NCBI GenBank assembly: GCA_031277805.1
Contig: JAITLR010000006.1
Coordinates: 1 to 64,000 of the forward strand
Direction: 5' to 3'
Source of the DNA: Comamonas sp.
GTDB lineage: Bacteria; Pseudomonadota; Gammaproteobacteria; Burkholderiales; Burkholderiaceae_C
DNA: 64,000 nt
Shown: in pieces, positions 1 to 64,000 of the stretch
Layout of the letters: the number at the start of each line of letters is the position of its first letter
How positions within the stretch are numbered: position 1 is the first letter of the stretch
The notes under the pieces: generated by a model
Databases searched by the model: none
Told to the model about the DNA's origin: nothing
What the model saw: only the letters and a program-made list of their open reading frames with translations
Made by a program: the position numbers and the translations under genes

Positions 1-113
1 GGTTCAACCGGCGCTTTAATCTCAAAGCCATGGTTCCAAGGCTGCTCAATGCGTTGGCGCACACGGGACCCAGACCGTTGAAGATGTTACGTAACCCTGA
101 TTTATGTCGCTAA
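1..113 (+). pseudogene. C-terminal tail of an ORF entering from the left, transposase-like (IS4/IS5-type DDE C-terminus)
   Basis: Frame starting at base 3 reads FNRRFNLKAMVPRLLNALAHTGPRPLKMLRNPDLCR*, stop at 111-113. Resembles C-termini of DDE transposases. Only the tail is visible, so it may be an intact gene. Confidence 0.4.
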
Positions 114-121
114 TCAGGTAA

Positions 122-145
122 AACAGCCTGCAATTGCAGGCTGTT
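122..145. terminator. Perfect 24-nt palindrome AACAGCCTGCAATTGCAGGCTGTT between the convergent transposase-like tail and creatininase gene
   Basis: Perfect inverted repeat seen directly; only a weak T-tract on the minus strand. Confidence 0.5.
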
Positions 146-167
146 CCTACGTAAGCAGCTACCGAAT

Positions 168-1022
168 TCAAAGTGGCTGCGGCGAGTTCCCTACCGTGCT
201 CAGCGGCAGATCATGAATCTCGCCCAGCAGCGCGACCAGACCTGCTGCCGCGGATTGCACGACCTTCGCCCCGCGCTCGGCCGTGGCGGCGGTGGAGTTG
301 CCCACGGCGCCTGCCGGGTTGTAGTCCTCGATGGCCCAGCCCAGCTTGGCGCTGCGGCCGTTGCCGATGAAGTGATATTTTCCGGCCCGCACTTCCGAGG
401 TGGAGGCAAAGTTCTGCGCGCGCTCCATGTGTACGGTCTCAGGCGCCAGATGCAGCATCATTGAAGTTTCGACCTCGCCGCCATGAATGCCGAAGCGGTG
501 CTCATGCGCGCAGAACTGCTGGTTGGCTGCGTCATCGACCAGACCAAACCAGCTGGCACTGTAGACCAGCAGACCATGCTTGATACGCAGCTCGCGGGCC
601 ACGATATCCATCACGCTGACCTGGCCCCCATGGCCGTTGAGCAGCAACAGCTTTCTCACTCCCGCGCGCGCCACGCAGGCGCCCAGCTGCGTCCACAGCG
701 CGATCAGCGTAGCGGGCTCCAGCGTCAGCGTGCCCGCGTAGTTGCTGTGCTCCACCGACAGGCCAATGTTCTGCGGCGGCAGAAACAGCACCGGCAGATC
801 GGCAGGCAGTTGCGGCAAAGCCGCTGCCACCACGCCTTCGACCAGGCTGGCATCCACCGACAGCGGCAGATGTGGGCCATGCTGCTCCACCGCGCCCACG
901 GGCAGAACGGCCACGGTATCGGCGGCCAGCCCGCTGGCCTGGGCCAGCGCGAAATCATGGGCCGAGACCTGGGCCCAGAAACGTGAGGGCCAGCGCAGGA
1001 CGGAAGAGGTGGTGTTGCTCAT
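168..1022 (-). CDS. Creatininase family protein (creatinine amidohydrolase-like)
   Basis: Motifs LPVGAVEQHGPHLPLSVD, LLLLNGHGGQ and HGGEVETS typical of the creatininase family. Start chosen at MSNTTSS. Confidence 0.85.
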   Translation of the reverse strand: MSNTTSSVLRWPSRFWAQVSAHDFALAQASGLAADTVAVLPVGAVEQHGPHLPLSVDASLVEGVVAAALPQLPADLPVLFLPPQNIGLSVEHSNYAGTLTLEPATLIALWTQLGACVARAGVRKLLLLNGHGGQVSVMDIVARELRIKHGLLVYSASWFGLVDDAANQQFCAHEHRFGIHGGEVETSMMLHLAPETVHMERAQNFASTSEVRAGKYHFIGNGRSAKLGWAIEDYNPAGAVGNSTAATAERGAKVVQSAAAGLVALLGEIHDLPLSTVGNSPQPL

Positions 1023-1110
1023 GGCCCTCATCGTAGCGGCTGTGCCAGTCTGCTGGGCAGCAGTCGCCGTCTGTCAACACAGATTTGCAGCCTGCCCCCA
1101 CAATCGCTGC

Positions 1111-2700
1111 ATGCCCGAAGTCAGCACCCGCCCCTCCAAGTCCCAAACATCCAAACCGCGAACCCGTGACCTGACCCAGGGTCCGATTGCCAGCACCTTG
1201 CTGGTCTTTGCCCTGCCCATACTGGCGGGCAATGTGCTGCAGTCGCTCAATGGCTCGGTCAATGCCGTCTGGGTGGGCGGGCACCTGGGGGAGGCAGCGC
1301 TGACTGCCACGGCCAATGCCAACAATGTGATGTTTGCACTGATTGGCGCCATGTTCGGCGTCAGCATGGCCACGAATATCCTGATCGCCCAGTCCATGGG
1401 CGCGCGCAACATTGCCCAGGCCAAGCGCGTGCTGGGCAGCAGCGCCACCTTCTTCGGGCTGATCTCCCTGCTGCTGGCCGTGCTGGGCTGGCCGCTGTCG
1501 CACACGCTGATGCACTGGATGGGCACGCCCGAGGCCTCGCTGCCGCTGGCCGAGTCCTATCTCAAGGTCATCTTTCTGGCCATTCCGCTGCTGTTCATGT
1601 TCACTTTTGTGACGGCCGCTTTGCGGGGCTCTGGCGATACGCGCACGCCGTTCTGGTTCCTGCTGATCGTGGTGGTGCTCGATATTTCGATGAACCCGCT
1701 GCTGATCTTTGGCTGGGGCCCGGTGCCTGCCATGGGCATTCAGGGTTCGGCCGTGGCCACGCTGATTGCCAACGGCCTGAGCTTCTTCGCGTTGTTGGGC
1801 TGGCTGCACAAACGCCGTCACCCGCTGTGGATAGGTCGGCGCCAGCTAGGGCTGTTCAAGCCTGACTGGACGATTGTGCGCACGCTGGTCGTCAAAGGCC
1901 TGCCCATGGGCGTACAACTGATGATGATTTCCATGGCCATGATCGCCATGATCTCCCTGGTCAACGCCTTTGGCGTGCTGACTTCATCGGCCTATAGCGC
2001 GGCACTGCAGCTCTGGACCTATGTGCAGATGCCGGCCATGGCCATTGGCGCCGCCTGCTCGTCCATGGCTGCTCAGAATGTGGGCGCAGGCCTGTGGAAG
2101 CGCGTGGACGCCACGGCGCGTGCAGGCATGCTCATCAATGTGCTGCTGACCGGCGGCCTGATCGTTCTCATCGTGCTGCTGGACCGCCATGTGCTGGGCT
2201 GGTTTCTGCCCACGGGCAGCGCCTCGCTGGAGGTGGCACGCCACCTCAACCACATTGCCATCGGCTCGTTTTTGTTCTTTGGCGTGACCTTTGTGCTTTC
2301 TGGCGTGGTGCGTTCCACGGGCGCCGTGCTCGCCCCCATGCTGATTCTGGGCATTGCCATGTGGGGCATCCGCGTACCTGCGGCCAAATGGCTGCAGCCC
2401 CTGCTGGGCGTGGACGCCATCTGGTGGAGCTTTCCCATCAGCTCGGCAGCCTCGGTGCTCATGATCCTGGCCTATTACCGCTGGGGCAACTGGCGCAAGG
2501 CCCGGATGCTGCCCAAGGGAGCAGGTGCAGTGGCCTCCGCGCCAGCAGCCCCACTCAAGGCTGAAGCTGAGGCACCCGAGCTGGACAGCGATGCGCTGCT
2601 GGAGCAATCCCCTAGCTGTGACCGCGTGGCCATCCCCGCCGAAGTGGCAGGCCTGCCGCCAGGCCCTGTGGCCAATCAGGCCAAAGCGGTGGACTCCTGA
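1111..2700 (+). CDS. MATE family efflux transporter
   Basis: Multi-TM protein with TQGPIASTLLVFALPILAGNVLQSLNGSVNAVWVG and LRGSGDTRTP; start refined to MPEVSTRPSK. Confidence 0.88.
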   Translation: MPEVSTRPSKSQTSKPRTRDLTQGPIASTLLVFALPILAGNVLQSLNGSVNAVWVGGHLGEAALTATANANNVMFALIGAMFGVSMATNILIAQSMGARNIAQAKRVLGSSATFFGLISLLLAVLGWPLSHTLMHWMGTPEASLPLAESYLKVIFLAIPLLFMFTFVTAALRGSGDTRTPFWFLLIVVVLDISMNPLLIFGWGPVPAMGIQGSAVATLIANGLSFFALLGWLHKRRHPLWIGRRQLGLFKPDWTIVRTLVVKGLPMGVQLMMISMAMIAMISLVNAFGVLTSSAYSAALQLWTYVQMPAMAIGAACSSMAAQNVGAGLWKRVDATARAGMLINVLLTGGLIVLIVLLDRHVLGWFLPTGSASLEVARHLNHIAIGSFLFFGVTFVLSGVVRSTGAVLAPMLILGIAMWGIRVPAAKWLQPLLGVDAIWWSFPISSAASVLMILAYYRWGNWRKARMLPKGAGAVASAPAAPLKAEAEAPELDSDALLEQSPSCDRVAIPAEVAGLPPGPVANQAKAVDS

Positions 2701-2790
2701 TCCCAGGGGCTTGCGGCCCCTCATACTGCCTTCACCTTGCCAGCGCATACTGCCACGCTGGAACCAAATCATGCGATCACGCTCCCAGTA

Positions 2791-5058
2791 ATGGTCATGC
2801 CGTCCCGCCCTTCTTCTCCCCGTATCCACCTCAGCACTGCAGCGCTGTGGTTTTTTGCATTGTTTTTGATAGCTGTCAGCGCTTTACCCTTAAGCGCCAG
2901 AGCGCAAATCAACCTTAAAACCTCTGGCAGCGCTCCATCCTCTGTCGTTCAGACGCCGCGCGTGCGCGCGGAGCTGGTCGCACAAGCCCCCGATGGCGTG
3001 CAGCCCGGTCAGACCCTGTGGCTGGGCCTGCAACTGGCGCACGAACCGGGCTGGCATACCTACTGGAAAAACGCGGGGGACTCCGGCCTGCCCACCGATC
3101 TGCAGTGGCAGCTCCCTGCGGGGCTCAACGCTGGGGCCATAGCGTGGCCAGTCCCTCATGCTCTGCGCGTGGGTCCTCTGGTCAATTACGGCTACGAGGG
3201 CACCACCCTGCTACCTGTGCCCGTCAAGGTGGCAGCGGACTTCCAGGCTCCTGCCAGCGGCAGTGCAGAGATTCACCTCTCGGCCAACTGGCTGATCTGT
3301 CGTGTGGAATGCATCCCCGAAAGTGGCGAATTCACGCTGCAGCTGCCCGTACAGGGATCTACCGCCACCCATGGCGACGACTTTCTCAAGGCCCGCGCCC
3401 TGGAACCCGTACAGCTGAGCGCGGCGGGCAAAGCCACTGTACAAGCCGCCGCAGGTGATGACCGCATCAATGTCCGTATTTCCGGCCTGCCTGCGGCTCT
3501 GCGGGGCCTGCCTCTGGAGTTCTACCCCGAGAATGCAGACACATTCAAGCACGCTGCAGAGTCCGGCAAGGACTGGCAACAGCGCTGGGATGGCGGCGCC
3601 TGGGTCGCAGAAGGCTTGCCGCTATCGGATATGCGCGGCGAAACACCCAGGCAACTGGCCGTGGTCGTAGCCCTGCCAGCCGCAGCGCGCGACGCTGCCT
3701 TGTCTCAAGGCCAAGCCATTGCCTGGCGCAGCGAACTTGATGTGGATGGCAAATGGACAGCCGCTGCGCTGGCCGGCGTTTCTCCGGCTCTGGCAGCAGC
3801 ACTGGAAGCCAACAAAAGTGCGGCCGCAACGCCGGCTGCTCCGCCCCCGTCAGGCGCATCCAGCCTCTGGGCTGCACTGCTGGGCGGTCTGATCGGCGGC
3901 CTGATTCTCAACCTCATGCCCTGCGTCTTCCCGGTCCTGGCCATCAAGGTGCTGGGCTTTGCCGGCCACGGCCAGAACCAGCGTGCCCAGCGCATGGGTG
4001 GCCTGGCCTATGCCGCAGGCGTCATCCTGTCCTTCCTGGCACTGGGAGCACTGCTGCTGAGCCTGCGCGCTGCCGGTCAGCAACTGGGCTGGGGCTTTCA
4101 GCTGCAATCCCCGGCAGTGGTTTCTGTGCTTGCCGCCCTGTTCACCGTGCTGGGCCTGAACCTGGCCGGTCTGTTCGAGTTCGGCAGCATTCTGCCCAGC
4201 CGCCTGGCCAATGCCCAGGCACGCAACCCGGTCGCGGACTCCTTCCTGTCCGGCGTGCTGGCCGTGGCCATTGCCTCGCCCTGCACAGCCCCCTTCATGG
4301 GTGCGTCGCTGGGCTTTGCCATCGACATGCCCACGGCACAGGCCCTGACGGTGTTTGCCGCTCTTGGCGTAGGCATGGCCCTGCCCTATGTGCTGGCGGC
4401 CTTTGTGCCAGCCGTCATGCGCTGGCTGCCACGCCCCGGCGCCTGGATGCAGACCTTCCGCCATGCCATGGCTTTCCCCATGTTTGCCACCGTGGTCTGG
4501 CTGGTCTGGGTGCTGGGCCACCAAAGCGGCATGGACGCCGCAGCCTTGCTGCTGGCCTTGCTGCTGGCACTGGCGGCACTGATCTGGGCTCTGGGTCTGG
4601 CAGGCAAAAGCCGCGCCATCCTGGGCACTGTTGCCGTGCTGCTGGCTGCGGGCATCGGCTATTACGCAGCACCCATGATTTCCACACCTGCCGAGAACGT
4701 CACACAGACCAAGTCGGGCGAGCCCTGGCAGCCCTGGTCGGCTGAGAGAGTGCAGTCGCTGCAGTCGGCAGGGCAGCCCGTGTTTGTGGACTTCACCGCC
4801 GCCTGGTGCGTGACTTGCCAGGTCAACAAACGCACCACCCTGAACAGCGCCGAAGTGCTGCACGCTTTCGAGCAGCGCAAGGTGCAGCTGATGCGTGCCG
4901 ACTGGACACGTCAGGACCCTGCCATCACCCAGGCATTGCATGCCCTGGGCCGCAGCGGCGTACCCGTCTATGTGCTGTACGCCCCCGGAAAGCCTCCCGT
5001 GGTGCTGTCGGAACTGCTGAGCAAGTCCGAAGTTCTGGGAGCGCTTGAACAGATGTAG
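2791..5058 (+). CDS. DsbD/ScsB-type protein-disulfide reductase, with C-terminal thioredoxin domain
   Basis: Signal peptide, NWLICRVECIPESG motif of the DsbD/ScsB N-terminal domain, central CcdA-like TM region (LMPCVFPVLAIKVLGF, ASPCTAPFMG), C-terminal FTAAWCVTCQVNK. Confidence 0.88.
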   Translation: MVMPSRPSSPRIHLSTAALWFFALFLIAVSALPLSARAQINLKTSGSAPSSVVQTPRVRAELVAQAPDGVQPGQTLWLGLQLAHEPGWHTYWKNAGDSGLPTDLQWQLPAGLNAGAIAWPVPHALRVGPLVNYGYEGTTLLPVPVKVAADFQAPASGSAEIHLSANWLICRVECIPESGEFTLQLPVQGSTATHGDDFLKARALEPVQLSAAGKATVQAAAGDDRINVRISGLPAALRGLPLEFYPENADTFKHAAESGKDWQQRWDGGAWVAEGLPLSDMRGETPRQLAVVVALPAAARDAALSQGQAIAWRSELDVDGKWTAAALAGVSPALAAALEANKSAAATPAAPPPSGASSLWAALLGGLIGGLILNLMPCVFPVLAIKVLGFAGHGQNQRAQRMGGLAYAAGVILSFLALGALLLSLRAAGQQLGWGFQLQSPAVVSVLAALFTVLGLNLAGLFEFGSILPSRLANAQARNPVADSFLSGVLAVAIASPCTAPFMGASLGFAIDMPTAQALTVFAALGVGMALPYVLAAFVPAVMRWLPRPGAWMQTFRHAMAFPMFATVVWLVWVLGHQSGMDAAALLLALLLALAALIWALGLAGKSRAILGTVAVLLAAGIGYYAAPMISTPAENVTQTKSGEPWQPWSAERVQSLQSAGQPVFVDFTAAWCVTCQVNKRTTLNSAEVLHAFEQRKVQLMRADWTRQDPAITQALHALGRSGVPVYVLYAPGKPPVVLSELLSKSEVLGALEQM
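2862..2921 (+). repeat. Repeat family B copy 1, inside the DsbD-like signal peptide region
   Basis: tttttGATAGCTGTCAGCGCTTTACCCTTAAGCGCCAGAGCGCAAATCAACC. Confidence 0.75.
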
Positions 5059-5170
5059 GCCTGAGTCTCTCCCTATGGCACAAGCGCCGCAAACGGTCTA
5101 GACTGAATTCGTCTACCACCCAGGCGCTACCCGCACCTGCGGGCCGCCTGAACCGTTCAGGAGGTGAGCC

Positions 5171-5683
5171 ATGCATGCCGATCTCTCCCATTCCCCGACC
5201 CGGCGCCACCCTCTTTTGCGCGCTCTGGGCCTGGCCAGTTTGGCAATTGCAGGACTGATTCTTCCTTTCGTGTGGGATGTCCTGAGCCTGGTCAACGAGA
5301 TGCCCAAGATGAACTGGCTGCAGCACGCTCTGGCACAGGCCCCTGCGCTGAGCTGGCTGATGATGTTTGTCTGGGGTGCAGCCATCCCCGGAGTACTGCT
5401 GTGGAGCATGCATCAGTCAAAGCACCACAAGATAGCCACCATCGTTTCCATGCTGGTGCTGATGTGGGTTGCAGTGACCTGGTATGTGCACATGCCTGTC
5501 AGCGGTCAGTGCGACAGCCTGTATTCGCAATGGAGCTGGGCATGCACCGTTTTGCAGTGGGCTTACAGCCTGAGCCTTGGTCTGGCCACCGCGACCTATG
5601 TGTTCATCATGCTGGGACTGGGCCTGTCGGCATTGGGCCTGCTGGCCGAAGGGCTCGATGAAAAACCGGCTCACGCATCCTGA
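5171..5683 (+). CDS. Membrane protein of unknown function
   Basis: 170 aa with several TM segments; strong Shine-Dalgarno (aggaggtgagcc) just upstream. Confidence 0.7.
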   Translation: MHADLSHSPTRRHPLLRALGLASLAIAGLILPFVWDVLSLVNEMPKMNWLQHALAQAPALSWLMMFVWGAAIPGVLLWSMHQSKHHKIATIVSMLVLMWVAVTWYVHMPVSGQCDSLYSQWSWACTVLQWAYSLSLGLATATYVFIMLGLGLSALGLLAEGLDEKPAHAS

Positions 5684-5700
5684 TGCTCCGGCTGGTCACA

Positions 5701-5732
5701 AAAAAAAGCGCCCTCAGTGGGCGCTTTTTGTT
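5701..5732. terminator. Bidirectional Rho-independent terminator
   Basis: aaaaaAGCGCCC-tcagt-GGGCGCTttttgttt between convergent genes. Confidence 0.85.
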
Positions 5733-5747
5733 TGCGGAATATGCCGC

Positions 5748-6614
5748 TCAGCTCTTGCTGCCGCGCGCAAACAGGCGCAGATAGCGTGAGGGCAGATCCT
5801 GCATGCGCATCATGATGGGCAGGTCTGCGGTGTTGAAGTCACTGTCCCAGGCCGGTGCACCCAGCACCTTGGCTCCCGTGCGCAGATAGCCCTGGATCAA
5901 GGCGGGCGGTTCCACTTTCAGGGCGTCTGCCGAGACATGACTGATGTGCGCCAGCTCTTCGGGCAAGGCCACACGGGGACGCACCTGCAGCGCGGGCTCA
6001 GCCAGGTGTGTCTGGCGCAATTGCTGCCAGATACGCGCGGGCCCTTCGCCATGTGCCAGACCTGGATACTGCATGGGAATGCTGGCGCAGCCCACCATGG
6101 CTTCAAGCTGGTTGCGCTGCATGAATTCGGCCAGCGCCCCCCAGAGCGCCAGAATCACGCCCCCCTGGCGGTGATCGACATGCACGCAACTACGGCCCAG
6201 CTCCACCATGCGATCGCGCCAGGCGTTGATGGGCGTCAGGTCAAACTCCTGGTCGCTGTACAAGCCTCCTGCACGCTGGGCCTGGGCGGGAGTCAACAGA
6301 CGATAAGTGCCGATGACGCGCTCCTGCTCTTCATCGCAGATCATCAGGTGTTCGCAGAAGTCATCGAAAGCATCCACATCGTGGCCTGCCACCGGAGTCT
6401 GCAATACGGCCCCCATCTCCTGGGCAAACACCTGATAGCGCAGACGCTGTGCCTGACGGACTTCATCGAGGTGCCTGGCCCAGCGTACCTGCAAGCGCAG
6501 GGCTGGCTCTGCTGCATGTGAAGGAGAGGAGCGGGAAGAAAACGGAACAAGCGGTGACTGGGGTGTCGTGATGGCCTGGTTGTTCAGTGCATCAAGTACC
6601 TCGGGATGCCTCAT
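5748..6614 (-). CDS. GNAT/OlsB-like N-acyltransferase (ornithine-lipid/hemolysin-like family)
   Basis: LRYQVFAQEMGA, FDDFCEHLMICDE, ELGRSCVHVDHRQGGVILALWGALAEFM, IPMQYPG pattern of OlsB/HlyX-like acyltransferases. Confidence 0.75.
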   Translation of the reverse strand: MRHPEVLDALNNQAITTPQSPLVPFSSRSSPSHAAEPALRLQVRWARHLDEVRQAQRLRYQVFAQEMGAVLQTPVAGHDVDAFDDFCEHLMICDEEQERVIGTYRLLTPAQAQRAGGLYSDQEFDLTPINAWRDRMVELGRSCVHVDHRQGGVILALWGALAEFMQRNQLEAMVGCASIPMQYPGLAHGEGPARIWQQLRQTHLAEPALQVRPRVALPEELAHISHVSADALKVEPPALIQGYLRTGAKVLGAPAWDSDFNTADLPIMMRMQDLPSRYLRLFARGSKS

Positions 6615-6744
6615 CTCTGCTTTCCTCTCAGTGTTGGACGCAGTTGGCGGCCTGCCTGTGCCACACGGTGTGTCTGCGTGCGCTCATTGTGAAAAATGCA
6701 GATGAAGGCAGCGAGTCATTTTCATGACGTTTGAATGACAAGCA

Positions 6745-6774
6745 CGCAAGAAAAACGCAGCTCAAAAGCTGCGT
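6745..6774 (-). terminator. Rho-independent terminator for the livF-type gene
   Basis: Minus-strand hairpin ACGCAGCT-tttg-AGCTGCGT followed by tttt. Confidence 0.75.
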
Positions 6775-6796
6775 TGCAGGGTATGAAAGCGGAGAC

Positions 6797-7546
6797 TCAG
6801 GCAGCTTCGACCGCGTTCTTGTTCCCCATGCCCAGATAGGTCTCGATGATGCGCTTGTCACCTAGCAGATCACTGGCCTTTCCATTCAGTGCCACTGCCC
6901 CCATCTCCAGCACATAAGCCCGGTCTGCGACCTTGAGAGCAGCGCGAGCGTTCTGTTCGACCAACAACACGGAAACACCGTGGTTGCGCAGACTGGCCAC
7001 CACCTGCAGTACCTCCTTGACAATCAGCGGAGCCAGTCCCAGCGAGGGCTCATCCAGCATCAGCAAACGTGGCTTGGCCATCAGTGCACGGCCAATGGCC
7101 AGCATCTGACGCTCGCCACCAGAGAGCGTGGATGCCATCTGCGCCCGGCGCTCCTTCAAGCGCGGAAAGATGGCAAACACTTCTTCCATGCGCGCATTCT
7201 GGTCACGCTGCCCCTTGCGCCACAGGGAAAAGCCGCCAAGCAGCAAATTGTCTTCAACAGACATCTCGCCAAACAGCTCGCGCTTTTCGGGTACCAGGCC
7301 CAGCCCTCTGGCAACCATGCCCTCTACCGAAGGCTTGGCAATACGCTCCCCATCCAGCCGGATTTCACCCCTGGACGGCAGCAGCCCCATGGCCGCCGAA
7401 AGCAGCGTGGTCTTGCCCGCACCATTGGGTCCGATCACGGTGACGATCTCGCCGGCCTGCACGTTCAGATCAACATGGTGGACGGCCTCCACAGGACCGT
7501 AAAAAACGCTCAGCCCGCGCAATTCAAGCAATGTCTCGCCACTCAT
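6797..7546 (-). CDS. Branched-chain-type ABC transporter ATP-binding protein (LivF-like)
   Basis: Walker A GPNGAGKTT, signature LSGGERQMLAIGRALM, LivF-type VLLVEQNARAAL. Confidence 0.92.
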   Translation of the reverse strand: MSGETLLELRGLSVFYGPVEAVHHVDLNVQAGEIVTVIGPNGAGKTTLLSAAMGLLPSRGEIRLDGERIAKPSVEGMVARGLGLVPEKRELFGEMSVEDNLLLGGFSLWRKGQRDQNARMEEVFAIFPRLKERRAQMASTLSGGERQMLAIGRALMAKPRLLMLDEPSLGLAPLIVKEVLQVVASLRNHGVSVLLVEQNARAALKVADRAYVLEMGAVALNGKASDLLGDKRIIETYLGMGNKNAVEAA

Positions 7547-9426
7547 GCTGCGGTCTCCTCATCGTCACTACCACCCAGATAGGCGTCGAGCACACGTTGA
7601 TTGGTCTGAATCTGGGCTGGTGTGCCTTCGGCAATCACCGTGCCGAACTCCAGCACCGTGATGCGATCGGCCAGATTCATCACAAACTCCATATCGTGCT
7701 CCACGACCAGAATGCCAAGACCTTCGGCGCGCAACTGACGCAGCAGATCGGCCAGAGCCTGTTTTTCGAGGTGTCGCAGGCCAGCTGCAGGCTCGTCCAG
7801 CAGCAAGGCCGCCGGCTGGCCGGCCAGGGCCCGGGCAATTTCAACAATGCGCTGCTGACCCAGGGCCAGCGAGGCTGCAGGCACATCGGCATAGGGCTCC
7901 AGCCCGCATCTGTCGATCTGCTTGCGTGCCTCTGCCAGCAACGCAGCCTCCTCGCCCCTGTCCAGACGCAACATGGATGCCATCCATCCCCTGTGGGCCC
8001 GCTGGTGCGCGCCCAGCGCTACGTTCTCCAGCACCGAACGCTGCCCCAGCAGACGCACATGCTGGAAGGTGCGTCCCAAGCCCAGCGCGGCAAACCGGCG
8101 CGAAGGCGCATCGCCCATGACCTGCCCCATCAGCTGCACCTCGCCTTCTGTCGGCGAGTCAACCCCGGAGATCATGTTGAAGAAAGTGCTTTTACCCGCA
8201 CCATTGGGACCGATCAAGGCATGAACTTCACCGGCCTTGAGCTGCATGGAGACGTCGTTATTGGCCACCAGCCCACCAAATCTCTTGGTGACATGCTTGG
8301 CTTGCAGCAGCACCGTACCGACATCAGGCAAGGAGCGCTGATCCAGCGGCTGGAGCGTACCCTGCAGCTTTTTCTCCGGCGGTTGAACCAGCCCCGCCGT
8401 CAGGCGCTGCAGCGTGGGCCACAAACCCTCGGCAAAGCGTTGCAGCACCAGAACCATGAGCAGGCCGAAGACGATGACCTCAAAATTGCCGTTGCTGCCC
8501 AGCAAGGCCGGCAGAATGTCCTGCAGCTTTTCCTTGAGCAAGGTGATGATGGAGGCCCCCAGAACCGCGCCCCACAGATGACCAGCCCCACCGACCACGG
8601 CCATGAACAGGTATTCGATGCCAATGTTCAGGTTGAAAGGTGCAGGGCTGACAAAGCGCTGCATATGCGCATACAGCCAGCCCGACAACGTTGCCAGCAG
8701 CGCCGCCAGCACAAACAGCTTGACGCGGTAGCGCGCGGTATTCACACCCATGGATTCCGCCATGACCTGTCCACCCTTGAGGGAACGTATGGCTCTGCCC
8801 TCACGCGAGTCCAGCAGGTTGTAGAGCAGCCACATGGCCAGCAACACCACGGCCCAGATCACCACTCCCATGGTGCGCGAGGAAGACAGGTCAAACCCGG
8901 CGATCCTGATCGCGGGAATCCCTGTCAAACCGGTCTGACCGCCCAGGAATTCCATATTGCCGAACAGGTAATACAGGCTCAGACCCCAGGCGATGGTGCA
9001 CAGCGGCAGATAGTGGCCCTGCAACTTCACGGTGACCGATCCCAGTACCCAGGCAATGACAAAGGTGATGACAAAGCCCAGAACCAGGCCCAGCCAGGGC
9101 AGTGCCTGAATGCCAAGCAGGCCGCCCAGAGCATTGACGGCCATGGGTGATGTGCAGACCCAGGCCGTCGCATAGGCCCCGACCCCCACAAAGGCAGCCT
9201 GACCGAACGATGTCATTCCGCCCACACCTGTCAGCATCACCAGACCCAGCGCCACCATGGAATACAGGCCGATGTAGCAGAGCAGAACAATTGTGAAGTC
9301 AGGCAGAAAATTCCAGCTCAGCGCCAGAGCCAGAATCACCACGGCCGTCAGCATCCGTGTGCTGATCAGGCCTCGACGCACCGGCAGCACGGCAGTTGCT
9401 GCCTGGGTAGATACGGGCGTACTCAT
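7543..9426 (-). CDS. Branched-chain-type ABC transporter permease/ATP-binding fusion (LivM-LivG-like)
   Basis: N-terminal LivM permease ([26 protein letters not shown]) followed by LivG ATPase ([27 protein letters not shown]). Overlaps livF by 4 bp. Confidence 0.92.
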
Positions 9427-10481
9427 TCTTCTTCCTCCACATGGTGGCTGCTACGCGAGCGCCACCACAGCACCGGAATGATCAAGGTGAAGACAAGAAC
9501 CTCCTTGTAGGCACTGGCCCAGAAGGAGGAAAACGCTTCCAGCAGACCCACCAGAACAGCACCCGCCAAGGCCAGCGGATAGCTGGCCAGCCCCCCCACA
9601 ATGGCGGCCACAAAGCCTTTGAGGCCGATCAGAAAGCCCGTGTCGTAGTACACGGTGGTCAGAGGTGCGATCAACAAACCGGAGATGGCGCCGATCAGCG
9701 CCGCCAGCGCAAAGCTCACATCACCGGCCAGCCCGGTGGGAATGCCCATCAAGCGCGCGCCCACGCGGTTGATGGCCGTGGCGCGCAGAGCCTTGCCAAC
9801 CATGGAGCGACCAAAGAACGCGAACAGCGCCAGCACCAGCGCAATGGTCACGCCGATGACGACCAGTGACTGGCCCGAAACCGGAATGTCTCCCAATTGG
9901 AAGGAGGCTTCTGAAAATGCGGGGGTACGTGAACCTTCTGCACCAAAGAAATAGAGCCCAAGCCCCACCAATACGCCGTGCATTGCTACGGAAACAATGA
10001 GCAGGCTGAGCACGGTGGCATTGGCCAGCGGACGATACACGAGACGGTACATCAGCGGCCCCATGGGAGTGATGATGGCCAAGGTGGTGACGGCCTGCAG
10101 CATCAACGAAGAAGGGCGTAGCACATACGCCAGCAAAAACGCCAGGCCCGGAGCGAGTACCGTCCAGAACAGCGAAGCGGGCCAGCTGACTTCTCGCCCC
10201 GTGAATGAACGCAAGATGTCGATCACCAGAACAATGGCTGCCAGCACCAGCAGCAACCAGAGCGTGGACGGCAAATGCTTGGCCTGCATCATGGCCAAGG
10301 TCAGCGCCCCAAAGGAAACAAACTCTCCCTGCGGTATGAAGATGACCCGGGTAACGGAAAAAACGAGCACCAGGGCCACCGCCAGCAGCCCATAGATGGC
10401 GCCGTTGACGATGCCATCCTGCCCAAGCAGCAAGGCAATCTGCAAATCCATGATGAAAACTTTCGCTGAAGCCGCCCGCAC
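9423..10481 (-). CDS. Branched-chain-type ABC transporter permease (LivH-like)
   Basis: [33 protein letters not shown] and [17 protein letters not shown]; overlaps next gene by 4 bp. Confidence 0.9.
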
Positions 10482-10542
10482 CTCACCCAGCCTGCAAGCG
10501 CTGTGGCTTCAGGCAGGATGAAGAGTCATGGGCGTAACGGGC

Positions 10543-11691
10543 TTAGGGTTGGTACTTCCAGGTACCGTTTTCAATCTTGACCATGACCACGCCGTTCTGG
10601 ATACCCAGATGGTCCGTGGGCGACATGGTGAACACACCATGCGCGCCTGCCACGCCCTTGGTCTGCTCCAGCGCATCACGCAGGGCCGAGCGGAACTCGG
10701 GTGTGCCAGGCTGGCCCTTCTTCAGAGCCGCAGGCACGGCAGCCTCCAGCACCTTGCCGGCATCCCAGGAGTGGCCGCCAAAGGTCGCAGCGCTGCCCTT
10801 GCCGAACTTGGCTTCGTAACCGTCCACATAGGCCATGGCCGTCTTTTTCACGGGATGCGAATCCGGCAACTGATGGGCCACCAGCACAGGGCCGGCCGGC
10901 AGCAGCGTGCCTTCCACGTCCTTGCCGCCCACGCGCAGGAAGTCGGCATTGGCCACGCCGTGCGTCTGGTAGTACCTGCCTTTGTAGCCACGCTCCTTGA
11001 GCGTCTTCTCGGGCAGCGCTGCGGGAGTGCCCGAGCCAGCCACCAGCACCGCATCGGGCTTGGCACCCATGATCTTCAGTGCCTGCCCCGTCACCGAGGT
11101 GTCGGTACGAGAGAATGCCTCTGTCGCCACCAGCTTGATGCCCTTGGCTTCCGCAGCTTTCTTGAACTCCTGCAGCCAGCCTTCGCCATAGGCATCGTTG
11201 AAGCCGATGAAGCCCACGGTCTTTACACCGCTCTTGGCCATATGGTCGGCAATGGCGCCAGCCATCATGCTGTCGTTCTGAGGTACCTTGAAGACCCACT
11301 TCTTCTTGTCATCCATGGGCTCGATGATGCGCGCCGAGGCGCCCAGGGTGATCATGGGCGTCTTGCTCTCGGAGACCACATCGATCATGGCCAGCGAGTT
11401 GGGCGTGGTGCTGGAGCCGATGATGATGTCGGCCTTGTTTTCGCTGACGAGCTTGCGGGTGTTGGAGACGGCGGCCGTGGTGTCCGATGCGTCATCCAGA
11501 ATCACATAGTTGACCTTCTGGCCACCCATGGTCTGAGGCATCAGGGCCACGGTGTTCTTTTCGGGAATGCCCAACGATGCCGCAGGACCCGTGGCAGACA
11601 CCACCACCCCCACCGTGATGTCGGCCAAAGCCGTTCCCCAGACTGCAGCCAGTGCGGCAGCGACCAAGCCCAACTTTGCAATGCGCTTCAT
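10543..11691 (-). CDS. Periplasmic substrate-binding protein of branched-chain-type ABC transporter
   Basis: Signal peptide; TVGVVVSATGPAASLGIPEKNTVALMPQ; LivJ-like family. Confidence 0.9.
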   Translation of the reverse strand: MKRIAKLGLVAAALAAVWGTALADITVGVVVSATGPAASLGIPEKNTVALMPQTMGGQKVNYVILDDASDTTAAVSNTRKLVSENKADIIIGSSTTPNSLAMIDVVSESKTPMITLGASARIIEPMDDKKKWVFKVPQNDSMMAGAIADHMAKSGVKTVGFIGFNDAYGEGWLQEFKKAAEAKGIKLVATEAFSRTDTSVTGQALKIMGAKPDAVLVAGSGTPAALPEKTLKERGYKGRYYQTHGVANADFLRVGGKDVEGTLLPAGPVLVAHQLPDSHPVKKTAMAYVDGYEAKFGKGSAATFGGHSWDAGKVLEAAVPAALKKGQPGTPEFRSALRDALEQTKGVAGAHGVFTMSPTDHLGIQNGVVMVKIENGTWKYQP

Positions 11692-11826
11692 TGTTTGTCT
11701 CCTAGAAGTGGTTCACACAAAAATCCAGCTGCTACATCACTGAATGGCGGCCTGCATTCCGATGGATGGCCGCTCTTTTTTTCAATGTATTTTCGAATCC
11801 CTGGCGCGCACAATTTATCTTGGTAA

Positions 11827-12465
11827 CTATATTTGTGCCAGCATTTTTTCACTCCTGGAAGTCGGGGTTTGTACCTCCCCGATTCCTCCCATGAACAAAT
11901 CCGCCACCAGTTGCGCCATCGCTTCCTGATCCAGCGCACCGTCGGAGCGCAGCCAGGTAAACATCCAGTTCATCATGCCAAAAAGCAGCATGCTGATGGC
12001 CTTGGAAAGCCCTGCCTCATCGAGATCCGGCCGTATCTGTGCCAGCGCTCTGCTGAAGCCCGCGACCAGTGCTCGCTCCTTGTCCAGCACCTGCTGGTGA
12101 TCCTCACCCTTGAGATAGCGCACGCTTTCCGTCAGCACACGATGCGCATGCGCAGACAAGGCATATTCCTCGACGAAACGTGCAATCAGGCTGCGCAGGC
12201 GCTGCTGCGCATCAAGTCCCGGCAAGTCCCTGACTTCCTGCTCCAAAGCCTGCAACCGCGTCAGATGCGTGTCGCAGATCTCGAACAGCAGCGCGTACTT
12301 CTCGGTGAAGTAGTGATAGATGGCAGGCTTGGACAAGCCGCAGGCCTGGGCCACCTCATTCATGCTGGTAGCGGCATAGCCCTGGCGCGCAAACAGCGCT
12401 GCCGCATGTTGAAGAATGAGATCGCGCTGATCGTCATAGCCTGCGGCACGACCTCTAGCCATCAA
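11827..12465 (-). CDS. TetR family regulator (candidate PaaR-type regulator)
   Basis: N-terminal HTH ILQHAAALFARQGYAATSMNEVAQACGLSKPAIYHYFTEKYALLFEI; location directly after paaE. Confidence 0.85.
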   Translation of the reverse strand: MMARGRAAGYDDQRDLILQHAAALFARQGYAATSMNEVAQACGLSKPAIYHYFTEKYALLFEICDTHLTRLQALEQEVRDLPGLDAQQRLRSLIARFVEEYALSAHAHRVLTESVRYLKGEDHQQVLDKERALVAGFSRALAQIRPDLDEAGLSKAISMLLFGMMNWMFTWLRSDGALDQEAMAQLVADLFMGGIGEVQTPTSRSEKMLAQI

Positions 12466-12520
12466 TCTGCTCCGGGTGTTTTTTCAAGATTTTCAGCTGT
12501 CTCATTGATGCATCCTGCGG

Positions 12521-13594
12521 TTAACGCTCATCAAACGATAACAACACATGGCTGCTGAGCGGATGGCACTGGCAGGTCAGCACAAAGCCCTGAGCGACCT
12601 CCTGCGCATTCAGTGCAAAGTTGCGCTCCATCGCAACCTCGCCTTCCAGGCATTTGGCACGGCAGGTGCCGCAAACACCCGAGGTACAGGAGTACGGCAC
12701 TTCCAGTCCGGCTGCCTCTGCGGCCTGCAGCAAATTCCCGTGCGCAGATTTGAAGGGGAAGCTCCGCGTCAGTCCGTCGCGTATCAAGGTGATCTGCGCA
12801 GCCTCCACCTCCTGTACATGACGGGCAGGCGCCTGCCCGCCCGCTGAGGGCAGGACACCGAAACGCTCGATGTGAATGCGCTCCTGCGGAACCCCTGCGG
12901 CCAGCAGCGCAGCCTCCACCTCGTCATTCATCTGGTAGGGGCCACAGACAAACACGGCATCCAGTGCCTTCACGGGCACTACGGTCTCAAGCAGCTGCAT
13001 CACCTTGGCCTGATTCATGCGGCCCATATTGAGTGGGGCTTCCGTCTCCTCGCGTGAGAACACATGGTGCAACACCAGCCGTGTCAGATAGCGGTTCTTG
13101 AGGTCGTCCAGCTCCTCCTTGAACATGGTGGACTGCAGACTGCGGTTGCCATAGAGCAGCGTGAAGCTGCTGCCCGGCTCGCGTGCCAGCACGGTCTTGA
13201 TGATGGACAGAATCGGCGTGATCCCGCTGCCGCCAGCAATCGCCAGATACTGGCGCTGCGCTGCGGGTTCGACAGGAATGAAAAAGCGTCCCTGCGGTGG
13301 CATGACCTGGATCTGATCACCGGCCTTGAGCTGAGCATGCACCCAGCTGGAAAATACCCCACCGTCGACACGGCGCACCCCCACGCGCAACTGCCCGTCA
13401 TCTACCCCTGAGCAGATGGAATAGCTGCGGCGCAGGTCCTGACCATCGATCTCGGCGCGCAAGGTCAGGTACTGGCCCTGCGTGAAGGCGAACTGCTCCC
13501 GCAAATCGTCAGGCACCTCGAAGTTCACGATGGCAGCCTCTGCCGTATCGGGTTGCACGGAACGTACCGTCAAGGGGTAGAACAAGGTACTCAT
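12521..13594 (-). CDS. paaE: Phenylacetyl-CoA epoxidase reductase subunit PaaE
   Basis: Ferredoxin-NADP reductase fold (RRSYSICSG, GGSGITPILSIIKT) with C-terminal 2Fe-2S CTSGVCGTCRAKCLEG; position in paa cluster. Confidence 0.9.
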   Translation of the reverse strand: MSTLFYPLTVRSVQPDTAEAAIVNFEVPDDLREQFAFTQGQYLTLRAEIDGQDLRRSYSICSGVDDGQLRVGVRRVDGGVFSSWVHAQLKAGDQIQVMPPQGRFFIPVEPAAQRQYLAIAGGSGITPILSIIKTVLAREPGSSFTLLYGNRSLQSTMFKEELDDLKNRYLTRLVLHHVFSREETEAPLNMGRMNQAKVMQLLETVVPVKALDAVFVCGPYQMNDEVEAALLAAGVPQERIHIERFGVLPSAGGQAPARHVQEVEAAQITLIRDGLTRSFPFKSAHGNLLQAAEAAGLEVPYSCTSGVCGTCRAKCLEGEVAMERNFALNAQEVAQGFVLTCQCHPLSSHVLLSFDER

Positions 13595-13776
13595 CAGGAT
13601 GCCTCTATCGGAATTGATTTCTTGCTGGCAGCAGCAAGACTCGCTGCACGCAACAAGCACTCACAGCGCCTCTCTGAGATGCCAAGCAAGAGCCGCCGCG
13701 CAGCGATGGCATCGTCCTCCTCCCGCGAAGCGAGAGAGGAGGAAACAGCGCAGCTGTTCAGATGGTGATTCATGGC

Positions 13777-14328
13777 TTATATCGGCTTGAAATATTCAAA
13801 AGGCTCGTGGCAGCTCAGGCAACGGTACAGCGCCTTGCAGGCTGTCGATCCGTAAGCGGACAGGCGCTCGGTCTTCTCACTGCTGCAACGCGGGCAAGCC
13901 ACGGCAGCGCCACTTGCGGCGCGCTGCAACTGATACTCCTCACGAGGCACAAAGCGCAAGGTGATCGGTTCATGCTCAGGCACCGCCCCAGGTGGTGCGA
14001 TACCGTAGGCCCGCAGCTTTTCGCGCCCATCGGGCGTGATCCAGCCCGTAGTCCAGGCAGGCGCGCGCTGCAACCGCACCTGCACAGGGCCAAGACCCGC
14101 GGCCTGCAAACCATCAAGCACGCTTTTTTCTATCATTTCCGTAGCTGGACACCCCGAATAGGTGGGCGTTATCGCCACTTCCAGCACATCACCAACCTCG
14201 CTGACCGAGCGCACCATGCCCAGATCGCACAGCGTGACCACAGGCACTTCCGGGTCAGGAATCTGCGCCAGCACGGCCCAGGCCTGCTGAACGCGGGCAG
14301 AGGTGGTGACGCAGGCCGTGGCAGTCAT
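13777..14328 (-). CDS. paaD: Phenylacetyl-CoA epoxidase subunit PaaD
   Basis: DPEVPVVTLCDLGMVRSVSEVGD, TPTYSGCPATEMI, and Cys pairs CPRCSSEKTE/CKALYRCLSCHEPFEYFKPI. Confidence 0.92.
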   Translation of the reverse strand: MTATACVTTSARVQQAWAVLAQIPDPEVPVVTLCDLGMVRSVSEVGDVLEVAITPTYSGCPATEMIEKSVLDGLQAAGLGPVQVRLQRAPAWTTGWITPDGREKLRAYGIAPPGAVPEHEPITLRFVPREEYQLQRAASGAAVACPRCSSEKTERLSAYGSTACKALYRCLSCHEPFEYFKPI

Positions 14329-15095
14329 CACCAGACTCCGCCCGGATAGGCGCGCTGCAGATGCTGCATCTCGGCCAGGATGTAGCCCATATGTTCGCTG
14401 TGCATGCCGCGCTTGCCAGTGCTGATGAAGGCCGAGGCCTTGGGCACTTCCAAAGTTGCAGCATGCAGCACTGATTCCATCTGCGTTTGCCAGTGTTTTT
14501 GCAATGATCCCCAACTGGGGCCCAGGCCAGTCTGCTCGGCATGCCGATCCACGGCATCGCCGCTGAACAGTTCGGTGGCATAGCGCCACAGCGCATCTAC
14601 CGCGTCCTGGGCGCGCTGACGGGATTCCTGAGTCCCATCACCCAGGCGCACCACCCAGTCGGCAGCGTGCTGCTGGTGATAGCGAGCCTCTTTCAGCGCC
14701 TGGCCGGCAATCGCGGCCAGCTCTGCATTGCTGGACTGCAGCAACTGCTCCCACAGCAACGCCAGCAAGGTGGATGCCATGGTGTTGCGCAGCACGGTGA
14801 AGGCAAAGTCGCCGCGCGGCAGCTCGACCAGCGTCAGGTTGTAATAACGGCGCTCCTCGCGCAGAAAGGCCAGTTGGTCTTCGTCGTGGCCAGATACTTT
14901 GCCCGCCAGCGTGAGCACGGCACGGGCCTGGCCGATCAGGTCCAGCGCCATGTTCGACAGTGCAATGTCTTCTTCAAGAACAGGAGCGTGTCCCGCCCAT
15001 TCAGCAAGGCGTTGACCCAGAATCAGGCAGGTATCACCTATGCGCAGCAGATATTGCTGGGTCAGATCGTCCTGCAAGGTAATGCTGTGTTGCAT
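14328..15095 (-). CDS. paaC: Phenylacetyl-CoA epoxidase subunit PaaC
   Basis: LRIGDTCLILGQRLAEWAGHAPVLEEDIALSNMALDLIGQAR; start chosen at MQHSITLQ. Confidence 0.92.
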   Translation of the reverse strand: MQHSITLQDDLTQQYLLRIGDTCLILGQRLAEWAGHAPVLEEDIALSNMALDLIGQARAVLTLAGKVSGHDEDQLAFLREERRYYNLTLVELPRGDFAFTVLRNTMASTLLALLWEQLLQSSNAELAAIAGQALKEARYHQQHAADWVVRLGDGTQESRQRAQDAVDALWRYATELFSGDAVDRHAEQTGLGPSWGSLQKHWQTQMESVLHAATLEVPKASAFISTGKRGMHSEHMGYILAEMQHLQRAYPGGVW

Positions 15096-15105
15096 GGCTC
15101 CTTCC

Positions 15106-15414
15106 TCACATGTGGTTGACGGCCTGGGGCAGTTGATAGAACGAGGGGTGGCGGTACACCTTGTCCTGCGCGGGGTCGAAGAACATATCCTTGTCGCCGG
15201 GGTCGCTGGCCACGATCTGCGCCGATGGCACGACCCAGATGCTGGTTCCCTCCTGGCGGCGCGTATAGACATCGCGTGCCATCTGTATGGCCATGGCAGC
15301 GTCGGCCGCATGCAGGCTGCCGCAATGCTTGTGATCCAGCCCGGCCTTGCTGCGGACAAAGACCTCCCACAGCGGCCATTCGGTGCGGGAGCTGGTTTCG
15401 GAAGCTGTACTCAT
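15106..15414 (-). CDS. paaB: Phenylacetyl-CoA epoxidase subunit PaaB
   Basis: EWPLWEVFVRSKAGLDHKHCGSLHAADAAMAIQMARDVYTRR; start at MSTASETSS. Confidence 0.93.
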   Translation of the reverse strand: MSTASETSSRTEWPLWEVFVRSKAGLDHKHCGSLHAADAAMAIQMARDVYTRRQEGTSIWVVPSAQIVASDPGDKDMFFDPAQDKVYRHPSFYQLPQAVNHM

Positions 15415-15442
15415 GGTGAACTCCAATATTCGCGATAACTTT

Positions 15443-16456
15443 TCAGGCCTGCTTGCGTGCGCGCTCGCCTTGCTTGGCCGCATGCGCCAGGGCAGCTTCA
15501 CGCACCCAGGCCCCGTCCTCCCAGGCCTTGACACGTGCAGCCAGTCGCTCGCGGTTGCAGGGACCATCGCCGCCTACCACGCGCCAGAATTCGCTCCAGT
15601 CGATGGCACCGAAATCATGGTGCCCACGCTCTTCGTTCCAGCGCAGGTCGGGATCGGGCAGGCTCACGCCCAGCACTTGGGCTTGTTCCACCGTGGCATC
15701 GACAAACTTCTGGCGCAGCTCGTCATTGCTGATGCGCTTGATGCCCCAGCGCATGGACTGGGCCGTGTTCGGCGACTGGTCGTCAGGCGGGCCGAACATC
15801 ATCAAGGTGGCCCACCACCAGCGGTTCACCGCGTCCTGCACCATGTCTTTCTGCGCCTGCGTGCCCTGCTTCATCATGACCAGCAGGCTGTCGAAGCCCT
15901 GGCGCTGGTGAAAGCTCTCCTCGCGGCAGATGCGCACCATGGCGCGGGCATAGGGCGCATAGGAGCAGCGGCAGATCGGCACCTGATTCATGATGGCCGC
16001 ACCGTCGACCAGCCACCCGATCACGCCCATGTCCGCCCAGCTCAGCGTGGGGTAGTTGAAGATGGAGCTGTACTTGGCCTTGCCCTGGTGCAGAGCTTCG
16101 AACATCTGGTCGCGGCTGGTACCCAGGGTCTCGGCAGCGGCATACAGATACAGGCCGTGGCCGCCCTCGTCCTGCACCTTGGCCAGCAAGATGGCTTTGC
16201 GCTTGAGCGTTGGGGCGCGCGTGATCCAGTTGCCCTCAGGCAGCATGCCGACGATTTCCGAATGCGCATGCTGACTGATCTGGCGCAGCAAGGTCTTGCG
16301 GTAATGCTCGGGCATCCAGTCCTTGGCCTCGATGAACTCACCAGCATCGATGCGTTCGTCAAAACGGGCCTCCAGCGCCAGCTCTTCGGCGCTGCGCAGC
16401 ACCGGGGCCTCGGCCTTGCCGTCCTTGGCCATCAAATCCATGGCTTGGGTGTACAT
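15443..16456 (-). CDS. paaA: Phenylacetyl-CoA epoxidase catalytic subunit PaaA
   Basis: [40 protein letters not shown] motifs. Confidence 0.94.
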
Positions 16457-16469
16457 GGCTGTACCTCCT

Positions 16470-17774
16470 TCAACGAGAACGTTTGTCGATCACGCGGCGG
16501 GCCTTGCCGACCAGCGTGCGCTCGATGGAATCGGAGCCCAGCACCTCGACCGCGGTGCTGATGCCTATCAAGGTCTTGATGCGCTGCTGCACCCAATCGG
16601 CCAATTGCTGTTTTTCCCCGGCATTGCCAGGCTGCAACTCGCAGCGCACCGCCACCTGATCCAGACTGCCGTCACGCGTAACCACGATCTGGTACTGACC
16701 GGACAGCTGTGCGTTCTGCAGCACGATCTCTTCGATCTGTGTGGGAAAGACATTGACGCCGCGAATGATGAGCATGTCGTCCGAGCGGCCCACGATCTTG
16801 CCCATGCGCCTGAAAGCGCGCGCCGTGGGCGGCAGCAACCGCGTCAGATCCCGCGTTCGGTAGCGGATGATGGGCATGGCCTCCTTGGACAGCGAGGTGA
16901 ACACCAGTTCGCCCTCGCTGCCCTCGGGCAGTACCTCGCCCGTATCGGGGTCGATGATTTCAGCCAGAAAGTGGTCTTCCCAGATCACCGGGCCATCCTT
17001 GGTTTCCACACATTCGCTGGCCACGCCGGGACCCATGACTTCGGACAGGCCGTAGATGTCCACCGCATCCAGCCCGCCCTTGGTCTCCAGTTCGTGACGC
17101 ATGGCCTCGGTCCAGGGCTCGGCGCCAAAGATACCTATGCGCAGCGAGCTTTGTTCTGGGTCCATGCCCTGGCGCTGCATCTCCTCGATGATGACCTGCA
17201 TATAGGACGGTGTGACCATGATGATGTCGGGCTTGAAATCCGAGATCAGTTGCACCTGCTTCTCGGTCTGCCCGCCCGACATGGGGATGACCGTGCAGCC
17301 GGCACGCTCGGCCCCATAGTGCGCCCCCAGGCCGCCGGTGAACAGCCCATAGCCATAGGCCACATGGATCAGGTCGCCGGCCTGGCCGCCCGCCGCGCGA
17401 ATGGAGCGCGCCACCAGGTCGGCCCAGACATCGATGTCGTTCCTCGTATATCCCACCACTGTGGGTTTGCCCGTGGTGCCGCTGGAGGCATGGATGCGGC
17501 TGATCTGCTCACGCGGGACGGCAAACATGCCAAACGGATAGTTGTCGCGCAAATCCTTCTTGGTGGTGAAGGGGAACTTGGCTATATCGGCCAGCGTCTT
17601 CAGATCAGCCGGATGCACGCCTTTGGCATCAAAGGCCTTGCGGTAATGCGGCACGTTGTCATAAGCGTGCTGCAGCGTCCAGCGCAGGCGCTGCAACTGC
17701 AGCGCCTCGATTTCATCGCGGCTGGCGGTTTCAATGGCGTCCAGCGCTTGAGCGGTGTGTTTGTGAGCATCCAT
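16470..17774 (-). CDS. paaK: Phenylacetate-CoA ligase PaaK
   Basis: [54 protein letters not shown]. Confidence 0.94.
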
Positions 17775-17812
17775 GGTGAGGACCTTTTGATGGCTGGCGA
17801 TATCTGGCGGAA

Positions 17813-18250
17813 TCAGGCAGCTTGGGCTTGCACGACAGGCTTGCCCTTCACTGAGTAGGACTTGCCCCGGAACAGCGCAATCAGCTGTCCCTGGCGGTTG
17901 CGGATGGTCACGTCATAAACGCCTGTGCGGCCAGCCTGCGACAGCTCGCGCGCTTCGGCCACCAACACATCACCGGGTCGACCCGGCGCCACGAAGTCCA
18001 CTGACAGGCCCGATGCCACCGTCATCTCGTTGCGCGTATTGCAGGCATAGGCAAACGCCGTGTCACCCAGCGTGGTGATATAGCCGCCGTGGCAGGTGTC
18101 AAAGCCGTTGAGCATGTCGTCACGCACAGGCATCTCTATCGTGGCTTCCCCCGGCGCAATATGGGTGATGCGCATGGCCAGGCTTTGCGCGGCACGATCA
18201 CGGGCAAACATGCCATCACGTACCAGTTCTGCTGTCTGCTGAGGTGTCAT
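17813..18250 (-). CDS. paaI: Hotdog thioesterase PaaI
   Basis: MLNGFDTCHGGYITTLGDTAFAYACN; located between paaK and paaG. Confidence 0.9.
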   Translation of the reverse strand: MTPQQTAELVRDGMFARDRAAQSLAMRITHIAPGEATIEMPVRDDMLNGFDTCHGGYITTLGDTAFAYACNTRNEMTVASGLSVDFVAPGRPGDVLVAEARELSQAGRTGVYDVTIRNRQGQLIALFRGKSYSVKGKPVVQAQAA

Positions 18251-18265
18251 GGGTCGGCCTCGCTT

Positions 18266-19066
18266 TCAGCGGTCCGTGAATACGGGAGTGCGCTTGTCCA
18301 TGAAGGCCGACACCCCCTCCAGATAGTCATGGGCACAGCCCAGCTGCTTTTGCGTCTGCGCCTCCAGCGCCAGCGATTCCTCGAAGCTCAGATGCTGGGC
18401 CGCATCGATGGCATTGCGGGTAGCAATCAGCGCCTTGACGGGCATGGCAGCCAGCTTGTTCGCCATATCGGCCACCGAGAGTTCAAAGCCCGCATCCGGA
18501 AGCGCGCGCCAGATCAGACCCATGGCCTCGGCATCGTGAGCCGAAAGCTTGTCGCCCAACAGGGCCAGCCCCAGTGCTCGCTGGCGGCCCACCAGATGCG
18601 GCAGCAGCCAGGTACCGCCGCTGTCCGGCAGCAGGCCTATCCTGGTAAAGGCCTGTATGAAGCTGGCCGACTCGCAGGCCACGACCAGATCGCAGCACAG
18701 CGCGATATTGGCGCCCGCGCCGGCCGCCACACCGTTGACGGCGGCAATCACAGGCATGGGCATGGCGCGCAGCTGCTCGCACAGCGGGCGGTAGTGGCGC
18801 TCGATCAGCAAGCTCAGATCGGTAGGTGACTGACCCTCAGGCGCCGGAGCCGCCCCTTCATCAGCCAGATCCTGCCCTGCACAGAAACCGCGTCCAGCGC
18901 CCGTCAGCACAAGGCAGCGCACTCCTGAATCTGCAGCAGCCGCCTTGAGCTCCGCCAGCAGCTTCACATGCATGGCCTGCGTGAAACTGTTGAGGGCCTT
19001 GGGACGATTGAGGGTCAGCGTGCGCACCGCACCTTGCTGCCCCACCAGAACGAGGGACTCCGACAT
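18266..19066 (-). CDS. paaG: 1,2-epoxyphenylacetyl-CoA isomerase (PaaG), enoyl-CoA hydratase family
   Basis: LTGAGRGFCAGQDLADEG, PDSGGTWLLPHLVG; start at MSESLVLV. Confidence 0.88.
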   Translation of the reverse strand: MSESLVLVGQQGAVRTLTLNRPKALNSFTQAMHVKLLAELKAAAADSGVRCLVLTGAGRGFCAGQDLADEGAAPAPEGQSPTDLSLLIERHYRPLCEQLRAMPMPVIAAVNGVAAGAGANIALCCDLVVACESASFIQAFTRIGLLPDSGGTWLLPHLVGRQRALGLALLGDKLSAHDAEAMGLIWRALPDAGFELSVADMANKLAAMPVKALIATRNAIDAAQHLSFEESLALEAQTQKQLGCAHDYLEGVSAFMDKRTPVFTDR

Positions 19067-19113
19067 GCTCACTCCTGTGACAGGGTATGGCTTGTGGCAG
19101 ATCAACAAAATCT

Positions 19114-19128
19114 ACCAACCGGTCGGGA
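19114..19128. promoter_or_regulatory. Candidate PaaR-type operator, near-palindrome ACCAACCGGTCGGGA upstream of paaG
   Basis: Near-perfect inverted repeat around ACCGGT, 48 bp upstream of the chosen paaG start; similar to the ACCGACCGGTCGGT-type motifs described for TetR-type Paa regulators. Confidence 0.6.
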
Positions 19129-19253
19129 AATAGTATTCCTGCACTGATCTGCATCAAACCCGCACAAACCCCATGCTCTGTATTCACGCAAGGTGTGGAC
19201 TGCTGCTCGGGATTGCATGCAATGCGGCAGCCAGACTGGGCGACAATTGGCCC

Positions 19254-20363
19254 ATGAGTTTCGCCCCCCTGACCAATGACACCTTCCTGCGCGCCTGCCG
19301 TCGCCAGGCTACCGACTACACGCCCCTGTGGCTGATGCGCCAGGCGGGACGTTACCTGCCCGAGTACAAGGCCACCCGCGCCAAGGCCGGCAGCTTCATG
19401 GGCCTGGCCACGAATGTGGACTACGCCACCGAAGTGACACTGCAGCCGCTGGAGCGATTCCCTCTGGACGCAGCCATTCTGTTCAGTGACATCCTGACCG
19501 TGCCCGACGCCATGGGCCTGGGCCTGTCGTTTGCCGAAGGTGAAGGCCCGCGCTTTGCCAAGGTCGTGCGTGACGAAGCCGCCGTAGCCGAGCTGGCCGT
19601 GCCCGATATGGACAAGCTGCGCTATGTCTTCGACGCCGTGACCAATATCCGCAAGGAGCTCAACGGTCGTGTGCCACTGATCGGCTTCTCCGGCAGCCCC
19701 TGGACCCTGGCCTGCTACATGACCGAAGGCAAGGGCAGCGATGACTACCGCACCGTCAAGTCGCTGATGTACTCGCGCCCCGACCTGATGCACCGCATCC
19801 TGGAAGTCAATGCCGACAGCGTGGCCGTCTACCTGAACGCCCAGATCGACGCAGGCGCACAGGCTGTGATGATTTTTGACAGCTGGGGCGGCGTGCTGGC
19901 CGATGGCGCATTCCAGGAATTCAGCCTGGCCTATACCAAGCGCGTGCTGGCCCAGCTCAAGCGCACCGGCGTGGACGGCACCGACGTGCCCCGCATCGTC
20001 TTCACCAAGGGCGGTGGCATCTGGCTGCCCGACATGAAGGACATGGACTGCGAAGTCCTGGGTCTGGACTGGACTGCCAACCTGGGCAAGGCGCGCGCCA
20101 TTGTGGGCGGTGAGGTCGGCGGCCCCGGCAAGGCACTGCAGGGCAATATCGATCCCAATGTTCTGTTTGCGGCTCCCGAGCAGGTCGCCGCCCAGGCGCG
20201 TGCCGTGCTGGACAGCTTTGGCAAGCCCCACACCGACAGGAACACCACCGGCCCTACGCACATCTTCAACCTGGGCCATGGCATCAGCCAGTTCACTCCG
20301 CCCGAACATGTGGCTGCCCTGGTGGAAGCGGTGCACAGCCACTCGCGCAAACTGCGCGGCTAA
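19254..20363 (+). CDS. hemE: Uroporphyrinogen decarboxylase
   Basis: [26 protein letters not shown] and [14 protein letters not shown]; start refined to MSFAPLTND. Confidence 0.97.
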
Positions 20364-20575
20364 ACGCCTTTACGGCAGTCAATCCAAGGGTTAACCCCTT
20401 GATTCAACCTAGCATCAAGAATGGTTATTGAGCGACATTTGTACCAGCAGATGCCGCTCAAATTCATTCAACCCATTGATTTTCAAAAAGATTCTCAGGA
20501 ATCACAGATTTGTAGAGGCCTCTGCAGGTTTTCACATTTTTTTATTTTTTCTTTCCTGAGCAACACCTGCAGAAG

Positions 20576-20922
20576 TTATCCACATCCGAGGTGGTTCATC
20601 ATCCCTGAAAGCCACGCCACTACGTGCATTAGCGCTATTTTCTTGGCGATTTGCTCACTTTACTGAAGAATTTAAGCGCATTTAGGTCTAGGGAGCTTCG
20701 GTCTTGACAGCCCCTCGTCGCTCATTTATGCACAGATACGCACAGGCAGGTGGATAGTTTCAAGCCTGACAACCAGCCCCGCAAAGATCACGAAAAAATC
20801 AAATAAGTTATTGTTTTATTTATATTTTCAAATTCTTCTATTCGTCCCATACAAATATACAAATGCCGATTTGAAGATCCATAGCGTCTATCACTCGAAT
20901 TTCTCCCACAAAGTTATCCACA
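20576..20922. promoter_or_regulatory. DnaA-box cluster with AT-rich segment in the hemE-priA intergenic region
   Basis: Perfect TTATNCACA at 20576-20584 (TTATCCACA), 20726-20734 (TTATGCACA) and 20914-20922 (TTATCCACA); AT-rich tract about 20800-20860. Confidence 0.6.
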
Positions 20923-21019
20923 AGCCGCAAAGCCTGCAGCAGCATCAAAATCTGCTATAGATCCCATGCCGGCAGTCAGGCTGGCCGGCAAGCATTGCTC
21001 TATCCCCCTCCTTTCACCC

Positions 21020-23197
21020 ATGTCCCACATCGTCAACGTCGCCGTTCAGACGCCCGCCCACAGCGCTGTGGGGGAACTGCTGAGCTACCGCAGTGACGAG
21101 CCCCTGCTTCCCGGCACCCTGGTACGCGTGCCGCTGGGCAAGCGGGAACTGCTGGGGGTCGTATGGGATGCGCCTTCGGCGTCAGGCGAGCTGCCCGACG
21201 GGGTTGCGTTGCGCTCCATCGCTGCCGTGCTGGGGGAGATCCTCCCGTTGAGCCGTAACTGGCGGCGTCTGGTCGGCTTTGCCGCCCATTACTACCAGCG
21301 CAGCGTGGGCGAGATCGCCGTGACCGCCTTGCCGCCCCAGCTTCGCGACATGACGCCCGAACAACTGGCGCGTCGACTGGCCCCACCCAAGCCTGCCAAG
21401 CCCAAGAGCAGGAAAGCAGCCCTGAAACAGGAACAAGCCATTGCCGAGGCCGCTGAACCTGTACAAGCGCAAGCTGTAGTAGCTCCCGGTTTGGTAGCAC
21501 TCAGCGCAGAACAAGCCTCGGTTTTCGAGCAAATCGAGCAAAATCCCGGCCCGTTCCTGCTCTACGGCAGCACGGGCAGCGGCAAGACCGAGGTCTATCT
21601 GCGCGCCGTGCAGGCCGTGCTCGATGCCAACCCAGAGGCCCAGGCATTGGTGATGGTGCCCGAGATCAATCTCACACCTCAACTGGAAGAGCGTTTCGTG
21701 GGCCGCTTTGCCCCCCAGTACGGCAAGGAGTCCGTGGTCAGCATGCACAGCGGCATGACCAACCCGCAGCGCCTCAAAAGCTGGCTGGCCGCCCACAGGG
21801 GCCAGGCCCGCATCGTGCTGGGCACGCGCATGGCCATTTTTGCCAGCCTGCCGCGGCTGACGCTGATCGTGGTCGACGAGGAGCATGACGCCAGCTACAA
21901 GCAGCAGGAAGGTGCGCGCTACTCGGCTCGTGATCTGGCCATCTGGCGCGGGCGTGATACCGGAGCCAAGGTGATTCTGGGCAGCGCCACGCCTTCGCTG
22001 GAGAGCTGGCATGCATCCGCCCCCGAGGTGGGCCGCTATCTGCGCCTCAACATGCCCAGCCGCATAGGCGCGGCCGGCTCAGGCGCGGCATCGCTGCCCA
22101 AGGTCCGGCTGGTCGACATGACCCAGCAGCCGCGCAAGGCCGTGTTCTCACCTCCGCTGATAGAGGCCATCACCGAGCGCGTGAAACGTGGCGAGCAAAG
22201 CCTGATTCTGTTGAACCGCCGCGGCTTTGCGCCCGTGCTGTTCTGCGCCGACTGCAACTGGAAAAGCGACTGCCCGCATTGCAGCGCCCACCAGGTGTTC
22301 CACAAGGGCGACCGCACGCTGCGCTGCCACCACTGCGGCTTTACCCAGCGCGTGCCGTTTTCCTGCCCCAGCTGCGGCAACCCCGATATCCTGCCTCTGG
22401 GCAAGGGCACGGAACAGTTGCAGGAAGAACTGGAGCGACTGCTGCGCAATGTGCAGCGCCCCGATGGCGACCCGGCCCGCGTGGCACGCATAGACGCCGA
22501 CACCACCAAGGCCAAAGGCAGTCTTGAGGAACAACTGGCACAGGTGCATGCCGGCGACGTGGATGTGCTGGTCGGCACGCAGATGGTGGCCAAGGGCCAC
22601 GACTTTCGCCGCATCACACTGGTGGCCGCCGTACAACCCGACAGCGCTTTGTATTCCAGCGACTACCGCGCGCCCGAGCGCCTGTTCTGCCTGCTGATGC
22701 AGGCCGCTGGCCGTGCCGGACGCGATGCCCAGTATGTGAAGGCCCAGGGCAGTCATCCCGAAATGTGGATTCAGACCCATGATCCGCAAAACGCCGTCTA
22801 TACCGCGCTGCGCAAACATGACTATCCGGCCTTTGCCAGACAGCAATTGCAGGAACGCCTGGATGCCGGCATGCCGCCCTATGCCTTCCAGGCCATAGTC
22901 CGTGCCGATGCGCGCAGCCAGGAGGCAGCCCAGGCCTTTCTGAGCGCCGCCACCCAGGTCGCACGCGATGCCAATCTGCCCCATCTGGATGAAGTGTTCA
23001 TCTACCCCCCCATCCCCATGGCGGTGCAGCGCGTGGCCAATGTGGAGCGTGCGCAAATGCTGCTGGAAACCAGCAACCGCAGCGCCCTGCTGCGCTTTCT
23101 GAACGCCTGGCAGCAGTATCTGCACTGGTTGCGTGGCCTGCCCGAGCACAAGGCGCTGGTGCGCTGGCTGGTGGATGTGGACCCGCTGAGCATCTAA
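21020..23197 (+). CDS. priA: Primosomal protein N' (replication restart helicase)
   Basis: Walker A GSTGSGKTEVYLRAV, DEEHD, zinc-binding CADCNWKSDCPHC...CHHCGFTQRVPFSCPSCG, GRAGRDAQ. Confidence 0.96.
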   Translation: MSHIVNVAVQTPAHSAVGELLSYRSDEPLLPGTLVRVPLGKRELLGVVWDAPSASGELPDGVALRSIAAVLGEILPLSRNWRRLVGFAAHYYQRSVGEIAVTALPPQLRDMTPEQLARRLAPPKPAKPKSRKAALKQEQAIAEAAEPVQAQAVVAPGLVALSAEQASVFEQIEQNPGPFLLYGSTGSGKTEVYLRAVQAVLDANPEAQALVMVPEINLTPQLEERFVGRFAPQYGKESVVSMHSGMTNPQRLKSWLAAHRGQARIVLGTRMAIFASLPRLTLIVVDEEHDASYKQQEGARYSARDLAIWRGRDTGAKVILGSATPSLESWHASAPEVGRYLRLNMPSRIGAAGSGAASLPKVRLVDMTQQPRKAVFSPPLIEAITERVKRGEQSLILLNRRGFAPVLFCADCNWKSDCPHCSAHQVFHKGDRTLRCHHCGFTQRVPFSCPSCGNPDILPLGKGTEQLQEELERLLRNVQRPDGDPARVARIDADTTKAKGSLEEQLAQVHAGDVDVLVGTQMVAKGHDFRRITLVAAVQPDSALYSSDYRAPERLFCLLMQAAGRAGRDAQYVKAQGSHPEMWIQTHDPQNAVYTALRKHDYPAFARQQLQERLDAGMPPYAFQAIVRADARSQEAAQAFLSAATQVARDANLPHLDEVFIYPPIPMAVQRVANVERAQMLLETSNRSALLRFLNAWQQYLHWLRGLPEHKALVRWLVDVDPLSI

Positions 23198-24514
<1,317 letters not shown>

Positions 24515-24517
24515 GCA

Positions 24518-24600
24518 CTCCCCCTGAGGCGCTGACGCGCCTTCCCCCTCTCTCTTCGGGCGGGGTCGATGCCTTCACCGCGAGGCGGCTCTTGCTCGGC
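24518..24600 (+). repeat. Intergenic repeat family A, copy 1
   Basis: ctccccctgaggcgctgacgcgccttccccctctc...accgcgaggcggctcttgctcgg; same layout as copies at 35422 and 62257. Confidence 0.85.
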
Positions 24601-24647
24601 ATCCCATCCCTTGCTGGCGGCCTCTCTCTTTAAGTTTCAGGACAAAA

Positions 24648-24697
24648 CAGCGATTTGCGTATACCGAGTATGCACAAGCTGCTCTTATTTTTGCTAG
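24648..24697 (+). repeat. Hairpin repeat C, copy 1 (degenerate)
   Basis: CAGCGATTTGCGTATACCGAGTATGCACAAGCTGCTCTTATTTTTGCTAG; 41/50 identical to 27375-27424. Confidence 0.75.
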
Positions 24698-24957
24698 CCC
24701 ACCAGAGCTACCGCTGCGGAGAAGATCCAAGAAACCCTGGACCGCCACAAATAGCGCAACTGACCCAAGAGCGCGCAGGTTTGATTGCGACCGACTCCGA
24801 TCGGACAAAAGCTGCCGATCATCAGCGCTAACTTGACAAGCCACTTTAGGCTGGGGCTTACCTATCAAGCTAGGCTGCAGGCGACCTAAACGACGTCCAC
24901 GCTCGAAAGAAAAATGTCCGCCTGCTGAAGAACGCCGTGATGCACCAAACTGTCTGA

Positions 24958-25713
24958 TCACCAGACCGTAAACCCGCCATCGACGGTAATGGACTGACCG
25001 GTGACAAAAGCAGCTCCGTCAGAGCAAAGCCACATCACCGTTCCGGCGATATCGGCAGGCTTGCCAAGACGCCCCATTGGCGTGGCCTGCATGAGCTGCT
25101 CCATGTCGCGCGCGTTTTCGGGACGATCCGTGATGCCCGTATGGGCGATGCCGCCGGGGCATACAGCATTCACGCGTATCCCTTGGTTCGCATAGTCCAG
25201 CGCCACAGCGCGCGTGAGTCCGATCACGCCGGCTTTCGAAGCCGAGTAAGCGGCAAGCCCTGGACCACCCACCACACCCATGATCGAGGCGGTGTTGACA
25301 ATGGCTCCGCCGCCATGGTCTCGCATATAGGCACATTCGTGCTTGACGCAAAGCCACACACCTTTCAGGTTCACAGCGATCGTCTGGTCCCACTCTTCTT
25401 CGGGTAGCTCCGCAGCAGGCCTGCCTCGCGGCGCGATGCCCGCGTTATTGAAGGCATAGTCGAGACGGCCCAAGTTCTTCACAGTTTGCGTGACAGCATG
25501 GGTGACATCCGCTGACCGCGTGACATCGGCGCGCAAAACGATAGCTTTCGCTCCGGCACGCTCCACTGCGTGCGCGGTTTCCTCCGCTACGTGCACTGCG
25601 GTATCAACAAGTGCGACGTTAGCCCCCGCTGCCGCAAAATTAATCGCAGTCTGCCGCCCAATCCCCGTCGCGGCTCCGGTAATGAACGCGACTTTTCCTG
25701 CAAAACACTCCAT
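24958..25713 (-). CDS. SDR family oxidoreductase
   Basis: TGAATGIGRQTAINFAAAGANVALVD, NNAG, YSASK, PGG...DGGF motifs. Confidence 0.9.
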   Translation of the reverse strand: MECFAGKVAFITGAATGIGRQTAINFAAAGANVALVDTAVHVAEETAHAVERAGAKAIVLRADVTRSADVTHAVTQTVKNLGRLDYAFNNAGIAPRGRPAAELPEEEWDQTIAVNLKGVWLCVKHECAYMRDHGGGAIVNTASIMGVVGGPGLAAYSASKAGVIGLTRAVALDYANQGIRVNAVCPGGIAHTGITDRPENARDMEQLMQATPMGRLGKPADIAGTVMWLCSDGAAFVTGQSITVDGGFTVW

Positions 25714-25928
25714 CTGACTCTCCTTTGTGCATTTGCCCGCATGTGCGCAGCCATCCCGTAAGCAGGGCAGCCCATGCTGGCTAAATATTCCATTGAGGTT
25801 TTGGAGGGTAGATGCCGCGTGAGGCGCTCACATCAGCGAAATAGACTAGGCGGTTTTCCGTGGCGCGTGAAATGCAATCTGTCGCACTCAATGGTGCGCT
25901 TGTAGGCCGTCACACCATGATGCAGTGC

Positions 25929-27077
25929 TCAGCTGAGGGAAAGGACGCTGTTCAGCAGGGTTCGAACCAGTGTTGCCTGACGCGTGACGCCTGTCTTCGA
26001 GAATATGGCACGTAAATGCGCACGCGCTGTGTGCTTGCTGATATTCAGCGCTTGTGCAGCCTCCTCGATTGTGGACCCATTGGTTAACGCAAGTGCTAAT
26101 GCCGCCTCAGCCGGTGTCAAGTCGAACAGCTTGCGCATGATTTCGTCTGAAGCCTGTGATTTGAGATCGGGGTCACGAATGAAGATTGCGCAAGCAGGTC
26201 GGCGCGCATTGTCTTCAGACCATTCATTGAATGCGATCTTGCGGACCAGTACACCTAGTTTGGCTTTGCCGGAGGGCCGAGTAACCGACATGGCTTGCAC
26301 AACACCCGGTTCATGTCCAGCTTGCTCCCCCAGTGCTTGCTGAATGAGCGTCTGCAATTTGCGGCTTTCTGGCGAGAACGAGATTTCAAGCACATTGCTT
26401 TTTCTTTGAAGGCCGTCTTTCTCGGCGATGATCTCGTCCGCTGCAATGTTGGTCTTCATGATCGAACCGCTTTCGTCAAGAATGACCATTCCAACCAGCA
26501 TGCGATCGAAGGTGCTGGCGTAAAGCGTCCGCTCGGACTCAACGACGTTGAATTGCGAATGCAATCTGACCGCGCGTTTCAGATGAGGTAGCAATGCGCT
26601 GCAAACGGCTTTGTCACGTACGGTAAAGCTCGTTGAATCATGGCTGCGACACACCCGCAAGCGGCATTCAACACCGCCTTCCGTATGCAGATCTGCTCCC
26701 ATCATGTAGCCGACATCGAACGGCTTTTGGAACTGCTGGTACATCTCGCTCTGGCGCCAAAAACTGTCACCGAGTAGTTCGTCTACTGTGACCATCCGCT
26801 CGGCCGGGAGGTTCACGAATGGGTCGAGCGCGTAATAGTAGTTGCTGTAGGAGGCTTCGCCAGGGAGTACCGTGCCCTGAGCCGATGCATGGACCATGAG
26901 ACCTGCGCGTCCGCAAGCCGGAGAGCGCAGAATGAGTGTCACGTAGTTTGCACCAAGCGACCCGCGAATTGCTTCCAGCGCACCAGCCCAAGGTATGGGT
27001 TCCATCGGCCCCTCGTAGATCAGCGCAACCAACTTGTTGAACTGTTCTATGGTCAGCATTGATTCGGCAAGGAACAT
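25929..27077 (-). CDS. LuxR-type HTH transcriptional regulator
   Basis: C-terminal FDLTPAEAALALALTNGSTIEEAAQALNISKHTARAHLRAIFSKTGVTRQATLV; start chosen at MFLAESM. Confidence 0.85.
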   Translation of the reverse strand: MFLAESMLTIEQFNKLVALIYEGPMEPIPWAGALEAIRGSLGANYVTLILRSPACGRAGLMVHASAQGTVLPGEASYSNYYYALDPFVNLPAERMVTVDELLGDSFWRQSEMYQQFQKPFDVGYMMGADLHTEGGVECRLRVCRSHDSTSFTVRDKAVCSALLPHLKRAVRLHSQFNVVESERTLYASTFDRMLVGMVILDESGSIMKTNIAADEIIAEKDGLQRKSNVLEISFSPESRKLQTLIQQALGEQAGHEPGVVQAMSVTRPSGKAKLGVLVRKIAFNEWSEDNARRPACAIFIRDPDLKSQASDEIMRKLFDLTPAEAALALALTNGSTIEEAAQALNISKHTARAHLRAIFSKTGVTRQATLVRTLLNSVLSLS

Positions 27078-27374
27078 TCCTTCACCCTGAAGGGGGACCT
27101 GCACTTGCTCGTCTCCTTTTCGTGTTGTTCGCACTGAGCACCCCTCTTGGCCGAAAGGACGGCCGGATCTTTGAAGGCAGGCATACCAATGCCTTTGCCG
27201 TGCAGGAATGCGCTTCTCAAGGAAGTGTAGAAGAACGGAGCTTTGCACGCTAGGCAATGAACGTTGAAAGCTCAGTGCTCATCGTCTGGAACCGGCTGAG
27301 TCCTCGAATTGACTTGGCGTTTGATCAATAGCGGCTATTGAACCGTTGTGGTCCTTGTCGCCTATGGAGTGGGT

Positions 27375-27424
27375 CAGCGGCTTGCGCATACCGGATATGC
27401 GCAAGCCGCTCTTGTTTTTTCTAG
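27375..27424 (+). terminator. Rho-independent-terminator-like hairpin, repeat C copy 2
   Basis: Perfect 15-bp stem AGCGGCTTGCGCATA-ccgga-TATGCGCAAGCCGCT followed by cttgttttttct. Confidence 0.75.
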
Positions 27425-27483
27425 ACCGTTTTCGGGTGGCTGCGAATGAGAAGATACCGGCTCTCATCATCCACACACTCCCC

Positions 27484-28014
27484 ATGCGAATTGCAACTCC
27501 TCCGGTCTCTGAGCTTCCAGGCATTGCACTACGGCAGCTTGAAAGCAGCGATGCCGAAGCTTGGTATGCCTACCTTCAACTTCCCAAAGTCGTTGAGCAC
27601 ACCAGCTGGAATTTAGGTGCGGTGCATGACCTTGGGCCTATCTTTGACGCACTGGAGTCAGACGCCCTTGATTCACAAATACGATTTGCCATCATCGACG
27701 AGCGCCATCCGCAGTTGATTGGCACCATTGGTTTCCACACCGTATCCGCCGGCAATCGGACAGCAGAAATTGCCTACGACATCGCTCCTCAGTATTGGGG
27801 ACAAGGTATCGCAACTGCCATGTGCCGCGTGGTGACGGATTGGTCCTTCCAAGAAATGAAGCTCTCTCGCGTCCAGGCAACGGTGCTGCCTTCGGATATG
27901 GCATCCACAAAGGTCTTGCAAACATGTGGCTATCAGTACGAAGGGCTTCTACGTTCCTACCGCGTTGTGCGCGGAGTGCCACGTGACTACGCCATGTTCT
28001 CCCGGATAGCTTGA
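27484..28014 (+). CDS. GNAT family N-acetyltransferase (RimJ-like)
   Basis: IGTIGFHTVSAGNRTAEIAYDIAPQYWGQGIATAMCRVVTDW; start moved downstream of the hairpin to MRIATPPV. Confidence 0.85.
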   Translation: MRIATPPVSELPGIALRQLESSDAEAWYAYLQLPKVVEHTSWNLGAVHDLGPIFDALESDALDSQIRFAIIDERHPQLIGTIGFHTVSAGNRTAEIAYDIAPQYWGQGIATAMCRVVTDWSFQEMKLSRVQATVLPSDMASTKVLQTCGYQYEGLLRSYRVVRGVPRDYAMFSRIA

Positions 28015-28106
28015 TCTCGATGAATACCTGTTGCAGACCGTCAGCAGCCTTCAGGGCACCCGGAGCGATTCAGAGAATGGCCATCAGAACAGCAGCTTGT
28101 TCTTGA

Positions 28107-29102
28107 TCAGGTCATCAACGCCACGGCGGCGGAGAAGCTTAGAAAGGCCAGGGTCGTGCTCACCAGGATGATGCGGGCCACGCGCCCGCTGTGGGCGCCG
28201 TAGCGTTCGGTCAGCAGCGAGACATTGCTGGCCGATGGCAGCGCAGCCAGCAGCACCAGCACGACCAGGGTGTCGTGCTGCAGCGGCATGCCCAGTGCAA
28301 TCGCCGCCATGCCCACGGCCCAGACCAGCAGCGGATGGATGATGAGTTTTGCAAGTGCAATCGGCACATAGTCCACAGTTGCCACACGCTCATGGCTGTT
28401 CATCTGCGAACGCGCCAGCACCGCGCCTATGGTGAACAGTGCCACGGGCGAGGCGGCCCCTGCCAGCATGGCCACGGTCTTATCTGCCGGGCCTGGCAAT
28501 ACCCAGCCCATGGCCGAGGCCAAGCCGCCCAGCAGGATGGACCAGGGCATGGGGTTGGAGGCCATGCCCCTGAGAGAATTGCGCACCGCCGGCCAGATGC
28601 CCTGCCCGCCCGCCAGATCAAGGCGCGACAGCGCAATGCAGGCCGAGGTGGTGACGACCATGTCTATGGCCATGGTCACAATCACCGGCCCCGCGCTTTG
28701 CGCGCCCAGCAGGGCTGCCAGCATGGGCACGCCCATGAAGCCGGTATTGGGGAAGGCGGCGACCAATGCACCGAATGCCGCATCGTTCCAGCCCAGGCGC
28801 TGGTGCGTCAGCAGAACGGTCACGCCCACCATCAACGCTGCGCAGCACAGATAGACCAGGGTGACATTGATGTCGAGCAGCTGATGAATCGGCGTCTGCG
28901 CCCCAAAGCGGTACAGCATGCAGGGCAGTGCAAAGTACAGCACAAAGGCATTGAGCCCCGGAATGGCCGCCTGCGGCAACACGCCGCGCCAGGTCGCCAC
29001 AAAGCCACAGGCCACCAGCGCAAAGAAGGGGAAGGTGATGAGAAGAACAGACAGCACCGGCAAATTGTGAACGGTGCCCGCCCATTCCGGCCCGGTGCAC
29101 AC
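28107..29102 (-). CDS. AEC family transporter (auxin efflux carrier-like permease)
   Basis: Multi-TM; FVLYFALPCMLYRFGA, AAFPNTGFMGVPMLAALLG. Start uncertain. Confidence 0.82.
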   Translation of the reverse strand: MCTGPEWAGTVHNLPVLSVLLITFPFFALVACGFVATWRGVLPQAAIPGLNAFVLYFALPCMLYRFGAQTPIHQLLDINVTLVYLCCAALMVGVTVLLTHQRLGWNDAAFGALVAAFPNTGFMGVPMLAALLGAQSAGPVIVTMAIDMVVTTSACIALSRLDLAGGQGIWPAVRNSLRGMASNPMPWSILLGGLASAMGWVLPGPADKTVAMLAGAASPVALFTIGAVLARSQMNSHERVATVDYVPIALAKLIIHPLLVWAVGMAAIALGMPLQHDTLVVLVLLAALPSASNVSLLTERYGAHSGRVARIILVSTTLAFLSFSAAVALMT

Positions 29103-29177
29103 CTGAAATTATCTGCAGACAGACCTCGCGCCGCGCGAGGTCGCCACCTGACCCTCTCAGGCACATCTCCACTGGTT

Positions 29178-29211
29178 GCCATAAACAACAAAGCCTGCAC
29201 AGGGCAGGCTT
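29178..29211 (-). terminator. Rho-independent terminator for the roadblock/GTPase operon
   Basis: Minus strand AAGCCTGC-cctgt-GCAGGCTT followed by tgttgttt. Confidence 0.7.
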
Positions 29212-29235
29212 GGGGTTGGCAAAGGACTCTGACAC

Positions 29236-29595
29236 TCAGAGCTTGAGTTCCTTTTCCACATCCATGGTCTTGCGTCGGGCCAGTGCCAGGTTGGAGCGAG
29301 CCTTGTCCAGCACCAGGTAGAAGAACACACCCTCGTTGGCTGCCACCGGGCGGATGATGTGATATTGCTTGCCCAGCGTGATCAGGATGTCGTCAATCTG
29401 GTCGTTCAGGTTCAGCATGCGCATGGTCTTGAGCTTGGCCCGCACCACTTCGGTATTGCCCGCCGCAGCAAGCTCCATGTCCACACCGCCGCCGGCGCCC
29501 CCCATCAGCATGCCGCTGGTACTGTCCACCAGGGCTGCACAGATCGCGCCATCCACTGCCATCAAAGTGTTCAGAGAATCTTGAATAGAGGCCAT
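29236..29595 (-). CDS. Roadblock/LC7-like protein
   Basis: MASIQDSLNTLMAVDGAICAALVDSTSGMLMGGAGG... 119 aa roadblock-like sequence; start refined. Confidence 0.65.
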   Translation of the reverse strand: MASIQDSLNTLMAVDGAICAALVDSTSGMLMGGAGGGVDMELAAAGNTEVVRAKLKTMRMLNLNDQIDDILITLGKQYHIIRPVAANEGVFFYLVLDKARSNLALARRKTMDVEKELKL

Positions 29596-29679
29596 AAATC
29601 CACCTTTCAGAAATGCGAACCCGGGAACCCGTACGCACAGTGCGCACACCTTGAAACTCAGAACGACCGCCACCGCCCA

Positions 29680-30078
29680 TCAGGGCATGAACCCGGCGGC
29701 GACCTCGCCCGCCGCCCAGAGTGCGCGGCCCAGCAAGGCGTTCTGATCCACGACCAGACACAGCACGGCCGGAAACTGGCCGCCGATTGCCTGGAACACC
29801 ACCGTGCCCGACTCTGTCTCGAAAGTCAGGCGCCTGCAGTCCTGGTGACCGATTTCATTGGCCACGGCCTTGGCCATGGCCATGAGCGAGCCCGCCATGG
29901 CGGACAGGCGCTCGGTTGGCAATTCGCTGTGAATGCGCAGCGCCGTGATCTCGAATCCATCAGGCGTGCACAGCAGCGCAATCCGCACGCCCTCCACAGG
30001 GGACACCGCGCGCAGAAGAATGTCGCGCCCGGCCTGAACGACTTCTGCTGGAATGACAGGGGATGTATGGGTCTTCAT
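29680..30078 (-). CDS. Roadblock/LC7 domain protein
   Basis: GVRIALLCTPDGFEITALRIHSELPTERLSAMAGSLMAMAKAVANEIG is a typical roadblock/LC7 pattern; overlaps the GTPase gene by 4 bp. Confidence 0.75.
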   Translation of the reverse strand: MKTHTSPVIPAEVVQAGRDILLRAVSPVEGVRIALLCTPDGFEITALRIHSELPTERLSAMAGSLMAMAKAVANEIGHQDCRRLTFETESGTVVFQAIGGQFPAVLCLVVDQNALLGRALWAAGEVAAGFMP

Positions 30079-30641
30079 AGAGTCTGACTTTGCAAGGACA
30101 GCAGCGAGGCCAGCACACCCAGGGCATCGAGCATTTGCTGGCGATCACGCGGATCGGCCTGAACGATGGGAACAATGGCATGTCCTCGGGACATCAGCGC
30201 CGAGCTGAACGCCTCCAGCTGCGCTTCGCTGACAGGTCGGCAGCTCAGGATGATGAGCAGCGGCGCAGTCTCCAGCTCGGCCACGCCTGCCAGCATCTCG
30301 CTGGCGTAGTCCAGCGCATCGCTGTCGTTGGCGTCGATCATGAGCAGCGCCCCCACCGAAGCCGACAGCACCCAGCGCCGCACGAAGTCAAAGCGATCCT
30401 GGCCGGGGCTGCCCACCAGTTGCAGGCGCTCGCCGGACCCCAGATCGATTTCGCCAAACTCGGCACCTACCGTGGTGAACTCCTTGGCATGAGCAGCCTT
30501 GTCCAGATTGGGGACGTCGCTGCCTGCCATGAGCTGGCCGCACAGACTGCGCAACGCCGTGGTCTTGCCTATGCCCATGGGGCCGAGCAGACTGACCCGC
30601 AGCAGGCCCTGCCCGGGCTGCCTGGGGATGAAAGATGTCAT
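30075..30641 (-). CDS. Small GTPase / GTP-binding protein (MglA/Srprb-like, atypical switch)
   Basis: LRVSLLGPMGIGKTTALRSL (P-loop), LQLVGSPGQDRFDFVRRW (G3-like), MIDANDSDAL; start MTSFIPRQPG. Confidence 0.75.
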   Translation of the reverse strand: MTSFIPRQPGQGLLRVSLLGPMGIGKTTALRSLCGQLMAGSDVPNLDKAAHAKEFTTVGAEFGEIDLGSGERLQLVGSPGQDRFDFVRRWVLSASVGALLMIDANDSDALDYASEMLAGVAELETAPLLIILSCRPVSEAQLEAFSSALMSRGHAIVPIVQADPRDRQQMLDALGVLASLLSLQSQTL

Positions 30642-31375
30642 GAGCGCCCTCCGCGCGTGAGCCAGCCTGTCAGCTTCTGCACCCATTGCCGGGTGATCGA
30701 TGCGGCCGGAGTTGTATTTGTCGTTTCCTGAGGCCTCGATACCTCGATCGCTTTCGGACTGCAGCGCAATACCGCCTGAACCTGCGGCAATGACAACAGG
30801 GAAACGAGCTGGGGCAGCTCCACACCCGAATGCTCGCTCAGCGATTGCACGGCAATCGGGCCGCGGGCAAGCAGAGCCAGTGCACGCAGGTTCTGGGCCG
30901 TATTGGCAGCCCCGGGCAATACCACCCAGGACTTGAGCTGAAAGCAGTGCAGACAACTCATTCCCTGCTCCTGTAGGTCCGACATGGCGCGCAGCAAGGT
31001 CAAGGGCACGGCCTCCTTCTGGCGAGCCTTCCAGTCCATGAGGAATACGGCCGCGCGATCAAGCATGTCGATGAGGTCGGACAGCGTGAACTCCACGTCC
31101 AGGTGCGCGACCCAGCCCTGGGATGAGCGGCCCAGCGGCTGCATGGAGGCATCGCCACCCACATAAACCACACAGGGGAAGGCCTTGTCGTCCTGCATCG
31201 GCATGGCGCCGTCCAGGATCAATACCTCGGCGGCTTCGCTGGACACCTGAGTCCAGGCGGAAAGCGATTTGAGCGACGCCACGGCAAACAGCGCGTTGAA
31301 ACGCTGCTGCACTGTCGGCGTCCAGAGTTGCGCCGCCCAGTTGACTTCACCAACGGTCTTCGCCATGCAAACCAC
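30638..31375 (-). CDS. Uncharacterised protein, first gene of the roadblock/GTPase operon
   Basis: 245 aa; 4-bp overlap with the GTPase gene; C-terminal segment resembles a winged-helix (GPIAVQSLSEHSGVELPQLVSLLSLPQVQAVLRC). Confidence 0.7.
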   Translation of the reverse strand: MVCMAKTVGEVNWAAQLWTPTVQQRFNALFAVASLKSLSAWTQVSSEAAEVLILDGAMPMQDDKAFPCVVYVGGDASMQPLGRSSQGWVAHLDVEFTLSDLIDMLDRAAVFLMDWKARQKEAVPLTLLRAMSDLQEQGMSCLHCFQLKSWVVLPGAANTAQNLRALALLARGPIAVQSLSEHSGVELPQLVSLLSLPQVQAVLRCSPKAIEVSRPQETTNTTPAASITRQWVQKLTGWLTRGGRS

Positions 31376-31651
31376 CCTGCTTGTTCTTCGTTGTCGGAAT
31401 CATTGCTGCAGCGAAACAATAGCAACAAGGTTTTCACAAATCACTGGCAAATTGCCATGAAAAAGAAATTTTTGATACCAATATTCACACCTTATTACAA
31501 AAATAATTCAAAACAGTGCTGTTCAAAAAGCCAGGGACTGTCTTCACCCACCCCTTTTCTTTGTCAGTTGTGACGGCGGGCCTCAGGCCTTCGGATGCCA
31601 AAGCGGTATCCTCCGAGACCTTGTTTCAAGGATGAAGGGTCAATCTGTTCC

Positions 31652-33730
31652 ATGTCTGCTGGTCTCAATCTCGCTCAGCTCCAGGCCGTGCACTACACCG
31701 AAGGCCCATGCCTTGTGCTGGCTGGCGCAGGCTCGGGCAAAACCCGGGTGATCACGCACAAGATCGGGCGGCTGATTGAAAACGGCCTGGCCCCGCGCCG
31801 CATTGCCGCCATCACCTTTACCAACAAGGCAGCCGCGGAAATGCGCGAGCGCGCCGCCGGACTGATCGGCCGCCAGGCCAAGGAGGTGCTGATCTGCACC
31901 TTCCACTCGCTGGGCGTGCGCATGGTGCGCGAAGACGGCCATGTGCTGGGCCTCAAGCCCCAGTTCAGCATCCTGGACCAGGATGACGTCACGGGCATCC
32001 TCAAGGACTGCGCGGGCGGCACCACCGATGTGGCCACGGCGCGCCAGTGGCAGTGGACCATCAGCAACTGGAAGAACGCGGGCTGGGACAGCCGCAAGGC
32101 CCTGGCCATGGCCCAGGACGACAACGAGCGCTCGATCGCGCTGATCATGCAGCGCTACGAAGAGCGGCTGACGGCCTACCAGAGCGTGGACTTCGACGAC
32201 CTCATCGGCATGCCCATGCGCCTGCTCAAGGGCCACATCGAGGTGCGCGAGAAATGGCAACGCCTGCTGGGCCATGTGCTGGTGGACGAGTACCAGGACA
32301 CCAACGCCACCCAGTACGAGTTGCTCAAGATGCTGGTGGGCGACCGCGCCCACTTCACGGCCGTGGGCGACGACGACCAGAGCATTTACGGCTGGCGCGG
32401 CGCCACGCTGGACAACCTGAAAAAGCTGCCCATAGACTTTCCGCAGCTCAAGATCATCAAGCTGGAGCAGAACTACCGCTCCACCAGCGCCATCCTGCGC
32501 GCGGCCAACAACGTCATCGGCCCCAACCCCAAGCTGTTTCCCAAGACCCTGTTTTCGGAGCTGGGCGAGGGCGAGCCCGTGCGCATCGTGGACTGCGACA
32601 GCGAGGAGCACGAGGCCGAGCGCGCCGTGGCCCGCATCCAGAGCCTGCGCGCCAGCATGAACCCCCAGCCGGCCTGGAAGGACATGGCCATCCTCTACCG
32701 CGCCAACCACCAGGCCAAGCCCTTCGAGAAGGCGCTGCGCAAGGCCAGCATCCCTTACAAGGTCTCTGGCGGCACCAGCTTCTTCGACCGTGCCGAGATC
32801 AAGGACCTGTGCGCCTGGTTCCGGCTGTGGATCAACAACGACGACGATCCGGCCTTTCTGCGCTCCATCACCACGCCGCGCCGCGGCATAGGCCACACCA
32901 CTTTGGCGAAGCTGGGCGAGTTCTCGGCAGCCCACAAGACCAGCATGTTCGGCGCGCTGTTCAACTCCATGCTCGAAGACGCCCTGCCCAGGAAGGCGCA
33001 TGACGGCCTGCTGGAGTTCGGCCGCGCCATCAACGACCTCGAGTACCGCGCCCGCCACACGCTAGGCTTCGAGGCCGCGCGCGGCTTTCTGCTCGACTGG
33101 CTCAAGGAGATAGGCTACGAGCAGTATCTCTACGACAGCGAGGACAGCGAATCCGTGGCCGCCGCGCGCTGGAGCAATGTGCTGGAGTTCTGCGACTGGA
33201 TGGCCCAACGCGCGGGCGGCAAGATCGAGGACGCGGCCGGCGCGGGCACCACCGCGCCGACCGAGACCAAGAGCCTGCTCGAAGTCGCCCAGAACGTGGC
33301 CCTGCTGTCCACCATCAGCGAGCGCGAGCAGGAACAGGACATGGTGGTGCTCTCCACCCTGCACGCCTCCAAGGGCCTGGAGTGGCCGCATGTGATGCTG
33401 GTGGGCGCCACCGAGGGCATGCTGCCCTTCAAGCTCGACGACGACAACGGCCGCCAGCAGAAGGTCAGCGACGAAACCGCAGCCCGCCTGCAGGAAGAGC
33501 GCCGCCTGATGTACGTGGGCATCACGCGCGCCCAGCGCACGCTGGCCGTGAGCTGGACCAAGCGCCGCAAGAAAGGCCGCGAAATGGTGGCCTGCCAACC
33601 CAGCCGCTTCATCAAGGAGATGGGGCTGGACTCCGCCACCGCCAAGGAAGACCCGCGCGAGAAGCTGCGCAAGCTGCGCGAGGAATTTGCAGCACGCAAG
33701 ACCCAGCCAGGCCCGGGTGCACCCAACTGA
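31652..33730 (+). CDS. UvrD/Rep-type ATP-dependent DNA helicase
   Basis: AGAGSGKTRVITHKIGRLI, VDEYQDTNATQYELLK, GDDDQSIYGWRGA, LEQNYRSTSAIL. Rep-like. Confidence 0.93.
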   Translation: MSAGLNLAQLQAVHYTEGPCLVLAGAGSGKTRVITHKIGRLIENGLAPRRIAAITFTNKAAAEMRERAAGLIGRQAKEVLICTFHSLGVRMVREDGHVLGLKPQFSILDQDDVTGILKDCAGGTTDVATARQWQWTISNWKNAGWDSRKALAMAQDDNERSIALIMQRYEERLTAYQSVDFDDLIGMPMRLLKGHIEVREKWQRLLGHVLVDEYQDTNATQYELLKMLVGDRAHFTAVGDDDQSIYGWRGATLDNLKKLPIDFPQLKIIKLEQNYRSTSAILRAANNVIGPNPKLFPKTLFSELGEGEPVRIVDCDSEEHEAERAVARIQSLRASMNPQPAWKDMAILYRANHQAKPFEKALRKASIPYKVSGGTSFFDRAEIKDLCAWFRLWINNDDDPAFLRSITTPRRGIGHTTLAKLGEFSAAHKTSMFGALFNSMLEDALPRKAHDGLLEFGRAINDLEYRARHTLGFEAARGFLLDWLKEIGYEQYLYDSEDSESVAAARWSNVLEFCDWMAQRAGGKIEDAAGAGTTAPTETKSLLEVAQNVALLSTISEREQEQDMVVLSTLHASKGLEWPHVMLVGATEGMLPFKLDDDNGRQQKVSDETAARLQEERRLMYVGITRAQRTLAVSWTKRRKKGREMVACQPSRFIKEMGLDSATAKEDPREKLRKLREEFAARKTQPGPGAPN

Positions 33731-33739
33731 GCACAGCCC

Positions 33740-34165
33740 ATGATCTTTAGAACTCTTGTTTTCATAGCTGCAAGCGCTTATCTATCAAGCGCTACAGCGC
33801 AAAATCAACCAGATTCAGAGACCCGCTGCCCATCGGGCTGGGAAATGACCGACAAGCAGTTGCAGGGAGAGTGGACAGGTTCCATTCCCGGCCTGAACGA
33901 GTCGGTGCACCTGGTGCTGGGCCCGCACCCCGAATGGAAGGGCACCGTCAAAGGCACGATAGAGCGCGACGGCTCCACCCACCCCATGGTCGGCGACCTC
34001 AACAATGGAGTCGTCACGCTGGAGGAAAGCGCAGATGGGACCCGCATTACCGGAACCTGGCTGGGCGAAGTCGTCCCCTCCAGCTGTGGCCGGGAAATTC
34101 GCGGCAACTTTCAGGCATCCGAAGAGGCTCCTGCCCAGGAGTTCATGCTGCACAAGCAGCCTTGA
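33740..34165 (+). CDS. Small exported protein of unknown function
   Basis: Signal peptide (MIFRTLVFIAASAYLSSATAQ) derived in part from repeat B; mature part has GEWTGSIPGL, TRITGTWLGEV. Confidence 0.7.
   Translation: MIFRTLVFIAASAYLSSATAQNQPDSETRCPSGWEMTDKQLQGEWTGSIPGLNESVHLVLGPHPEWKGTVKGTIERDGSTHPMVGDLNNGVVTLEESADGTRITGTWLGEVVPSSCGREIRGNFQASEEAPAQEFMLHKQP
33758..33815 (+). repeat. Repeat family B copy 2, inside the signal peptide of the small exported protein
   Basis: gttttCATAGCTGCAAGCGCTTATCTATCAAGCGCTACAGCGCAAAATCAACC. Confidence 0.75.
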
Positions 34166-34203
34166 GCGCCTATCGCCGACCTATCCATATCATTCATTCG
34201 CCC

Positions 34204-35421
34204 ATGCCCGCTTCCTTGCCTACCTTGCCGCTGAAACCGCTGCCTCTGGCCCTTGCTTCAGCCCTCACACTCGGCAGCCTGACGGCCATGGCACCGGCCA
34301 AGGCGGCTGAGCCTGAGCTGCCGCCGCCTGCGCAAGGCTGGCGCCAGTGCGCGGCCACCACCGACAACCAGGCACGCCTGGCCTGCTTCGACGCCTGGGC
34401 CCAGCATGAGCAGCCGCTGACGGCTCCGCCCGGCGCCAACTGGAGCCTGCCCGACACCAAGGCCGCAAGCGCCGTCAACACCCCTGCAGTAGCGCCCGAG
34501 CCGACACCCGTGGTCGCAGCCGACGCCAGCCAGGGCCTGGCCCTGCCCGCCACACCAACCAACGGCGGCTGCCGCGACCCGCGCTACAGCGAGATCTCGC
34601 GCTACTACGAACTCGAGCCCGGTTCGGACTGCGGCATTTTCAGCTTTCGCGGCTACCGGCCGATGTCGGTATCCACCGTGTTCGGCAGCCGCGTCGACAC
34701 CCAGCCCTATTCGCCCAGCCGCGGCTCGCCCGAGCCCGAGGGTTACCAGAAGCACGAGATGCGCATCCAGCTGTCGGCACGCACCAAGCTGGCTTCTGGC
34801 CTGCTGACCGGTCCGACCTCGGGGGGCAAGGACTCGCTGTGGTTCGGCTATACCCAGCAGTCTTACTGGCAGCTGTTCAACGGCGCCATCTCACGCCCCT
34901 TCCGCACCACGGACCACGAGCCCGAGGTGTTCTATGTCTACCCCACGGACGCGCAACTGCCCTTCGGCTGGCGCTGGCGCTATTCGGGCGTGGGCCTGGT
35001 GCACCAGTCCAACGGTCAGAGCAATCCGCTGTCGCGCAGCTGGAACCGCTGGTATCTGATGACCGGCGCCGAACTGGGCAACCGCTGGCAGCTGCATTTC
35101 AAGGCCTGGAAGCGCATCAGCGAAAGCGCGCCCGACGACGACAACCCGCATATCCAGGACTACATAGGCCGCGGCGAAGTCAAGCTGGGCTGGAACGTCA
35201 ACGACCAGAACTATCTAGGTTTCACGGCTCGCGGTTCACTGGGCCAGGGCAAGGGCTCGGGCCGCATCGAATGGCTGCGCACGCTGGGTGAAGGCTGGAA
35301 CGGCGGCAAGAGCAATCTGCGCCTGCATGTGCAGCTGTTCAGCGGCTACGGCGATAGTCTGGTGGACTACAACTACAAGCGCACGGTGCTCAGCGTGGGC
35401 TTCAGCCTGCTGGATTTTTAA
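34204..35421 (+). CDS. pldA: Outer membrane phospholipase A
   Basis: YSPSRGSPEPEGYQKHEMRIQLSARTKLASGLL, SLWFGYTQQSYWQLFN, VGLVHQSNGQSNPLSRSWNRWY: the active-site region of OMPLA. Confidence 0.92.
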   Translation: MPASLPTLPLKPLPLALASALTLGSLTAMAPAKAAEPELPPPAQGWRQCAATTDNQARLACFDAWAQHEQPLTAPPGANWSLPDTKAASAVNTPAVAPEPTPVVAADASQGLALPATPTNGGCRDPRYSEISRYYELEPGSDCGIFSFRGYRPMSVSTVFGSRVDTQPYSPSRGSPEPEGYQKHEMRIQLSARTKLASGLLTGPTSGGKDSLWFGYTQQSYWQLFNGAISRPFRTTDHEPEVFYVYPTDAQLPFGWRWRYSGVGLVHQSNGQSNPLSRSWNRWYLMTGAELGNRWQLHFKAWKRISESAPDDDNPHIQDYIGRGEVKLGWNVNDQNYLGFTARGSLGQGKGSGRIEWLRTLGEGWNGGKSNLRLHVQLFSGYGDSLVDYNYKRTVLSVGFSLLDF

Positions 35422-35520
35422 CCCCCTGAGGCGCTTCGCCTAGGCGGCCCCGCGCCTTCCCCCAAGGGGGACGGCACCCTCGCTGCGGGGCGGCCCTTGC
35501 TCGGTGCCTCTGGCCTGGGA
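35422..35520 (+). repeat. Intergenic repeat family A, copy 2
   Basis: ccccctgaggcgcttcgcctaggcggccccgcgccttcccccaagggggacggcaccctcgctgcggggcggcccttgctcggtgcc, immediately after the pldA stop. Confidence 0.85.
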
Positions 35521-35563
35521 CACGCCAGTTTTATAGATCGCATCCGGCAACTGCCGCGCAATC

Positions 35564-35656
35564 ATATTTGATAGCTATTAGCGCTTTACCTTCCTAGATT
35601 TCATGCTTTTTAAGCATTGAAATCAATGAACACAAGCGCCATCAGCTATTTAAAAC
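35564..35656. repeat. Repeat family B, inverted pair (copies 3 and 4), convergent-gene hairpin
   Basis: gatagctattagcgctttacc...GATTTCATGCTT-ttt-AAGCATTGAAATC...cacaagcgccatcagctattt between convergent pldA and the RidA-family gene. Confidence 0.8.
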
Positions 35657-35660
35657 AGAG

Positions 35661-36059
35661 TCATTCCGGCACCACGGCCGTGACCTCGATTTCCACCTTG
35701 GCGCGGTCTTCGATCAGGGCCGCCACCTGCACGGCCGTCATGGCCACGCTGAACGAGCCAATCAGCTCGCGATAGGCCTTGCCGATCTCGGCCTGCTGCG
35801 CCAAGTACTCTTTTTTGTCGGTGATGTACCAGGTCATGCGCACGATGTGTTCTGGCCTGGCACCGCCGGCCTGCAGCACCTCCACGATGTTCTGCAGCGC
35901 CTGGCGCACCTGGCCGACCAGATCGTCGGTGTGGAACTGTCCCTGGCCGTCCCAGCCTATCATGCCGGCCACATAGATCTGGCGGCCGCTGACGGACACG
36001 CCATTGGCATAGCCCTTGGGCCGGGGCCAGCCCGGCGGCAACAGTACTTGCATGTTCAA
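35661..36059 (-). CDS. RidA family protein
   Basis: YANGVSVSGRQIYVAGMIGWDGQGQF...AALIEDRAKVEIEVTAVVP. Confidence 0.88.
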   Translation of the reverse strand: MNMQVLLPPGWPRPKGYANGVSVSGRQIYVAGMIGWDGQGQFHTDDLVGQVRQALQNIVEVLQAGGARPEHIVRMTWYITDKKEYLAQQAEIGKAYRELIGSFSVAMTAVQVAALIEDRAKVEIEVTAVVPE

Positions 36060-36526
36060 CTCCTGTTTTCAGTTGGATTGGATGAACTCAACCAGCGCTC
36101 TACGGCGCGGCGGATATAGGGGGGCGCGCTGATGGATTGATGGGTTTGCAGGCTGGTGAAAACCAATACCTTCTGCGCGGCCACGCGCAGCACGCCATCG
36201 GGGCCCGTGCAATCCACAGCCAGCGTCAGAGAGCGGTTGCCAGGCTTGCTGATCGTCAGGCCCAGATCCACGACCTCACCCATGCGCGTGATGGCACGAA
36301 AGTCACACTCCAGATGCACGATGGGCAGGCCGATCTGCTCTTTCTGCACCATGTCGGCGTAGGAGATTCCCAGTGCCTGATTGAACCAGTCTTCCACCAG
36401 TCCGTTGAACAGCACCAGATACTGGGGAAAGAAGATGATGCCCGCCGGGTCGCAGTGCGCAAACCGGATGGGAACCTGGGTCACAAAGCGCCTGCCTGTC
36501 ACGGCCTCGTTGCTCATCGGCTTCAC
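36056..36526 (-). CDS. Acyl-CoA thioesterase (4-hydroxybenzoyl-CoA thioesterase-like hotdog)
   Basis: VPIRFAHCDPAGIIFFPQYLVLFNGLVEDWFNQALG; 4-bp overlap with the RidA-family gene. Confidence 0.87.
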   Translation of the reverse strand: MKPMSNEAVTGRRFVTQVPIRFAHCDPAGIIFFPQYLVLFNGLVEDWFNQALGISYADMVQKEQIGLPIVHLECDFRAITRMGEVVDLGLTISKPGNRSLTLAVDCTGPDGVLRVAAQKVLVFTSLQTHQSISAPPYIRRAVERWLSSSNPTENRS

Positions 36527-36534
36527 CTGCTTTC

Positions 36535-36590
36535 AATCAAATCAGCCTGCAACGCTTTCTGGGAAAGCGCTGACAGCTCTTGTAACCATA
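36535..36590 (-). repeat. Repeat family B copy 6, between the CoA ligase and thioesterase genes
   Basis: Minus strand AGAGCTGTCAGCGCTTTCCCAGAAAGCGTTGCAGGCTGATTTGATTG. Confidence 0.75.
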
Positions 36591-36594
36591 GCAT

Positions 36595-38217
36595 TCATTG
36601 ACCATGCAGCCTGAAGCGCTGCAGCTTGCCCGTGGCCGTGCGCGGCAACTGGTCCACAAAGGCCACGGCACGCGGATATTTGTAGGGTGCCACGGTGCGC
36701 TTGACGAAGTCCTGCAGCTCCCTGGCCATGGCATCGCCCGCCGCATGTCCGGCACGCAGCACGACAAAGGCCTTGACGATCTGGCCGCGCTCGCTGTCGG
36801 GTTCGCCGATCACCGCGCATTCGGCCACGGCCGCATGGGCCATGAGGGCGTTCTCCACCTCGGGCGCCGCGATGTTGTAGCCGGCCGAGATGATCATGTC
36901 GTCGGTGCGCGCCTGGTAGACGAAGTAGCCGTCGGCATCCATCAGATAGGCGTCGCCCGTGAGGTTCCAGCCATGCTGTACATACTGGGTCTGACGGCTG
37001 TCGGCCAGATAGCGGCAACCCGTGGGGCCCAGCACGGCCAGCTTGCCTACCGTGCCCGGCGGCACCTCGTTGCCCTGCTCGTCCACCACCTTGGCACAGT
37101 AGCCGGGCACAGCCTTGCCCGTGGCACCGGGCCGCGCGTCCTCCTCGCGGTGCGAGATGAAGATGTGCAGCATTTCGGTAGAGCCTATGCCGTCGATGAT
37201 CTCTATGCCCGTGGCGTCCTTCCACAGCGCGCGCGTGGACGCCGTGAGCGCCTCGCCGGCCGAGACGCATTTGCGCAGCCGCGTCTGGCGTATGCGCTCG
37301 CCCTGCTGGGCCATGACGCGGTAGGAGGTCGGCGCCGTGAACACCACGGTGGCGCCGAATTTTTCAATGCCATCGAGCAGCAGCGGTGGACTGGCCTTTT
37401 CCAGCAGCACCATCGATGCGCCTATGGACATGGGGAACAGCACCTGCCCGCCCAGACCGAAGGTGAAGGCGATCGGCGGGCTGCCGACGAAGACGTCGTC
37501 GGCATGGGCGCGCAGCATGCTTTGGGGCCAGCAGGCGCAGGCGGCCATCACGTCCCGGTGAAAATGCATGGTGGCCTTGGGCACGCCCGTGGTGCCCGAA
37601 GTAAAGCCCAGCAGGCAGGTATCGGTGGCTGCCGTTGCCACGGCCTCGAAGTGCGGCGAGGCACTATCCATGAGCGCTTCGAGCGAGCCGGCATCCTCGG
37701 CACGCACATTGAAAAAGCACACGGACTTCAGCACCGGGCTTTTCTGTTGCGCGCCCAGCACCTCGGCACGCAGCGCGTCATCGCACAATGCATGGCTGAT
37801 CTGGGCGATGTCGACGATGGTGGAAAGCTCCTTGGCCCGCAGCAGCGGCATGGCCGCCACGGCAATGCCGCCGGCCTTGATGACGCCGAACCAGCAGGCC
37901 ACCATCATGGGATTGTTGGGTGCGCACAGCAGCACGCGATTGCCCGCCACCAGGCCCAGCTGCCGGGTCAGCACATTGGCGATGCGGTTGGCCTTGTCCT
38001 GCAGCTCGGCATAGGTCCAGCGCACCCCGTCGGCCTGCAGGCACAGCCTGTCGCCGCGCCCTTCTGCCACATGGCGGTCCAGCAATTCGGCCGCGCAGTT
38101 CAGGCGCTCGGGGAACTGCAGCTCGGGCAGTTCGAACACGTACTCGGGCTGCAGTTCGGCGGGCGGCAGGTTGTCGAACGCAAAGGTATCGATATGGGCG
38201 GTGTAGGACATGGTCAA
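36595..38217 (-). CDS. Benzoate/2-aminobenzoate-CoA ligase family AMP-binding enzyme
   Basis: LGFTSGTTGVPKATMHFHRDVMA, GSTEMLHIFISHRE, YLADSRQTQYVQHGWNLTGDAYLMDADGYF. Confidence 0.85.
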   Translation of the reverse strand: MTMSYTAHIDTFAFDNLPPAELQPEYVFELPELQFPERLNCAAELLDRHVAEGRGDRLCLQADGVRWTYAELQDKANRIANVLTRQLGLVAGNRVLLCAPNNPMMVACWFGVIKAGGIAVAAMPLLRAKELSTIVDIAQISHALCDDALRAEVLGAQQKSPVLKSVCFFNVRAEDAGSLEALMDSASPHFEAVATAATDTCLLGFTSGTTGVPKATMHFHRDVMAACACWPQSMLRAHADDVFVGSPPIAFTFGLGGQVLFPMSIGASMVLLEKASPPLLLDGIEKFGATVVFTAPTSYRVMAQQGERIRQTRLRKCVSAGEALTASTRALWKDATGIEIIDGIGSTEMLHIFISHREEDARPGATGKAVPGYCAKVVDEQGNEVPPGTVGKLAVLGPTGCRYLADSRQTQYVQHGWNLTGDAYLMDADGYFVYQARTDDMIISAGYNIAAPEVENALMAHAAVAECAVIGEPDSERGQIVKAFVVLRAGHAAGDAMARELQDFVKRTVAPYKYPRAVAFVDQLPRTATGKLQRFRLHGQ

Positions 38218-38226
38218 CCTCGCTAT

Positions 38227-39393
38227 TTAGGCGTTCAAACCCTTGAGCAGTTCGCGCGCGATGATGAGCTGCTGCACCTCGGTCGCGCCCTCGTAGATGC
38301 GCAGCGCGCGAATCTCGCGGTACAGGCGCTCCACGGGTTGTTCGCTGACCACGCCCAGCCCGCCCCAGATCTGTACGGCGGCATCTATGACCTGCTGGGC
38401 GTTCTCGGTGGCCGTCATCTTCGCCATGGCGGCCTCACGCGTCACGTTCTCGCCCTGGTCGCGCTGCCAGGCAGCGCGGTAGGTGAGCAGGGCCGCGCTG
38501 TCGATCTGCGTGGCCATCTGCGCGAGCTTGGCCTGGGTCAGCTGGAAGTCGGCCAACACCCCCTGGAACATCTTGCGCGTGGTGGCGCGCTTGAGCGCCT
38601 CGTCAAGCGCGCGGCGCGCAAAACCCAGGGCCGCTGCAGCCACCGAGGTGCGGAACACGTCGAGCGTGCGCATGGCCACCTTGAAGCCCTCACCGGCCGC
38701 GCCCACGCGCTGCGCCACGGGCACGCGGCAGTTGCTGAACTTGAGCCGCGCCAGCGGGTGCGGTGCGATCACATTGATGCGCTCGGCGATTTCAAAGCCC
38801 GGCGTGCCGGCCTCCACGATCAGCGCCGAGATGCCGCGCGAGCCCGGCGCCTCGCCCGTGCGCACAAAGACCACGTAAAAATCGGCAATGCCGCCGTTGG
38901 AGATCCAGGTCTTCTCGCCGTTGATCACATAGTGGTCGCCATCAAGGCGCGCTTCACAGGCCATGGCCGCCACATCGGAGCCCGCTTCGGGCTCGGACAG
39001 CGCAAAGGCCGAGATCGCCTCACCCGCCGCCACCTTGCTGAGGTAGCGCTGCTTCTGCTCCGGCGTGCCTGCCAGGCTGATGGCGCCCGAGCCCAGGCCC
39101 TGCATGGCAAACGCGAAATCGGCCAGGCCGCTGTGGCGGGCCAGGGTTTCGCGGATCAGGCAGATGGAGCGCGTGTCGATCTGCGCCCCCGCGCCGCCGA
39201 ACTCGGCACCAGCCACCGCATGGCGCAGCCAGCCGGCCGCACCCAGCGCCTTGACCAGTTGCCGGCATTCCGCATCCACATCGGGGCCGTGATCGTGGGC
39301 GATATGCTGCTCGGCCCAGGCATCGAGCTGCTGCGCCAGCTGCGCATGGCGAGCCTCGAAGAACGGCCATTTCAGATAGCTGCTGTCTGCCAT
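38227..39393 (-). CDS. Acyl-CoA dehydrogenase family protein
   Basis: [48 protein letters not shown]-terminal [18 protein letters not shown]. Confidence 0.93.
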
Positions 39394-39394
39394 A

Positions 39395-40261
39395 TCAGTT
39401 CCCCTTGAACTCAGGTTTTTGCTTGGCGACGAACGCGTGATAGGCGCGCCCGTAGTCCTGGGTCAGCATGCACAGGGCCTGGGCCTGGGCTTCGGCCTCG
39501 ATGGCCTGCTCCACGGTCATGGCCCATTCCTGGTGCAGCATGGTCTTGGTGATGCCGTTGGCGAACGTGGGGCCGGCCGCCAGGTCCGCCGCGAGCTTGC
39601 GCGCCTCATCCAGCACGGCCTCGGGATCGCACAGGCGGTTGAAGAAGCCCCAGCGCTCGCCCTCTTCCCCGCCCAGGCTGCGACCCGTGTAGAGCAGCTC
39701 GCTGGCGCGGCCCTGGCCGATGAGGCGCGGCAGGATGGCGCAGGCCCCCATGTCGCAGCCCGCCAGACCCACGCGGTTGAACAGAAACGCCGTCTTGCTG
39801 CGCGCCGTGCCCAGGCGCATGTCCGAGGCCATGGCCATGATGGCGCCGGCACCGGCGCAGACACCGTCCACGGCCGCGATGATGGGCTGGGGGCAGGCAC
39901 GCATGGTCTTGACCAGCTCGCCCGTCATGCGTGTGAACATCAGCAGCTCGGGGGCCTGGAGCTGCACCAGCGGACCGATGATTTCATGCACGTCGCCGCC
40001 CGAGCAGAAGTTGCCGCCCGCGCCCACCAGTACCACGGCCTTCACATCCTGCGCCCACTTGAGGTTGTGGAACAGGTCGCGCAGCTCGGCGTAGGAGTCG
40101 AAGGTCAGCGGGTTCTTGCGCTCGGGCCGATTGAGCGTGATCGTGGCCACGCCATCCGTCACCTGCCACAGGAAATGCCGGGCCTCGTAGCTGGCCAGAT
40201 ACTGATGGTTGCCCGCCACCAGCGCGGGATCGATTGCGTATTCACTCATTGGGGTCTCCAT
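39395..40261 (-). CDS. Enoyl-CoA hydratase/isomerase family protein
   Basis: [41 protein letters not shown]. Confidence 0.9.
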
Positions 40262-41032
40262 TCACATCACTTCACCGCCGGCTACGGCTATGGCCTGGCC
40301 GGTGATCGCGCCGGCGCCCGGGCCGCAGAGCCACAGCACGGCGTCGGCCACTTCCTGCGGCTGCACCAGCCGGCCCTGGGGGTTGCCCTTGACGAAGTCG
40401 GCCATGGCCTGCTCGGGCGTGCGGCCGGTCTTGGCCACCACGCGCGCAATGCTTTCGCGCACGATCTCGGTTTCGGTATAGCCGGGGCAGACGGCGTTGA
40501 CGGTCACGCCCTTGCTCGCCAGCTCCAGCGCCAGCGCACGCGTCAGGCCCACCACGCCGTGCTTGGCCGCGCAATAGGCCGCCACATAGGCGTAGCCCTT
40601 GAGCCCCGCGGTGCTGGCCACGTTGACGATGCGCCCTCTGCCTGCTGCCACCATGGCGGGCAGCACCTGCTGTATGCACAGCATGGCGCCCGTGAGGTTG
40701 ACAGCCAGCATGTTCTGCCACAGCGTCAGGTCCATCTTCATGAACGGTGCGCTCTGCGCCTGGCCTGCGTTATTGACCAGAATATCGATGGCACCCAGCG
40801 CAGATGCTGCCTTGGCAAAAGCGGTTTTTACTTGCGATTCATCGGCCACATCGGCAAGTTCCATGCGGCATTGGCCGGGGAACGCATCCACCAATGTCTG
40901 CAGCGGCTCGGCCCTGCGCCCCAGCACCGTGACCCTGGAGCCGCGCGCCAGCAGCTGGTGTGCGATGGCCTCGCCGATACCCTGGCCAGCGCCCGTCACC
41001 AGCGCGTGTTGATCGTTCAGATCACCTGTCAT
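40262..41032 (-). CDS. SDR family oxidoreductase (3-hydroxyacyl-CoA dehydrogenase-like)
   Basis: LVTGAGQGIGEAIAHQLLARGSRVTVLGRR, NNAGQ, YCAAK; start at MTGDLNDQ. Confidence 0.88.
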   Translation of the reverse strand: MTGDLNDQHALVTGAGQGIGEAIAHQLLARGSRVTVLGRRAEPLQTLVDAFPGQCRMELADVADESQVKTAFAKAASALGAIDILVNNAGQAQSAPFMKMDLTLWQNMLAVNLTGAMLCIQQVLPAMVAAGRGRIVNVASTAGLKGYAYVAAYCAAKHGVVGLTRALALELASKGVTVNAVCPGYTETEIVRESIARVVAKTGRTPEQAMADFVKGNPQGRLVQPQEVADAVLWLCGPGAGAITGQAIAVAGGEVM

Positions 41033-41033
41033 C

Positions 41034-43376
41034 TCAGTGCCCCCCGGCCGAAGCCATCGCGGCGGCTTGCTGTGCCTTTTCGCGCTCGAACAGGGTTTCC
41101 ATCTGGCGCTTGCCTTGGAAATATTGCTTGGGCCAGACAATGGGCGTGTAGCCAATCTTGGCCGCTTCAGTCAGCGTCCAGGCTGGGTTGGCCAGATGAG
41201 GGCGCGCCACAGCACACAGGTCGGCGCGGCCCGCCGCGATGATGGAGTTGGCATGGTCGGCCTCGCTGATCGCGCCCACGGCCATGGTGGCGATGCCGGC
41301 CTCCTGGCGGATGCGGTCGGCAAACGGCGTCTGGAACATGCGGCCGAAGACCGGTTTTTCCTGCTTGCTGACCTGGCCCGACGAGCAGTCGATCAGATCA
41401 GCCCCCACGGCCTTGAAAGCCTTGGCAATCTGCACCGCATCCTCGGGCGTAATGCCGCCTGGCACCCAATCGTGGGCCGAAATGCGCACGGACATGGGCC
41501 GCTCCTGGGGCCAGACGGCCCTCACGGCCTTGAAGACCTCCAGCGGATAGCGCAGGCGGTTTTCCAGGCTGCCGCCGTATTCGTCCTCACGGTGGTTGGT
41601 CAGCGGCGAAATAAAGGCCGACAGCAGATAACCGTGTGCGCAGTGCAGCTCCAGCCAGTCGGCACCGATGTCGGCCGCCATCTGCGCACCATGCACGAAC
41701 TGGGCCAGGATCAGGTCCATGTCGGCGCGCGTCATCTCCTTGGAAATCTGGCTCACGCCCTCCAGGTATTGCTGGGGCGAGGCCGACATGATGGGCCAGT
41801 TACCTTCGGGCAGCGGCAGGTCGGTGCCGTCCCAGGCCAGACGCGTCGAGGCCTTGGCGCCCGCATGGCCGATCTGCATGGCGAACTTGGCGTCGGTGTT
41901 GGCGTGTATCCAGTCGGCGATGCGCTTCCAGGCCGCCTTCTGCGCCTCGCTGTAAGTACCCGGGCAACCCGGGGTGATGCGGCCTTCGGGGCTCACGCAG
42001 GCCATCTCGGCAAACACCAGACCCGCACCGCCCATGGCGCGCGCGCCCAGGTGCACTAGGTGGTAGTCGCCGGGCACGCCGTCCACGGCCGAGTACTGGG
42101 CCATGGGCGAGACCACGATGCGGTTCTTGAGCGTCAGACCGCGCAACGTATAGGGCAGGAACATGGGCGGCGGCGCCTTGCCATCCACACTCACACCGTT
42201 CTTCTCGGCCAGCCACCGCTCGTAGCCGCCCAGCCAGGCCGCGTCGCGCAGGCGCAGGTTCTCGTGGCTGATGCGCTGGCTGCGCGTGAGCATGGAATAC
42301 ATGAACTGCTCTGGCTCCAGCTGGTCGCAGTAGCGCTGGCCGCAGGCCTCGAACCATTCCATGGCATTCCAGGCCGCGTTCTGGATGCGCAGCGTCTCCA
42401 CGCGTCGCGCCTCCTGGTAGGCCGCCAACACCTCAGGGATGTGCGATGGCGTCGCACCCAGGCCCTTGAACTGGCGCGCCAGCTCGATCGCATCCTCGAT
42501 GGCCAGCTTGGTGCCCGAGCCGATCGCGAAGTGGGCGGTATGCACGGCATCACCCATCAGCACCACATGGCTGCCCTTGGCGTTCTTCAGCCACCACTGC
42601 TCGCAGACCACGCGCTGGAAGTTGATCCAGGCCGACCCGCGCAGATGGCGCGCATTGGTCATAAGCTTTTCGCCCTGCAGGTTGTCGGCGAAGAGCTTTT
42701 CGCAGAAGTCTATGGACTGCTGCTGGTCGGCCTGGTCCAGGCCATGGGCCTTCCAGGTGTCCTCGGTGGTCTCGACGATGAAGGTCGAGGTCTTGTCGTC
42801 GAACTTGTAGATATGCGCCTGGAACCAGCCGTGCTCGGTGCGCACGAAATCGAAGGTGAAAGCTTCGTAGACCTTGTTCGTGCCCAGCCAGATGAAGCGG
42901 TTGGGCCGCGTGACGATGTCGGGTTTGAAGGTGTCGGCGTACTTGGTGCGGATGCGCGAGTTCACGCCGTCGCTGGCGATGATGAGGTCGGCGTCCGCAT
43001 AGTCCTCGTCGGACTGCACATCGGTCTCGAACACCAGCTTCACATCCAGCTGCTCGCAGCGCGCCTGCAGGATGTTGAGCAGGTGCTTGCGGCCTATGCC
43101 CACAAAGCCATGACCGCCCGAGCGGATCCTGCGGCCTTTGAACAACAACTCGATGTCGTCCCAGTGGTTGAAGGCGGCCTCGACCTGCGCGGCCGTCACC
43201 GGGTCCCACTCGCGCATGTTGTCCATGGTCGCGTCGGAGAACACCACGCCCCAGCCAAAGGTGTCATAGGGCTTGTTGCGCTCGACGACGGTGACGTCGT
43301 GCGAAGCATCCATCTGCTTCATGAGCAGCGCAAAGTACAGGCCGGCAGGGCCGCCACCTATGCAGACGATTTTCAT
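41034..43376 (-). CDS. Bifunctional FAD monooxygenase / OYE-like reductase (2-aminobenzoyl-CoA monooxygenase/reductase or salicylyl-CoA 5-hydroxylase type)
   Basis: N-terminal flavin monooxygenase [21 protein letters not shown]...[26 protein letters not shown] fused to old-yellow-enzyme domain [48 protein letters not shown]. Confidence 0.9.
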
Positions 43377-43432
43377 CTCGGAGATCCGATTCTTGCTCGT
43401 TGAAAATTACTTTATATCTAAATTATTAATGC

Positions 43433-44017
43433 ATGAATTTTTCACTAAAATCGGGCCTAACCCTGAAGCAAAAACGCGCTGGTCTGCGCACCATTCATGC
43501 CATGGACAAATTCCATTCAGACGTTTCCGCTGTACAGCCAGAGGCCCTGGGACGGGAAGCTGGCCTGTCTCATGACGAGCATCAGGCTGTGCGCCTGTGG
43601 CTGCGGCTGCTGACCTGCAGCACGCAGATCGAACAGGTGATCCGCACCCAGCTGCGCAACGAGTTCGGCACCACCTTGCCGCGCTTCGACTATCTGGCGC
43701 AGCTCAGCCGCTTTCCCAAAGGATTGCGCATGAAAACGCTGTCCGAGTACCTGATGGTGACGGGCGGCAATGTGACGGGGCTGACCGACCAGCTGGAGGC
43801 CGAGGGCTGGGTGGAGCGTGTGGCCGACGAAGAAGATCGCCGCTCCATGACCGTGCGGCTGACCCGCGCAGGCAAAAAGCAGTTCAAGACCATGGCCACC
43901 GCCCATGAGCGCTGGCTGGAGCAGTTGCTGGGCCCTCTGGGCCAGGACAATGCTCAGGATCTGTACGAGCAACTGGGCAAGCTGCGGCTGGTGCTCAGTC
44001 CCGCGGAAGACGCCTGA
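43433..44017 (+). CDS. MarR family transcriptional regulator
   Basis: FPKGLRMKTLSEYLMVTGGNVTGLTDQLEAEGWVERVADEEDRRSMTVRLTRAGKKQF; start may be 43502. Confidence 0.9.
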   Translation: MNFSLKSGLTLKQKRAGLRTIHAMDKFHSDVSAVQPEALGREAGLSHDEHQAVRLWLRLLTCSTQIEQVIRTQLRNEFGTTLPRFDYLAQLSRFPKGLRMKTLSEYLMVTGGNVTGLTDQLEAEGWVERVADEEDRRSMTVRLTRAGKKQFKTMATAHERWLEQLLGPLGQDNAQDLYEQLGKLRLVLSPAEDA

Positions 44018-44103
44018 ACCCGAAAACCACCATTTGCCCATCATTTCGTGGAGAATGCCCAGCACGCAGTCCTGCGTGGCACACGCTTTGAAGGGCATGG
44101 TTC

Positions 44104-44535
44104 ATGGATTTACTGCATCTGCGATATCAGCTCAGATCGGGGCATTACTACCTATACGACATGCGTGATGCGCCCAATGCCATCACTGGAGAGCGGCCCT
44201 ATCGCCTCAAGAGCGAGCTGATAGCCATTGCCTTCGACCGCGTCACGGGCCGTATCTACCAGCATGGCCACCCCACGCGCATCAACGCCTGGGCCATGGG
44301 AACACAGCGGCGCCTGCGCATGGCGGGCGACTGGGATGAGGCTGACCGGCTGGTCGTGGTATCCGGTCCGCTGCCCGAGGAAGAGCTCAACAAATGCCTG
44401 CGCGTGCAGGGCTACTGCCGCTGGCTGCTGATGCGGCTGGCTCATATCCCGCACGGCAAGATGACCGCGCGCAAGACAGGCAACCACAGCAGCTGGCAGC
44501 ACCGTGAATCTGCCCAGCAACGCCGGGCAGCCTAA
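44104..44535 (+). CDS. Uncharacterised protein
   Basis: 143 aa ORF between genes, no family recognised. Confidence 0.6.
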   Translation: MDLLHLRYQLRSGHYYLYDMRDAPNAITGERPYRLKSELIAIAFDRVTGRIYQHGHPTRINAWAMGTQRRLRMAGDWDEADRLVVVSGPLPEEELNKCLRVQGYCRWLLMRLAHIPHGKMTARKTGNHSSWQHRESAQQRRAA

Positions 44536-44587
44536 GGTATCAAAACAGCCTGTAGCGCAATACCTTGTTGCGCAAACAGCTATCGTT
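44536..44587 (-). repeat. Repeat family B copy 7, between a convergent ORF and the universal stress gene
   Basis: Minus strand GATAGCTGTTTGCGCAACAAGGTATTGCGCTACAGGCTGTTTTGATACC. Confidence 0.75.
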
Positions 44588-45076
44588 TCAGGACTCGTCT
44601 TCCGCGGTATCTGCCGCATCCATGACTTCAGGCAGTTTCACAATCGTCACAGGCAGACGGCTGTGCCTTGCCACCTCTCTGGATACCGAGCCGATGAGAA
44701 TGCTGCCCAGAGCACCTTGGCCTGTGGCACCGATGATGATCTGGTCGCATTCCGTGCTCTCCGCGATGTCGATCAAGGTATTGCCTGGCTCACCCAGGCT
44801 GATCTCCACCTCGTAAGGTGCGCCGGCGGCTTTGAGCAATTCCTGCGCCGGAGCGATCAGGTCCATGCCGGCTTCTATGCTGGCGTTCGCGATCAGATCC
44901 GAGTCGGTGGTCGCAAGCTCCAGCAGCGATGCTTCTTTTTGCACATGAGCGATGACAAAGTGAGCATCCAGCCCTTGCTGCATCAGCCCGATACCATGGC
45001 GCACTCCCTCCAGAGCAGCTTCGGAACCATCCACCGCAATCATGATCTTGATCATCAGGCACTCCTTGTTGTCCAA
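44588..45076 (-). CDS. Universal stress protein family
   Basis: IMIAVDGSEAALEGVRHGIGL and IIIGATGQGALGSILIGSVSREVARHSRLPVTIV. Confidence 0.92.
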   Translation of the reverse strand: MDNKECLMIKIMIAVDGSEAALEGVRHGIGLMQQGLDAHFVIAHVQKEASLLELATTDSDLIANASIEAGMDLIAPAQELLKAAGAPYEVEISLGEPGNTLIDIAESTECDQIIIGATGQGALGSILIGSVSREVARHSRLPVTIVKLPEVMDAADTAEDES

Positions 45077-45171
45077 CCTCTGCAGTGTAGGCTCAGGCGA
45101 CTAAAACTGTGATGCGCCATAGGTCAAGATCAGGCCATTACAGCAACGCCTTCGGTCATCTGGGAAAATAG

Positions 45172-46350
<1,179 letters not shown>

Positions 46351-46412
46351 GGCAGCGGCCTGCAGGGGCCGCTCGCCCTGTCCTGGGGCTGCGCCCCGCG
46401 AGTCGCTGATGG

Positions 46413-47390
46413 TCAGACAGCCAGGTCGCCCAGCGACCACGACACCCCGGTTTCAAAGCGCGCCTTCAGCTCGTCCGCCGCGCGCTCCAGTTCCGTCAGA
46501 AACATCTCCATGGCTGCAGCCATGGCGTAGCCCGTGCGCTGGTAGGCGCAGCTGTGCAGCTGCGCTCCAGCGTCATGCAACACGCGCCAGATCAGGCGCC
46601 CGGCCGCCACGTCCTCAGCCACGTTGTCCGGCACCATGAAGCCCAGGGCCTCGCTGCGCGCCACCAGCCGCCGGGCCATGGGCACGGAGCTGGTTTCCAC
46701 CAGCGGCCGTGCCTGCCCCAGCGCGCCGCCGTCCAGGCGTTCCAGCATGCTGCGCAGCTCCATATCGGGCGCCATCAGGATCAGCGGATAGGCCAGGCAG
46801 TCACGCAGGCGCAGCAGGCGCGGCCGCGTGCGCAGCGGATGGTCCGGCGCCATCACCACGCCCAGCGGCTGGGACCAGGAGCGCACTTCCTCCACGCCCG
46901 CGGGAGGCGTACGCCGCAGGCAGTAGGCCACGTCGATCTCGCCCTGCGCCACGCCGCGCAGCAGCTCTTCTCCGATGCCGGCACGCACGCTGAAGGTGAT
47001 GTCCGGGTAGCGGCCGTGCATGGCGGCGATGACCTGGGGCACCAGGTACTCGGCCGTGGCATGGGAGACGCCCACGCTCACATGGCCGCGGCGCAGGGCC
47101 TGCAAGTCCTCGACCTGGGCCAGCGCATTATCGAAATCGCGCTGGCTGCGCCGCACGGCCGCCAGCACGATCTCGCCCGCCGCCGTCAGCTGCATGCCTT
47201 TGGGCAGCCGGTCGAACAGCGGCAGGCCCACCTGGGCCTCCAGATTCAGGATCTGCTGGTTGACCGCAGCCGCCGTCAGATGCAGCGTTGCGGAGGCCTT
47301 GCGCACCGAGCCACGGTGCGCCACCTCGTCAAAACATCGAAAGGCCTGTGAAATTGCTGGCATGGCTAAGTGTAAATTTTTTTCTGACAC
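46413..47390 (-). CDS. LysR family transcriptional regulator
   Basis: FRCFDEVAHRGSVRKASATLHLTAAAVNQQILNLEAQVGLPLFDRLPKGMQLTAAGE. Confidence 0.92.
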   Translation of the reverse strand: MSEKNLHLAMPAISQAFRCFDEVAHRGSVRKASATLHLTAAAVNQQILNLEAQVGLPLFDRLPKGMQLTAAGEIVLAAVRRSQRDFDNALAQVEDLQALRRGHVSVGVSHATAEYLVPQVIAAMHGRYPDITFSVRAGIGEELLRGVAQGEIDVAYCLRRTPPAGVEEVRSWSQPLGVVMAPDHPLRTRPRLLRLRDCLAYPLILMAPDMELRSMLERLDGGALGQARPLVETSSVPMARRLVARSEALGFMVPDNVAEDVAAGRLIWRVLHDAGAQLHSCAYQRTGYAMAAAMEMFLTELERAADELKARFETGVSWSLGDLAV

Positions 47391-47475
47391 CTCTTCAAAA
47401 ACAAACAGCTATTCCTGACGCTATTGAACTTCTAGAGTGGCGCCTGTTACCGCTTCCTGCTTCAGAAAGAACTGC

Positions 47476-48591
47476 ATGGCCACCACTGTCGACCAAGTCA
47501 CCCAGCGCCGCCGCGGCACGGGTCTCATCGCCCATGATCCCGCCCTCAGCGCCGGCGGCTATACGCTGATCGCCCCCCAGACCGCCAACGGCCATGTCTA
47601 CCTGATAGACAGCGAGGGCCGCGTGGCCCACGAATGGAAGCTGCCCGTGCGCGCAGGCCGCCACGCCGTGATCCTGCCCAATGGCAACCTGGGCTACAAC
47701 GGCAATCATCCGAACTCTCCCGATCTCTATGCGCCATGGTCCATGTGGCATGGCGGCGACTTCTACGAGGTCACGCCCGAAGGCGAGGTGGTCTGGCGCT
47801 ACCAGGACCCGGCCCATCACCACGACGCGCAATGGCTGCCCAACGGCCATCTGCTGTACGCGGCCTGCGCCCCCGTGCCTCAGGGCTTTGCCGAGCGCGT
47901 GCCCGGCGGCACGGCCCACGGCCCCCATGAAGTGATGTACGGCGACGTGATCCGCGAAGTCGACCGCTCGGGCCGGCTGGTCTGGGAATGGAAGGCCTGG
48001 GAGCACCTCGATCCCGAGGACTTCCCCATCCATCCGGGCTTCGGCCGCTACCACTGGCCCCTGGTCAACGGCCTGGGCGTCACGGCCGATGGCACCGTGC
48101 TCATGAGCCTGCGCACCACATCCGGCATCATCGGCGTGGACAAGGCCAGCGGCGCCGTGAAGCTGCACATTCCGCCATCGGTGGTCTCGCACCAGCATGC
48201 GCCGGCCCCCCTTCCCAACGGCCACATCCTGACCTTCGACAACGGCAACTTCCGCGAAGGCGCGCACGTGGCCTTCTCGCGGGTGCTGGAGATAGACCCG
48301 GCCACCCACGAGGTGACATGGAGCTACCAGGACGAGATGGTCAACGCCTTCTACACCGCCTTCATGGGCAACGCTCAGCGACTGTGGAACGGCAACACCC
48401 ACATTACCGAATCGGCCACCGGCCGCCTGTTCGAAGTCACGCAGCAAGGCGAGGTGGTCTGGGAATTCATCCTGCCCTGGTTCGGCGAGTACCCCGATGC
48501 CGCCGCCCGCCGCACGGGCCCTGGGCGCCTGAACACCGTGTTCCAGACCTTGCGCTACCACGCCGACCAGCTGCCCTGGCTGGCCCGCTGA
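47476..48591 (+). CDS. Arylsulfotransferase (ASST)-like beta-propeller protein
   Basis: Repeated GYTLIAPQTANGHVYLIDSEGRVAHEWK, EVVWRYQDPAHHHDAQWLPNGHLLY; no obvious signal peptide. Confidence 0.75.
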   Translation: MATTVDQVTQRRRGTGLIAHDPALSAGGYTLIAPQTANGHVYLIDSEGRVAHEWKLPVRAGRHAVILPNGNLGYNGNHPNSPDLYAPWSMWHGGDFYEVTPEGEVVWRYQDPAHHHDAQWLPNGHLLYAACAPVPQGFAERVPGGTAHGPHEVMYGDVIREVDRSGRLVWEWKAWEHLDPEDFPIHPGFGRYHWPLVNGLGVTADGTVLMSLRTTSGIIGVDKASGAVKLHIPPSVVSHQHAPAPLPNGHILTFDNGNFREGAHVAFSRVLEIDPATHEVTWSYQDEMVNAFYTAFMGNAQRLWNGNTHITESATGRLFEVTQQGEVVWEFILPWFGEYPDAAARRTGPGRLNTVFQTLRYHADQLPWLAR

Positions 48592-48623
48592 ACGCCGAAG
48601 CTCACAGAACAGAAAGCACCATC

Positions 48624-49628
48624 ATGCCGATACGACGCAGACAATTCGCCGCCTGGGCGCTGGGCGCGCCACTGCTGCCACAACTGCCGCTGACCGCCCG
48701 GGCCTCCGGCCCGGCCGCGCCATCCTGGCCGGCCCAGCCCCTGACGGTGGTCGTACCCTTCGCGCCTGGCGGTAGCGTGGACGTGGCCGCCAGGCTCGTC
48801 ATGCCGCGCCTGGCCGAACGGTTGCACCAGCCCGTGATCATCGAGAACACCGTTGGCGCCTCCGGCACGATTGCCACGCAGCGTGTCATCAAGGCCAAGG
48901 CCGACGGCTACACGCTGCTGTTCGGCGTGGCCAGCTCGGTACTGATCGCACCGTTGGTGTCGCCAGCCAGATTCCGCTATGACGGCCTGCGGGAACTGCA
49001 GCCCGTGGCGCCCGTGGCCTCCTCGGTCTTTGCCCTGGTCGCGCGCCCCGGACTTTCGGCCGGCAGCGCGGACGATCTGCTGCATCTGGCACGCCAGCAC
49101 CCGGGGCGGCTGACCTTCGGCACCGACGGTGTCGGTACCAGCCTGCACCTGACCGGCGAATTGATACAGCAACTGGCCGGTATCGATCTGGTGCATGTGC
49201 CCTACAAGTCCGGCCCGCAGGTGCTGACCGAGCTGGCAGGCGGGCAGATCGATCTGGCCGTGCTGCCCGTGGCCCTGGCCCAGCCCTTCATTCTGGAAGG
49301 CAAGGTCAGGGGGCTGGGCGTGACCTCACGCCAGCGCGTGGCCACCCTGCCGCAAACGCCCAGCCTGTCGGAGACGCCGCAGTTGCAGGCACTGGAGGTC
49401 GAAGCCTGGCAAGGGCTGCTGGTGCCGGCCCACACCGATGCCCGCATCGTCGACCGCCTGGCCCGGGAAACGGCAGCCGTGCTGGCCGAGGCGGACACGG
49501 CAAGAAAGCTGACGGAAGCCGGTTTCAAACCCATGCGCATGGCCCAACCGCAGTTCGCGGCCTATCTGGAGCAGGAGAAGAAGGTGCTGGAGAGCACCAT
49601 CCAGAAAGCGCGCATACGCACGGACTGA
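48624..49628 (+). CDS. Bug-family tripartite tricarboxylate transporter substrate-binding protein
   Basis: PLTVVVPFAPGGSVDVAARLVMPRLAERLHQPVIIENTVGASGTIATQRV; start at MPIRRRQF. Confidence 0.92.
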   Translation: MPIRRRQFAAWALGAPLLPQLPLTARASGPAAPSWPAQPLTVVVPFAPGGSVDVAARLVMPRLAERLHQPVIIENTVGASGTIATQRVIKAKADGYTLLFGVASSVLIAPLVSPARFRYDGLRELQPVAPVASSVFALVARPGLSAGSADDLLHLARQHPGRLTFGTDGVGTSLHLTGELIQQLAGIDLVHVPYKSGPQVLTELAGGQIDLAVLPVALAQPFILEGKVRGLGVTSRQRVATLPQTPSLSETPQLQALEVEAWQGLLVPAHTDARIVDRLARETAAVLAEADTARKLTEAGFKPMRMAQPQFAAYLEQEKKVLESTIQKARIRTD

Positions 49629-49799
49629 ATCACAGTCCCGCTCCAATCATTCGATCTGGATGCATTTTTGCGCGATGGACTCGCCGTGGACCTTGGAGTC
49701 GTTGGGTACGCCCTGCCGATCTTCACGGCCCGGCATCCACCTCAGACATAGCCTGGGCGCCAGCATCTCGTACGCACTTCACGCGAGGTCTAGCCGCCC

Positions 49800-49822
49800 C
49801 AGTAGTAGCTCGTAAACTACTG
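49800..49822. promoter_or_regulatory. Inverted repeat CAGTAG-N11-CTACTG upstream of the LuxR gene
   Basis: Perfect 6-bp arms 44 bp before the start codon. Confidence 0.4.
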
Positions 49823-49865
49823 TCCTGCACCATACCGATACAACGACGACGGGACGGGATCAGGC

Positions 49866-51044
49866 ATGAACAACGAACTACTGCACCAGTTCAGTGCCAC
49901 GGTGGAAGCCATTCAGGCTGCGGCGCTGCGCCCCGAGGCCTGGACACAGGCCATGCACAGTATCGCCAGGCTCATGCGAGCCCCCAGAGCCTTGCTATTC
50001 ACCCCTGCCCTCGCTCCGCAATCAGGCGGTTTTGTGATGGCACATGAAGTTTCCGAACCTTTTCTCATCGAATGGAGCAGTCGCTATCTGGTGCATGACA
50101 TCTGGACGCAGCGGGCCATGGAGCAGGGCCAGATACGCGATGGCAACGTAGCCTTTGGCCAGGAACTGGTGCCTGACACCGAGTTCGTTCAAAGCATCTT
50201 CTATCGTGAATTTCTCTCGCGCCAGGACATCCGCAAGCTATGCACCGGCATCGTCTTCGCAGGACGGGATCATCCGAATCTCCCTCTCACCGTCTGCTCC
50301 GTCTTCCGTAGCAGTCAGTGTCCTGATTTCGAGGAAAACGACCGCAATCTGCACACACTGATTGCCCGTCACCTTTCCCTGGCCGTAGGCACGATGCTGC
50401 GACTTCGCGATGCACAGTTCCAGTTGGCCACCAGCCTGCAAGCGCTAGACCGCCTGAGCAGCGCAATACTGCTGTTGGGTCAGCGCGGTCAAGTGCTGTT
50501 CGCCAACCGGGAAGCCCTGGCGCTGCTGAGCCGGTCAGCCGGGCTGACACTGCGCAGCGGTAATCCAGCACGCGACGGCATGGGCTGGCTGCAAGCCGAT
50601 AACCTGGGCGTTCAAGGGGCACTGGACGCGGCCATACGAACCGCCCTGAACAACAATCCCTTGCACCCTACACATTTCGCCCAGGGGCTGCGTGTCCCCC
50701 GTTCATCGTCCGCAGACGACTTGCTGGTGCAAATCGTGCCAGCCATGGATATGCAATCACTATGGGGATCGGCCCAGCCTTGCGCCATGGTCTTCATCAT
50801 CGATCCCCCTCAAATGCCCAGCCTCGACGCAGCACTGCTGCAGCACCTCTACCGGATCAGTGCTGCTGAGTGCCGCGTGGCACAGGCGCTGCTGCATGGT
50901 CAGACACTGCAGGAGATCGCCGAGCGGCTTCATCTGGGCGAGAACACCGTCAAGTCCCATCTGAAGCAGCTCTTTGCCAAGACCGGGACTCATCGCCAAC
51001 CCCAACTCATCCAGCTGCTCCTGAAACTGTCCCATGCTCGCTAA
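49866..51044 (+). CDS. LuxR-type HTH transcriptional regulator
   Basis: C-terminal ISAAECRVAQALLHGQTLQEIAERLHLGENTVKSHLKQLFAKTGTHRQPQLIQLLL. Confidence 0.88.
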   Translation: MNNELLHQFSATVEAIQAAALRPEAWTQAMHSIARLMRAPRALLFTPALAPQSGGFVMAHEVSEPFLIEWSSRYLVHDIWTQRAMEQGQIRDGNVAFGQELVPDTEFVQSIFYREFLSRQDIRKLCTGIVFAGRDHPNLPLTVCSVFRSSQCPDFEENDRNLHTLIARHLSLAVGTMLRLRDAQFQLATSLQALDRLSSAILLLGQRGQVLFANREALALLSRSAGLTLRSGNPARDGMGWLQADNLGVQGALDAAIRTALNNNPLHPTHFAQGLRVPRSSSADDLLVQIVPAMDMQSLWGSAQPCAMVFIIDPPQMPSLDAALLQHLYRISAAECRVAQALLHGQTLQEIAERLHLGENTVKSHLKQLFAKTGTHRQPQLIQLLLKLSHAR

Positions 51045-51144
51045 CCCGAGGCGAGCTCACAATCACCCGAACAGGTGATTCCTGCCATTCCGGCGATCGC
51101 TAACGTGTAACCCGTTCTCACACAAATCCACGGAACGACACATT

Positions 51145-53259
51145 ATGCGAACCTCTTCACGATATGTACTCACCAGCGTCTGCATCGCCGCTCTGACGGC
51201 CTGCGGTGGCGGCGGCGGCTCAGGCTCTTCCGCCCCCGACAACGGCTCGAATACAGCCAAGGACGCCACTGTCCAGACCTTCAACATCGGTGGAGCAGCA
51301 TTCACCGGCGCCACGGTCACGGTCACTGACGCCACCGGCAAGGAGGTCGGCACCTGCGGCCCGGTCAAGGACGATGGCAAGTGCGACATCACCATTCCCG
51401 CTTCGGCCAACGCAAAGGCTCCGCTGATCATAGTCGCCAGTCGTACCGTCAACGGTGAGGCCGAGCGCCTGGTAAGCATGCTTGGCGACGTCACCAGCAC
51501 CGAGGTCAAGGTCACCCCCATCACCACGCTCATCGCCGCGCTGCTCAGCCCCTCCGGCAATCCAGGCAACCTCGCTTCGGAAGTTGCTGGCGGCACGGCC
51601 GTCGTGACCCCCGCCGCCATTCAGGCTCAGGCAGACAAGGTGCAGACTATCCTCGCACCACTGCTGGAAGCCGCTGGCGTGAAGAACGAAAACCCGCTTG
51701 CGGGCGGCTTCGTCCCCGATGGTACGGGCTACGACCGGCTGCTGGATGCGCTGCTGGTTACCATCACGCCCGCCAGTGCCACAGCCAGCAATATCGAGGT
51801 GGCCGTGCGCGGAACGGACAAGGTCAGCACTTTCACCAGCCAGGACAGTGCGCCACCAGCGCTACAGGCAGTAGACACTGCGACCCTGCCCAAAGAAGGT
51901 ATGTCCCTCAAGATCACGGCATTCCTCAAGCAGATGACGGACTGCTACGCACTGCCCATCGACCAGCGCGTGAGCGTGCCGGTGAACAACAACGGTAATG
52001 CCACCGGCGATGCCAGCGCGGTATCCGCTCCCGCCTGCAAGGCCGTCTTCTCGGGAGAGGATCCTGTCGCCTACCTCAGCAACGGCTCGCGCGTCGGGCG
52101 TGATGCCAGCAACAACGGCTCCTTCGCAGGCATGTTCCGCACCGGGGCCACCCGCGTGAAATTCGACATGGGCGCCTATGAGTTCACGCGCGCCAACGGC
52201 GATCTGGTGATCTCCTACCGCAACGTCGATACGCAAGGGGTCGAGGCTTTCGATCAAATCGTCGTGCGCGAGGACAATGACGGCAAGTTGCGCGCCATCG
52301 GCAACCAGTACCAATACTCCGGAGGCGTGAATGCGTATCACCAGTTGCGCATGTTCCCCACACTCAACCAGTTGGGCTACAGCTACTACAGCACCGGCTA
52401 TTCCCTGAACGTGAACAACGAGACGGAAGCCGGACAACTTAAATTCGACCGAGTAGAAGTGAGCGCCCCGGACGGCACGACTCTGACGCTCTGGCCTGAT
52501 GTAGGCTATACCAGCCTGAACTTCAAGCGCGCCGACGGTCGAGTCTCCGGTACCAGTTTCCTTCGGCTGGCCACGTCCTATATGGCCACTCCGCCCAGCT
52601 CACTCCAACCTCAGGATTTCGAGCCCAGCATGAAGTTTGCGAAGCCCGCATTCACAGAGGAGCAACTGACTCAGGCCACAACCCAGGGCGTGTGGACCTT
52701 CCGCTACTTTCTGCGCGGCAACACAGGCTCCACATCGGATGCCACGCAGACCTACCGTACCCGTGCCCGCGCCCTGACACTGAGCGAACTCAAGCAAAAA
52801 AGCTTTGCGGAACTCAGCAACCAATTCAAGACCGAGGCTTTCGCCGACGCTGTCCCCGATCTCCCTGGCAATGGAGCCAAGGCAGGGACCCTGCCCATGT
52901 ATTCCGCCGCTGATGGTCCTCAGCCAGCGCTCATTACCGTGGACGGCGGCGGCGACGCCTGGACTGTACCCACCAGTGCAATGCCGCCCACACGTGTCAC
53001 TCTGTTCGGCTCCTGGTTCGGCAACACGCGCACTGGTTTCAATCACACAACACGCGTGGCACCAACCGCCCGCACTGCCACCATCACCTGCACGCCTTTC
53101 ATTGGAGGCAGCAGCAATGGCACCGACCCGTGTGCAGCTGGCAGCGCTGGAGCCTATGGTCAGAACGCCTATGCCACCGACCTCCAGTTGAACGGCACGG
53201 CCAAGGATGGCCGCGTATTCAGCTCGCACTATGCGACCTACAAATTGATCCTGAACTGA
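51145..53259 (+). CDS. Large lipoprotein of unknown function
   Basis: Lipobox LTAC followed by GGGGGSGSS; 704 aa with no recognised enzyme motif. Confidence 0.75.
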   Translation: MRTSSRYVLTSVCIAALTACGGGGGSGSSAPDNGSNTAKDATVQTFNIGGAAFTGATVTVTDATGKEVGTCGPVKDDGKCDITIPASANAKAPLIIVASRTVNGEAERLVSMLGDVTSTEVKVTPITTLIAALLSPSGNPGNLASEVAGGTAVVTPAAIQAQADKVQTILAPLLEAAGVKNENPLAGGFVPDGTGYDRLLDALLVTITPASATASNIEVAVRGTDKVSTFTSQDSAPPALQAVDTATLPKEGMSLKITAFLKQMTDCYALPIDQRVSVPVNNNGNATGDASAVSAPACKAVFSGEDPVAYLSNGSRVGRDASNNGSFAGMFRTGATRVKFDMGAYEFTRANGDLVISYRNVDTQGVEAFDQIVVREDNDGKLRAIGNQYQYSGGVNAYHQLRMFPTLNQLGYSYYSTGYSLNVNNETEAGQLKFDRVEVSAPDGTTLTLWPDVGYTSLNFKRADGRVSGTSFLRLATSYMATPPSSLQPQDFEPSMKFAKPAFTEEQLTQATTQGVWTFRYFLRGNTGSTSDATQTYRTRARALTLSELKQKSFAELSNQFKTEAFADAVPDLPGNGAKAGTLPMYSAADGPQPALITVDGGGDAWTVPTSAMPPTRVTLFGSWFGNTRTGFNHTTRVAPTARTATITCTPFIGGSSNGTDPCAAGSAGAYGQNAYATDLQLNGTAKDGRVFSSHYATYKLILN

Positions 53260-53281
53260 GCGCCTAGCCCAACGCTCCCCG

Positions 53282-53312
53282 AAAAGCCCGCAACTGCGGG
53301 CTTTTCATTTTT
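53282..53312. terminator. Rho-independent terminator
   Basis: AAAAGCCCGCA-ac-TGCGGGCTTTTcattttt after the lipoprotein gene. Confidence 0.85.
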
Positions 53313-53329
53313 GTAAGGGTTGCAACGCA

Positions 53330-54397
53330 CTACGCCTTGGTCTGCCCCTCGGAGGCACCCGCCGCCGGCGTGCCGCAGGCATGGCAAAAGCGCGAGAAGG
53401 CGCTCTTGCGCGTTTGGCAATGGCCACAGTGGTCGAACAGGCCGATGCCGCAGTGCGGACAGAAGTCGATCTCGGTGTTCTTGAGGTCTACCGGACGCTC
53501 GCAGCCCGGGCACACGCTCTTGGACAGCCGCTCCAGCGCCACGTCGTAGCTGAGTTCCTCACGGCGCTGCACTTCGGGCATGGCCTCGCGCTGCTTTTGC
53601 TTTTCCAGATAGCGATTGAGCGCAATGATGGCGTATCGGCCCAGCAGCACCGTGACCACGATGCCCACGATGTAGCGCACATAGCCGCCGTAATCGGGCA
53701 GGTAGGGGACCAGTTCCACAAAGAAGGCGAACAGCGCGAAGAAGATGAAGCCCCAGACAAAAGGCCACCAGGTACTCTTGCGCTGCCTGACAAACAACCA
53801 ACCCGCAACCACCAGCAAGGGCAAGGTGATCGCCAGGCGGTAGAGGAAGACACGCAGTTCGCTGGCACGCATGGCCGATTGCCACTGCGGGTATGCCGCA
53901 TCACGCAGCTGGCTCATCTCCACTTCCGCGTTAGAGACCGCCTGCGAAGCTTCCAGATTGGTCTGCTCCTGCTTTTCCAGCTCCTCGCGGGCCTTGTTTT
54001 CGGCCTGTTTGATGGCATCAAGTGCCTTGGTGCGGGCCAGCAGTTCCGCATCCTGCTCGGGCCGCTCGGTCGCGCGGCGCGTGGACACCCAGTTCTCGAA
54101 CGTGTCGCGCGCGGACTGATAGCGAGCTCTTTCGGCATCGTATTTGAGCTGCGCCTTGTCACGCTCCCGCCCCGTCTGATGGGCCAGAGCCTGCGCCTTG
54201 TTGATTGCCGCCTGCACACGCTGTGCATCGGCATCGGGAATGAAATGCTCAATCTCCAGCGCCGTATTGGGCTGCGGCAGATTGCCGACAACCAGGCTGC
54301 CCAGTCCGATCAGAAAAAAGGCAAAGGCCGCAGCCACCAGCCACAGGCCGCGGCGAAACCATTTTTCCGGCAATCGCAGGGATTTACTCATATTCAA
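53330..54397 (-). CDS. Membrane protein with coiled coil and C-terminal zinc ribbons
   Basis: TM helices plus CPGCERPVDLKNTEIDFCPHCGIGLFDHCGHCQTRKSAFSRFCHACG. Confidence 0.75.
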   Translation of the reverse strand: MNMSKSLRLPEKWFRRGLWLVAAAFAFFLIGLGSLVVGNLPQPNTALEIEHFIPDADAQRVQAAINKAQALAHQTGRERDKAQLKYDAERARYQSARDTFENWVSTRRATERPEQDAELLARTKALDAIKQAENKAREELEKQEQTNLEASQAVSNAEVEMSQLRDAAYPQWQSAMRASELRVFLYRLAITLPLLVVAGWLFVRQRKSTWWPFVWGFIFFALFAFFVELVPYLPDYGGYVRYIVGIVVTVLLGRYAIIALNRYLEKQKQREAMPEVQRREELSYDVALERLSKSVCPGCERPVDLKNTEIDFCPHCGIGLFDHCGHCQTRKSAFSRFCHACGTPAAGASEGQTKA

Positions 54398-54409
54398 TCA
54401 CTCCTCAAT

Positions 54410-54465
54410 CCATAGCTGAAAGCGCATGTATCCAATGCGCTAGAGGCTGGGTTTCTTCAAATTCA
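54410..54465 (+). repeat. Repeat family B copy 8
   Basis: CATAGCTGAAAGCGCATGTATCCAATGCGCTAGAGGCTGGGTTTCTTC. Confidence 0.75.
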
Positions 54466-55311
54466 GCGGACTTCCCGCACCTCGGATGCCAGCTGCGCCC
54501 TCTGCAGCCAGCGGGTCACGGAATCCACGGTCACCGTTTCGATTCGGCTGGCATAGCGCTTGTCATTGGGATGGTCGTCGAATGCAATATTGGCCGCAGT
54601 CATGCGACCGCCAAGCCTGGAGAACGCGCGAATAATCAGCACACCGGGTTCATAGCCCTGGCTTTGCAGCCAGCTCTGGGCCTGCGCCCGATTCTGGATG
54701 CTGGCGGGGCTCATCGCCGCGGCCAGTGTCTCCGTCGCCCACTGGTTGGACTGCTGATATTTCTGCCCCCAGGCATAACTGACCATGCTGTAGGGCTCGT
54801 TTTGCAGACGCAGCACCGTAGGCTGGGTCAGAAAACTCCACAGCGCCTTCTGCACGGCTGGCGAGGGAATCTGAATACCGGCCGTATAGCTCCACATATC
54901 GTCGAGGAAGAACTCACCCAGGCCCTGGCGATAGACATGACCACCTGCCGTGCCACACTCATTGAGCTTGTGCGCCACACGCCATATTCCCTCAGGGGTG
55001 CGATAGGCCCAGCCGTAATGGGAATATTTGAGATCGTACTTGCTCAGGTCCTGGCCTTCTCGCGCCAACAGCACGACCTGGGTGCCGTTCTTCTTGTATT
55101 CGGCATCCAGTGCCTTGGCGGTGTTCAGCGCCAGATTCAAGCCCTTGCTCATGGTCTCGGCCGTCAAGGGCTTGTTCTCGCAGCTCCGACCTGCATGGGC
55201 CGAGCCGGTCCATGCAACCAGGGTAGCCCCCAGCACCAGCAAAGCGGTACGGGACAAAGACTGGTGGCGGTTCTGCGCGGGCAGCATGGCATGCACGGCG
55301 GGATGTTTCAT
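54463..55311 (-). CDS. DUF2145-like secreted protein
   Basis: Signal peptide ending SAHAG; GWAYRTPEGIWRVAHKLNECGTAGGHVYRQGLGEFFLDDMWSY. Confidence 0.65.
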   Translation of the reverse strand: MKHPAVHAMLPAQNRHQSLSRTALLVLGATLVAWTGSAHAGRSCENKPLTAETMSKGLNLALNTAKALDAEYKKNGTQVVLLAREGQDLSKYDLKYSHYGWAYRTPEGIWRVAHKLNECGTAGGHVYRQGLGEFFLDDMWSYTAGIQIPSPAVQKALWSFLTQPTVLRLQNEPYSMVSYAWGQKYQQSNQWATETLAAAMSPASIQNRAQAQSWLQSQGYEPGVLIIRAFSRLGGRMTAANIAFDDHPNDKRYASRIETVTVDSVTRWLQRAQLASEVREVR

Positions 55312-55325
55312 GGCGACCTCCGCGT

Positions 55326-55823
55326 TTACAGACGTTCGTTGTGCATCAGCGCCTTGCCGATTTCATTGGGAATGAAAGCCAGCACCTTGCCTGCAGCGGA
55401 AAGAATCACGCCGGCACCGATCACACTGGTCTGCACCACCGTACCTACGCCCACCGACAATGCGCCAGCCGCCTGCCCCGAAACCTTGACCACGGCAGAA
55501 GTTCCATCCGCCACATTCTTGAGCACATAACTCACGCCTTCGGCGCTGGATTCCACCGCCTCAATCACCACAGAGGCGCCAGCAGCAGACAGGAAAAGGG
55601 GAATAGCCACGGCATGCTCCGATCCTCCACCGGAGGCTGCAGCGACCACCGATGCCACGGGCAGAGCCGACAGCACCAGAGAAGCCTCGCTTTGTGCATG
55701 AGCACTACCGCCGCCCAGCAATGCACAGGCCATGCCAAACGCACACAGACTGTTGCGCAAAGGGCGGATCAGGGTCGAGGTTGAAATCACTGAAGGCTCC
55801 CGGTTGTTGTTGAAATCTGTCAC
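55326..55823 (-). CDS. STM0539-like hydrophobic secreted protein
   Basis: Signal peptide; Ala/Val-rich SLVLSALPVASVVAAASGGGSEHAVAIPLFLSAAG. Confidence 0.5.
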   Translation of the reverse strand: MTDFNNNREPSVISTSTLIRPLRNSLCAFGMACALLGGGSAHAQSEASLVLSALPVASVVAAASGGGSEHAVAIPLFLSAAGASVVIEAVESSAEGVSYVLKNVADGTSAVVKVSGQAAGALSVGVGTVVQTSVIGAGVILSAAGKVLAFIPNEIGKALMHNERL

Positions 55824-55994
55824 CGCCTTGTTGCGGCAACAGATGAATCATCGATGCCCCCACAGCAAAGCACATGGTGTTTTGTCAAAATCAGCGTGTT
55901 GCTGCGCTTGCAGTATCTTGAATCGATACTTTGTTGTGGGCTGACGCCAGGGCAACATCTTGCCTCGATCCACGGCCCATCACTATCAACCATC

Positions 55995-56744
55995 ATGAAC
56001 CCCATCATGCGGACCTTTACCTGCGGCCCTGCACTGGCTGTCGCCGCAGCCCTGACCTTGGGCACCAGCAACGGCTGGGCCCAGGACGATATCGCCCTGG
56101 CATTCTCGAAGATGAGCACCGGCCCCTTGCCCGCCCCTTGGCACTTTGCCACCTTGCCCGGCAAAAACGCCACCGAGTTCACCGTGGCCGAGGTTGACGG
56201 CCAGCATGTGCTGCGCGTCGCCACCCAGGATGCCTATGGCAATATGGTTCATACCCTGCACCAGCCGCCTTCGGCCAGCCCGCAGCTGCAGTGGCGCTGG
56301 CGTGTCGACCACCTGGTGGAAAAGGCCGATATCAGCCGCAAGGCGGGCGACGACTCAGCACTCAAGCTCTGCGTGTCTTTTGACTTTGACAAATCACAGC
56401 TGGGCCTGGGCGAACGCACCAAACTGCGCCTGGGCAAGATCAGCACGGGAGAAGACATTCCAGCAGAAACGCTTTGCTATGTCTGGGACAACAAGCAGGC
56501 CATTGGTAGCACCCAGCACAATGCGTTCACCCATCGTATGCGTTACATCGTGCTGCAAAGCGGCGAGCAGCACCTGGGCCAATGGGTGACGGAGCAGCGC
56601 AATCTGGCGGCCGATTATGCCCAGATCTTTGGTGATGAATCCAGCGCCATGCCCATGCTGATCGGCATCACCATCTCCGCCGATTCGGACAACACCCACG
56701 GCAGTGGTCTGGCCTATATGGGTGACATCCATCTGCAGCCTTAA
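55995..56744 (+). CDS. DUF3047-like secreted protein
   Basis: Signal peptide; LQWRWRVDHLVEKADISRKAGDDSALKLCVSFDFD, LCYVWDNKQAIGS. Confidence 0.75.
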   Translation: MNPIMRTFTCGPALAVAAALTLGTSNGWAQDDIALAFSKMSTGPLPAPWHFATLPGKNATEFTVAEVDGQHVLRVATQDAYGNMVHTLHQPPSASPQLQWRWRVDHLVEKADISRKAGDDSALKLCVSFDFDKSQLGLGERTKLRLGKISTGEDIPAETLCYVWDNKQAIGSTQHNAFTHRMRYIVLQSGEQHLGQWVTEQRNLAADYAQIFGDESSAMPMLIGITISADSDNTHGSGLAYMGDIHLQP

Positions 56745-56770
56745 GAGCGTGTTTACGATCTCAGGGCCTT

Positions 56771-58738
56771 TCAGCTCTTGTGCAGCAGATCCGCCACCCG
56801 CTGCTGCAGCAGGCCTGGCGTAGCCTCGAAGGCCGACACTGGCATGCCCGCTTCCAGGCCCACACGATTGAACAGACCGCGACGCAACGGCTTGACCATG
56901 GCGACATTCTTGCCTGCGCGCACTTCGATGCGGCTGAAGTAGGAGCCCCATAGATTGGTCAGCGCCATGGGGATGACAGGCACATTCAGGCCATCGTCTC
57001 TGGCTCGTTCAAGGATCTTCATGATGCCGCCCTTGAAGGGTTGCAACTGACCATCGAAGGTAATGCCCCCTTCAGGGAAGATGGCCAGCAGATCGCCCTC
57101 ACGCAACACCTCTGCAGCACGCGCAAACGCGGCTTCATAGGTCGCTGGGTCTTCCTTGTGCGGAGCGATCGGGATCGCCTTGGCCAGCTTGAACAGCCAG
57201 CCCAGCACCGGCGCCTGGAAGATGCGGTGGTCCATCACAAAGTGGATGGGCCTGGGGCTGGCCGCCATGAGCAGGATGGCGTCGACAAAACTCACATGGT
57301 TGCAAACCAGCACGGCCGCGCCATCGCGCGGGATATGCTCGTCACCACGCACCTTGAAGCGATAGACGAAGTGGGTGATGACCCAAGCCACAAAGCGCAG
57401 CAGATATTCGGGCACCAGCAGGAACACATAGAGCGCCACGATGGCATTGGCAATGCCGGTGATCAGAAACACCTGGGGAATGCTGCAGCCCGCGGCCAGC
57501 AAGGCTCCGGCCAGCACGGCCGAGGCAATCATGAACAGTGCGTTCAGGATATTGTTGGCCGCGATGATGCGAGCGCGGTGCGTGGGCTGGCTGCGCATCT
57601 GGATCAGCGCATACATGGGCACGCTGTAAATGCCCGCCGACAAGGCCAGCATGCCCAGGTCGAACATCACGCGCCAGTGTTTGGTCTGCGCAAAAAAGGC
57701 GCCTACGCCCATCAGCTCGGATGCGGGCAACGCGCGGGTGGCAAAGTACAGATCAATGGCAAACACGCTCATGCCGATAGCACCCAGCGGTACCAGACCA
57801 ATCTCCACCTGACGACGGCTGAAGACCTCGCACAGCAGCGAGCCGATGCCGATGCCGACCGAGAAGATCACCAGCAGCAGCGAGGCCACATGCTCATCAC
57901 CATGCAGCACCTCCTTGGCGAAGCTGGGAAACTGCGAGAGAAACACCGCGCCAAAGAACCACATCCAGCTGATGCCCAGCAGCGAGCGGAACACCACGGG
58001 CTGCTGACGCGCGAGTTGGAGGTTGCGCCAGGTTTCGGTGAACGGATTCCAGTTGATGACCAGCCCTGGATCGGTGGCCGGCGCATGGGGAATGAACTGC
58101 GCGCAGATGCGGCCCACGACCGCTATCGCCACGCAGGCCATGGCAACCTGCATATGACCGACCTGCGGCACGGCGATCAGCAGGCCGCCAGCGACCTGAC
58201 CCAGCAGGATGGCGACAAACGTGCCCATCTCCACCATGCCGTTGCCACCCGTGAGTTCGCGATCGTTGAGCACCTGGGGCAGATAGGCAAACTTGACGGG
58301 GCCGAACAGCGTGGAGTGCAGCCCCATGAGAAACACGCACAGCAGCAGCACCGGTACATTGGCCTGAACAAAGCCCCAGGCTGCAATCAGCATGATGACG
58401 ATCTCAAGATTCTTGACCAGACGGAACATGCGGGTCTTGTCCCACTTGTCGGTCAGTTGGCCTGAAGTGGCCGAAAACAGCAGATAGGGCAGTGTGAACA
58501 GCGCACCAATCACCAGTCCGGCCATGGAAGGTGGCAGCCACGAGACGCTGAGCTGATAGGTCACCATCACCGTGAAGGCGAACTTGAACAGATTGTCGTT
58601 ACCTGCACCGGCAAACTGCGTCCAGAAAAACGGCGCAAAGCGGCGCTGGCCCAGCAGGGCAAACTGATTGGGATGCGAATCCGGGTGCGAGTGCAGCTCT
58701 GTAACAGCTGTCGCCTCGCTGGCTGGTGTTGAATTCAT
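56771..58738 (-). CDS. MFS transporter (LplT-like) fused to 1-acylglycerol-3-phosphate acyltransferase (PlsC-like)
   Basis: N-terminal MFS (LPYLLFSATSGQLTDKWDKTRMFRLVKN) and C-terminal PlsC motifs (VLVCNHVSFVDAILL, IFPEGGIT). Confidence 0.88.
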   Translation of the reverse strand: MNSTPASEATAVTELHSHPDSHPNQFALLGQRRFAPFFWTQFAGAGNDNLFKFAFTVMVTYQLSVSWLPPSMAGLVIGALFTLPYLLFSATSGQLTDKWDKTRMFRLVKNLEIVIMLIAAWGFVQANVPVLLLCVFLMGLHSTLFGPVKFAYLPQVLNDRELTGGNGMVEMGTFVAILLGQVAGGLLIAVPQVGHMQVAMACVAIAVVGRICAQFIPHAPATDPGLVINWNPFTETWRNLQLARQQPVVFRSLLGISWMWFFGAVFLSQFPSFAKEVLHGDEHVASLLLVIFSVGIGIGSLLCEVFSRRQVEIGLVPLGAIGMSVFAIDLYFATRALPASELMGVGAFFAQTKHWRVMFDLGMLALSAGIYSVPMYALIQMRSQPTHRARIIAANNILNALFMIASAVLAGALLAAGCSIPQVFLITGIANAIVALYVFLLVPEYLLRFVAWVITHFVYRFKVRGDEHIPRDGAAVLVCNHVSFVDAILLMAASPRPIHFVMDHRIFQAPVLGWLFKLAKAIPIAPHKEDPATYEAAFARAAEVLREGDLLAIFPEGGITFDGQLQPFKGGIMKILERARDDGLNVPVIPMALTNLWGSYFSRIEVRAGKNVAMVKPLRRGLFNRVGLEAGMPVSAFEATPGLLQQRVADLLHKS

Positions 58739-58843
58739 GGGTCTCTCCCTGGTGCGCTGCAGGCATTTTGCCTATTTGCTTGCGATTTTGTGTAGGTTTT
58801 ATGCCGCAATCGCTTGATACCCTTGCGTCAGCCGCTATGAAAA

Positions 58844-59644
58844 TTACTGCTCTCGCCATTGTCGCAGCGCACTCAGCACAGGCCATGCAGCGGCGGCCGC
58901 CACCCAGTGCTTGAGGCAGTGGCCGGAGATCAGGTGGCCGCTGACATCAAAGACATCGCTGTCGGACATCTCCAGCAACTTGGCCACGGCATATAGACCG
59001 ATCACCCAACCCAGCTCCACCGGGAGCGCATGGCGACGAGGCGACACAAAGGACAGCCACAGCACCATGAGCATGCCGCCTGCCTGCACCAGAACCCAGG
59101 GCAGGACATTGCTGGTCTGCGCCCAGACCCATACGCTGGCCGGGGCAGCCAGCAGCAGCATCACCGTCGCCACGCGGGCGCTGATATCGTCGATGCGGGT
59201 CTGCACCGCCAGCCCCAGTAAACCGGCGAAAGCCACGCTCATGCCAAGACGGTCCCAGACCAGGCTCGCATCCTGCGGCGCCCAGTGATAGAAGGCCGAA
59301 CCTGCGCCCGAGCACAGCAGCCCCGCAAAAAACAAGGCGCACAGCGCTCTGGCCGTACCGCGCAACCGGCAAAGATCGGCACGCCACAGGGCTACAAAAC
59401 CGGCGAGCCCTGCCAATACAAAACCCAGATTGCTCAGGACATCGGCTGCATGTGGCAGAGCGCCCCAACTGCGCCGATCGGCAAACGCGTGATAGTGCTC
59501 GGGCTGCGCCATGCCGGGCAATACCAGTGCCAGGGTGAACAAAAAAGCCATGCCGCCGAACAGTGCAAAGCGCTGCTCCAGCGTTCCGGAGGTCTTGGGT
59601 ATCGTCATTTCCACAGTGGCAATGGTTGGGGTGTGCAGGCGCAT
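58844..59644 (-). CDS. CREST/alkaline ceramidase-like membrane protein
   Basis: DVLSNLGFVLAGLAG, CSGAGSAFYHWAPQDASLVWDRLGMSVAF, SGHCLKHWVAAAA: conserved Ser/His/Asp pattern. Confidence 0.65.
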   Translation of the reverse strand: MRLHTPTIATVEMTIPKTSGTLEQRFALFGGMAFLFTLALVLPGMAQPEHYHAFADRRSWGALPHAADVLSNLGFVLAGLAGFVALWRADLCRLRGTARALCALFFAGLLCSGAGSAFYHWAPQDASLVWDRLGMSVAFAGLLGLAVQTRIDDISARVATVMLLLAAPASVWVWAQTSNVLPWVLVQAGGMLMVLWLSFVSPRRHALPVELGWVIGLYAVAKLLEMSDSDVFDVSGHLISGHCLKHWVAAAAAWPVLSALRQWREQ

Positions 59645-59756
59645 GGCGCAGCTCCTTGTGTGATTGCCGCGCAGTATGGGAATCTGCCCGTGCTGCAGCA
59701 TCGATCTTCTACACTTGCGCTACACCGCTGCACCGTCAGTACTACAGACCGATACC

Positions 59757-60488
59757 ATGAGCACGACCGCCGACCTTGTCACCGCCATCAAAAAGGAACT
59801 CAAAGCCGCGCAGATGACCTACGCCGACCTGGCCGAGGCCATAGACATGGCTGAATCCAGCGTCAAGCGCATGCTGGCCAAGGGCGATATGCCGCTGTCG
59901 CGCATCGACGAGATCTGCCGTGCCCTGCATCTGGACTTTGCCGATCTGGCACGCAGCGTGGCCGACAGCCGCCCTCTGCTTCAGCAAATCACGCGTGAGC
60001 AAGAGATTGCCGTCGTCGCTGACCGCAAGCTGCTGCTGACGGCGATCTGCGTGCTCAGCCAGTGGACGCTGGAACAGATCGTTGCCACCTACCGTATCAG
60101 CGAGCCCGAGGGCATTGGCTATCTGGCCCAGCTGGATCGCATCGGCATCATCGAGCTGCGCCCCGGCAACCGATACAAGCTGCGCCTGGCCAAAACCTTC
60201 CGCTGGCAGACCAACGGCCCGGTCATGGATTTCTTTCGTGAAAACGCCGTGCTCGACTACTTTGGCGGTCAGTTTGCTGGCGAGGACGAGACCATGCTGC
60301 TGGTTCACGGCTCCATCGCCCCCCATCTGGCGCCCAGCTTTGTGGAGCGCATACAGCGCATAGGCCAGGATTTCTCCCAGCAGCATCTGCAGGATCAGCG
60401 CCTGGGTGCCAGCAAGATCGAGGGCTACACCCTGGTGCTGGGCATGCGCAAATGGGAACTGCCAGCTTTTGCCGCGCTGCGCCGCTGA
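59757..60488 (+). CDS. XRE/Cro-type HTH regulator
   Basis: IKKELKAAQMTYADLAEAIDMAESSVKRMLAKGDMPLSRIDEICRAL; start at MSTTADLV. Confidence 0.85.
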   Translation: MSTTADLVTAIKKELKAAQMTYADLAEAIDMAESSVKRMLAKGDMPLSRIDEICRALHLDFADLARSVADSRPLLQQITREQEIAVVADRKLLLTAICVLSQWTLEQIVATYRISEPEGIGYLAQLDRIGIIELRPGNRYKLRLAKTFRWQTNGPVMDFFRENAVLDYFGGQFAGEDETMLLVHGSIAPHLAPSFVERIQRIGQDFSQQHLQDQRLGASKIEGYTLVLGMRKWELPAFAALRR

Positions 60489-60499
60489 GCAGTCACTCC

Positions 60500-60550
60500 A
60501 AAATATGTAGCTATATGCGCTTTACCCATCTAGGTTAAAAGCCATTTATA
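60500..60550 (+). repeat. Repeat family B copy 9 (diverged)
   Basis: aaaatatGTAGCTATATGCGCTTTACCCATCTAGGTTAAAAGCCATTTA. Confidence 0.55.
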
Positions 60551-60695
60551 TACAGAATTCACCGAACAGACACACAAGATTGCAAGACTTCGCACAGCAG
60601 CAACTGCGGGTTGACGCAAGCCACCGAACATAGAGCCCAAGGGATGCCTGAGACCACACACAGGCAACCCATTCCACTCGAATCAAGGAGGCCTC

Positions 60696-61058
60696 ATGCT
60701 GACAATCCGTTCCACAGTCCAAACCGCTCTGGCTGCCAGCGCACTGGCTCTGATGAGTTTCGCCGCTCCCGCCCAGGCCCATGGAACATATGGTCCCGGC
60801 GCCAGCCAGGGGGCTTTTGTGAACGTCCAGTTCGGAGCCCCTCCCCCTCCCCGATATGAGGCCATGCCCGCACCACGCCGTGGCTATATCTGGGCCCCCG
60901 GTTACTGGGAGCCCCGCGGCCACCGTCATGTCTGGCGTGCCGGCCACTGGGTACAAGCCCGCCCCGGTTATGTGTATCGCCCGCCCACCTGGAGCCACCA
61001 TGGCGGCCGCTGGGATTACCGTGGCAGCCGCTGGGACCGCAACCCGCACCGTCGCTGA
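60696..61058 (+). CDS. YXWGXW-repeat-like small secreted protein
   Basis: Signal peptide then GYIWAPGYWEPRGHRHVWRAGHWVQARPGYVYRPPTW. Confidence 0.75.
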   Translation: MLTIRSTVQTALAASALALMSFAAPAQAHGTYGPGASQGAFVNVQFGAPPPPRYEAMPAPRRGYIWAPGYWEPRGHRHVWRAGHWVQARPGYVYRPPTWSHHGGRWDYRGSRWDRNPHRR

Positions 61059-61106
61059 TCGCTCCCTCCGCTGGCCTCCTCCGAGTCGTCACTTTCCAGC
61101 GGATTT

Positions 61107-61144
61107 CAGCCCGCACTCTTCACAGGGTGTGGGCTGTTTTTGTT
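61107..61144 (+). terminator. Rho-independent terminator
   Basis: CAGCCCGCAC...GTGTGGGCTG followed by tttttgtttt. Confidence 0.7.
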
Positions 61145-61244
61145 TTAACCCTACAGCCTTTATGCTGCATAAGCATATAGAAGCAAGGCATTAATTTACG
61201 GACACAATTGCCCAGATTCACGGTTTATCTGGACAAGTCCCACC

Positions 61245-62255
61245 ATGCGTTTGCTGCCCCGTTTTCTCTCCGGTCTTGCTGCTACAGCGGCGGCGGCCGC
61301 CTTGCTTCCCGCTGCCAGCCAGGCTGCCGATCACGGCGCCGCCAACTATCCTCACCAGCCCATCACCATGATCATGGGCTTCAATGCCGGCTCGGGTGTG
61401 GATGTGATCGGCCGTGTGGCACAGGAGCCTTTGGGCAAGATTCTGGGCCAGCCCATCATCATTGACTACAAGAGCGGCGCGGCCGGAAATATCGGCAGCG
61501 AGTTTGTGGCCCGCGCCAAGCCCGACGGCTACACCATCTACTTCGGCACCGCCGCCACCCATGGCAGCAATGCCGCGCTGTACAAGAAGCTGCCCTTCGA
61601 CGTGGAGGCCGACTTTGTGCCCGTGGCACCGCTGGTGGATGTGGCCAATGTGCTGACCATCAATCCCAATGTCATCAACGTCAAGAACCTCAAGGAGTTC
61701 GTCGACGAGGTCAAGGCCAACCCCGGCAAGTACAACTACGCCTCCACCGGCAATGGTGCAGGCACCCATATGGCGTTTGCCGAATTCAATTCGCGCCTGG
61801 GCCTGGACATGGTCCATGTGCCCTACAAGGGCGGCCCCGAAGCCATCACCTCGGTACTGCGCGGCGAGACCTGCTGCATCATGAATCAGGTGCAGACCGT
61901 GCTGAGCCACTACAAGGCCGGCAAGGTGCGCCTGCTGGGCGTGACCACGGCCAAGCCCGTGGAAGCCGTCAAGGAAGTGCCCACTATTGCCGCCAGCGGC
62001 CTGCCAGGTACCAAGGGCTTCAACAGCTCCATCTGGTTCGGTATCTTTGCCCCCAAGGGCACCGATCCTGCCATCGTCAAAAAGCTCAATCACGCCGTCA
62101 ACGAAGTGCTGAGCCAGCCCGAGGTGCGCGAACGCTTTGTCTCCCAGGGCAACACCATCCGCGAAGAGACACCCGAGCAGTTCAAGAAAACCGTGCATGA
62201 CGATCGCATCAAGTGGGCCAAGGTGGTCAAGGATGCCAAAATAAGTATTGATTGA
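61245..62255 (+). CDS. Bug-family tripartite tricarboxylate transporter substrate-binding protein
   Basis: PITMIMGFNAGSGVDVIGRVAQEPLGKILGQPIIIDYKSGAAGNIGSEFVARAKPDGYT. Confidence 0.92.
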   Translation: MRLLPRFLSGLAATAAAAALLPAASQAADHGAANYPHQPITMIMGFNAGSGVDVIGRVAQEPLGKILGQPIIIDYKSGAAGNIGSEFVARAKPDGYTIYFGTAATHGSNAALYKKLPFDVEADFVPVAPLVDVANVLTINPNVINVKNLKEFVDEVKANPGKYNYASTGNGAGTHMAFAEFNSRLGLDMVHVPYKGGPEAITSVLRGETCCIMNQVQTVLSHYKAGKVRLLGVTTAKPVEAVKEVPTIAASGLPGTKGFNSSIWFGIFAPKGTDPAIVKKLNHAVNEVLSQPEVRERFVSQGNTIREETPEQFKKTVHDDRIKWAKVVKDAKISID

Positions 62256-62256
62256 C

Positions 62257-62357
62257 ACCCCCTGAGCCGCTGCGCGGCTTCCCCCTCTCTCGATGCCTTG
62301 CATCGGGAGGGGGACGGCTCCTTCGCCGCGAGGCGGCTCTTGCTCGGAGCCCTGGCT
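62257..62357 (+). repeat. Intergenic repeat family A, copy 3
   Basis: accccctgagccgctgcgcggcttccccctctctcgatgc...gggagggggacggctccttcgccgcgaggcggctcttgctcgg right after the stop at 62253-62255. Confidence 0.85.
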
Positions 62358-62437
62358 TGTATCGTGCCAGTATTGCGTTATCGGTGTTTGTTTGATGCGT
62401 CTGCGGCTCAAGCCTCAGGCGCTTTTGGGTTTTAGCT

Positions 62438-63913
62438 ATGTCAATTTCACCTTCTACGACAGCCGCCACATCGGGGCTGGCAACGCTGGAAGAACGCCTG
62501 CGCGACGATCTGCTCACGCTGGGCTGGCCTGCCAAGGTCTGGATTCCTCCCTCCACCCGCCGCGATCGGCCCGTGCATGACGTGGTCATCATCGGCGCCG
62601 GTCAGGCCGGGCTGGCCCTGCATGTGGCACTGGGTCAGGTCGGCATCAAGCCCGTGTTGCTGGACAAGTCGCCACTGGACTTCGAAGGTCCCTGGGCCAC
62701 CACGGCGCGCATGGAAACCTTGCGTTCACCCAAGGAACTGACCGGCCCGGCCATGGGCATCCCCTCGCTGTCCTTTCGCGCCTGGTTCATCGCGCAATGG
62801 GGCATAGCCGCCTGGACAGAACTGGACAAGATCCCCCGTCTGCAGTGGATGGACTATCTGCGCTGGTATCGCCGTGTGACCAACGCCGATGTGCGCAACA
62901 GCCATGAAGTCGTGGCCGTGCGCCCGCAGGCCGATGGCGTGGTGGAGGTCGATGTGAAGTCCAACGGCGTCATTGCCACCTGGCAAACCCGCCGCCTGGT
63001 ACTGGCCACGGGCCGCGACGGTCTGGGCGGCGCCACTGTGCCCGCCTTCATGCAGGGTGTGGATAAAAAGTTCTGGGCCCATTCCTCCGACGAGATGGAC
63101 TACGCCACGCTGGCGGGCAAGCATCTGGGCGTGGTGGGCGCCGGCGCGTCGGCCATGGACAGCGCGGCGACGGCTCTCGAAAACGGCGCGGCCAGCGTGG
63201 ACATACTGATTCGCCGCAAGCAACTGCCGCAGATCAACAAATCCAAGGGCTCGGGCGTGCCCGGACTGACCCACGGCCAGTACCTGCTGCCTGACGAATG
63301 GAAGTGGCGCATACGCCACTACATCAACGCCCAACAAGTGCCACCGCCCCACGGCAGCACGCTGCGCGTCTCGCGCCATGACAACGCCTTCTTCAACCTG
63401 GGCTGCGCCGTGCAAAGCGCCACGGTCGTGGGCGACAAGCTGCATGTGCAGACCACGGCCGGCCGGTTTGAGCTGGACTTTCTGATCATCTCCACGGGCT
63501 TTGCGATCGACTGGAGCCTGCGCCCCGAGTTCGCGGACATCGCCCCGCATGTCAAGCTGTGGAACAGCCGCTTCACGCCCGCCGCTGGTGATGAGGACGC
63601 GGAATTGAGCGCATCGCCCGACCTGGGCCCACTGTTCGAGTTCCAGGAGAAAGTGCCTGGCGACCTGCCCGGCCTCGACCATATCCACTGCTTCTGCTAT
63701 CCCGCCGCGCTCTCGCATGGCACGGTATCCGGAGATATTCCGGCCATCAGCGATGGCGCGCGCAAGCTGGCTCAGGGCCTGGCTTCGCTGTTCTACCTGA
63801 ACGATATCGAGCAGCACTTCGCCAAGCTGCAAGCCTATGCCGAGCCCGAGCTGGATGGCTCGGAATGGACCGTGGCCGACAGCGCCGCGCGCATCCGCCA
63901 GCTTCAACAATAA
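62438..63913 (+). CDS. FAD/NAD(P)-dependent oxidoreductase (flavin monooxygenase-like)
   Basis: VVIIGAGQAGLALHVALGQVGIKPVLLDKSP and second Rossmann HLGVVGAGASAMDSAATAL. Confidence 0.87.
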   Translation: MSISPSTTAATSGLATLEERLRDDLLTLGWPAKVWIPPSTRRDRPVHDVVIIGAGQAGLALHVALGQVGIKPVLLDKSPLDFEGPWATTARMETLRSPKELTGPAMGIPSLSFRAWFIAQWGIAAWTELDKIPRLQWMDYLRWYRRVTNADVRNSHEVVAVRPQADGVVEVDVKSNGVIATWQTRRLVLATGRDGLGGATVPAFMQGVDKKFWAHSSDEMDYATLAGKHLGVVGAGASAMDSAATALENGAASVDILIRRKQLPQINKSKGSGVPGLTHGQYLLPDEWKWRIRHYINAQQVPPPHGSTLRVSRHDNAFFNLGCAVQSATVVGDKLHVQTTAGRFELDFLIISTGFAIDWSLRPEFADIAPHVKLWNSRFTPAAGDEDAELSASPDLGPLFEFQEKVPGDLPGLDHIHCFCYPAALSHGTVSGDIPAISDGARKLAQGLASLFYLNDIEQHFAKLQAYAEPELDGSEWTVADSAARIRQLQQ

Positions 63914-63923
63914 GAGACCGCAC

Positions 63924-64000
63924 ATGACTGACATCACCGCCGACACCATTGACCAACTGGCAGGCCTTGCCGCTGGCAACGCCACCTACGGCACCCGCCA
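63924..64000 (+). CDS. Partial CDS cut by window end (CMD/alkylhydroperoxidase-like possible)
   Basis: ATG at 63924, MTDITADTIDQLAGLAAGNATYGTR..., 10 bp after the flavoprotein stop. Confidence 0.5.
   Translation, partial: MTDITADTIDQLAGLAAGNATYGTR

Follow-up and report, generated by a model that had tools for sequence, protein, structure and literature searches.

A probable DnaA-activity control site of the datA/DARS class between hemE and priA in Comamonas

Two kinds of chromosomal site that act on DnaA, datA and DARS, have been worked out essentially in E. coli. A DARS stimulates the release of ADP from DnaA and needs its DnaA box I to face box II; in DARS2, Fis-binding sites 2-3 and an IHF site at a fixed distance from the core are further features. 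DARS1 and DARS2 lie in the promoters of uvrB and mutH (PMC5835720); no protein factor such as IHF has been reported as required for DARS1 (PMC4585315), and homologs of DARS2 have been published for gammaproteobacteria related to E. coli (PMC4245941, PMC8682772). In datA, the essential boxes all point the same way on either side of a single IHF site (PMC5742627), and the layout that we measured agrees. We compared these sites with the gap between hemE and priA in a draft genome of Comamonas sp., which lies within the 64,000-nucleotide stretch of DNA that we analyzed (hereafter, the window). An earlier note on this DNA had offered three readings of the gap: the chromosomal origin, a second initiation site, or a datA/DARS-like locus. 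The last fared best, and the gap is probably a site of the datA/DARS class that controls DnaA activity, not an origin. All box, IHF, and DARS comparisons below are motif matches.

The gap holds a DnaA/IHF module, read as a TTATGCACA box, 78 bp, an IHF-like site, 110 bp, and a TTATCCACA box, and to its left what remains of a second module. The features, by position in the window, are:

19254-20363, + strand: ORF, left flank, which we take from established family knowledge to be hemE (uroporphyrinogen decarboxylase)
20469-20481, - strand: IHF consensus match AATCAATGGGTTG of the left module, a perfect WATCAANNNNTTR, 107 bp upstream of box B
20576-20584, + strand: DnaA box B (TTATCCACA), perfect, right end of the left module
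20726-20734, + strand: DnaA box C (TTATGCACA), perfect, distal box of the right module
20749-20757, - strand: weak inverse box CTATCCACC, 6/8
20804-20816, - strand: IHF-like site AAACAATAACTTA within the AT-rich tract, 8/9, 78 bp after C and 110 bp before D
20902-20910, + strand: weak box III position (TCTCCCACA), 5/8, 12 bp before D
20914-20922, + strand: DnaA box D (TTATCCACA in ACAAAGTTATCCACA), perfect, equivalent to DARS box II
20928-20936, - strand: place of the facing DARS box I in other Gammaproteobacteria, 0/8 here, no box
20953-20961, + strand: conserved TGCTATAGA, kept in the nearest relatives
21020-23197, + strand: ORF of priA (replication-restart helicase), right flank

From the hemE stop codon (20363) to the priA ATG (21020), the gap measures 656 bp (20364-21019). 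Its GC content is 44.1%, compared to 62.0% window-wide, and was the lowest of all 656-bp stretches when the window was sampled at 50-bp steps, in agreement with the earlier description of an unusually AT-rich gap of about 650 bp. The three perfect boxes listed in that description, at 20576, 20726, and 20914, are all on the + strand, and the weaker inverse box (ggtggatag at 20749-20757) is also real; its position is not conserved in the relatives compared. Several GATC sites had been pointed out as well; three are present (20786, 20876, and 20960), a number not above chance. The 4.16-Mb draft genome contains 36 perfect TTATNCACA boxes, so that about 0.006 would be expected per 656 bp, and the three seen exceed chance by far, also when the AT content is taken into account. 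Stronger evidence than the number of boxes is their spacing, which is fixed across genomes. Genes for IhfA and Hda are present in the genome.

Boxes also occur outside the gap. A lone perfect TTATCCACA (63058-63066, - strand) lies within a long ORF of the window, without a partner at the module spacing. On another contig of the same genome (C29, about 148277-148379), perfect TTATCCACA and TTATGCACA boxes lie 94 bp apart on one strand, between aminotransferase-like and acetyltransferase-like ORFs; a scan of the 4 kb around this pair found no match to the IHF consensus.

The footprint set consisted of the priA-upstream regions of 60 relatives, 47 from the genus and 13 from other genera; PriA itself was present in all 54 genomes of the genus. 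Boxes C and D were 187-190 bp apart, start to start, in 60 of 61 sequences, the window counted in (mean 188.2 +/- 0.65 bp for 60 genomes). The single exception has TTGTGCACA and a spacing of 181 bp. In the 34 elements with a spacing of exactly 188 bp, the frequency of the top base was about 0.42 through most of the interval but rose to 0.94 at C, to 0.76-0.81 in the stretch 79-96 bp past C, and to 0.86-1.00 at D and immediately ahead of it. Within the interval, whose GC content ranges from 34 to 64% across the family, conservation is confined to C, the IHF site, and boxes III-II. The middle peak is a minus-strand IHF consensus, with 78 bp between it and C on one side and 110 bp between it and D on the other; the AT-rich tract that the earlier note placed at about 20800-20860 is therefore the IHF region, and in the window it contains the IHF-like site. 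An IHF match 108-112 bp before D was found in 47/60 (genus and family, at 109-111 bp), 24/27, and 40/67 (class) elements, compared to about 0.5% of shuffled sequences at that distance. As all genome sets used here are samples with shared ancestry, counts over them, here and below, are not independent events.

This pattern of conservation bears on whether the gap encodes a structured RNA, a small RNA, or a small gene in which words resembling DnaA boxes occur by chance. The region is long, intergenic, and partly conserved, and in the closest relatives there is block conservation upstream of box C. However, no Rfam family was found in the region, and conservation across the family is limited to the protein-binding words, which are separated by unconserved DNA of fixed length. 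We consider such an RNA or gene very improbable. A mobile or viral origin was rejected, since the module had no match in plasmids or phages.

Could the gap be oriC? It has three perfect boxes and an AT-rich tract that looks like an unwinding element, and dnaA was not found in the draft genome, which is 86% complete; its absence is probably an assembly gap. However, GC skew in the window is negative to the left as well as to the right of the gap. G021, the nearest complete relative, whose PriA is 95% identical, has the same gap at 436 kb. In 20-kb stretches sampled from G021, skew was +0.03 to +0.07 throughout 400-456 kb and switched only near dnaA and at 2.7-3.0 Mb, not at the gap. Moreover, dnaA is present in 19 of 19 relatives tested, always elsewhere than the gap. 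In most relatives, dnaA is about 0.32-0.56 Mb from the gap, and on contigs beginning at dnaA the distance is about 0.34-0.56 Mb; by arithmetic, this corresponds to 7-9% of the chromosome in most complete relatives, with 17-19% for one subgroup. The AT-rich tract is the place of the IHF site, and its sequence is not conserved. With these observations against it, the gap is almost certainly not the chromosomal origin. DnaA boxes, AT-rich DNA, and an IHF site beside priA might also suggest a second or backup place of initiation, perhaps dependent on PriA. Yet a conserved unwinding element is not what the DNA between the boxes looks like: beyond the IHF site it is unconserved, and its GC content varies widely. 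No local skew anomaly or switch was seen, and dnaA lies elsewhere; we hold this second proposal to be highly unlikely too.

More distant relatives suggest how the gap is built. In outgroup genera, four boxes are arranged as A-198-B-about 140-C-188-D, and both B and D are preceded, at 110 bp, by an IHF site. Among the relatives with a box B, most show an IHF match 99-111 bp upstream of it. By this comparison, the gap is laid out as two modules in tandem; the window keeps B and its IHF site but has lost the partner A, found about 198 bp upstream in other genera. Some genomes, for example Collimonas, have two or more tandem copies of the module in the hemE-priA gap.

We searched for the module in wider groups. 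The pattern TTATGCACA-N(177-192)-TTATCCACA matched 39 of 300 genomes drawn over Burkholderiales, and all 30 order-level matches inspected, the window among them, lay between hemE and priA, with flanks that match the hemE query. In Gammaproteobacteria, TTATNCACA-N(176-184)-TTATCCACA matched 188 of 369 sampled genomes. Both patterns gave no match when reversed. Among 67 class-level matches examined, priA was downstream on the same strand in 31, 30 of them within 335 bp, and hemE adjoined only one. Because hemE is usually missing beside the module in other Gammaproteobacteria, the link that the earlier note drew between hemE and the Caulobacter oriC looks incidental. A strict pattern that includes a perfect IHF site, which the window misses by the one mismatch in its own IHF site, occurred in at least 120 named stretches; the titles shown were nearly all beta- or gammaproteobacterial (e.g., Collimonas, Ramlibacter, Polynucleobacter, Marinobacter, and Methylomonas). 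Among the strict matches listed, 66/120 were at priA or on its hemE side and 54/120 were elsewhere, which argues that the module works as a unit. Outside the class, one of about 113 genomes in the phylum sample had the strict pattern. Many beta- and gammaproteobacteria carry this module at priA; it is absent from the priA-rpmE gap of E. coli. We found no description of hemE or priA with a DnaA box in open-access text. A review does report that DARS-like sequences occur in many proteobacteria, so that earlier notice of priA-linked copies is possible.

Copies away from priA have settings of their own. In several Gammaproteobacteria, the module follows immediately on a hemW-like gene, and in many of these cases rdgB precedes and a citrate synthase gene comes next, in the recurrent order rdgB/hemW/element/citrate synthase; these genes are presumably what we call them, as the names come from recognizing the sequences and not from a family search. 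Other class-level copies are near shikimate-dehydrogenase-like, ksgA-like, TRAP-transporter-like, 5′-3′ exonuclease/polA-like, and homoserine-kinase-like genes.

The module often lies immediately upstream of priA and on its strand, which is compatible with transcriptional control. The main rival to a DnaA-control site is that the boxes form a DnaA- and IHF-dependent regulatory region of priA, through which DnaA would couple transcription of the restart helicase to replication status. All 31 class-level copies linked to priA point in the same direction as priA and are typically 85-172 bp upstream, and close relatives carry a TGCTATAG element after box D. However, anything from 42 to 301 bp separates D from the priA start while the C-D geometry stays fixed, nearly half of the listed strict matches are not at priA, and a consensus promoter scan found no sigma-70 promoter in the gap, nor did it pick up the conserved TGCTATAGA, possibly an extended -10 of priA. 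We regard priA regulation as a possible but rather unlikely explanation of the boxes. As DARS1 and DARS2 themselves lie in promoters, control of DnaA and control of priA transcription may coexist.

The surroundings of box D tie the module more closely to DARS. When E. coli DARS1 and DARS2 are read in the same direction, box III is at -12 and box I at +14 from box II. A same-direction box (III) matching at least 6/8 was present 12 bp before D in 65/67 class-level elements and 19/60 genus and family elements, and a facing box (I) was present 14 bp after D in 58/67 class elements; the background rate for a box at either position is about 1%. An alignment of the class consensus.tT.aTCCACA.AGTTATCCACAG.tt.TGTGgatAA with DARS1 TCTAATACACATGGTTATCCACAGGAATAGTGGATAACT needs no gaps. 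Across the wider class, box D (TTATCCACA) is the middle of an E. coli DARS core, III-12-II-14-I. Box I is kept in relatives such as Collimonas and lost in the Caballeronia, Pararobbsia, and Polynucleobacter copies. Several Comamonadaceae retain a remnant (5-6 of 8), and the window has none (0/8). A second facing-box core was found neither elsewhere in the window's own genome nor in 9 of 13 Comamonas-type relatives; an isolated palindromic box pair was found in 4 of the 13. As box I is gone in this lineage, the remaining full boxes are all head to tail, as in datA. Ancestrally, the module appears to have been a DARS2-like core with an IHF site and a distal box, upstream of priA.

Of the E. coli sites, DARS2, in the rppH-mutH region, shares with the class-level module the core III-12-II-14-I and an IHF-like site on the same side and in the same orientation, 110 bp from box II in the module and 99 bp in DARS2, a difference of about one helical turn. 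A TTATCCACA box is present in DARS2 too, at 197 bp from II; this distal box is inverted in DARS2 but direct in the module, and the place is mutH in one and priA in the other. The window copy retains the IHF site at a fixed distance from the core (an 8/9 match 110 bp from D), but differs from DARS in having no box I 14 bp from II; its box III is weak (5/8). The same missing box separates it from DARS1, with which the class-level copies share the III-12-II-14-I spacing and a place in the promoter of a DNA-maintenance gene. At DARS1, TTTTTAACA, which differs from TTWTNCACA at one position, has the same direction as box II and is 189 bp upstream of it; this is the spacing seen in the priA module, and may be chance.

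The datA site resembles the window in other respects. In both, high-affinity boxes in one direction flank a single reversed IHF site (box 2, IHF, and box 3 in datA; C, IHF, and D in the window), and a weaker box in the same direction lies 12 bp from a strong one (TTGTAAACA before box 2 in datA, whose low-affinity box beside box 2 is essential). The distance to oriC is similar, about 467 kb for datA by MG1655 coordinates. However, the neighboring genes differ, the boxes of datA are 162 bp apart (65 + 97) compared to 188 bp (78 + 110) in the window, and the weak -12 box is beside the first strong box in datA but beside the last, D, in the window. Since datA polarity is shared, while the intervals differ and the weak box is at the other end, the window copy appears to work on a datA/DARS-like plan but can be assigned to neither class. 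Anatomy and conservation strongly support the proposal of such a locus, although the copy in the window departs in some features from each of the E. coli loci.

How might a DnaA-control site in the gap work? By extension from E. coli (PMC5742627, PMC4245941, PMC8682772), DnaA would bind the high-affinity box C and boxes III-II (D), and IHF would bend the DNA between C and D, so that DnaA molecules bound about 188 bp apart could touch and form a looped complex. DnaA would be retained in this complex and its nucleotide state altered, and in this way the time at which oriC fires would be adjusted. As to the direction of the effect, we lean slightly toward titration or ATP hydrolysis over reactivation. 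With its 8/9 IHF match, 5/8 box III, and absent box I, the window copy fits neither DARS nor datA exactly.

We tentatively propose a history for the locus that, on present evidence, is possible but doubtful as a whole: an ancient module of a distal direct DnaA box, an IHF site, and a DARS core, shared by beta- and gammaproteobacteria, resided mainly upstream of priA and was copied elsewhere, and in Comamonadaceae loss of the facing box may have turned a DnaA-reactivating site into a datA-like site that holds or inactivates DnaA. If the control reading is true, control of DnaA by non-origin DNA would be far wider than the E. coli sites, as roughly one in two Gammaproteobacteria sampled has a module with the DARS core spacing, for which priA is the most frequent place, and control of DnaA would be tied to replication restart. 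Copies in which the core is intact, partly lost, or lost would form a natural series for testing which boxes decide between activation and inactivation.
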